Below are positions 1 to 36,469 of a stretch of 36,469 nt of DNA, one piece after another; the stretch's first letter is position 1, and each line of letters opens with the position of its first letter. Origin of the DNA: Spirobacillus cienkowskii (lineage in GTDB: Bacteria; Bdellovibrionota_B; Oligoflexia; Silvanigrellales; Silvanigrellaceae); NCBI GenBank assembly GCA_003339605.1, contig QOVW01000005.1:1-36469 (forward strand), written 5' to 3'. Made by a program: the position numbers and the translations under genes. A model generated the notes under the pieces. That model was not told the origin of the DNA. It was given only the letters and a program-made list of their open reading frames with translations, and did not search any database.

Positions 1-118
1 CTTCCTCTAAACCCCTTACGAAGCTTAAACTCTACTCAAACTCTCACACTCGGCTTCCGTCCCGCACTCTGTTTCTGCTCTCTTCTCTTGTCAAATAACA
101 TTCAAAACCATTGAAAAT

Positions 119-194
119 TGGTGGCGGGGACAGGACTTGAACCTGCGGCCTTCGGGTTATGAGCCCGACGAGATACCAACTTCTCCACCCCGCG
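119..194 (-). tRNA. tRNA-fMet (initiator, anticodon CAT)
   Basis: Read on the minus strand this is a 76-nt cloverleaf with an encoded CCA end. The anticodon is CAT, flanked by three consecutive G:C pairs in the anticodon stem (GGG/CCC), and the D-stem has A11:U24. Both are hallmarks of bacterial initiator tRNA. The first acceptor position is unpaired, as expected for an initiator, but it appears as C1 opposite C72 instead of the usual C1/A72. A promoter-like element lies 22 bases upstream. It is the first stage of translation initiation, charged with Met and then formylated. Confidence 0.95.
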
Positions 195-215
195 TCGTAA
201 TCAGTGGTGAAAGGG

Positions 216-244
216 GTTCTACATGTCGAGAGGGAAGCTGTCAA
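216..244 (-). promoter_or_regulatory. Sigma-70 promoter of tRNA-fMet
   Basis: On the minus strand TTGACA (239-244) is followed by a 17-base spacer and TAGAAC (216-221). Transcription would start near 209, about 15 bases before the mature tRNA 5' end. The perfect -35 box and ideal spacing next to a stable RNA gene make this convincing. Confidence 0.75.
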
Positions 245-447
245 GCATCTTCACTCTTTTTTTAAAAGAATATTTTGATCGCACTCTAAAAAAAAAGATA
301 TCCTAGAGACACAAGAATAACTCTTTAGAACGAAATTTGTCTAAAACAGTTACTAGAAAAATTTCTCAAAACCTGAATGATTCATAACCCAAACTTTATG
401 CAACCAATACTAAGTGTAGAGCATAAGTTTTTGCAAGACGTAAAATC

Positions 448-1362
448 TTATGCATTTTCAACAACATTCTTAAGTTTAGAACGCAAGAAATTGGGCAATG
501 CAAACGCAGCCCTATGCACGTCGACGTTGTAATACTTAGAAGCTTTCTCAATTGCTTTGGCTTTATCTAGATTAATGTCTTTGAATGGATGAACAGAATC
601 ACTCGCAAAACCCCAAGACCAGTAGCCGTATGGGTAAGAAGGAATAGAACCAACCATAGAATAAACAGAACTGAATGCCTCTTTTAGATTTCCGTACACC
701 TTACTAAGATCAATATTATTTTCCCATGGAGACTCGCATTGGGCAGCAACAATCCCTCCCGGAGTTAAAATTCTTTTTACTTCTTTATAAAACTCACCAG
801 AAAAAAGACCCACACCAGGCCCTATTGGATCGGTTGAATCAACAATGACAACATCAAACTGCGCATTTGCGCTGTTTTTAACAAACTCAACGCCATCGCC
901 AATATGAACTTTTGCTCTAGGGTGATTTAAACCAAATGCTAATGCAGGAAAAAATTGTTTTGCCGCAGCAACCACTTCTCCGTCAATTTCACATAAAACA
1001 GCTTCTTCTATGCAGTCGTGACGCAAAACTTCACGCAATGTACCTCCATCACCACCACCTATTACTAGAACTCTTTTAGGATTAGGATGAACAAGTAGAG
1101 GAATATGAGAAATCATTTCGTGGTAGACAAACTCATCACGATCAGAGCACATCATCAAACCATCTAACGTCAACACACGGCCAAAACCAGTTGATTCAAA
1201 AACATCAACTCTCTGAAAAGGGCTTTGTACTGAATTAAGCACCTTTTTAACGTGAAGGCCAAAAGAAACTTCGTTATTGTGCTTTTCTTGATACCAAAGA
1301 TCAAGGGATGATGAGTTGCCAGAATCCGACTCAAGAGCATATGGTAATTTTTTTGAAAACAT
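448..1362 (-). CDS. speE: Spermidine synthase (polyamine aminopropyltransferase)
   Basis: Transfers the aminopropyl group of decarboxylated S-adenosylmethionine to putrescine, giving spermidine; cytosolic. The 304-residue product has the family core: a nucleotide-binding glycine loop GGGDGG at 102-107, the acidic end of the next strand (EIDGEV, 125-130), and the catalytic-loop motif DSTDPIGP starting at Asp175. Length is close to the usual 280-300 residues, with a slightly long N-terminus. The start is supported by the ribosome-binding site AAGGAAAT a few bases upstream. It is divergent from the CoaBC-like gene, sharing a 90-base intergenic region. No decarboxylase for making its substrates is seen nearby. 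Assignment is firm; some family members use other amine acceptors such as agmatine. Confidence 0.94.
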   Translation of the reverse strand: MFSKKLPYALESDSGNSSSLDLWYQEKHNNEVSFGLHVKKVLNSVQSPFQRVDVFESTGFGRVLTLDGLMMCSDRDEFVYHEMISHIPLLVHPNPKRVLVIGGGDGGTLREVLRHDCIEEAVLCEIDGEVVAAAKQFFPALAFGLNHPRAKVHIGDGVEFVKNSANAQFDVVIVDSTDPIGPGVGLFSGEFYKEVKRILTPGGIVAAQCESPWENNIDLSKVYGNLKEAFSSVYSMVGSIPSYPYGYWSWGFASDSVHPFKDINLDKAKAIEKASKYYNVDVHRAAFALPNFLRSKLKNVVENA

Positions 1363-1452
1363 TTATATTTCCTTTTGAAGTTAAAGCTAAGGATTTCATA
1401 AGAGTCCTGTCGCATAAGCAAATAGCATCAACAAAGCAACGAGTCTACGAAA

Positions 1453-2754
1453 ATGAAACATCGCAATTCAAAGAACATAAGCAATTTAGCAAAAACTTTT
1501 GAAAAGTTTAGCAGTAATTCAGAAATTAATGAGTCCTTACCTGTCGATCTCCAAGTGGAAAGCTCTTCTAAATTTCTGTCAAACATGAAAATTACAATCA
1601 TTGGAGGAGGAGGGATTGCTGCAACAGAGCTGCCAAAATTATCGCGTGAACTACGGCGCCATGGCGCCTCAACACAGTTTTGTATTACTGAAAATTGTTT
1701 AAAATTTATTGGGATTGACAGTTTACGCTGGGCTTCGGGCAACGAAGTGATTATTAACCCTACTGGCCTAGCAGAACATATCTGCGCCGCAGATGCCCTT
1801 GTTGTGTGCCCAGCTACAGCAGACCTCATATCAAAAAGCGTAAATGGGATCTGCTCAGATGGTGCAACAACTTTAATTCAAAGTGCTTTAGGATTGAAAA
1901 AAACAATAATTTTTTGCGCTACTATGCATGAAAGTTTAACAAACTCTCCTATTATTAAACAAAATAGAGAAAAACTGACAAAAATTCCTGGAGTATTTTT
2001 TACAACCCCTCGTTTTGAAGAAGGTAAAGAAAAATTACCTTCACATCAGAATCTTGCTATAGAAATTGCCCATATTATCAATAAAGCAGCGTTATTTAAT
2101 TCAAACTCCCAGAATATCATAATCACCGCTGGGGGTACACGGATCATGATTGATCCTGTTCGATGCATAACAAACTTATCAACTGGCTCTTTAGGTATTG
2201 AAGTTGCAAAAGTTTTTTATGCTATGGGAATACAAACTAAACTTATTCTAGGTAACACAAATTTTGAAGTACCAGAATATCAATATCAAACTATTGTTAA
2301 TCTTCCAGAGTATGAAGAAATGTATAATTATGTCAAAAATATTAATGAAAAAGATTTCGATGGAATAATTCATTTAGTGGCTGGATCAGATTTTATTTGT
2401 AAAAATAAATTTTCTGAGAAAATCTCGAGCGCTCAAGAAAAAGTTCATCTTGAACTAAATAAAACTAAAAAAATTATTGATCTTGAAAATATTTCTAAAA
2501 TTAGATTTAAGGCCGCAGCTAAACTAACATCAGGAAAGCAAGAAGAAGGAATAAAAGCTGCATGTGAACATATGCAAATAAAACAACTTAATGCTATCCT
2601 GTATAATAATATTAAAGATATTTGGAAAAATAATAATGATCACAACGCTATCTTTATAGAAAATAAAGATAGCATTTTAATAAAAGAACCAGTTTCTGGT
2701 AAAAAAGATATTGCATTAAAATTTTTTAGTTCTTTTATTAAATTTAAAGGATAA
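1453..2754 (+). CDS. coaBC: CoaBC-like phosphopantothenoylcysteine decarboxylase/synthetase
   Basis: Predicted to join cysteine to 4'-phosphopantothenate and decarboxylate the product, two steps of coenzyme A synthesis. The N-terminal flavoprotein half shows GGGIAATELPKL (about 51-62), an AEHICAAD stretch carrying the expected catalytic His, and PATAD. The C-terminal half shows the CoaB nucleotide motif TAGGTRIMIDPVR followed by ITNLSTGSLG. The classical decarboxylase motif PxMNxxMW reads ATMHESL here, and no obvious Cys is found in the PRFEEGKEKLP stretch where bacterial enzymes carry the acid Cys. This MH variant recalls archaeal-type CoaBC. Met45 (1585), directly before the Rossmann strand MKITIIGGGG, is an alternative start; neither start has a clear ribosome-binding site. 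It heads the plus-strand gene run. Confidence 0.82.
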   Translation: MKHRNSKNISNLAKTFEKFSSNSEINESLPVDLQVESSSKFLSNMKITIIGGGGIAATELPKLSRELRRHGASTQFCITENCLKFIGIDSLRWASGNEVIINPTGLAEHICAADALVVCPATADLISKSVNGICSDGATTLIQSALGLKKTIIFCATMHESLTNSPIIKQNREKLTKIPGVFFTTPRFEEGKEKLPSHQNLAIEIAHIINKAALFNSNSQNIIITAGGTRIMIDPVRCITNLSTGSLGIEVAKVFYAMGIQTKLILGNTNFEVPEYQYQTIVNLPEYEEMYNYVKNINEKDFDGIIHLVAGSDFICKNKFSEKISSAQEKVHLELNKTKKIIDLENISKIRFKAAAKLTSGKQEEGIKAACEHMQIKQLNAILYNNIKDIWKNNNDHNAIFIENKDSILIKEPVSGKKDIALKFFSSFIKFKG

Positions 2755-2790
2755 ATCTCAAAATAAGCTCGACAAAAAGTAGGCAAACTT

Positions 2791-3546
2791 ATGAAATTAA
2801 AAATAATTTTAAAAAAAATGGGAAAAGAATTTATAAACATATTTAGAGGAGTTTACACTTGGATTAATATTATTATTTTAAGTATATTTTTTTCTACTAC
2901 AATTATAATTTCCTTTCCATTTGTCTTTTTTGTTGATAAAGAAAGACACTCATTACATAAATTAGCTGCAATTTGGGCTTTAGCCATACAATATTTAAAC
3001 CCATGGTGGAAGTTTTCAATTAAAGGGAAAGAAAACTTAGCGAAAAAAAATGAGGCGGTAATTTATGTAGCAAACCATCAAAGCCAAGCAGACATACTCG
3101 CTTTATTTATTTTATCTACTAGGTTCAGATGGATTGCTAAAGCTTCTTTATTTAAAATTCCTTTTTTTGGCTGGGGAATGAAACTAATTGGATATGTCCC
3201 AGTAGAAAGAGGCAACAAATTAAGTGCTGAGAAAAGTTTAAAACTTTCATCAAGGCATCTTAAAAATGGAACCCCTATGATTTTTTTTCCTGAAGGAACT
3301 CGAAGCAAAACAGGCAGTCTTGGCGAATTTAAGACTGGAGCTTATAGACTCGCTAAAACTCTAAATCTGCCTATAGTCCCGATTACTATTAACGGCTGTG
3401 CAAAAATGCTGCCGAAAGGGTCTATTCTACCAAAAAAATCTAACGTTTCTATTACTATACACCCAAGAATTGAACCAAATAATCTCAGTTATTTAGAAAT
3501 ACTAGAAAAATCACGCGAAGCAATTTTATCAAAGCTTAAAACATAA
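2791..3546 (+). CDS. plsC: 1-acyl-sn-glycerol-3-phosphate acyltransferase
   Basis: Adds the second acyl chain to lysophosphatidic acid, giving phosphatidic acid for membrane lipid synthesis at the inner membrane. The 251-residue product has an N-terminal hydrophobic segment (about 22-48), the catalytic HX4D motif (NHQSQAD, His96/Asp101), the substrate motif FPEGTRSKTG, and later PIVPITINGC, in the order usual for the PlsC/LPLAT family. Length is standard. It follows the CoaBC-like gene by 36 bases and precedes a lipoprotein gene by 13, so co-transcription is likely. Substrate preference cannot be read from sequence; related enzymes also acylate other lysolipids. Confidence 0.92.
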   Translation: MKLKIILKKMGKEFINIFRGVYTWINIIILSIFFSTTIIISFPFVFFVDKERHSLHKLAAIWALAIQYLNPWWKFSIKGKENLAKKNEAVIYVANHQSQADILALFILSTRFRWIAKASLFKIPFFGWGMKLIGYVPVERGNKLSAEKSLKLSSRHLKNGTPMIFFPEGTRSKTGSLGEFKTGAYRLAKTLNLPIVPITINGCAKMLPKGSILPKKSNVSITIHPRIEPNNLSYLEILEKSREAILSKLKT

Positions 3547-3559
3547 GGGATATCTAAAA

Positions 3560-4843
3560 ATGTTTTTAAAAAAAACAGGTACGTTTTTATTTATTGCATT
3601 AATTCTTACAAGTTGCCAAACTTATACAAATGAAAACGAAAAAATCAGAGCTGATTTATATAATGGAAAATATAATGAAGCTATAAAAAAATTAGATGAC
3701 AGTAGTTTTTCAAAAGAAAAACAAAACTACTCCTTATTTTTAATGGAAAAAGGGATGCTTCTGTATTTACAAGATAATTATAAAGAAGCTGTCAGTAGCT
3801 GGGTTAACTCAGATAAGCATCTTGACGAATTGTATACAACTAGTATTTCAAACACCGCCTCAAGCTTAATTATAAATGATTCTAAATCTGATTATACAGG
3901 AGAGGTACACGAAAGAGTGTTGCTACCAATTTTTTCTTCGCTTGCATTATTTGCTAACAAAGATAATAATAACGCAATTGCGATGATAAGAAGAACAAAT
4001 GATATAAAACATGAGTTCTCTACAAAAGAAAAATATAAAAATATTCTTAAATATGATTTATTTTCATCATATTTTTCTGGTTTAATGTATGAAAACAAAA
4101 ATGAATGGGATAACGCAATAATTGAGTATAAAAAAGCTTTAAATAATTTTAATGAAAGTAATAAAAACACAGATAGCAACCAACAAATTCAAAATTTTAT
4201 ACTTAAAGATCTTGCAAGACTTGCGGAATACAGAAAAAGAAATGACATTTTAAAAGAAATTGATACAAATAAACAGAATATAAAATGGATATCACATGAT
4301 AAATTTGTAAAAATGGGTGAAATTTATGTTGTTTATGAATCAGGCATTTCTCCTATTAAAGTTCCTAAAAACATCCCTTTTGTTACTGATAAAACTTATG
4401 TTAATATTTCTTTTCCTGAATATAAACAAATACCTTATAAAAACCATTATTCAGAAATATTTATAAACGACATATTAGTTGGGAAAACGTTGGTCTTTGC
4501 AGAAATTGGGAAAATGGCAAAAGAATCACTCGAAAATAGAAAAGCGGCGGATTTAACTAAAATTGCAGCAAGAGTTATTGCAAAGGATGTGGCGACACGA
4601 AAAATTGGAGAACAAAATCCTCTTGCAGGTCTTGCTGCTAATATATTTAGTATGTCTACTGAAGTCGCTGATACAAGAAGCTGGACTACTTTACCAGATA
4701 CAATTCAAATTTACCGGATTACTGTTACTCCAAATAAAGAATTTACACTTAAAATCAAACCAAAATTTGGTTCACCAATAGAACAATCAATTACTTTAAA
4801 TGCTGGAGAAAAAAAATTAATCCGCTTTAGAACATTTGATTAA
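3560..4843 (+). CDS. Lipoprotein with TPR-like repeats (COG3014-like)
   Basis: A 427-residue predicted lipoprotein: signal peptide with lipobox LTSC and lipidation Cys near residue 19. Residues 25-210 are helical and contain TPR-like pairs (YNGKYNEAIKKLD, YLQDNYKEAVSSW, NEWDNAIIEYKKAL). The C-terminal third is beta-rich and conserved-looking, including a glycine/alanine stretch around AARVIAKDVATRK and a closing segment that resembles the uncharacterised COG3014 family. The function of that family is not known to me. An AAGGGAT ribosome-binding site precedes the ATG. Its place between plsC and an ABC transporter hints at an envelope role, but that is inference from context only. Confidence 0.72.
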   Translation: MFLKKTGTFLFIALILTSCQTYTNENEKIRADLYNGKYNEAIKKLDDSSFSKEKQNYSLFLMEKGMLLYLQDNYKEAVSSWVNSDKHLDELYTTSISNTASSLIINDSKSDYTGEVHERVLLPIFSSLALFANKDNNNAIAMIRRTNDIKHEFSTKEKYKNILKYDLFSSYFSGLMYENKNEWDNAIIEYKKALNNFNESNKNTDSNQQIQNFILKDLARLAEYRKRNDILKEIDTNKQNIKWISHDKFVKMGEIYVVYESGISPIKVPKNIPFVTDKTYVNISFPEYKQIPYKNHYSEIFINDILVGKTLVFAEIGKMAKESLENRKAADLTKIAARVIAKDVATRKIGEQNPLAGLAANIFSMSTEVADTRSWTTLPDTIQIYRITVTPNKEFTLKIKPKFGSPIEQSITLNAGEKKLIRFRTFD

Positions 4844-4876
4844 ATTAATTAGCTACATAATATATTTAAGGCAAAA

Positions 4877-6655
4877 ATGATGGATTTAAATGCAAATAAA
4901 GAAATGTCGACACTTAAAATTTGGAGCCAGCAAATTAAATTTTGGCCAAGTCATTTTGTGTTATTTACAATAGCTGCTATTATAACGATCCCTTTGTCAC
5001 TTGCCTTGGTTAGTGTCACTTCTGTTATTATTCAAACAATTAACTTTGTACCAGACGATATTACTTGGAAAAGACTAATTGGTGAACAGTTTGCGTTGTG
5101 GATTACTCCATTGGTTGAGGGAACGCAATTTGAATATTCAATTCCTTTAACATTTCAAAAAGATTGGTTTGCTTTAATATTTATAATTCTATCTTTAACA
5201 TATTGTTTATTAAATTTTTATTGTGAATTTAACCTAAAATATCTTGGAGAAAAGCTTGCAAAAATGCTTCGCTATGAAATTTCTAATAAGTATTTTTCTT
5301 TAAATTATTTAAGTGCTAAAAATATTGACATTGGCTTACTTTCTTCTATGGTGGGGGAAGATATTAGAGAAGCACAACAAACATTTACAAGATTAATAAA
5401 CACTATTATTAAAAATGGTTTAACCTCAATTGTATTAATTTTATGGTTAATTATTTTAGATTATCAGCTTTTTATTTTGTTTTTAACCGTTCTTATTCCT
5501 GCTGGAATTGTTTTAAAAGTTACTTCAAAAACATTAAAAAAACTTTCTAGACAAGGATTACAGTTTGAAAGTGAACTATTAAGTAGTATTCTTGAAAGAA
5601 TGAGAGGGTGGCAAACAATTCAATCACACAAAGCTATAGCATTTGAGATTTTAAAATTTAATAAAATTAATGATAAAATATATCATGTTTGGAGAAGAGC
5701 AACCCGAGCGAAATCTTTAGGAAGTCCTCTTGTTGAGTGGTTTTCAATAATAGCTGGGGCATTTATAATTATTGCAGCGCTCAGAAGAATTTCTGAAAAC
5801 ACTTTAGACAGTAGTATATTTATTAATTTTATGATTACTACAGCTTTATTATCTGATAAAATTAGTAAAATATCTGATCAACTAAATTCTACTAAAAAGG
5901 GTACCGAAGCTTTACAACGTATTAGAAATTTTATATCGCAAGATTTTTCTTTAAGAGAAATTAATAAAAAAATTAATTCTGAATTTAATAATTATAACTT
6001 TACTTCTATTGATAAAATTCATTTTAATAATGTATCTATAGGTAACACCGATAACTCTCAACTTGTAAAAAACATCAACCTTACTCTTAATAAAGGAGAA
6101 ATTTTAGCAATAATTGGTCCATCAGGAGTTGGTAAAAGCACATTTATTAGAACAGTCCTAGGATTGCAAAAACCATTAAATGGAAATATATATATAAATG
6201 ATCAAATAATTACTGAAAACTTATTTTATGAAATTTCTAATAAAATTTGCTTTATCCCTCAAGATCCTTTTATATTTTTAGGAACAATTTTTGAAAATAT
6301 TGTTTATCCTCAAAAAATTGTTAAACCAACTCAAGAACAAATCAATCTTGCAAAAAATGCTTTAAAGTTATCACTTTTAGATAAAGATCTAATGTCCAAT
6401 ACTTCTGGACTATCGGGTGGCGAAAAACAACGATTAATGTTTGCTAGAATATTTTACAAAACACCTAATTTGATTATTATCGATGAGGGAACTAGCGCTC
6501 TAGATCTCATTAATGAAACTAAAATTATTAAAAATTTAAAAGAGCATGTAAAAAATTCTATTACTTTGGTCATTGCGCATAGACCCGCTATAAAAGAGTA
6601 TGCTACCAATATTCTGGACTTTTCTAATTCAAGAACCTCACAAACTGTATTATAG
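4877..6655 (+). CDS. ABC transporter, fused permease/ATPase (half-transporter)
   Basis: An inner-membrane exporter half-molecule of 592 residues, expected to work as a dimer. The N-terminal half holds about six hydrophobic segments (near 27-55, 95-115, 180-200, 203-225, 285-305, 315-335). The C-terminal nucleotide-binding domain has Walker A GPSGVGKST (about 414), a Q-loop (IPQDPF), signature LSGGEKQR (about 512), Walker B LIIIDEGTSALD (about 532) and an H-loop IAHRP. The order matches type IV exporters such as MsbA. The substrate is not deducible; lipid-linked or peptide cargo are both possible. Neighbours are an envelope lipoprotein upstream and an aldehyde dehydrogenase 29 bases downstream. 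All ATPase motifs look intact. Confidence 0.9.
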   Translation: MMDLNANKEMSTLKIWSQQIKFWPSHFVLFTIAAIITIPLSLALVSVTSVIIQTINFVPDDITWKRLIGEQFALWITPLVEGTQFEYSIPLTFQKDWFALIFIILSLTYCLLNFYCEFNLKYLGEKLAKMLRYEISNKYFSLNYLSAKNIDIGLLSSMVGEDIREAQQTFTRLINTIIKNGLTSIVLILWLIILDYQLFILFLTVLIPAGIVLKVTSKTLKKLSRQGLQFESELLSSILERMRGWQTIQSHKAIAFEILKFNKINDKIYHVWRRATRAKSLGSPLVEWFSIIAGAFIIIAALRRISENTLDSSIFINFMITTALLSDKISKISDQLNSTKKGTEALQRIRNFISQDFSLREINKKINSEFNNYNFTSIDKIHFNNVSIGNTDNSQLVKNINLTLNKGEILAIIGPSGVGKSTFIRTVLGLQKPLNGNIYINDQIITENLFYEISNKICFIPQDPFIFLGTIFENIVYPQKIVKPTQEQINLAKNALKLSLLDKDLMSNTSGLSGGEKQRLMFARIFYKTPNLIIIDEGTSALDLINETKIIKNLKEHVKNSITLVIAHRPAIKEYATNILDFSNSRTSQTVL

Positions 6656-6684
6656 CTATGTAATAGCTAAAAAAGGGAACTTTT

Positions 6685-8250
6685 ATGAATTCAATATCAT
6701 CTATTATTGCAGGTAAAAAAAACCTAGGTACTAACTACTTTTCATCATTTAATCCCTCTAATAATGAAGATACTTTAGGTACTTTTTCGAATGCAACAAA
6801 AGAAGAATGCATTGAAGCTTGCAAAGTTGCTCGTTCCGGATTGGAGCAATGGAAAAATACTCCAGCACCCATTAGAGCTGGAATTATTTCTAATCTTGCA
6901 AAATTAATTGAAAAAAACAAAGAGTCTCTTTCTCAAGTTTTAACTCGAGAAATGGGCAAACCAATTAAAGAAGCAAGAGGTGATGTTCAAGAAGCAATAG
7001 ATACTTGTTACTTTTTTATTTCCGAAGGAAGACGTTTATATGGACAAACAGTTCCAAGTGAAATGTCGAATAAAGAACTTTACACTTATCGAAGACCTGT
7101 TGGTGTATTTGCCTGTATCACTGCAGGAAATTTTCCTGTAGCCGTTCCAAGCTGGTATTTTATTCCTGCTCTCATTTGCGGAAATACATGCGTATGGAAA
7201 CCTTCTGAAGACACTCCTTTAGTATCTTTAATTTTTGCAGAACTACTTTATGCTGCTGGGGTTCCAAAAAATGTATTTCAAGTTGTATTTGGAACTGGTC
7301 CTCAAACAGGAGCTCAGTTAATATCTTTAGTAAATGATGGATTAATAGATAAAGTTGGTTTTACGGGTAGCACTCAAGTTGGAAGACTTATTGGAGAAAT
7401 TTGTGGGAAAAACTTACAAAATCCTTGCTTAGAACTAGGCGGTAAAAATCCTTTAGTAATAATGCCAGATGCAGATCTTGATCTAGCTGTAAATGGAATA
7501 TTGTGGTCTGGATTTGGAACAGCAGGACAGCGTTGTACTTCTCTTGGAAACTTAATTATTCATAAATCGGTAAAAGATACATTAATTTCAAAAATATTAA
7601 ATAAAGTAAACGATCTATCAATTGGAGAACCAACAAATGAAAACAATTTTTATGGCCCAATGATAAGTGAAAGATTTTTAAATAAACATCTAGAAAATTT
7701 AGAATGCTTAATTAAACCTCACCATAAGATACTAACATCTAAAAATGGAAAAATTACAAGTCAAAATAAACCTAATAGCTTTAATGGTAATGCGAGTTCA
7801 GGATATTACGCTTTTCCATCAATAATAGATAATGTTCAAGAAAATGATGAAATTTACTATACTGAAACTTTTGGTCCATTATTTAATGTATTAACTTTTA
7901 ATTCTATTGAAGAAGCTATCTATCTATCAAATAAAACAGGTTATGGTTTAAGTTCGGCAATATATACTTCAGATATTCATTCTGCATACAAATTTAAAAA
8001 CGAAATTTCTGCAGGAATGACAAGTATAAATAACAGCACCACGGGAGCAGAAGCGCATTTGCCTTTTGGTGGTAACGGAAAAAGTGGTAATGGAAGTCGA
8101 CAATCTGGAATTTGGGTTATAGACCAATTTACTAAGTGGCAAGCTGTAAATTGGGATATGAGTGGAAAATTACAACTTGCACAAATGGATACAAATTATA
8201 TCAATCCAACTGACTATACAGTTAGTGTTGATAAATATATCTTGCAATAA
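6685..8250 (+). CDS. NAD(P)-dependent aldehyde dehydrogenase
   Basis: Oxidises an aldehyde to the acid with NAD(P)+, in the cytosol. The 521-residue product carries the family landmarks in order: ITAGNFPVAVPSW and WKPSEDTP (cofactor binding), GFTGSTQVGR, the general-base Glu in LELGGKNP (about Glu250), and the catalytic Cys in GTAGQRCTS (about Cys284). The ending (NNSTTGAEAHLPFGG, then KSGNGSRQSG) recalls ALDH7-like semialdehyde dehydrogenases, but the physiological substrate is not certain. There is a short low-complexity insertion around residues 345-370. An AGGGAA ribosome-binding site precedes the ATG. It probably sits in the same transcription unit as the ABC transporter. Confidence 0.9.
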   Translation: MNSISSIIAGKKNLGTNYFSSFNPSNNEDTLGTFSNATKEECIEACKVARSGLEQWKNTPAPIRAGIISNLAKLIEKNKESLSQVLTREMGKPIKEARGDVQEAIDTCYFFISEGRRLYGQTVPSEMSNKELYTYRRPVGVFACITAGNFPVAVPSWYFIPALICGNTCVWKPSEDTPLVSLIFAELLYAAGVPKNVFQVVFGTGPQTGAQLISLVNDGLIDKVGFTGSTQVGRLIGEICGKNLQNPCLELGGKNPLVIMPDADLDLAVNGILWSGFGTAGQRCTSLGNLIIHKSVKDTLISKILNKVNDLSIGEPTNENNFYGPMISERFLNKHLENLECLIKPHHKILTSKNGKITSQNKPNSFNGNASSGYYAFPSIIDNVQENDEIYYTETFGPLFNVLTFNSIEEAIYLSNKTGYGLSSAIYTSDIHSAYKFKNEISAGMTSINNSTTGAEAHLPFGGNGKSGNGSRQSGIWVIDQFTKWQAVNWDMSGKLQLAQMDTNYINPTDYTVSVDKYILQ

Positions 8251-8309
8251 TTAATTACTTCAAAGATTAAAAATATAAAATTTTAATTACTTAGAGCAGG
8301 AGAGCGTTC

Positions 8310-11261
8310 ATGCCAGCTTCCCAAGATCTAAAACAATTTGTTCGCTCAGAGAAAGTACATGAGCGATATTTAGCGATAGAAAACCTTGCAAAAATACCAC
8401 AATCTTGGCAAGGAAATTTATTGACTTGGCAAATTATGGCTCTAATACCAACTAGCGCCGAAAAGTCTAAACTTGCTGCATCGCTTAAAATACCAAATAT
8501 ACCAAATAGTGAATGGGCAATAATATCGTATTTACTGCATAAAGAAACAGATGAAAGCGTTATATGTAACTGTATTTTATCTATAGCTCATTCAAAAAAA
8601 ACATTTTTTTCTCCAATAATTTTAAAATTTCTCGATGGAAATAAAAAAGTTTCAAATCAAATATTATATGCAATTTTAACTTATGTTGAAGAAACTGGAG
8701 ATGACAACTTTAAAGAAAGTCTAGAAAAATACTTTCACCAAAATTTACCAAATTATATTCTAGCAAAAGGCTTTAATGCTTTTATTAAGCTTGGTCAAAT
8801 TACAGAAAAAATTAAAAATATTGCTTTTTCGATTGTTAAAAATCATAATTACAAAGATATAGAAAATACAGCTTTAATTTCTACTTTTTTATATTTAGGA
8901 TTTGCAGCAAATGCTGCTGATATCATAAATATAAAATCATTTAAATACAAATTAAAGAACAACGAAATTCAAAGATTATTTGAAATAATAATTTCAGAAA
9001 TAAATAAATATGAAGAATTAAATTTTAATACCAAAGCAGCAGAATTATTTTTTGTTACAGCAGCTCATCAAGAAACTCCAAATTTTTTAGGATATGCCTG
9101 CTTTAATCAGTCAGTTCTAAATATCTCACTCGAAAAGATATTACGCAATAATTTAATTGATAAAGAAAATATTACAGGAACTATTTTAAAACTAAAAAAT
9201 AAAGAACTTATTAATATTTTAGTAAACGATACTTTAATCGGAATTGCATCAATTGAAAGCAATAAAAATAAGTCTCTTGTTAAATACTGGGCAGAAAATG
9301 CACCTTTAAAAAACAGCGCGTTTTTAAAATCTGTACGCAATCCAAATCATTTTTTATCCTGGCATGAAAACTTAAATGATTTAACATATTATTTTTTAAA
9401 TTTTGATATTTTATTTAATAATTATTTAAATACATGGCAAAATTTATTTTTAATGAATTTTGATAAAAAAATATTGATTTCTCAAATTTTATCATTAGGA
9501 AGCGAAGCTGCGCAAAATTTACAACCTGAAAAACTAATTGTTTTAGAAAATATTATTTTAAAAAATATTAAAGCTTATGTTGAACACTTGAAAAATGATA
9601 ATCAAGAATCTTATGATACATTTATTGAACAAATATATGCTACAACTATAGGATTTTCGTTTTCTGCTCGTTTTATGGATGAATTAAACAAAGAAATTCC
9701 ATTTTCTGGTGTAAGTTGGGTTTTTACAGCGATAGCGTTAAGCGCTCCTAAACTTAACATACATACTATTAGTCACTCAATTCAAACAGAATTAGAAACT
9801 ATTAGACAAACTTTACTTCAAGGCAATATAGAAAAAGAAGAATACATACTTGAAGTTACTTCTCGATTTCAATCAATACTTGTTGGCTCAGATCGCTTCA
9901 AAATTCCTTTACAACAAAAAACTCTTTTAACATTAAAAGAGATTTCTAGCTTAATTCAAAATATGCTGGATAAGTCTAATAATTTTTACGAAATAGATGC
10001 TGAATTTTCTGATTGGAGTGGCAATATTTTATTTGATAGACCAGTATTACGATGGGGCGCAATTCTTCAAGTGTGCTTAAATACTAATCTTACAACAGAA
10101 GAAAAAGAATATTATGAAAAATATCTCCGAGAAGGTTTGAGAGTTGCTCCACATGTAGAAAAAAGATGGATTGTACGCGCACTCGTAAAATTGGATACAG
10201 AAGAAGCAATTAAAGCTGTACTGTACCAAGGATTACAACATATAGATGCAGATTTCGTTGAGCATACAATTAATGAATTATTACATTCCCATCAACCACG
10301 AGCACACCAAGCACTCATTCGCTCAGTATCAAAGAATAACATCAGCAACTTGCTAAAAATTAAAATTATAAAAGAAATTTCTTTAATAAATCATGAAGAA
10401 ATCCTAAAAGAACTCAAAAATCTACAATTAATGCGATTTCCAGAAGAAGTAGATTTTGCTATTCAAGAAGCAATTTATAAAATTTCTGCAAAAATTCCTG
10501 AAGTTTTAAATTATACAGACACCTCTGAAATGCGCATATCCTCTCAAAACATCGATCTCACTATTAAAGCACTAATACCACATTCTGACGCTCTTTCTAT
10601 TGACTCTAAAAGTGCTTTAAGAACAGCGGAGATGATTTTAATTCAATCTAAAGGCTGGGGAAATGAAGCTGTTGACTTAAGCCCAATCGTAAACATGCAT
10701 TGTAAGGCAGTTGAATTAACTATGAGAGAAACTTTTGAAGTTCATACTGATGCCATCATTCGGTATGGAGCATTATCGAAAAGACTTGACTGCATTGGCT
10801 ATGCAAAAGGTATAGTTGAAAAAATGACATTGTTTGAAGATTATATTTCTAATCTTCAAATCATCAGAACAATTCCTTATTTTAGTAAATTTAAATTAAG
10901 AAAAATGCTTCGAGCAATTTGCTTATATAGGCCCGGTAAACGGTTTACATTAGATGGTCCCAAGGCATTTGCACTTCTGTTGCTTGTCATTGCAAGAAAG
11001 CAATGCGAATTTAATTTGAATAATCTCATTCATCTTAATTTTGAATCTGACACAGAACTATTTGAATTTATTAAATTAGTCCATTCTTTACAGGATAGTC
11101 GAAATCGCGCGGTTCATGAAGGACTCACATGGGAAGCACGCGACGAAATAGACGCAATGAGGAAGCAAGCCTATAAAATTATTTCGACATGCCTTACAAT
11201 AAGTAAAAGCTTAAAAGTTCAAGAAGATAACCAGGGAGACTCTCCCATGGAGAGTTGTTAA
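8310..11261 (+). CDS. Large helical-repeat protein with C-terminal HEPN-like domain
   Basis: No gene name recognised. The 983-residue product is almost wholly helical, with HEAT-like repeats clearest at about 590-750 (for example EKRWIVRALVKLDTEEAIKAV). Residues about 770-970 form a separate helical block: a family-typical helix SPIVNMHCKAVELTMRETF, and near the end SRNRAVHEG, which contains R931-N932-x3-H936, the Rx4H signature of HEPN domains. HEPN domains are often RNases but can also be non-catalytic. No signal peptide or membrane segment is seen, so it is probably cytosolic. A CAGGAG ribosome-binding site precedes the ATG. Flagellin starts 3 bases after the stop codon, with its promoter inside this gene. 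A role in flagellin expression, stress response or defence is possible but unproven. Confidence 0.7.
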   Translation: MPASQDLKQFVRSEKVHERYLAIENLAKIPQSWQGNLLTWQIMALIPTSAEKSKLAASLKIPNIPNSEWAIISYLLHKETDESVICNCILSIAHSKKTFFSPIILKFLDGNKKVSNQILYAILTYVEETGDDNFKESLEKYFHQNLPNYILAKGFNAFIKLGQITEKIKNIAFSIVKNHNYKDIENTALISTFLYLGFAANAADIINIKSFKYKLKNNEIQRLFEIIISEINKYEELNFNTKAAELFFVTAAHQETPNFLGYACFNQSVLNISLEKILRNNLIDKENITGTILKLKNKELINILVNDTLIGIASIESNKNKSLVKYWAENAPLKNSAFLKSVRNPNHFLSWHENLNDLTYYFLNFDILFNNYLNTWQNLFLMNFDKKILISQILSLGSEAAQNLQPEKLIVLENIILKNIKAYVEHLKNDNQESYDTFIEQIYATTIGFSFSARFMDELNKEIPFSGVSWVFTAIALSAPKLNIHTISHSIQTELETIRQTLLQGNIEKEEYILEVTSRFQSILVGSDRFKIPLQQKTLLTLKEISSLIQNMLDKSNNFYEIDAEFSDWSGNILFDRPVLRWGAILQVCLNTNLTTEEKEYYEKYLREGLRVAPHVEKRWIVRALVKLDTEEAIKAVLYQGLQHIDADFVEHTINELLHSHQPRAHQALIRSVSKNNISNLLKIKIIKEISLINHEEILKELKNLQLMRFPEEVDFAIQEAIYKISAKIPEVLNYTDTSEMRISSQNIDLTIKALIPHSDALSIDSKSALRTAEMILIQSKGWGNEAVDLSPIVNMHCKAVELTMRETFEVHTDAIIRYGALSKRLDCIGYAKGIVEKMTLFEDYISNLQIIRTIPYFSKFKLRKMLRAICLYRPGKRFTLDGPKAFALLLLVIARKQCEFNLNNLIHLNFESDTELFEFIKLVHSLQDSRNRAVHEGLTWEARDEIDAMRKQAYKIISTCLTISKSLKVQEDNQGDSPMESC
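11204..11230 (+). promoter_or_regulatory. Sigma-28 (FliA)-type flagellar promoter for flagellin
   Basis: TAAAAGCT (11204-11211), an 11-base spacer, then GAAGATAA (11223-11230), against the known class-III flagellar consensus TAAAGTTT-N11-GCCGATAA. The spacing is exact, the TAAA core is intact and the -10 box matches six of eight positions. It lies within the 3' end of the preceding coding region and would start transcription near 11236, about 29 bases before the flagellin ATG. Confidence 0.7.
11234..11254 (+). promoter_or_regulatory. Mutually exclusive hairpins over the flagellin ribosome-binding site
   Basis: Two short perfect stems share bases. GGGAG (11234-11238) can pair with CTCCC (11242-11246) across a 3-base loop. 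Alternatively CTCTCC (11240-11245) can pair with GGAGAG (11249-11254) across a 3-base loop. The second stem buries the flagellin Shine-Dalgarno sequence GGAGAG. A transcript starting at the sigma-28 promoter (about 11236) would lose part of the first stem, while read-through RNA from the upstream gene keeps it. Translational control is inferred from pairing only. Confidence 0.5.
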
Positions 11262-11264
11262 AAT

Positions 11265-12191
11265 ATGGGATTACGAGTCCAAACAAACATCAGCTCTATT
11301 AATGCTCAAAGGAACTTGTCTGTGTCGACACTGTTACTTGCTAAACATACCGAAAGAGTTTCAAGCGGATATCGTATTAATAGAGCGGCCGACGATGCAG
11401 CTGGACTTGCTATTTCTGAAAAATTACGCTCTCAAATAAGAGGATTAACCCAAGCAAAAAGAAATACTGCAGATGGAATAAGCCTAATTCAAACAGCTGA
11501 AGGAGGCTTAAATGAAATATCTAATATGCTCATTCGTTTAAAAGAGCTTTCGATTCAGGCTGCAAGCGATACCATCGGAGACTTAGAAAGAGGACATATT
11601 CAAAAAGAATTTGAAGCTCTTAAAGACGAGATTGATAGAATTGCTTACTCGACTGAGTTTAACGGAACACGTCTTTTAACTGGAGAAGCTAAAATACCTG
11701 AAATTCTAAAAAAGAATAGCAATCCACCACCACTTGAAGTTCAAGTCGGTGCTTCTTATTATCCAGAGGTGGATGACTTGCGTACAGTTCGCAATCCAAC
11801 CCATATTATCAGAATAAATCTTAATAAAATTAATGCATTAACAGGTGGTCCTGGCTCTTTAAATCTTGGTAGTGTTCCTGATGCCACAGGAACCAGAGTT
11901 GATAAAAAAGTACATGCACAAAGAAGTATCACCCGAATTGACGATGCAATTGATAAAGTCAACGAGTACAGAGCAATTCTTGGATCCATTCAAAATAGAA
12001 TGGAACACACCATCGCAAATACAAGCATTACAATTGAAAACTTACAAGCTGCAAAATCAAGAATTAAGGACTCTGATTATGCCGAAGAAAGCTCTCAAGT
12101 TGTGCAGCAAGGAATATTACAAAAAGCCGGTATTTCTGTACTCTTACAAGCAAATCAAATTCCAGAAATGGCTCTAAAGCTTTTAGGTTGA
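11265..12191 (+). CDS. fliC: Flagellin
   Basis: Major filament subunit, exported by the flagellar type III system. At 308 residues it is a compact flagellin. The N-terminal D0/D1 region shows NTNISSINAQ-like start residues, RVSSGYRINRAADDAAGLAI, and the helix around ERGHIQKEFEALKDEI followed by TEFNGTRLL. The C-terminal D0/D1 region shows ENLQAAKSRIKDSDYA and ends in LLQANQIPEMALKLLG. The variable central domain is short (about 150-215) and includes a proline run. The gene starts 3 bases after the HEPN-like gene, with its Shine-Dalgarno GGAGAG inside that gene and a sigma-28-like promoter just upstream. No other flagellar gene is in the window, so this is an isolated flagellin locus and may be one of several copies. 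Confidence 0.96.
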   Translation: MGLRVQTNISSINAQRNLSVSTLLLAKHTERVSSGYRINRAADDAAGLAISEKLRSQIRGLTQAKRNTADGISLIQTAEGGLNEISNMLIRLKELSIQAASDTIGDLERGHIQKEFEALKDEIDRIAYSTEFNGTRLLTGEAKIPEILKKNSNPPPLEVQVGASYYPEVDDLRTVRNPTHIIRINLNKINALTGGPGSLNLGSVPDATGTRVDKKVHAQRSITRIDDAIDKVNEYRAILGSIQNRMEHTIANTSITIENLQAAKSRIKDSDYAEESSQVVQQGILQKAGISVLLQANQIPEMALKLLG

Positions 12192-12226
12192 TTCTGTGTA
12201 ATTATTTAGATAAGACCAAGGCCACA

Positions 12227-12252
12227 GCAGAACTACTTTCTGCCTAAGAATT
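12227..12252 (+). terminator. Weak hairpin terminator candidate after flagellin
   Basis: GCAGAA (12227-12232) and TTCTGC (12238-12243) form a 6-bp stem with a 5-base loop, followed a few bases later by TTTTT. The U run is not directly adjacent to the stem, so termination may be partial. Its position 36 bases after the flagellin stop fits. Confidence 0.4.
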
Positions 12253-12272
12253 TTTGAAGGTTTTATCTACAC

Positions 12273-13193
12273 ATGCAAACTAAAAATTTGAATACAACCA
12301 AAATATTTATTCAAGATGTTACCCTACTTGATTGTGCTATTTTATACCCAAGCGCAGGCCCAAAAGGCAAAAGCTGGTATGTTGATATTACTTGGGAAGG
12401 TTTTAAGGATAATAATGGTGTAATTTTCGATTTTAGTTTAGCTAAAAAATCTGCTAAAAATACGATTGATCATGAGTTTGATCACAAATTATTAGTAAAT
12501 GGTAATTCAATTCGGTTTCAATCAAACACACAAACGATTGTAATTGAAAATTATAAAGAAAATTTATTTTTTGCAATAAATACTTATAATAACTCAGTAA
12601 CAAGAATTTCTAAAGACACTTTAGCTGCGCTGGATAATAATGATTTTTCCTTGCTTGAAAAAGAAATTGCGCAATCTATTTTAAGAAATTCTCCAAAAAA
12701 TGTTAAAAGCGTTACCATTACATTGAGAGAACACGAACATAATAAAAACCCAAATTACTTTAGTTATACTCATAGTCTTTGTCATCATTATGGCAACTGT
12801 CAAAGATTCCATGGCCATAGTAACATTATCGAAGTTTTTGAAAATGGAAATTTGAATTTAGAAAAAAGTACTTTTGCCGCTAAAAAATTAAATAATTCTT
12901 ATATTATTTCCAGAAACTATGTGGTTGATTCTTGGAACACAAAATTAATTCAAGATCTTGTTGATTATTGTCCTGAACTTCTTGAATTAAAAGAAACAGT
13001 AATAGCAGCTCAATACAAGGGAACCCAAGGTGAAGTTGCAATCATTTTACCGAAAGAAAATGTGTTTACTCTTGAACAAGAAAGTACAGTCGAAAATTTA
13101 GCAGAGTTTGTTTATCAATTATTTTCTCCTCAAGAGCAACAAATTGAAATTCGTGCTTACGAAGGATTATCCAAAGGCGCTATTTGTTTTTAA
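12273..13193 (+). CDS. queD: Double-domain QueD-family 6-carboxytetrahydropterin synthase
   Basis: Likely converts dihydroneopterin triphosphate to 6-carboxytetrahydropterin in the queuosine/7-deazaguanine pathway. At 306 residues it is about twice the length of ordinary QueD. The first half carries GVIFDFSLAKK and a DHEFDHKLL stretch like the middle of PTPS-fold proteins but no zinc-binding histidines. The second half carries the active-site signature THSL...CQRFHGH (Cys and three His for zinc) and VENLAEFVYQL near the end. Such tandem versions exist in other proteobacteria. The next gene, 17 bases on, is queE, which uses this enzyme's product, strongly supporting the pathway assignment. No preQ1-type riboswitch was recognised upstream. 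Confidence 0.8.
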   Translation: MQTKNLNTTKIFIQDVTLLDCAILYPSAGPKGKSWYVDITWEGFKDNNGVIFDFSLAKKSAKNTIDHEFDHKLLVNGNSIRFQSNTQTIVIENYKENLFFAINTYNNSVTRISKDTLAALDNNDFSLLEKEIAQSILRNSPKNVKSVTITLREHEHNKNPNYFSYTHSLCHHYGNCQRFHGHSNIIEVFENGNLNLEKSTFAAKKLNNSYIISRNYVVDSWNTKLIQDLVDYCPELLELKETVIAAQYKGTQGEVAIILPKENVFTLEQESTVENLAEFVYQLFSPQEQQIEIRAYEGLSKGAICF

Positions 13194-13210
13194 CTTGTAG
13201 GAAATCACTC

Positions 13211-13942
13211 ATGCACGCAAGTTTTTTAGTTAATGAAATGTATCCATGTTTACAAGGTGAAGGCGTAAACCTAGGAAAACCTTCTTTGCTAGTACGATTT
13301 CAAATATGCAACTTACGTTGTTCATGGTGTGATACTCCATACACGCACACGTTTAAAAGCGATCCAGTAAGTTCAACCGAACCAAAAGGAATACAAAAAT
13401 TTACTCGTCATTCACTGAATGAGCTTGTTACTAAAATTCAATCTTTCAAGGTTAATCATCTTATTCTATCTGGTGGCGAACCGACGCTTCATAATATAGG
13501 TTTATTAATGAGAAGCCTTGGTTCAAACTACACAGCAGAAGTAGAAAGTAATGGCACTCGCATACCGCATTTACAAATCCCTAATTTTTTAAACAGTGAC
13601 TACTTTTTAATGCAATGGAATATTTCTCCAAAATTTTCAAATGCAAATGAAAAAATCAACTCCGAAGCTTTAGAGCATTGGGCAAAGCTTTCTTTACAGT
13701 ATGATCAGATTTATTTTAAATTTGTAATTAGAAAACAAGAAGCAATAGAAGATTTAAATGAGGTATTGAAAATCATATCTAAATTTAATATTTCAAAACA
13801 TAAGGTACTTCTTATGCCCGAAGGTACAAACATTGAATCGCAAATATGTAACGTTTGGCTGCATGATATTTGTTTAAAGCATTCTTTTCGTTATACACCA
13901 AGACTTCATGTGTTACTTTTTGGGAACTTAAGAGGGGTGTAG
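13211..13942 (+). CDS. queE: 7-carboxy-7-deazaguanine synthase (radical SAM)
   Basis: Rearranges 6-carboxytetrahydropterin to 7-carboxy-7-deazaguanine in queuosine synthesis. The radical SAM cluster motif CX3CX2C is present as CNLRCSWC, followed by the family's DTPYTH, and LSGGEPTL supplies the SAM-binding glycine motif. The start YPCLQGEG is typical. I chose the ATG at 13211 (243 residues) because TAGGAAA lies just upstream and this avoids overlap with the preceding gene; an upstream ATG at 13184 would add nine residues. Length agrees with the family (210-250). The downstream enzymes queC and queF are not in the window. Confidence 0.92.
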   Translation: MHASFLVNEMYPCLQGEGVNLGKPSLLVRFQICNLRCSWCDTPYTHTFKSDPVSSTEPKGIQKFTRHSLNELVTKIQSFKVNHLILSGGEPTLHNIGLLMRSLGSNYTAEVESNGTRIPHLQIPNFLNSDYFLMQWNISPKFSNANEKINSEALEHWAKLSLQYDQIYFKFVIRKQEAIEDLNEVLKIISKFNISKHKVLLMPEGTNIESQICNVWLHDICLKHSFRYTPRLHVLLFGNLRGV

Positions 13943-13958
13943 TTTTATTTATTTATAT

Positions 13959-14735
13959 TTAATATTTAAAATGTTTAATTGGCTCACCATTTGCTTCCAA
14001 ATCTTTTAAGCTTTCTATACCGAGCTGAATATGAATGTCTGTCCACTTTGCAGAAACGCTTTTGTCTCCCATTTCTGTTTTAACCCCTTCGGGAGTGATA
14101 GGAACATCAGAAACCACAAGTAATGCCCCACGAGCAATCTCATTATATAAACCTACCATTAAGATTGTTGCTGTCTCCATATCAACGGCAATACATTTCA
14201 TTTTATGCATGTATTTTAAAAACGCCTGATCGTGCTCCCAAACCCTTCTATTTGTAGTATAAACAACTCCCGTCCGATAATCGTGCCCTGCTTCCACAAT
14301 TTTTTGTGAAACAAATTTGTGCAGCTTAAATGAAGGCATTGCGGGAACTTCTGGAGGAAAATAATCATTAGAAGTCCCTTCTCCTCTAATGGCTGCAATT
14401 GGTAAAATAAAATGTCCAATTTCGGTTGAATGTTTCAGACCACCACACTTGCCCAAAAATAAAACTGCTTTAGGTACTTTTGCACTTAAAAGATCCATTA
14501 TAGTTGCTGCATTAGCAGAACCCATTCCAAAATTTATCATTGTAACATTTGATTTTCTACAAGTTGCATTTGGCATCGCTCTATCTAGTCCAACAATTTT
14601 AGAATCCGTCATTTCCGCAAAGCGGTTAACGTAAGCCTGAAAATTGGTTAATAGAATATGATCAGCAAAATCTTCAATCTTTGAGCCCGTATAACGAGGC
14701 AACCAGTTTCTACAAATTTCCGCTTTTGTCTTCAT
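13959..14735 (-). CDS. amn: AMP nucleosidase, short form
   Basis: Hydrolyses AMP to adenine and ribose 5-phosphate, adjusting purine nucleotide pools in the cytosol. The 258-residue product resembles the short bacterial form, roughly the C-terminal catalytic half of the 480-residue E. coli enzyme, and is close to those of Bacteroidetes. Visible features are INFGMGSANAATIMDLL, FLGKCGGLK, IRGEGTSNDYFP and the nucleoside phosphorylase-fold ending VDMETATI with VSDVP. The ribosome-binding site AAGGAGT lies 4 bases before the ATG. It is transcribed toward queE and divergently from pabB. Confidence 0.9.
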   Translation of the reverse strand: MKTKAEICRNWLPRYTGSKIEDFADHILLTNFQAYVNRFAEMTDSKIVGLDRAMPNATCRKSNVTMINFGMGSANAATIMDLLSAKVPKAVLFLGKCGGLKHSTEIGHFILPIAAIRGEGTSNDYFPPEVPAMPSFKLHKFVSQKIVEAGHDYRTGVVYTTNRRVWEHDQAFLKYMHKMKCIAVDMETATILMVGLYNEIARGALLVVSDVPITPEGVKTEMGDKSVSAKWTDIHIQLGIESLKDLEANGEPIKHFKY

Positions 14736-14876
14736 ACAGACTCCTTACTTCATATCTAACTAAAAACAATTATTCAGGTAAAAAATAACAATAGCCGACT
14801 GTTTAAAAATTATGCTTGAGCCCAATTCTGCGCTAAAATACAAAAATAATAAAATAAATCTTTAATAGCAAATCCT

Positions 14877-14903
14877 AATCCGATATATAAATTTCGGATT
14901 TTT
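14877..14903 (+). terminator. Hairpin with short U run ahead of pabB (terminator or attenuator-like)
   Basis: AATCCGA (14877-14883) and TCGGATT (14894-14900) form a 7-bp stem with a 10-base loop, followed by TTT. It lies on the plus strand 42 bases upstream of pabB, where no plus-strand gene ends nearby, so it may act within the pabB leader. Confidence 0.4.
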
Positions 14904-14944
14904 AAAGCTCAATAAAAATCTATTAATCTAAGAATAGAGGAAAT

Positions 14945-16309
14945 TTGTTGTTGAAGACCGCTCTTTTAAAAAAAAACTTACTAAATCACTCAGAAAATAT
15001 CGATAATTTAATTTTTTTGTTAGAAAAACGCTTTAAAAACAAAAATCTATTCCATGCTCAAGTTTACTCATGTTTTGGCTTTGAATATCCTATTGAGGAC
15101 AAATTTATTGCATCAAACAAGTCAGATAGCGTTTTCAAAAATTTTTACGACCCTCAATCAGAAAATTATATTTTGCTGAGGTTCTTTTGTAATTCAACTA
15201 TTCTATTTCAAGGCAATAATTTTAAAGATTTTACATCTAATCTAAAAACTGACGAAAACACACCTATTTTCTTTATAACTCCATTTTCTGATTTAGAACA
15301 GGAAGAGTCTTCAATTATTATAAAACCAAATTTTGAAATCAAAATTAAAATTTATATAAATAGTATTATATTAACTATAAATAATTACAATGAAAATTTA
15401 TTTTTTTTCGAGTCATTACAAAATGAAATTAATTTGATTTTTAAAAATAAATCGAAAAATAACATCAAATTAATAAAAAGAAAAAAAACAAATCTTCAAA
15501 TAAATGAAAATATTAAAAGTACAATACAAAAAATAAAAAAACATATGTCTCAAGGAGACTGTTATTTAGCAAATATTACAACAACTCAAACACTTAATAA
15601 AAGCAAAAAATTTATTACAATGTCACAATTTTTTTACTGTTGGATTAATAATTTTTCTAGATTTGGAATATATTATAATAATAAAAAAATTGCGATAGCG
15701 AGTTTCTCCCCAGAAAGATTTTTATCCACTAATAATGGGTTTGTTATTTCTGAACCCATTAAAGGTACCATTAAAACAAAATACAATCTTCCTAATTTTA
15801 AAGATGCTTACCTTATTTGGAATAAACAAAAAGAAATATTAGAACATACAATGATTGTGGATCTTATGAGAAATGATTTGCATGAAATTTGTTTAGCAGA
15901 AAGTATCAAGGTATATAAACCTTTTTTTGCCAGAATATCCGGAAATTTAATTCAAATGCAAAGCTTTATAGTTGGAAAATTAAAAAATAAGATCACTCTA
16001 TCTGATTGCCTCGAAAAAACCTTGCCTGCAGGCTCAATTACCGGCACCCCAAAAAGAAAAGTGTGTGAAATTATTCATACTCTTGAAAAAAACAAAAGAG
16101 GATACTACACAGGAGTTTGTGGTATTAAAGAATCCGATGGAAATTTTGACTCCACCCTATTAATTAGAAGTGTGTTTATGGGAAAACGAGGAGTCTATTT
16201 TGGAGTTGGGGCAGGAATTACTTCTCTATCAAACACTCAGTTTGAATTTAATGAGTTTAAAACAAAATTAAACTCTTTTTTGCCAATTTTAGAAAGTCTA
16301 CTAAAATGA
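14945..16309 (+). CDS. pabB: Aminodeoxychorismate synthase component I
   Basis: With a PabA glutamine amidotransferase it turns chorismate into 4-amino-4-deoxychorismate for folate. The 454-residue product has the chorismate-binding C-terminal half: SEPIKGT (Lys273, the PabB-type PIKGT rather than the TrpE-type PIAGT), LMRNDL, GSITGTPKRKV (about 362) and YYTGVCGI. The PIKGT lysine favours PabB over anthranilate synthase. The N-terminal third is divergent and very AT-rich. Translation starts at one of three consecutive TTG codons (14945, 14948, 14951) behind AGAGG at 14936-14940; spacing favours 14948. It overlaps pabA by 4 bases (ATGA). Confidence 0.9.
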   Translation: MLLKTALLKKNLLNHSENIDNLIFLLEKRFKNKNLFHAQVYSCFGFEYPIEDKFIASNKSDSVFKNFYDPQSENYILLRFFCNSTILFQGNNFKDFTSNLKTDENTPIFFITPFSDLEQEESSIIIKPNFEIKIKIYINSIILTINNYNENLFFFESLQNEINLIFKNKSKNNIKLIKRKKTNLQINENIKSTIQKIKKHMSQGDCYLANITTTQTLNKSKKFITMSQFFYCWINNFSRFGIYYNNKKIAIASFSPERFLSTNNGFVISEPIKGTIKTKYNLPNFKDAYLIWNKQKEILEHTMIVDLMRNDLHEICLAESIKVYKPFFARISGNLIQMQSFIVGKLKNKITLSDCLEKTLPAGSITGTPKRKVCEIIHTLEKNKRGYYTGVCGIKESDGNFDSTLLIRSVFMGKRGVYFGVGAGITSLSNTQFEFNEFKTKLNSFLPILESLLK

Positions 16310-16884
16310 TACTTTTTATTGATCATTTTGATTCCTTTTCCAATAATCTAATTGGTTGGTTTGAATCAAAAGGGTTGAGTTTTCAAAAAATTACTTGTGA
16401 TAAACTATTATCTATTAATAATTTCGATGATATTAAAGCAGTAATATTTTCTCCAGGCCCAGGACATCCTTCACAATATATTGAATCTCTTAGTCTTTAT
16501 AAAAGAATCCCTTATCATATTCCATTTTTAGGTGTATGCCTTGGTCATCAGCTTCTTCTCATGGCAGAAGGAGGTGTTATTTCACAAATCAATAAAAAAC
16601 CGATGCATGGTCGACAAATACAAGTTAAACCATCAAATTTTTCAAAATATTTTAAAAATTCAGAACTTCATGGTAGATTTGTTTTATATAACTCTTTGGG
16701 TTGCAAAATAAGCGATCCTATTTTCTCTAAAAATATGGTAGCCCTTGCAAGTGAAAATAGTTTTGTTATTGCGACAGAGCATTGCTTATACCCTAGAATT
16801 GGAATTCAATTTCATCCAGAAAGCTTTGCAAGCCCTGCTGGTTCTAAAGTTTTAAACACTTTTTTAAGGCTTATTAAATGCTAG
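16306..16884 (+). CDS. pabA: Aminodeoxychorismate/anthranilate synthase glutamine amidotransferase
   Basis: Supplies ammonia from glutamine to the chorismate-aminating partner. The 192-residue class I amidotransferase has the oxyanion motif SPGPGHPS, nucleophile Cys in GVCLGHQLL, and the catalytic His-Glu pair in IQFHPESF. Length is standard. Start and stop overlap both neighbours: ATGA with pabB upstream and seven bases with lptC downstream, suggesting translational coupling. It could also serve TrpE if no separate TrpG exists in the genome; the pairing with a PIKGT-type partner makes folate the primary role. Confidence 0.93.
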   Translation: MILFIDHFDSFSNNLIGWFESKGLSFQKITCDKLLSINNFDDIKAVIFSPGPGHPSQYIESLSLYKRIPYHIPFLGVCLGHQLLLMAEGGVISQINKKPMHGRQIQVKPSNFSKYFKNSELHGRFVLYNSLGCKISDPIFSKNMVALASENSFVIATEHCLYPRIGIQFHPESFASPAGSKVLNTFLRLIKC

Positions 16885-17510
16885 GTCGAATTTATGCTGT
16901 TATTTTTTCATTCTTTTTTATTTTTGCATTGTGGTATCAAAAAAATTATTTGGAACACTATTCAGAAGTAGTTTTGCTACAAAGTGAACAGGAAAATTCT
17001 GTACTACCCATTAATTTTGCTAAAAAATTTTATTCAAAAAAATTTGTAAACGGAAAGTTAAAATATTCTTTTTCGGGTGAAAAAATTATTTATTATAATA
17101 ATAGTTCATTTGAAGCTGAAGGCAATCTTATTTACCAAGCCTACGATTCACAACAAAAAAATTTTACTGCCATTAATACCAATAAAGCTTATGGACAACT
17201 AAAAAGCTACATAAAAGATAATAATCAAAATTCTATGTCTTTTGGTACAAGTCAAGGTATTCAAATTGCAACTCTACCTGAAAAAGTTACTTTTAGCTTT
17301 AAAGAAAGCAAAGGGTTAACTTATAACGTAAAAATTGATGTCGATAATGAAATAGTTTCTTCTGAAAATGATTTTTATTATAAAGGAAATAATGGTATTA
17401 TAAAAAGTAAAGGTTTTTATTATTCAACAAATAATGAAAACTTAAAACTTAAATCAAATGTAAGCGGAGTGTTTTTAGGTAATAAAACTAATAAAATGTT
17501 AAAAAGGTAA
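16878..17510 (+). CDS. lptC: LptC-like LPS export protein
   Basis: Bitopic inner-membrane component of the LPS transport bridge, passing LPS from LptB2FG to LptA. The 210-residue product has one N-terminal membrane segment (about 5-22, YAVIFSFFFIFALWYQ) followed by a beta-rich periplasmic part with the alternating pattern of the LptC/LptA beta-jellyroll (for example GKLKYSFSGEKIIYYNNSSFEAEG). Sequence alone is divergent; the call leans on the order lptC-lptA-lptB and the fold-like pattern. It overlaps pabA by seven bases and is 4 bases from lptA. Confidence 0.8.
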   Translation: MLGRIYAVIFSFFFIFALWYQKNYLEHYSEVVLLQSEQENSVLPINFAKKFYSKKFVNGKLKYSFSGEKIIYYNNSSFEAEGNLIYQAYDSQQKNFTAINTNKAYGQLKSYIKDNNQNSMSFGTSQGIQIATLPEKVTFSFKESKGLTYNVKIDVDNEIVSSENDFYYKGNNGIIKSKGFYYSTNNENLKLKSNVSGVFLGNKTNKMLKR

Positions 17511-17514
17511 ATGG

Positions 17515-18237
17515 ATGAAGTTATTATTAAAAAAAATAATTTTAATAAAAATTATTTTTATTTTTATAATTCAAAATTCTTATGCAGATTTTGAAAACTC
17601 TTTTTCAGATAATATTGATATAAAAAAGGAAACTAAATCTGAAAAATCAAATCAATCAGAATTATCAATTAGAAAACAGATTGAAACTGAAAATAATAAA
17701 AAAAAGCTGAACCCTAAAAAAAATGATGAAAGTGTCTTTGACGATTTTTCAAAACACAACACAAATGCTCCAATATATTTTCAAGGAAGAATGGCAGAAT
17801 TCTCAAAAAAAAATGGAATATTAAATTTAATTGGGAATGTAACTTTAGTGCAAGACAATACAACACTTACAGCAGAAAAAGCTGAGCTCATTGGAAAACC
17901 TGACAGTAATTTTGCGACTGGAAGCACCTCAATTCAAAAAGCCATTGCTACTGGAAATGTGAAAGTTTTAAAAAAAGGTACTATAGCATCCCCTGATATA
18001 AATGCTTCTGCAAGCTTAATTGAATTTCTTATTCCTCAAAAAATTATGATTCTTAAAGGAAAAGCAAAATTTTTTAAAGCACAAGAAGTTATTAATGCTG
18101 AATATATTGAAATTAATTTAGATACAGGAAATATTCGGTTACAAGAAACTCATGGTGCAGTATCACCTAAAGATACAATGAATTTAAAAAAAAGTACTAA
18201 TTTTAAAGAAAAATCTAGCGACAAGGTTATAAAATGA
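17515..18237 (+). CDS. lptA: LptA-like periplasmic LPS transport protein
   Basis: Periplasmic bridge protein carrying LPS to the outer membrane. The 240-residue product has a signal peptide (MKLLLKKIILI start, cleavage near NSYA-DFENS), then a Lys/Asn-rich linker (about 30-75), then an OstA-type beta domain (about 85-205) with typical phrases: IYFQGRMAEFSKKNGILNLIG, GNVTLVQDNTTLTAEKAEL, ATGNVKVLKKGTIASPD. The N-terminal linker makes it longer than E. coli LptA (185 residues). Its stop overlaps the lptB start (ATGA). Confidence 0.87.
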   Translation: MKLLLKKIILIKIIFIFIIQNSYADFENSFSDNIDIKKETKSEKSNQSELSIRKQIETENNKKKLNPKKNDESVFDDFSKHNTNAPIYFQGRMAEFSKKNGILNLIGNVTLVQDNTTLTAEKAELIGKPDSNFATGSTSIQKAIATGNVKVLKKGTIASPDINASASLIEFLIPQKIMILKGKAKFFKAQEVINAEYIEINLDTGNIRLQETHGAVSPKDTMNLKKSTNFKEKSSDKVIK

Positions 18238-18965
18238 ATAATTATCAACTTAAAGTGTCAAATCTTGTAAGAAAATTTGGAGCAAGAACAGTTGTAGATG
18301 ACGTTTCATTTTATATTAATAATGGAGAAATTGTTGGTTTATTAGGGCCAAATGGAGCAGGAAAAACAACCAGTTTTTATATGACAGTTGGTTTACTTAA
18401 ACCAACTTCAGGTAAAGTTATTATTAATGAACAAGAAATTACTAATCTTCCTATACATAAAAGAGCAAAAATGGGTATTGGATATTTACCTCAAAACTCT
18501 AGTGTTTTTAGAAAGCTATCTGTTGAAGACAATTTATTAGCTATAATGGAAGTGACTGGCATAAAAAAACAAAATCGTTATAATCTTCTAGAAAAATTAA
18601 TTGATCGATTTGGTATTGGACATATTAGAAAAAGTCTTGGTATTAGTTTATCTGGAGGAGAGAGAAGACGTCTTGAAATAGCGAGAACATTAATTATTAA
18701 CCCTAGATTTTTGCTTTTAGATGAACCTTTTGCTGGTATCGATCCTGTTACGGTAAATGAAATTCAAGAGCTTGTTAAAAAACTCGTTAAAGAAGAGCAA
18801 ATTGGTGTGTTAATTACTGATCATAATGTACGCGAAACTCTTTCTTTGTGCAGTCGCGCTTATATTCTTGCTGGTGGTAAAATTATTGCCGCAGGTCAAC
18901 CGGATGAAGTCATTGCAGATGAGCGTGTTAAGCAAGTTTATTTAGGAGAAAATTTTTCATTTTAA
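18234..18965 (+). CDS. lptB: LPS export ABC transporter ATPase
   Basis: Cytoplasmic ATPase that powers LPS extraction with LptF and LptG. The 243-residue product shows Walker A GPNGAGKTT (about 39-47), Q-loop LPQNSSVFRKL, signature LSGGERRRLEIART, Walker B FLLLDEPFAGIDP and H-loop ITDHNV, all typical of LptB. The C-terminal ADERVKQVYLGENF is characteristic of the LptB/LivF-like group. lptF and lptG are not in this window. Confidence 0.96.
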   Translation: MNNYQLKVSNLVRKFGARTVVDDVSFYINNGEIVGLLGPNGAGKTTSFYMTVGLLKPTSGKVIINEQEITNLPIHKRAKMGIGYLPQNSSVFRKLSVEDNLLAIMEVTGIKKQNRYNLLEKLIDRFGIGHIRKSLGISLSGGERRRLEIARTLIINPRFLLLDEPFAGIDPVTVNEIQELVKKLVKEEQIGVLITDHNVRETLSLCSRAYILAGGKIIAAGQPDEVIADERVKQVYLGENFSF

Positions 18966-18981
18966 AACTGGAGTAATTGCT

Positions 18982-20355
18982 TTGATTAATTTTTCTTTTT
19001 TCATATTTCCATTTTTTCTTTATACTGGTATTGCAGTCCAAGCGATATTTTTTTATTTAACCTGCATTTTAATTCCTTCTGTATATTTTATTAAAAATAA
19101 CTTAAAAATTCCAAAATTTATGCTTCAAATATGCATTTATCTAATTGCATTACATCTTATTTTTCCAATTACAAATTTATTAAATCTTATTTTTCCAAAT
19201 TCAACAGTAACTTCATTTATTTATAATACAAATAACTTATTTCCTTCAATTTTAAAAAGCGAATTTCCTTCATCATTTTTTATTGGTAGTTTTTTTATAA
19301 TTATATTTTACTTTATAAGCCAATATAGAAAAAAAGATAAAAAAATCAACCCTACCAAAAAATACGAACCATTGAAGTACTTTATTTCAGGTCTATTTCC
19401 AGCATCAATAATTTTTTTATTATTGTTATTTTACGAATATAAAACAGGAATTTCTCTCAAAAGTGCTTCGCAAATTTTAGAATTTAAAAACCCATTTTTA
19501 CTAAATGCGAACACAAGAGTTTTTGGGTTTTACGGCAGTCCATTAACTGTGTCTGGAGTTGGAGCCGCATACTTTGCTTTTTCATGGTGTTTATTTTGGC
19601 TATGTTTTTCTAATAAAATTAATTATAAAAATATTACTATTTTTAAAAATAGGTTGGTTTCATTAATAGCTTTATTTTCAATATCTACTTCTTCGCTACT
19701 TTTTATTGTAATTTCACAAGGAAGAACTGCATTTTTATCAGCAATTATTATTTTATTTTTAATTCCAATAATTCTTTACATCAGAAAAAAACCTTTAATT
19801 TCAATATTTAGTGCTATTACTATTTTAATTTTAGGTTATTTTATTGGAAAAAATTCTAGTTTCACAAATAGAATGTCTTCAGCTACAGAATCAATAATTA
19901 CAAATAAAAGCCTTGAAAAAGGAAATAATAGAATTTACTTTTGGAAAGTTTATTCTCATATGATCACAGACAAACCTATTATTGGTCAAGGCGGATACTG
20001 GCTTGACCAAGGTTTACGTGAACAATATTATGATCATCTTGGATATGATGAATTGGAAGAAAAATTCACTGCTCATAATAACTATATCGAAGTTCTTGGT
20101 TGTGGCGGTATCATTGCAGCAATTTGGATTTTATTTTATTTAACAAAATTATTTAAAAATTTGAGAGCTATTATTGTAAGAAACATAAAAAATGCACCTT
20201 ATCTTAATTTTAGTTTATTTTTTATGTTTTTTGCTAATATTTTACATGCACTTACACAAAATGTATTTTTTGATTCTTCTGTAATTTATATTTATATATC
20301 TATAATTTACATAATTATGTGGCAAGCAGCTTTTAAAGAAAAGCTACTAAACTAA
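18982..20355 (+). CDS. O-antigen ligase/polymerase-like membrane protein
   Basis: A 457-residue polytopic membrane protein with about ten to twelve hydrophobic segments and the O-antigen ligase (Wzy_C) signature region: ISQGRTAFLSAIIILFLIP, then a periplasmic loop with NNRIYFWKVYSHMITDKP-IIGQGGYW and AHNNYIEVLGCGGIIAA. The loop His/Asn-rich motif is typical of WaaL-type enzymes that attach O-antigen to lipid A-core. WaaL, Wzy polymerase and related ligases cannot be separated here. The start is TTG at 18982 behind CTGGAG (18968-18973). Position directly after lptB fits an LPS role. It ends 4 bases into the convergent RlpA-like gene. Confidence 0.82.
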   Translation: MINFSFFIFPFFLYTGIAVQAIFFYLTCILIPSVYFIKNNLKIPKFMLQICIYLIALHLIFPITNLLNLIFPNSTVTSFIYNTNNLFPSILKSEFPSSFFIGSFFIIIFYFISQYRKKDKKINPTKKYEPLKYFISGLFPASIIFLLLLFYEYKTGISLKSASQILEFKNPFLLNANTRVFGFYGSPLTVSGVGAAYFAFSWCLFWLCFSNKINYKNITIFKNRLVSLIALFSISTSSLLFIVISQGRTAFLSAIIILFLIPIILYIRKKPLISIFSAITILILGYFIGKNSSFTNRMSSATESIITNKSLEKGNNRIYFWKVYSHMITDKPIIGQGGYWLDQGLREQYYDHLGYDELEEKFTAHNNYIEVLGCGGIIAAIWILFYLTKLFKNLRAIIVRNIKNAPYLNFSLFFMFFANILHALTQNVFFDSSVIYIYISIIYIIMWQAAFKEKLLN

Positions 20356-20765
20356 TTGCTTGCTAGATACACTTCTACCTTAGCAATTCCCATTCTACTT
20401 ATACCTAGCTTTCTAGCAGCAGCTGCACTTAAATCAATAACTCTTCCTTTTACATACGGGCCTCTATCAGTAATTCTTACAAAAACAGATCGTCCAGTTA
20501 TTGTATTTTTAACCATAACTGTAGAATTAAATGGTAAAGTTTTACTTGCAGCAGTTAATAGCTCAGGATTAAATTTCTCACCATTAGCAGTTGTTCTGCC
20601 AGCCCATTTATGATCATAAAATGAAGCGTAACCTTTTTCATAAAAAGTAAAATATTTAAATTCTTTTTCAATTTTATATTTTAATGAAGATTCTTTAGTT
20701 GTCGTACAGCTCATAAAAAAAATTGCCAAAATTAAACTATACAAAGTTTGAGCTATAATATTCAT
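20352..20765 (-). CDS. RlpA-like septal ring lipoprotein, short form
   Basis: A 137-residue lipoprotein: signal peptide with lipobox FMSC (Cys about 20) and then the double-psi beta-barrel of the RlpA family: GYASFYDHKWAGRTTANGEKF, LTAASKTLPFNSTVMV, RITDRGPYVKGRVIDLSAAAARKLG. Active RlpA proteins normally read TAAHxTLP; here the His is Ser, while the conserved Asp of the TDRGPY motif is kept. There is no SPOR domain for septal targeting. Lytic transglycosylase activity is therefore doubtful; a structural peptidoglycan-binding role is possible. It overlaps the convergent O-antigen ligase-like gene by 4 bases. Confidence 0.88.
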   Translation of the reverse strand: MNIIAQTLYSLILAIFFMSCTTTKESSLKYKIEKEFKYFTFYEKGYASFYDHKWAGRTTANGEKFNPELLTAASKTLPFNSTVMVKNTITGRSVFVRITDRGPYVKGRVIDLSAAAARKLGISRMGIAKVEVYLASN

Positions 20766-20970
20766 TTATTAACCTTTTCTAATAAAATAAAAAACTCCAA
20801 GAGCAAAATAAACGTTCCAAATTCAACAGACAAAATCTATCAAATTAATTTACAAATATAAAGATATCATATTAAAACAAATTATAATTTGTTTTATCAA
20901 TATACATAGATACTTTTATAATTTTAAAAAACGCAGCAAAATTAATCAATGGCTTTTATTTATAATAACT

Positions 20971-21702
20971 TTAAACATCTGATTGAATAGCTCTAAATAT
21001 AGTAAAAATATCCCAGAAATCAGCAGTTACATTTTCTTCAACTTTTTCCTTAATTGTTTTTAAAGTGTTTCCTGTTGTTAAAACATCATCTAATAACAAA
21101 ATTCTTTTAGCATTTTGTTTATTCGTATTAAAACTTGAATCAGTAAAAATTTTAACGTATTTTTTATCATTATATTTATTTACGGTTAATATTCTTGTTT
21201 TTGAAGGCACATAAGCTTGTCTATAAAATGAAAAATTAAATACAGGACTCAATATTTGCGGCATATAGCTAAAATTATTTGATTTTAAAATAGTATTAAT
21301 TATATTTTCCAAAAAAATTATGGGATGCCATTGAGAATTTAATATTCTTTCTTTTCTAAGAGGAGGAAGTACAATATAATTATACTCAAATTTTTCCATA
21401 ATAATTTTTAGTTTTTCTAAAACCATTTTGTAAAAAAAATGATTAAATACGTATTGAGCGTTTAGATCGTTTTGATCTTTTGCTTGAACCAAAAGCTCTG
21501 GTAAACCGTGCGCGTAAATAAATACGTTAATAACGTTTGAAAACTGCTTCAAATTATCGCAGCCATAGCATTTATGGTTTGCACATCGACCACAATAAGT
21601 CCAAGACAGTTTTGTTAACTTATCAAAGCAGTAGTTACAAATTGAAGTATCAGATGAATTAATTTTATTATGACAAATATAGCATATTGTTTTAAACTTC
21701 AT
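20971..21702 (-). CDS. comF: ComF-family phosphoribosyltransferase-like protein
   Basis: ComF proteins take part in DNA uptake for natural transformation, probably on the cytoplasmic side; their exact reaction is unsettled. The 243-residue product has Cys pairs near the N-terminus typical of the family (CYICHN, CNYC, CGRC, CYGC), and the PRPP-binding motif RILLLDDVLTTGNTLKT at about 195-211. The middle is very AT-rich and divergent. It is last in the minus-strand run obgE-rsfS-rlmH-comF, 11 bases after rlmH. Confidence 0.86.
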   Translation of the reverse strand: MKFKTICYICHNKINSSDTSICNYCFDKLTKLSWTYCGRCANHKCYGCDNLKQFSNVINVFIYAHGLPELLVQAKDQNDLNAQYVFNHFFYKMVLEKLKIIMEKFEYNYIVLPPLRKERILNSQWHPIIFLENIINTILKSNNFSYMPQILSPVFNFSFYRQAYVPSKTRILTVNKYNDKKYVKIFTDSSFNTNKQNAKRILLLDDVLTTGNTLKTIKEKVEENVTADFWDIFTIFRAIQSDV

Positions 21703-21713
21703 AAATTAAAACA

Positions 21714-22223
21714 TTATTTGCTTGATCTTACTGAAATAGCCTTAGAAAAAGCCGATAGATCAGCATGATGATAAGGATGACTTGCAATAATACATCGTGC
21801 TCTATAAATTTGTTCCACAAGCACAGCCAAAGCCATTTCATGCGGAAGCGTCATACTTGACAAAGAAATACTACGAAATCTTCCTAATTTAACAATTTCT
21901 TGAGGCAGTCCATAAGCCCCTCCTACACAAAACACGATTGCTTTTTCTCCATGTAGCTCATAATAACTCAACTCCTTAGCAAAACCATCACTAGATAATT
22001 GCTTGCCATTTTCATCTAAAGCAATACAAAGCGGATTTTCTACAGACAATTTTTTTAATTCTTTACAATAAAACTGTGTGTGCTGCTCAGAGCTTAAAGC
22101 ATGAGATGGATAGATATGCTGTAAGGAAATATAGTGAGAAGATCTATTTACAAAATCTTGAATACAGTTAAATAAAACAGAATTTCGAGAAATCTTCCAA
22201 GGTGTTAAAATAATATAACGCAT
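21714..22223 (-). CDS. rlmH: 23S rRNA (pseudouridine-1915 N3)-methyltransferase
   Basis: SPOUT-fold enzyme that methylates pseudouridine 1915 of helix 69 in 23S rRNA. The 169-residue product shows the SAM-binding knot residues FCVGGAYGLP and then the family ending ISLSSMTLPHEMALAVLVEQIYRA with HPYHH. Length is close to the E. coli protein (155). It sits 8 bases downstream of rsfS, the common rsfS-rlmH order. Confidence 0.94.
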   Translation of the reverse strand: MRYIILTPWKISRNSVLFNCIQDFVNRSSHYISLQHIYPSHALSSEQHTQFYCKELKKLSVENPLCIALDENGKQLSSDGFAKELSYYELHGEKAIVFCVGGAYGLPQEIVKLGRFRSISLSSMTLPHEMALAVLVEQIYRARCIIASHPYHHADLSAFSKAISVRSSK

Positions 22224-22231
22224 AATAAATC

Positions 22232-22705
22232 TTAAATTCTGATATCTTCACTGCAGTCAATTTCTCTTGCATTTAAATCATTAGATATCTTGTTCACTTC
22301 GTTTAAAAGCAATTGACACTTCTCTTCATCAATATCAATAAAACGTGCTTTACTCCATAACTGTTCTAGTTGATACAAATCACGTGTTGGTTCTTGAAAA
22401 ATATGAACAAATAAAAAGCCGTAGTCAATTAATACCCACGAACTTGACTCTAACCCATCTACAGATATAGGAGATAGCCCTAAGCATTGCTTAAATGTTT
22501 GTCGAATATGCTCTGCGATAGCATAAACTTGGCGCTGATTAGAAGCACTGACAATTGCAAATAACTCGGTAAAAGCTCCCAGATTTTTTAAATCCATCAT
22601 CACTGGCCGTACTGCTTTTTTATCCATTGCCACCGCAATAGAAAGCATTGCCAATTCTTCTTGAGACAGTTCTTTATCACCAATTTTTAAAAATGTATTA
22701 CTCAC
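22232..22705 (-). CDS. rsfS: Ribosomal silencing factor
   Basis: Binds L14 and blocks subunit joining when nutrients are scarce. The 157-residue product has the RsfS core: a conserved DLKNLGAFTELFAIVSASNQRQVYAIAEHI helix-strand region and DGLESSSWVLIDYGFLFVHIF, followed by an unusual C-terminal extension after about residue 115. The start is GTG at 22705, overlapping the obgE stop (GTGA), so it is translationally coupled to obgE. Confidence 0.93.
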   Translation of the reverse strand: MSNTFLKIGDKELSQEELAMLSIAVAMDKKAVRPVMMDLKNLGAFTELFAIVSASNQRQVYAIAEHIRQTFKQCLGLSPISVDGLESSSWVLIDYGFLFVHIFQEPTRDLYQLEQLWSKARFIDIDEEKCQLLLNEVNKISNDLNAREIDCSEDIRI

Positions 22706-23754
22706 TGAATATTTTCTCCATCTTGTTTTAATTCATTCAAGACCTCAACAAGCTTATCAAGCAAATCAGAAATTCCGACTCGAAAAGCAGAACTAATTTC
22801 AAAGAATTTTATTTTCTTTCGCTTTAAATATTGACGAAATTCGTTCAAGGCATCTTGATTACCAGAAATTTCAATATTTTCCTCTGAAGCAAGCGCATCA
22901 ACCTTTGAAATAACTGTGAGTCTAGGCCTGCTAAGTAGCGCTTTGTCGTATAGCGAAAGTTCTTCCAAAATACCATTAAAATCGTTAATCATTGCCTCTG
23001 ATGAATCTTGGCTACCATCAACAAGATGAATTAGAACACCTGTTCTTTCAATATGCCTTAAAAAATCATGCCCTAGACCTTTTCCTTGACTTGCTCCAGG
23101 AATTAGACCAGGAACATCGGCAACAACAAAAGGAGGCGCATCTTTATGACTGACAACTCCTAATGTTGGTACCAAAGTGGTAAAAGGATAATCTGCAACT
23201 TTAGGCCTAGCAGCAGAAATAACTGTAATCAAAGTACTTTTTCCTGCATTAGGACTTCCAATAATTCCTACATCGGCAATCATTTTTAATTCCAAACGAA
23301 TTCTACGTCCTTCTCCTATACCTGGAGGTATAGTTTTTGTTGGAGCTTGATTTCTTGAAGTCGCAAAAAGTGTATTGCCAATTCCACCTTTTCCGCCTTT
23401 TGCAACCAAAATACGCTGCCCTTCTAGCAAAACTTCTCCAATAAATTCACTTGACTCACAATCAAAGGCTATGGTTCCGCAAGGAACCTTTAGTACGAGG
23501 TCTTCACCACATCGTCCTTGTCGATTGTTTGTCCCCCCTTTACCACCAGAATCTGATTCGTAAAAACGCTGATAACGAAAATCGAGAAGAGTTGATAATC
23601 CATTTGTTGCCTCTAGATAAATGTCTCCTCCATTTCCTCCATTTCCACCGTCTGGGCCTCCTGCTGGCACGTATTTTTCTCGCCTAAAGTGAGACATACC
23701 GAGGCCACCATCACCTGCTTTTATTTTAATTTCAGCTGTATCAATAAATTTCAT
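22702..23754 (-). CDS. obgE: GTPase Obg (ribosome assembly)
   Basis: GTPase acting in 50S subunit maturation and stress control. The N-terminal Obg fold is rich in glycine (GAGDGGLG..., AGGPDGGNGGNGG) and the G domain has G1 GSPNAGKST, G2/G3 with DVPGLIPGAS, G4 SKVD and an SAF-type G5 (SSAF). I chose the ATG at 23754 (350 residues) because Obg proteins normally begin MKFIDTA, and GGTGG lies 8 bases upstream; an in-frame GTG at 23766 would add four residues. It is the first gene of obgE-rsfS-rlmH-comF, separated from rpmA by a terminator. Confidence 0.96.
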   Translation of the reverse strand: MKFIDTAEIKIKAGDGGLGMSHFRREKYVPAGGPDGGNGGNGGDIYLEATNGLSTLLDFRYQRFYESDSGGKGGTNNRQGRCGEDLVLKVPCGTIAFDCESSEFIGEVLLEGQRILVAKGGKGGIGNTLFATSRNQAPTKTIPPGIGEGRRIRLELKMIADVGIIGSPNAGKSTLITVISAARPKVADYPFTTLVPTLGVVSHKDAPPFVVADVPGLIPGASQGKGLGHDFLRHIERTGVLIHLVDGSQDSSEAMINDFNGILEELSLYDKALLSRPRLTVISKVDALASEENIEISGNQDALNEFRQYLKRKKIKFFEISSAFRVGISDLLDKLVEVLNELKQDGENIQ

Positions 23755-23869
23755 ATAAACTGCCACCGTCTAAAGTATAAAAAAGTTGTGATTTAAGAAA
23801 AAAGATCAGAAATCACCCTTGTTTATGTAAAAAAACTCTGTAATAACGCGAACTTACTTACATCAAAAA

Positions 23870-23925
23870 GGGTAAAAAATAAAAACCAAGATGCGCACAC
23901 AAACTATATACGCACCTTGGCTTTT
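23870..23925 (-). terminator. Rho-independent terminator after rpmA
   Basis: On the minus strand CCAAGGTGCG (23911-23920) pairs with CGCATCTTGG (23886-23895) with one G-U pair, extended by A/T pairs on both sides, and is followed by TTTTTATTTTTT. It lies 45 bases after the rpmA stop and before obgE, so rplU-rpmA and obgE onward are probably separate transcription units. Confidence 0.85.
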
Positions 23926-23964
23926 AGCAAAAAAATTAAAAGATAATTTTAAGAATTATACCTT

Positions 23965-24231
23965 TTATGCCTTTGCGTCTAATGGATAAACGCTTACACA
24001 TTGACGATCACGAGTGATGTGTTCAAACTTTACTTCACCATCAATTTTAGCAAATAATGTAAAGTCTTTTCCCATACCTACGTTGGATCCAGGATGAATT
24101 TTAGTGCCCACCTGGCGTACAATAATATTTCCAGCTCTAACAGACTCTCCGCCATAAGCTTTTACGCCACGATATTTTGGATTGCTATCACGTCCGTTTT
24201 TGGTCGAACCACCGGCTTTTTTACTTGCCAT
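23965..24231 (-). CDS. rpmA: 50S ribosomal protein L27
   Basis: Large-subunit protein near the peptidyl transferase centre. The 88-residue product starts [17 protein letters not shown] and includes [21 protein letters not shown] and [13 protein letters not shown], all hallmarks of L27. It has no cleaved N-terminal extension like that of Firmicutes. AAGGGAT precedes the ATG. It follows rplU by 99 bases. Confidence 0.98.
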
Positions 24232-24330
24232 TGCTACAAATCCCTTAGTTTAAGCCCTTCAAAAAATTTGAAGAGATATAAGTTATAAAAAAATTACCAA
24301 ATAGGCGATCAACACTCAAGAAAGAAATTA

Positions 24331-24654
24331 CTAACCTTCAATGCTTGTAATCGACAAAGTTGTAAAATCTTGGCGATGACCATGCATTTTCTTTGATTTA
24401 TTTTTACGTAAGTATTTAAAAACCAAGACCTTATCTTCACGACCATGGCTAACAACCTGAGCAGTCACTTTTGCTCCATTTACTTGAGGTTCGCCAATAT
24501 GTAAGTGACCATTTTTTTGTAATACTAAAACCTCAGAAAAAGGCAGAGAATCACCAACTTCAGCATGAATGAAATTTGCCTTAATTTGTTCGCCTTCAGT
24601 AACTTTATACTGACGACCAAAAATCTTAACTACTGCATAGTTTTTATTACTCAC
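24331..24654 (-). CDS. rplU: 50S ribosomal protein L21
   Basis: Large-subunit protein binding 23S rRNA. The 107-residue product begins with a GTG codon (MSNKNYAVVKIFGRQYKV) behind AAGGAAG and shows the typical ending KVLVFKYLRKNKSKKMHGHRQDFTTLSI. The rplU-rpmA order is conserved in bacteria. It has a leader of about 100 bases with a small hairpin (24679-24701). Confidence 0.98.
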   Translation of the reverse strand: MSNKNYAVVKIFGRQYKVTEGEQIKANFIHAEVGDSLPFSEVLVLQKNGHLHIGEPQVNGAKVTAQVVSHGREDKVLVFKYLRKNKSKKMHGHRQDFTTLSITSIEG

Positions 24655-24678
24655 AACTATCTTCCTTATACGCTTTTT

Positions 24679-24701
24679 ATGTCACATTTTTACAGCGACA
24701 T
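24679..24701 (-). promoter_or_regulatory. Hairpin in the rplU leader
   Basis: In the mRNA, AUGUCGC pairs with GUGACAU with one G-U pair around a 9-base loop, between the promoter and the ribosome-binding site of rplU. It may be a ribosomal-protein autoregulatory element, but pairing is the only evidence. Confidence 0.35.
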
Positions 24702-24761
24702 ATAGTTTGTAGGTAAGCGCTACCACGCCATAAACACGGCTCAACACGAGTCGGAAGCTAG

Positions 24762-24790
24762 CTCATAGTGCAATTTTTTAATAAGGTCAA
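24762..24790 (-). promoter_or_regulatory. Sigma-70 promoter of rplU-rpmA
   Basis: On the minus strand TTGACC (24785-24790), a 17-base spacer and TATGAG (24762-24767). Start of transcription would be near 24755, giving a 5' leader of about 100 bases before the rplU GTG. Confidence 0.6.
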
Positions 24791-24859
24791 GTTATTTATT
24801 TTTTTTAAGATTGGAGCTTGCATTTTTTTAAAGTGTCAGGTAGGCAATGGAATCTAAGT

Positions 24860-24950
24860 GGAGAGGTGTCCGAGTGGCTGAAGGAGCACGATTGGAAATC
24901 GTGTTTGCGCTAAAACCGTAACGAGGGTTCGAATCCCTCTCTCTCCGCCA
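24860..24950 (+). tRNA. tRNA-Ser (anticodon GGA)
   Basis: A 91-nt class II tRNA with GGAGAGG pairing to the 3' acceptor strand, the long variable arm of serine tRNAs, the T-loop GGTTCGAATCC, encoded CCA and anticodon GGA in the loop TTGGAAA. It decodes UCC and UCU. The SRP RNA starts 24 bases downstream, so both may come from one transcript. Confidence 0.97.
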
Positions 24951-24973
24951 CATTTTGCTTAGCAAACTGTAAG

Positions 24974-25093
24974 CAACCATGAGAGGTGGTTGTATGCCCT
25001 TAGTGCTTTTTTAATGAACCCGCCAGAGTCGGAAGGCAGCAACGGTGTTTAATAAGGTAGGTAAGACCAGCATGCACCCACCCCTCATGGTTG
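24974..25093 (+). ncRNA. ffs: Signal recognition particle RNA (4.5S, small type)
   Basis: The ends form a 10-bp closing stem (CAACCATGAG with CTCATGGTTG). Near the middle lies the domain IV signature: a GGAA tetraloop capped on a three-base stem (GTC-GGAA-GGC), next to AGCA on the 3' side and a CAG on the 5' side, as needed for Ffh binding. It is followed by TTTTCGTTTTT, serving as terminator. The arrangement tRNA-Ser, SRP RNA, dnaX is also seen in Bacillus. Exact ends are estimated from the pairing. Confidence 0.9.
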
Positions 25094-25252
25094 TTTTCGT
25101 TTTTCCAAATATCTACTTTCTTGATTTTTAAAATTTGAAAACACATACTAAGGCAAGTGGGAAGTGACACCCTTTCTATAATAGTAAGAAAAATATTAAA
25201 AAACTCAATTATAACAATTGTCACATTGTTTCTAATTCTTTGGTACTTAAGT

Positions 25253-27034
25253 ATGTTGAATGAAAATAGTTCACAAAATTATGTTGTTTTAGCAAGAAGA
25301 ACGCGTCCACAAAGTTTTTCACACCTAGTTGGTCAAGACATTGTGGCAAGTGCTATTGAAAAAATGCTCTCAAATCAAAAAATTCCACATGCATTTTTAT
25401 TTACAGGCACACGCGGTACAGGCAAAACCTCAAGTGCCCGAATTCTTGCTAAATCACTGTGTTGTGAAAAAGGCCCCACTATTTCTCCCTGCCAATCGTG
25501 TGTTCACTGCCAGCAAATCACATCATGTATTCATGATGATGTTCTTGAAATAGATGGCGCATCGCATACAGGTATTGACAACATAAGAGAGCTGCGAGAA
25601 GCAACTCGATTTTTTCCTAACTCAGCGCGTTATAAAATTTTTATTATTGATGAAGTTCATATGCTAAGCACAGGTGCTTTTAATGCACTATTAAAAACAC
25701 TTGAAGAACCTCCTCCACAGGTTATTTTTATTTTAGCCACAACAGAACTTCATAAAGTTCCAATCACAGTACGTTCTCGTTGTATGATCTTTACGTTCAA
25801 AAAAATTGAACAGCAAATTATGGAAAAACACTTAAAAAATATTTTAACTCTAGAAAAAATAGGCTTCGAGGATGATGCAATTACTTTAATTGCTCGTGAG
25901 GCAAAAGGTTCAATTCGTGATGCTCTTAGTCTATTAGAGCAGGTTATTGCTATATGCAATCACTCTTTTATTTCTTCAGATTTAACAAAAAATGCGCTGT
26001 GCGTACAAGGAGAAGAAATTGCAGAAAATATTTTTTCTGCAATTTGTACTAAAAACCTAGGAGATGCTCTTGAACTTTTGCGCAATGCAGACTTAGCAAG
26101 TTTAGACATGGCAATACTAATGGATAATATTTCTCAATACTTTAGAAATGCTATGCTTATTAAAACGCTAAACAACAAAGAACGCGCAATTGTACTCACG
26201 TCATTATTGCCGCAAGAATACTCCCTTATCCAAGAAAAAATTCAAAATATTTCTGTCGCTGCAATTAGCGAAATATTTAAACTCACTGCCAATTCTATAA
26301 AAGACATCGCACGCTCGAATGCGGGTCTTGCATGGTCAGAAATTATTATAACAGAATGTATTTCCAGAGCAGAATGGCTTTCTACATCTGAACTGATGTC
26401 TTTACTTTCTCATTCACCCAAGACAATTGTTGAACAAAAAACTCATTTAACAACAAAACATGTTCAAGAAAATTTTGTAGATTTAAATATTTTTAAAAAG
26501 TTTGTTGCGCTTGCAGAGCAAAAAAGTAAAACACTCGCCACAAGATTAAACCATGTCAAAGTTGATTTGTTTAATAAAAATATTATCCAATTCTCTGACA
26601 CCTTAGAAAATAAAAGCCACTTATCTTTTAATGAAAACGACCTAGACCTATTTTGGCAGTGTATTTACGAATTACAATTACAAAATGCGACTTTTAAAGG
26701 TCTTTATACTCCACAGCAACCAACAAAGCAAAACCCATCGAAAAACCTAAATACAAAAAATAAAAACGAGCAAACATCTCATGAAGCTGTAACAAAACTC
26801 AGAAACACTTCAAACATTATGCAGAGCTTTCAAAAATATAACTCAGAAAAAATTTCTATAAAAAGTACAGAATTACTTAATAATACATCGAATAAAGCAA
26901 TATCACTTTCAGAAATCAATCACCAAGAAAAAAACCAGGGTTTTTTGCAAAAAGAGAGAGCTTTGTATGAAAAAGACCATATACAACAACTCAAAAACTA
27001 TGCCACAGAAATGCAAATTATTCCTGTAGACTAA
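25253..27034 (+). CDS. dnaX: DNA polymerase III subunit tau/gamma
   Basis: Clamp-loader ATPase. The N-terminal part has VVLARRTRPQSFSHLVGQ, Walker A GTRGTGKTSSAR, the zinc motif CCEKGPTISPCQSCVHC, Walker B IIDEVHML, and the sensor TTELHKVPITVRSRC. The C-terminal third is low in conservation. I chose the ATG at 25253 (593 residues) because DnaX proteins start next to this motif; an upstream GTG at 25157 would add a membrane-like segment that has no counterpart in the family. No ribosome-binding site is obvious. A slippery site A-AAA-AAT at 26755-26761 would place a TAA directly in the -1 frame. recR and ybaB, often next, are absent. Confidence 0.94.
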   Translation: MLNENSSQNYVVLARRTRPQSFSHLVGQDIVASAIEKMLSNQKIPHAFLFTGTRGTGKTSSARILAKSLCCEKGPTISPCQSCVHCQQITSCIHDDVLEIDGASHTGIDNIRELREATRFFPNSARYKIFIIDEVHMLSTGAFNALLKTLEEPPPQVIFILATTELHKVPITVRSRCMIFTFKKIEQQIMEKHLKNILTLEKIGFEDDAITLIAREAKGSIRDALSLLEQVIAICNHSFISSDLTKNALCVQGEEIAENIFSAICTKNLGDALELLRNADLASLDMAILMDNISQYFRNAMLIKTLNNKERAIVLTSLLPQEYSLIQEKIQNISVAAISEIFKLTANSIKDIARSNAGLAWSEIIITECISRAEWLSTSELMSLLSHSPKTIVEQKTHLTTKHVQENFVDLNIFKKFVALAEQKSKTLATRLNHVKVDLFNKNIIQFSDTLENKSHLSFNENDLDLFWQCIYELQLQNATFKGLYTPQQPTKQNPSKNLNTKNKNEQTSHEAVTKLRNTSNIMQSFQKYNSEKISIKSTELLNNTSNKAISLSEINHQEKNQGFLQKERALYEKDHIQQLKNYATEMQIIPVD

Positions 27035-27095
27035 ATAATAAGAATGTGAAACAAGCTTAGCTTGGGGGAAAGCATAAATATGGCTCTAGATCTTG

Positions 27096-27133
27096 CACTA
27101 AGAAAAAAGATTTGATTACATTTTTTCTCAGTG
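27096..27133 (+). terminator. Imperfect A/T-rich hairpin between dnaX and the acidic gene
   Basis: CACTAAGAAAAAA (27096-27108) pairs with TTTTTTCTCAGTG (27121-27133) with one mismatch. The stem contains its own U run but none follows, so it could be a weak terminator or just an inverted repeat. It lies 61 bases after dnaX and 21 bases before the next promoter. Confidence 0.35.
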
Positions 27134-27153
27134 TGTAGCTCAATGTTACTACT

Positions 27154-27182
27154 CTGACACTTTTTAAATAAAAGTATATAAT
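27154..27182 (+). promoter_or_regulatory. Sigma-70 promoter of the acidic protein gene
   Basis: CTGACA (27154-27159), a 17-base spacer and a perfect TATAAT (27177-27182). Transcription should start near 27189, leaving a leader of about 29 bases with GGAGG at 27208-27212. The match is among the best in the window and predicts strong expression. Confidence 0.75.
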
Positions 27183-27217
27183 TGACACAAAGTTTTGATC
27201 TAATTTTGGAGGTTCTG

Positions 27218-27550
27218 ATGGTTCTGTTCAACAATATAAATAACGAACAATTACACAAACACAGTATTTTACAGTCTTTTATTGAAGTTATGCCTGCAGA
27301 TGACGAGGAAGACGAAGAAGATTTTGACGACGATGACTATGATGATGACGAAGAAGACTATGACGACGACGATGATGACTTTGAAGATGACGATGATGAC
27401 TTTGAAGATGACGATGACGACGATGATGATTACGATGACTACGAAGACGATGATTACGACGATGATGATTACGATGACGACGATGATGATTATGATGATG
27501 ATGACGACGACGACGATGATGATGACTTTGAAGATGACGATGATGAATAA
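27218..27550 (+). CDS. Extremely acidic D/E/F/Y-only low-complexity protein
   Basis: No family recognised. The 110-residue product starts at ATG 27218, five bases after GGAGG. Residues 1-27 are ordinary (hydrophobic and His/Asn-containing). Residues 28-110 consist only of Asp (about 60), Glu (about 11) and Phe/Tyr (11), the aromatics sitting singly every 3-13 residues. The net charge must be very negative and the tail disordered. The DNA is a GAC/GAT run, prone to length change by slippage. Similar acidic tails occur on the delta subunit of Firmicutes RNA polymerase and on nucleic-acid-mimicking proteins, but the N-terminus gives no support for either. It might bind cations or basic proteins; function unknown. 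Confidence 0.75.
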   Translation: MVLFNNINNEQLHKHSILQSFIEVMPADDEEDEEDFDDDDYDDDEEDYDDDDDDFEDDDDDFEDDDDDDDDYDDYEDDDYDDDDYDDDDDDYDDDDDDDDDDDFEDDDDE

Positions 27551-27578
27551 AGATAGTTTATAGCATTATTTTAAAGAA

Positions 27579-29312
27579 TTATTTTGCTGAAACTTTCATA
27601 ATCTCTTCCTGTATATCTTCGCAAAGATTTTTCATCATTTTGCGACTAAAATCAAATTTTAACCCAGTTGCCTCAAATAGATCTGGCAAAGATTTTTGAG
27701 CACCTAAGCTCAGTCCTGCTATGTAATTATTCACTGTCTCAGCAAAATTAACTTTACTTTTTTTCCAAAGCTGAATAGCACCTGACTGTGCAATACCATA
27801 ATCAATATAATAAAAAGGGGATGTAAAGATATGAGGACGACTGACCCATCCCAATTCTTCTAAATCCTCAAACCCACACCAATTCACATGAGGCCGATAT
27901 TTTCTAGAAATGTCTAACCAAATTTTATTTCGCTGCTCAGCAGAAGGAAGATCTTTACAAGTATAAATGACGTGCTGCCACTCATCTATCATCGCCATAA
28001 AAGGCCAAAAATGAAGCATATTAAAAAAGTGAAATGCAAGAGCTTTTGTAGAATCTTCTTTGTTAACCCATAAATCAGAAAAAAAACGACTTGCTAATAA
28101 TTCAAACCCAATGCTTGCCACTTCACAAAATTCAAACCCAGGATGACGCAATAAAACGTTTTGTATATTTGATACCGCATAACCATGAATAGCATGGCCA
28201 AATTCATGCAAAAAAGTCAGAGCATCTTTAAATGTTCCACTAAAATTTCCAAATACAAATGGATAACCACTTTCTTGAAACGTGACACAAAATGCACCAG
28301 GAGCTTTACCCTTCCTTGGAAAAATATCTATTAAATTTTTTTTCCGCATTTCATGAAATAATTTACCAAAAGCAGGATGAATTTTAGAAGTGATATTTTG
28401 AACAGATGCAACCAACTCATTCAAATTACCGTTTGCGGGAGACTTTTTAGGCATTAAATCAGGCCAAATAGAGATATCCCAAGGAGATATAGAGTCTTCA
28501 TTCAAAGATTCTTGCTGTAATTTAGACAAATTTTTTATAACAGGAATCACTTCTTGCAATATTGACTGCCTAAATTGAGAACACTCGGCAACTCCATAAT
28601 CAATTCGACCTAGCTCAGAAAAAGCAATGTCAACATAGCTTTTAGCATTTACAACCTCTGCTTGTTTGCGACGATTTATCAACAAAGATTCAAAAATTGA
28701 CTGATACTTTTCTTCATTTGCTTTTACAAAATTCCAATATGCAAAAAAAGCTGATTTTCTTGTATTTAAATCTGGATCATTCATTTTGCCGATAACAGAT
28801 GAAACAAGGACACTTCTCCCTTCAAAATGTGTTTTTGCAGTATGTGCAAATTTTTTATAATCTCTGATTAATTGATTTTCTTCTATTTGAAGTAAAGTTA
28901 TTTCTTTATTTGTATAAATTTTTCTAATACTCAAATCTTTTAAAATTCTATCGTTATCATAAAAGTGCATTGAGTTTCTCCAAGGAGAACTCATATAAAT
29001 ATCCATTAACGCACTTCTTACCGACAATAATTCAGATAAAATATTTTCTTCAAACTCTTTTAATTGCAACTCCGCCTTATGATCCTGAACATTAAAGCTC
29101 AAATTAAGCTCAAGCTGCGAATGAACCTCTGAAATGGCACAGGAGGCTTCATGAAACAAACCAAACCACGTCGCTGCTGATTTAAAATCAACTGGGACTT
29201 CATTTAGTAACTGTTTTAAAAGCTCTTTGACATCAGATTTTTTAAGAGGATTAAATTGAGGTTTTAAAAAAATTCGCTTTTTAGTCTCAATACAGGGGTA
29301 AGATTGTGGCAT
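27579..29312 (-). CDS. M3-family oligoendopeptidase (PepF-like)
   Basis: Zinc metallopeptidase that degrades short peptides in the cytosol. The motif HEFGHAIHG is the family's HEXXH, and a downstream Glu in FEFCEVAS is placed as the third zinc ligand. The N-terminal helical domain and ending match the M3B oligoendopeptidase F group; length (577 residues from the chosen start) is typical. I chose ATG 29312 because a perfect TATAAT (minus strand, 29356-29361) lies about 45 bases upstream; a TTG at 29378 would start ahead of that box. No signal peptide. Confidence 0.9.
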   Translation of the reverse strand: MPQSYPCIETKKRIFLKPQFNPLKKSDVKELLKQLLNEVPVDFKSAATWFGLFHEASCAISEVHSQLELNLSFNVQDHKAELQLKEFEENILSELLSVRSALMDIYMSSPWRNSMHFYDNDRILKDLSIRKIYTNKEITLLQIEENQLIRDYKKFAHTAKTHFEGRSVLVSSVIGKMNDPDLNTRKSAFFAYWNFVKANEEKYQSIFESLLINRRKQAEVVNAKSYVDIAFSELGRIDYGVAECSQFRQSILQEVIPVIKNLSKLQQESLNEDSISPWDISIWPDLMPKKSPANGNLNELVASVQNITSKIHPAFGKLFHEMRKKNLIDIFPRKGKAPGAFCVTFQESGYPFVFGNFSGTFKDALTFLHEFGHAIHGYAVSNIQNVLLRHPGFEFCEVASIGFELLASRFFSDLWVNKEDSTKALAFHFFNMLHFWPFMAMIDEWQHVIYTCKDLPSAEQRNKIWLDISRKYRPHVNWCGFEDLEELGWVSRPHIFTSPFYYIDYGIAQSGAIQLWKKSKVNFAETVNNYIAGLSLGAQKSLPDLFEATGLKFDFSRKMMKNLCEDIQEEIMKVSAK

Positions 29313-29355
29313 TTGCGTGTCATCCAAGATAGTCAAAAAAATGGACTCCGAGAAA

Positions 29356-29361
29356 ATTATA
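29356..29361 (-). promoter_or_regulatory. -10 element for the M3 peptidase gene
   Basis: A perfect TATAAT on the minus strand. The -35 region at 17-base spacing (GTTTAA) is poor. Transcription would start near 29349, about 37 bases before the chosen ATG. Confidence 0.45.
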
Positions 29362-29429
29362 CTCTTTTTTCGTAGCAATTAAACATTTTATAGCTCTTTC
29401 CGATAATTACATGGAGGAAAGGGTAAAAA

Positions 29430-29801
29430 ATGCAACCGCGCTTAACACCATACACAAAAAAATTAAAGCGAGAAAGACTCGTCTTTTACAGCTTTATTTG
29501 CATTTTGTTAACAGCGTGCACAAGTCCCCCTGCTGTCAGAGGTCCAGCACCTACAGCAATAAACCTACCATTTCTAAGACTTGAACAGGCAGGAGAGTGT
29601 TACTTCATAGATGATTTTATGCCAACTCCAGATAGCTTAGTTAATGGTAAAACTTCTAATTTATATTTGCGTTACTACACTTATTGGAATGCGAATTACA
29701 AATACTGGGCTGACACAGGAATTATGCTTGCTTTTTATAGCAAGGATTTAAGGTGTTGGTCTTTATTCGAAGAGTATTCAATACCAAGAATTCAAAATTA
29801 G
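29430..29801 (+). CDS. Small putative lipoprotein
   Basis: A 123-residue protein with a basic N-region, a hydrophobic core and a lipobox LTAC (Cys about 30), so probably lipidated and exported. The mature part is short and rich in aromatic residues (LYLRYYTYWNANYKYW) with two further cysteines. No family is recognised. GGAGGAAAGG precedes it by a few bases. It lies 53 bases before the receiver-CheX gene on the same strand and may share its transcript. It is divergent from the M3 peptidase gene. Confidence 0.65.
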   Translation: MQPRLTPYTKKLKRERLVFYSFICILLTACTSPPAVRGPAPTAINLPFLRLEQAGECYFIDDFMPTPDSLVNGKTSNLYLRYYTYWNANYKYWADTGIMLAFYSKDLRCWSLFEEYSIPRIQN

Positions 29802-29854
29802 AAAGTATTTATATAGTCACTTTCCAATTAAGTAACAATAACTTAGGACAAAAA

Positions 29855-30781
29855 ATGGCTAAACTATTTATTGCCGAATCATCAAAAAAATCGATTGAAA
29901 ATCTTAGCCGTTTTTTAACAAATGATGGACATGAAGCTTATTTTTTTGATAACTCTAAGCCAATTCAAGAAGTATTGAACGAATCAAAATTTGATTTAGC
30001 AATTATCGATCAAAATTTTAAGGAATTATCTGGCTTTGATTTGGTTAGCCATTTTATAAAAAATCAAAAAAATGCAAACACTCATATTGTTGTTACAACC
30101 TCATCGCCCAATAAAGATGACTTAAATAAATTTAGCGCATTAGGGATAAACCATTTATTTATAAAACCCTATAGGTATAAGTTGCTTTCAGATAAAATTA
30201 AGTACGCTATCAACCCAAATAAAAATGATCATGGCGCTTTTGAGCCAGAAATCTTAAAAATATTTTTAGAATCGACAATCCACATTTTTGATTCTATGGG
30301 CAGAATCTCTATTGTAGCAGGAAGACCCTTTCTCAAATCAGGAAACCAAAGTTTAAGCGAGGTTAGTGCAGTAATTGGCTTATCTAGTCCTCAAATTAAA
30401 GGATCAATGTCTATAAATGTCACAAAAAAAATACTCATAGCGTGTATTTATCGAATGCTTGGACCAGATGCCAAAGCAGACGATACAGCCATTGCCGATA
30501 TCTGCGGCGAGCTATGCAACCAAATTATGGGACGAGCAAAACAAAAGTTTTTAAAGAAAAAAAGCATGTCATTTGAAATTACAGTGCCAACAATTTTAGC
30601 TGACCCAATGCACATACTCGATTACAAGAGCAATTCTCCCGTTCTAGTAATACCTTTTTTATTTGAGAAAATTGCTGGAATATATGTAGAATTTTGTTTA
30701 GAGATAAATGATAGCTATGAGCCTGTAGCTCCAGAGAAACTACAAGTTGTTGTAGAAGAAGGCGAACTTATTCTTTTTTAA
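29855..30781 (+). CDS. Response regulator with C-terminal CheX-type phosphatase domain
   Basis: A 308-residue cytosolic fusion. Residues 1-120 form a receiver domain: acidic pocket Glu8, phosphoacceptor Asp52 in AIIDQNF, Thr81/82 in VVTTSS, and Lys104 in LFIKPY. Residues about 125-300 match the CheX/FliY-type phosphatase fold, with the catalytic ExxN pair Glu219/Asn222 in DICGELCNQIMGRAK. CheX removes phosphate from CheY, so this may be a self-terminating or signal-sink regulator in chemotaxis. The start is ATG 29855 behind AGGAC; an upstream in-frame ATG at 29753 would overlap the lipoprotein gene and lacks receiver-like residues. No kinase or other chemotaxis gene is nearby. Confidence 0.85.
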   Translation: MAKLFIAESSKKSIENLSRFLTNDGHEAYFFDNSKPIQEVLNESKFDLAIIDQNFKELSGFDLVSHFIKNQKNANTHIVVTTSSPNKDDLNKFSALGINHLFIKPYRYKLLSDKIKYAINPNKNDHGAFEPEILKIFLESTIHIFDSMGRISIVAGRPFLKSGNQSLSEVSAVIGLSSPQIKGSMSINVTKKILIACIYRMLGPDAKADDTAIADICGELCNQIMGRAKQKFLKKKSMSFEITVPTILADPMHILDYKSNSPVLVIPFLFEKIAGIYVEFCLEINDSYEPVAPEKLQVVVEEGELILF

Positions 30782-30805
30782 TTTTTATTTTTTAGCTGGA
30801 ATTTC

Positions 30806-31756
30806 ATGGAATCAATGTTTAAAAATCGATTAAATAAAAACTTTCAAAATCTTATTAAATGGGCAAAAAGAGAAAATATTACTGCTTTTAGAATTTACGA
30901 AAAAGATATTCCACAGTATCCTTTTACTTTGGATTATTATGACGGTAGCTTTGTAATTTATTTTTTTGAACCAAGTAAATATCCAGAATCTTTAGAAAAA
31001 TCTGACAATTTAAAACTAAATGAAGTCGTCGAAACGATTAAAGAACTATTTCAAACTTCAGAAAACGATATCTTTATCAAAAGAAGAAAAAAACAAAAAG
31101 GAATAGCACAGTACGAAAAGATATCTGAAAATAACGCCACAAAAATAATTTTTGAAGGTGATTTAAAGTTTATTGTAAACTTATCAGATTATCTCGATTG
31201 TGGGTTATTTTTAGATCACAGAAAAACACGCCAATTTATAAAAAACAAAATAAATAATAAAAGCTTATTAAATTTATTTTCTTATACAGGTTCCATTAGT
31301 GTTGCTGCTGCGATGGGAAATGCTAAATTTATTACAACTGTAGATATGAGCAATACCTATTTAAACTGGGCAAAAGAAAATTTTAAAGTTAATAATATTC
31401 CAACTCAATCCCATGAATTTATTCGAGCAGATATTATGCAGATATTACCAGAATTAGCGAAAAATTCACAAAAATATGATTTTATATTTCTCGATCCACC
31501 TTCTTTTTCTAATTCTAAAAAGATGAATACTGTATTTGATATTCAAAAAGATTACATTTTTTTAATTAATAATTGTGAAAGGTTATTAACCGATAATGGA
31601 TGTATATTTTTTTCAAATAATTTAAAAACATTTAAGTTTGATAAAGAAATTTTTTCAAATAATTTTTATATTGAAGATTATACAAAAAAAACCATTCCTT
31701 TAGATTTTAGAAATCAAAAAATTCATCATGCCTGGTTACTAAAAAAAAGACCTTAA
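30806..31756 (+). CDS. Stand-alone RlmK-type 23S rRNA methyltransferase
   Basis: Class I SAM-dependent methyltransferase, 316 residues, resembling the C-terminal half (RlmK) of E. coli RlmKL, which methylates 7-position of G2069 in 23S rRNA. Visible are FKNRLNKNFQNLIKWAKRE, the PUA-like strand region with KGIAQYEK, VNLSDYLDCGLFLDHRKTR, SAM motif I LLNLFSYTGSISVAAA (about 154-169), motif II VDMSN, and motif IV LDPPSFSNSK (229-238). The RlmL half (THUMP and m2G2445 methylase) is missing from this gene. A RlmI-type activity is a less likely alternative. It lies 24 bases after the receiver-CheX gene. Confidence 0.85.
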   Translation: MESMFKNRLNKNFQNLIKWAKRENITAFRIYEKDIPQYPFTLDYYDGSFVIYFFEPSKYPESLEKSDNLKLNEVVETIKELFQTSENDIFIKRRKKQKGIAQYEKISENNATKIIFEGDLKFIVNLSDYLDCGLFLDHRKTRQFIKNKINNKSLLNLFSYTGSISVAAAMGNAKFITTVDMSNTYLNWAKENFKVNNIPTQSHEFIRADIMQILPELAKNSQKYDFIFLDPPSFSNSKKMNTVFDIQKDYIFLINNCERLLTDNGCIFFSNNLKTFKFDKEIFSNNFYIEDYTKKTIPLDFRNQKIHHAWLLKKRP

Positions 31757-31768
31757 TTGCATAAGAAA

Positions 31769-32587
31769 TTAGTTACTTATACAGTTTAAAATAGGCTCTT
31801 GACCGCCCGGATAAATTTCTCGCACTCTTTCAACATCTTTTGCCGATAAGCAGCGTGCTGTAGTAGGAAAGAATTGACTATTAGGCCCTACCGCAATAAA
31901 TGGATACATAACGCTATTTCTTTCAAAAAAAGCATGGCCTAAGCCTAAAATGTGACCTAATTCATGCAAAGCAATACTTTCCATATCTGCAATAAATTGT
32001 AACTCTCTATTTATCTCTTTTGTTGAATCCCCAAAAATATAAGTGTCTCTGTTAAATCTCAAATTCACAGAATCAATTCTATCAACAGATTTATAATTAT
32101 AAACAGTAGTTGCGATTGTACTGCTTCCTTTACCGGTGTTATTTACCCATCCTCCTTGTCCATCTGATATTTTATCAAAATAAATACCTTTATAAAATAC
32201 TTGAAATGGAGCATATAATCCTGGAAATGAATTGCCTGTATATGGATTCAATCCTGTTCTTATCATTAAAATCTTCTTACCTATAGCATTATTCCATGTT
32301 TCCGCCGCATTTTGAATTTGTATTACAATTTCATTATTTTCTTCTTTAATTTCATTACTTAAATCTAAAATAATTGGGTAATCATAATCTAAACCCCAGC
32401 CATTTTTAAAAATAACAACTTGATTTAAATCAGCAGAAATATCATCATATTCTACAAATTTATTCCTATAATTACAGGAAATAATAATTAATGATAATAA
32501 TATTAATGTAATTAATTTTATTAAAACATTAACTGATAAAATCACATTTGGCTCCATAGACATGCAATACTTGCCTATCGACACCAT
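31769..32587 (-). CDS. Matrixin-like zinc metalloprotease lipoprotein
   Basis: Predicted secreted or outer-membrane-anchored protease, 272 residues. The metzincin motif HELGHILGLGH is intact and is followed by the Met-turn region SVMYP, so zinc and catalytic residues are present. The N-terminus has a hydrophobic stretch and lipobox IISC (Cys about 38 from the first Met). Downstream Met9 and Met11 are alternative starts giving a more usual signal length; none has a clear ribosome-binding site. There is no propeptide with a cysteine switch that I can see. Substrate unknown. Bacterial matrixins of this type are mostly uncharacterised. Confidence 0.83.
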   Translation of the reverse strand: MVSIGKYCMSMEPNVILSVNVLIKLITLILLSLIIISCNYRNKFVEYDDISADLNQVVIFKNGWGLDYDYPIILDLSNEIKEENNEIVIQIQNAAETWNNAIGKKILMIRTGLNPYTGNSFPGLYAPFQVFYKGIYFDKISDGQGGWVNNTGKGSSTIATTVYNYKSVDRIDSVNLRFNRDTYIFGDSTKEINRELQFIADMESIALHELGHILGLGHAFFERNSVMYPFIAVGPNSQFFPTTARCLSAKDVERVREIYPGGQEPILNCISN

Positions 32588-32659
32588 TTTTTAAAAATAA
32601 ATTTTTTTATTTTAATAAATTTTATGAAAAAATAAAATTACAATTAATTACTAATAAAA

Positions 32660-33397
32660 TCAAAACGAATTAACAACAACTCCGGGGGTATCTGTAAATG
32701 AAAAGTAAATATTCACTTTCTCTATTTTAAAGTTATTTTTACCGAAATCAATATTGAATTCGGTTGGTCTAAGCCTGCTAAACCTTACTAACTCCCCTCC
32801 TAAACAACTGGAAGGTATATTTTGAGAATTCACAATTAAGTTATCAGGTATTTTAATTATTTTTTTATTTCCGGCTTCATCTAAACCAATAATTACAGCG
32901 CAAACAGCACCTAATATTGAATTTTTTTCATGATTTGAGTTAGAAAAAGAAAAGCTTATTTTAGTTGAATTTGTATCTTGAACTACCTTGTGATTTTCAA
33001 TTTTTATTCCACTATTTTCAATATATTTAATGTCTTTTGAATTTTTTTCGGAGATACTTACTTGAGTTTGAGGTTTACTAATTGTTTCTTCCATCATGCT
33101 TTCAGAATTTCTTTTTTTATCTTCTTTATAAAATCCTTTAGTAAAATAACTTTTTAAGATATTTTTCTTGAATTCAACTATATAATTTTCAAGCTCAATA
33201 TTTTTATTTATTACTTTAACACTTATAACAATAGAAACAATTGCACTTAACAATAAAGTAAAAACAAAAATAATAAAAATTTTTACGTAAATATATTTAA
33301 ATTTAAAATGGTAAGTTTTTTCAGAATCAATAAAAAATATTAGATTAAATTTTTTTAGTATTTTTTTTGCACTATTTTGTGTTGTATTCATAATCAT
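32660..33397 (-). CDS. Membrane-anchored protein of unknown function
   Basis: A 245-residue protein with a single membrane segment (about 37-60) after a basic cytoplasmic stretch, then a Ser/Lys/Glu-rich linker and a C-terminal beta-rich domain (about 140-245; VQDTNSTKISFSFSNSN, GAVCAVIIGLDEAG, VNIYFSFTDTPG). No family recognised. Its start lies 26 bases inside the end of the upstream L,D-transpeptidase gene, a strong sign of translational coupling and a shared envelope role. Confidence 0.7.
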   Translation of the reverse strand: MIMNTTQNSAKKILKKFNLIFFIDSEKTYHFKFKYIYVKIFIIFVFTLLLSAIVSIVISVKVINKNIELENYIVEFKKNILKSYFTKGFYKEDKKRNSESMMEETISKPQTQVSISEKNSKDIKYIENSGIKIENHKVVQDTNSTKISFSFSNSNHEKNSILGAVCAVIIGLDEAGNKKIIKIPDNLIVNSQNIPSSCLGGELVRFSRLRPTEFNIDFGKNNFKIEKVNIYFSFTDTPGVVVNSF

Positions 33398-34463
33398 TTT
33401 GCCTTACAGAAGAGCTTACTAAATTTGAATTATTTTTAAATTCAATCCATTTTTCTGAAATAATTTTGTATTGATTATTTTCTTTGTTTAAGTACAAAAA
33501 TTTCCTACCAAAATCTTGTTTTTCAGGAGAACTATAATTTTGTAAAAATGAAATAAAAATTTGATCTTTGTAGGCTAAAATTTTTGGATCTAATATTTCT
33601 ATATTAATTTTTCCTTTTCTTGAAAAACTTAAATTTTCTTTAGTTTTCATCCATTTTTTAATGTTTTTATTATCAGACCTAAATGTATTTGAATAAAAAT
33701 TTAAATATGTTTGAAAATCAGATAATTCCCAGGAAATTTTCCAAATATTTAACATTGTAAGAATCATATTTCTTTTATCTGCTAATTCTTTTGAAGAGTC
33801 TAGTAATGTCAATTGATCTGTGATAACAACAGGGGTTTCAAAAGCTAAAATATATTTTTCTAAATCTAGCCAATCTTGATTTTTTAATGCAACACAACCG
33901 TCTGTATCAAAAGCTCTCCCAATTCTATTGTCATCATCAACCCCATGAATCCAAATTCCGTATCCAGTTTTGCTTAATCTTTGATCAAAAACATTAGGAT
34001 AATCTAAAATTAAAGCTCCAGGTCCATACTTTGGTGGCAATTTATCCCCAGAAATCTTGCCAGTTATAAAATATATTCCCTCAGGCGTTTTCTTGTCACC
34101 AATCAGCGTCTTATCCCCATGATTTTTTCCTGTTGCAGCTTTATAAGTTTTTACTAAATCATATGAACCAAATTCATTAGACTTATAGACACTTAAAGTA
34201 TGCTTTAGCTTTTCAACGACCAACGCATATGAGTTTTGTTTTGTACCTAAACTAATAAAACTTGAGGGAATTGTGTTTTCCGAATTTTGACTTGCCTCGA
34301 CGATATTAAATTGAGACAAAGGTAATGAATCGATTATTTGGGTTTTGGAATTTGTCGCTTCAGCATATCTAGCTTGCATTAAGTAGAGAAAGATATAAAT
34401 AAGGCAATACAAGACCAAGACGTTCAATATTTTTTTATTGAACCACCATTTGAAAGCAATCAT
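33372..34463 (-). CDS. L,D-transpeptidase (YkuD domain) with C-terminal extension
   Basis: Predicted peptidoglycan cross-linking or remodelling enzyme, 363 residues. It has an N-terminal hydrophobic segment (about 11-30) acting as signal or anchor. The YkuD catalytic region has IHGVDD (His173) and FDTDGCVAL with nucleophile Cys190. Residues about 225-360 form an extra domain resembling the NTF2-like region seen in some Cds6-type L,D-transpeptidases (WELSDFQTYLNFYS, WMKTKENLSF). GGAG precedes the ATG. A tandem palindromic repeat lies 25 bases upstream. Cross-linking versus lipoprotein attachment cannot be decided. Confidence 0.87.
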   Translation of the reverse strand: MIAFKWWFNKKILNVLVLYCLIYIFLYLMQARYAEATNSKTQIIDSLPLSQFNIVEASQNSENTIPSSFISLGTKQNSYALVVEKLKHTLSVYKSNEFGSYDLVKTYKAATGKNHGDKTLIGDKKTPEGIYFITGKISGDKLPPKYGPGALILDYPNVFDQRLSKTGYGIWIHGVDDDNRIGRAFDTDGCVALKNQDWLDLEKYILAFETPVVITDQLTLLDSSKELADKRNMILTMLNIWKISWELSDFQTYLNFYSNTFRSDNKNIKKWMKTKENLSFSRKGKINIEILDPKILAYKDQIFISFLQNYSSPEKQDFGRKFLYLNKENNQYKIISEKWIEFKNNSNLVSSSVRQNDYEYNTK

Positions 34464-34487
34464 TTTAGCTCCGTATCTAGTATCAAC

Positions 34488-34518
34488 TTAAAATGCGTTT
34501 AAGTTAAAATGAGTTTAA
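34488..34518. repeat. Tandem palindromic 15-bp repeat in a divergent intergenic region
   Basis: TTAAAATGCGTTTAA (34488-34502) and TTAAAATGAGTTTAA (34504-34518) differ at one base and lie 16 bases apart. Each has inverted TTAAA/TTTAA ends, and the first extends to CTTAAA/TTTAAG. The spacing and symmetry resemble a pair of operators, between the L,D-transpeptidase gene and the unknown gene at 34620. Confidence 0.5.
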
Positions 34519-34619
34519 TGGGAAAAAATCAGCAATTCTAGATCGTCAAAGTCTCGGCGTTGGGTCAATTTTTCCTAAAAAGCAGTTACATATATAATTA
34601 TTTATAGGATAATTTTTTT

Positions 34620-35660
34620 ATGATTTCCAGAGAAGAAACTATAAAATATATAGTTTATGATATTAATGAATTTATAAAAAAGACAAAAAAACTTACACTT
34701 CAACAAAGCTCCTATGATGTAATAAACTTAACTAATAAACAACAGTGTCATCCTAAAAATATAAGATCTAAATTTAAATGCGAAGGGTATTTTCTTAAGT
34801 TTCATCAACCAACAACTGCCCCTACTCAATATGAATGCAAATGTGATTATTATAACAAAAAGTTAAATAATATTTTAAAAAACCCGCAATTGATACAAAA
34901 AATAGACTCTCATTGGCCACTTAAAAAAGGAATGGTTGCAAATAAAATTAATGCCTGGCAAGAGTGTCTCTCAAGTGGAGAAACAATTCAACTTGCAATT
35001 GCATTTATGATTAAGTGTATATCTATATTAAATTACAAAAATAAAATACCCAATATAAAATATTTTTCTGATATTGATAATACAAAAAATTATTGTAATT
35101 CTAATTGGGTTAACGCATTTTACTTTGAAAAAATTCTCAATAATTCTGAAGCTTCATTATTTTTTTGGAGTGATATAAAGAATTTTTATTTGCAAGATTC
35201 ATTTAAAGAAAATAATCAGAAAAAAAATCGTTTTGATTTTTATAGCAACATACTTCCTAAACGATCATTAATATTGCTCTGCTTTGAAGACAGCTATTTT
35301 CGGTTACGCTCTGGAACAAATTCTGAATTATTTGCATTTGAGCAGTTTATCAATGATTTAACAAACTCTGATAACAAATTAATCGTTTTTTCTACTCAAA
35401 AACTAATCGACTTAAATTATCATAAAAGCTCTTATTCTAAAGACTATAATCTTTGTTTTAAAAAGAGTTTAGATGAAAAAAGAATCTCTTTGCAGCAAGC
35501 AATGGAACCTGATTATAGAATTGCAAAAGACGAGCGCTATACCGAACCCAATAGAGTTGGAGCCTTTGACCGCTTGGTTGAACTTTTGTCTAAAGGACAA
35601 GATTATATTTCGCAAGTAGAAGGGAGTTTTTCTAAATGGAAGAACGAAACAGAGAATTAA
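34620..35660 (+). CDS. Unknown cysteine-containing protein, possibly degenerate DnaC/DnaI-like
   Basis: No confident family. The 346-residue product has four cysteines in its N-terminal third (Cys43, 54, 73, 75; ending in ECKC), a pattern like the zinc site of DnaC/DnaI-type helicase loaders. Further on, SLILLCFED could be a Walker-B-like strand and SDNKLIVFSTQ a sensor-like strand. A Walker A motif is absent, so ATP binding in the usual way is unlikely. The resemblance is weak and rests on layout only. An AGGAT ribosome-binding site and a TATAAT (34593-34598) precede it. It overlaps the next gene by 25 bases, so the two are probably co-translated. Confidence 0.6.
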   Translation: MISREETIKYIVYDINEFIKKTKKLTLQQSSYDVINLTNKQQCHPKNIRSKFKCEGYFLKFHQPTTAPTQYECKCDYYNKKLNNILKNPQLIQKIDSHWPLKKGMVANKINAWQECLSSGETIQLAIAFMIKCISILNYKNKIPNIKYFSDIDNTKNYCNSNWVNAFYFEKILNNSEASLFFWSDIKNFYLQDSFKENNQKKNRFDFYSNILPKRSLILLCFEDSYFRLRSGTNSELFAFEQFINDLTNSDNKLIVFSTQKLIDLNYHKSSYSKDYNLCFKKSLDEKRISLQQAMEPDYRIAKDERYTEPNRVGAFDRLVELLSKGQDYISQVEGSFSKWKNETEN

Positions 35661-36316
35661 GCCAAGATTATTATAAAAGAAAAAATCACCTTTTAAAAAA
35701 AAGATTGAATTTTTTTATAATTTTGATCTCTTCTGTTTCTTTTCTATTATTTTTAAGTATTTCTGAAGGATATGCTTTAAAAATTTTACTTTCAAAAAAT
35801 TTTTCGATAACAGATATTGTTTATATTCTTCTATTAATTGAGCTATATCTTTTAACTTATAATATTATTTTATCAAGAATTACGCTTCACCTTTGTTATT
35901 ATTTTTATAATAAGAAAATACCTTCTATAATTATCATGTCTATTTTTTCGATTGTATATCTTATTATTTCATTTAATGTCTCTGAAGCTAAAAATATTAT
36001 CCCCCTTGGCATCAGTAAAATATGTATAATTTCTTTATTTTTTAACTTTTGGAGTTCTAAACTCTCTGAAACACGACTCGAAACACGTTCAAACATTCTT
36101 CCTTATATTTTTATGATCTCTTGGCAGGCTTTTTTTATGTGTCGCTGGGTATTAATCGCTTGCTGGCTACTGAGTAGCTTAGGGTTTGCTCTAGCCCTTG
36201 TCACATCGCATCCAATTATCAAAATTGAATTGTGGGAGGCCGTTCTTTTGATGCTTGCATTTTACTTTCCATTTAAACTGTTTGTTAGAAACCCCAATGC
36301 CCATTCTGGCTTTTGA
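35636..36316 (+). CDS. Polytopic membrane protein of unknown function
   Basis: A 226-residue protein with a charged N-terminus (about 1-24) and roughly six hydrophobic segments (about 25-46, 58-80, 95-115, 120-142, 155-178, 190-215). No motif or family recognised. Its start lies within the end of the preceding unknown gene (25-base overlap), implying coupled translation and a joint function. Confidence 0.65.
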   Translation: MEERNRELSQDYYKRKNHLLKKRLNFFIILISSVSFLLFLSISEGYALKILLSKNFSITDIVYILLLIELYLLTYNIILSRITLHLCYYFYNKKIPSIIIMSIFSIVYLIISFNVSEAKNIIPLGISKICIISLFFNFWSSKLSETRLETRSNILPYIFMISWQAFFMCRWVLIACWLLSSLGFALALVTSHPIIKIELWEAVLLMLAFYFPFKLFVRNPNAHSGF

Positions 36317-36377
36317 TCTGTTTTTATAAAAAATTAAACTTTTATTTCAATTAGTTAAAAAAATATTACAAACCTTA

Positions 36378-36406
36378 TTGACATTGTGCAACAGGTCGCT
36401 TAGTGA
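36378..36406 (+). promoter_or_regulatory. Candidate promoter of tRNA-Val
   Basis: A perfect TTGACA (36378-36383) lies 47 bases before the tRNA. At 17-base spacing the -10 box is TAGTGA (36401-36406), which is weak. The location is right, the -10 is not convincing. Confidence 0.4.
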
Positions 36407-36430
36407 AATAAACCTAACTTAATGCTATCT

Positions 36431-36469
36431 GGGTGCTTAGCTCAGTTGGTTAGAGCGTCGCCCTTACAA
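36431..36469 (+). tRNA. tRNA-Val (anticodon TAC), truncated by the window end
   Basis: The 5' half of a tRNA: acceptor GGGTGCT, D-arm TTAGCTCAGTTGGTTAGAGC and the anticodon loop CTTACAA, giving anticodon TAC for valine. The remaining half lies outside the window, and further tRNA genes may follow. Confidence 0.9.

Follow-up and report, generated by a model that had tools for sequence, protein, structure and literature searches.

Spirobacillus cienkowskii is a parasite of Daphnia that belongs to the family Silvanigrellaceae and has a complete genome of 2.81 Mb (PMC12321486). On one of its contigs, the gene for a long helical-repeat protein lies immediately upstream of a flagellin gene, and the protein ends in a motif like the RNase signature of HEPN domains. 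The locus therefore raises the question of whether this protein serves flagellin production, defence against phages, or some other role in the cell. We analysed the gene within a window of 36,469 nucleotides (contig QOVW01000005.1, positions 1 to 36,469 of the forward strand) and compared it with related genomes.

The gene and its helical-repeat region

An open reading frame (ORF) at positions 8310..11261 (+ strand) encodes the 983-amino acid protein, and has homologues in relatives. Its stop codon ends at 11261 and the ATG of the next gene begins at 11265, so that three bases separate them. The downstream ORF (11265..12191, + strand) encodes a flagellin of 308 amino acids, which matches both Flagellin_N (PF00669, 2.6e-42) and Flagellin_C (PF00700, 6.3e-23) in Pfam. 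The coordinates given in the first-pass annotation, which described a 983-residue ORF with the sequence RNRAVH at residues 931-936 and flagellin three bases downstream, are thus confirmed. The protein itself gave no match of value in Pfam, NCBIfam, PADLOC or the PDB sequences, and its family, here called HEAT-HEPN, is not recognised by any Pfam, NCBIfam or PADLOC model.

Residues 1-728 (8310..10493, + strand) are predicted by AlphaFold to form a continuous, entirely helical alpha-solenoid, with pLDDT mostly between 80 and 97 in a full-length model whose mean pLDDT is 86.6. The Pfam profile HEAT_2 matches 30 of the 37 members of the family, with a best E-value of 1e-7, and is not matched by the window protein itself. 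When the full model was used as a Foldseek query, the top matches were CAND1, SF3B1, importin-beta and PP2A-A (E about 1e-4, probability 1.0, low TM-scores). The tandem helical pairs of a solenoid, together with a HEAT profile, are the features of HEAT repeats, and the family profile, the model and the HEAT-type Foldseek matches all uphold the long HEAT-like region that had been proposed.

A C-terminal domain with HEPN features

The remainder of the protein is much better conserved than the solenoid. Within the genus, residues 742-975 share 76-81% identity, as against 41-57% for residues 1-500, and among the members of the class that were compared, the corresponding values are about 39-45% and 11-18%. 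We delimit a conserved, HEPN-like domain at residues 742-983 (10533..11258, + strand), whose model in isolation has a pLDDT of 91.8 and a pTM of 0.89.

In HEPN domains, an Rx4-6H motif ends helix 3, with N, D or H following the R; an Ex3[KR] motif lies in helix 2, and there is an insert between helices 2 and 3 (PMC3710099). The RNRAVH sequence (11100..11117, + strand) is of the form Rx4H and is a putative RNase active site. Such motifs are common by chance: shuffled versions of the window protein contain 2.4 Rx4-6H matches each on average, and 29% of shuffles still contain one or more matches if the residue following the R is required to be N, D or H. Frequency alone consequently does not exclude a chance motif, but conservation does, as R931, N932, A934 and H936 are identical in all 45 aligned relatives from the same GTDB phylum. 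Loss of R931 and H936 among homologues had been named in advance as evidence against a HEPN domain, and both residues proved invariant. The protein has two other Rx4-6H matches, at residues 12 and 806, in which the R and H pair is kept in only 3 of 43 and 3 of 45 sequences, respectively.

Other HEPN features are present as well. The predicted helix 2 (residues 791-819; 10680..10766, + strand) carries an Ex3R motif. Its acidic position, E802 (10713-10715, + strand), is E in 41 and D in 3 of the 45 aligned rows, making it acidic in 44, and R806 (10725-10727, + strand) is R in 42. Four short helices in the model separate this helix from the predicted helix 3 (residues 914-937; 11049..11120, + strand), as assigned by DSSP on the models. 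The RNRAVH motif closes helix 3, and is followed by a short loop and the predicted helix 4 (residues 941-974; 11130..11231, + strand; DSSP on the model), within a domain predicted at a pLDDT of about 92. The block also contains a second conserved region, IP[FY]FS[KR]FKLRK...PG[KR]RFTLDG, that is distinct from the active-site motif.

Profile and fold comparisons

Searches with profiles of known HEPN families point the same way, though weakly. When members of the main family were scanned singly against Pfam, the HEPN matches were RiboL-PSP-HEPN (0.035), DUF4145 (0.044, in three members) and Abi_2 (0.24), which are all weak and stand among 14 Pfam matches in total. A paralogous family, described below, scores better against HEPN models: four of its six matched Pfam families are of HEPN type, namely DUF4145 (0.0014), Abi_2 (0.03), RiboL-PSP-HEPN (0.082) and LA2681 (0.13). 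These matches are also weak, and the DUF4145 E-value of 0.0014 is the best for any HEPN profile in either family. A profile search of this sort had been suggested as a check on the first-pass annotation; family members and the paralogue answer it weakly in favour, and the window protein does not match.

The predicted helix layout agrees with that of HEPN domains, and a Foldseek search of the PDB with the C-terminal domain returned no significant HEPN match, with none at E <= 0.001, so that the proposed fold search was significant for neither side. No significant match was found in BFVD, where an RNase LS-like protein, which is of a HEPN type already known, has the highest listed probability (0.54; E 1.3, weak). 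Scores from hhalign against six single HEPN proteins were not separated from those of decoys.

These Foldseek and hhalign outcomes speak for the alternative that the domain is some other helical fold in which RNxxxH is kept for a different reason. The position of the motif, the second motif (Ex3R), the helix layout and the convergence of the weak Pfam matches on HEPN models all argue against this explanation, which we regard as very unlikely. The C-terminal domain is very probably a HEPN domain, an assignment supported by predicted layout, motifs and weak profiles rather than by homology statistics. The first-pass proposal of a HEPN-like end is therefore sustained by the conserved Rx4H and Ex3R motifs, the predicted helices and the profile matches, and is left without a significant PDB match.

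Distribution and descent

Protein searches identified homologues in 43 of 56 relatives, and a profile of the C-terminal domain matched 47 of the 58 genomes examined from the phylum, a count that includes weaker paralogues and a few genomes with the paralogue only. The HEAT-HEPN gene is mostly present in single copy and occurs throughout the class Oligoflexia, and some lineages have lost it. In a tree of the conserved part, 10 host groups are accounted for by 9 changes, which is the minimum possible, whereas shuffles average 29. No match to the family was found in searches of plasmids, phages and viral contigs. A tree at the minimum number of changes and the lack of matches in these mobile-element searches indicate a vertically inherited chromosomal gene. 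A scan of genome contigs for close relatives yielded five loci, all on Silvanigrellaceae contigs that had already been seen or were so labelled. The family is new and unnamed, probably restricted to the lineage, vertically inherited, and usually single-copy in Oligoflexia.

A second family of about 870-960 amino acids (L115-L127 and L079-L081) carries the same C-terminal domain in its last 270 residues, with the motif RN-x-AAH nearly invariant. This paralogous family is found in several families of the class and was not detected in the genus of the window. At L044:6822-9808 and L034:6001-8987, which are on the same contig, the HEAT-HEPN gene appears as two ORFs of 123 and 833 amino acids, so that close to its N-terminus the frame is broken or the assembly is faulty.

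Gene neighbourhoods

At every intact junction in Silvanigrellaceae (11 relatives and the window), flagellin immediately follows the gene on the same strand, at a distance of 2-30 bp. The order of genes in this family is ABC transporter, aldehyde dehydrogenase (in most), HEAT-HEPN, flagellin, PTPS-family gene and queE-like gene, the last label having been read from the sequence with no profile match. The adjacency to flagellin is found only in Silvanigrellaceae and is absent from the other families examined, so the suggested check for adjacency in related genomes is positive within one family and negative in the others. Many loci outside Silvanigrellaceae instead have the order tamB, bamA, a divergent gene for an exported-looking protein, HEAT-HEPN, a fabG-like short-chain dehydrogenase/reductase (SDR) gene and a fabH-like gene.

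The divergent gene encodes about 330 amino acids with an N-terminal hydrophobic stretch (L061:5880-6938, - strand, and equivalents), and is present in 28 of 58 genomes. It adjoins the HEAT-HEPN gene in most loci outside Silvanigrellaceae and has no confident Pfam match. We considered it as an obligate partner and rejected this idea, since neither Silvanigrellaceae nor some of the other genomes that carry the HEAT-HEPN gene have it. At two sites (L138 and L139), the divergent gene and the SDR gene are present, and the roughly 2.5-kb HEAT-HEPN gene that would separate them is missing. In one such genome (G016), about 0.65 kb is left between these two genes, and the residue at L138 could hold remnants.

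The window's flagellin gene is not part of a flagellar cluster. It stands alone among unrelated genes, and is one of nine Flagellin_N matches in its own genome, such that the "flagellar locus" of the first-pass annotation is a misnomer. Elsewhere in the window, positions 29753-30781 encode a response regulator receiver joined to a CheX phosphatase domain. Within the junction, a hairpin (CTCTCC-CAT-GGAGAG, 11236-11255) could pair over the ribosome-binding site of flagellin; it is not kept in relatives and was discarded as a candidate. No conserved RNA structure was seen in the junction among the relatives compared, and a scan of the junction for sigma-28 promoters revealed no site clearly above shuffles.

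Two roles for the gene had been suggested from its position: that it monitors or shapes flagellin production, or that it is a defence gene that landed beside flagellin. For the former, the protein might bind or cut flagellin mRNA, or couple its own translation to that of flagellin, and the short, same-strand spacing in every intact Silvanigrellaceae junction fits this proposal, as does the likely co-transcription of the two genes. However, the adjacency is confined to one family, and presence of the two genes is uncoupled in both directions: G014 and G025 have the HEAT-HEPN gene and neither flagellin nor FliM, while G016 and G054 have flagellin and lack the HEAT-HEPN gene at its usual site, where the divergent gene and the SDR gene are neighbours. 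The co-occurrence and synteny with flagella genes that would identify a component of the flagellar system were not found. The multiple flagellins of the genome, the lack of conserved RNA structure in the junction, and a conserved gene order that extends to the aldehyde dehydrogenase, PTPS-family and queE-like genes also count against regulation of flagellin, which we judge to be highly improbable. Relocation of the gene in a single family is the most plausible origin of the adjacency. In Silvanigrellaceae, the two genes are probably co-transcribed without being functionally bound, and flagellin is probably a neighbour rather than a functional partner.

A defensive role has more general precedents, as HEPN domains are common in abortive infection (Abi), toxin-antitoxin and CRISPR systems, and a solenoid is combined with HEPN in AbiA (PMC11077055) and HEAT repeats with one AbiJ group (PMC3710099). 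In a chromosomal anti-phage system of the Abi kind, the solenoid would sense phage and free a HEPN RNase to cut RNA, and the much faster evolution of the solenoid relative to the HEPN part is what might be seen in a sensor. The distribution speaks against this role. Defence genes of known type are recognised by a match to an established model and by a mobile or patchy distribution, and neither was found here: PADLOC models gave no match at E <= 1, no copies were seen in the plasmids, phages and viral contigs searched, and the gene is near-single-copy across the class, with a tree that follows taxonomy and core genes as neighbours. These observations likewise tell against a defence gene that landed beside flagellin, and we consider a defence function unlikely.

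Possible function

We slightly favour, as an overall explanation, a HEAT-like solenoid joined to a HEPN RNase in an inherited, chromosomal RNA role in Oligoflexia. The protein would most likely be cytoplasmic. Its HEPN part is most likely a metal-independent endoribonuclease, perhaps working as a dimer, with a putative active site formed by R931, N932 and H936 and helped by E802 and R806. This site is proposed from other HEPN proteins, in which the H of the motif and, in tested cases, the R are required for cleavage (PMC3710099). The solenoid may hold the RNA to be cleaved, an RNP, or a partner protein by which cleavage is kept in check, and the role could be chromosomal RNA processing or RNA surveillance.

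Catalysis by the C-terminal domain is more likely than not, and its main rival is a scaffold, in which a non-catalytic HEPN domain serves for dimerisation or RNA binding. AbiA sets a precedent for the rival, as its HEPN motif (RNSNPVSH) is intact and yet the protein showed no RNase activity in vitro, the HEPN domain mediating dimerisation (PMC11077055). Moreover, the second conserved region is apart from the motif, so other constraints act on the C-terminal block. On the other hand, a catalytic site is favoured by the R, N and H, which are invariant in 45 of 45 relatives and kept by almost every paralogue, and HEPN domains that retain the motif are predicted to be RNases (PMC3710099). A scaffold is rather unlikely, and a putative active RNase is the reading we retain.

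We also considered whether the protein stands in for a missing RNase E/G, and rejected this idea. RNase E/G was detected in 49 of 58 genomes, that of the window among them, and hence there is no missing RNase that calls for the HEAT-HEPN protein.

Relation to known systems

The DUF4145, RiboL-PSP-HEPN, Abi_2 and LA2681 families (PMC3710099) share with the HEAT-HEPN family the Rx4H motif with N after the R, its position at the end of a helix, the Ex3R motif and an insert between helices 2 and 3. Profile matches to them from the family and its paralogue are nevertheless all weak, and the HEAT-HEPN family differs in having a class-specific block (IPFFS-KFKLRKMLR-PGKRFTLDG) and a long HEAT-like solenoid. 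Lactococcus AbiA, which consists of a reverse transcriptase, an alpha-solenoid and a C-terminal HEPN domain (PMC11077055), has the same order of solenoid and HEPN. Unlike AbiA, which is plasmid-encoded, acts in phage defence and has a HEPN domain that showed no RNase activity (PMC11077055), the HEAT-HEPN protein is chromosomal and vertically inherited, has a far longer solenoid, and was found without a reverse transcriptase. AbiJ-NTD4 proteins can likewise be fused to HEAT repeats and so unite these with a HEPN domain (PMC3710099); by description, they are set apart by a different N-terminal domain and a defence setting. The eukaryotic proteins Las1, Swt1 and C6orf70 have core RNA roles (PMC3710099), and we infer a likeness in that a HEPN domain serves an inherited cellular role.

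Bacterial HEPN domains have so far come mainly from toxin-antitoxin, abortive infection, restriction-modification and CRISPR systems. The HEAT-HEPN gene looks like a core gene rather than a conflict gene, and the flagellin neighbour on which the original idea was based is uninformative. A usually single-copy, class-wide, inherited HEPN protein with invariant putative catalytic residues would qualify as a candidate for a housekeeping RNase, in a host group with few studied genes. Perhaps, and we suggest this tentatively, a HEAT-scaffolded HEPN RNase that originated among toxin and defence proteins was taken into normal RNA processing, as a bacterial counterpart in kind of Las1 and Swt1.

One observation concerns RNase E/G itself. 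In a second genome of the same species (G057, a single contig of 2,806,830 bases), the gene is matched in two pieces (G057:C1:19184-19994), which abut near profile position 93, whereas it is whole in the window's genome; the split is possibly a sequencing error.
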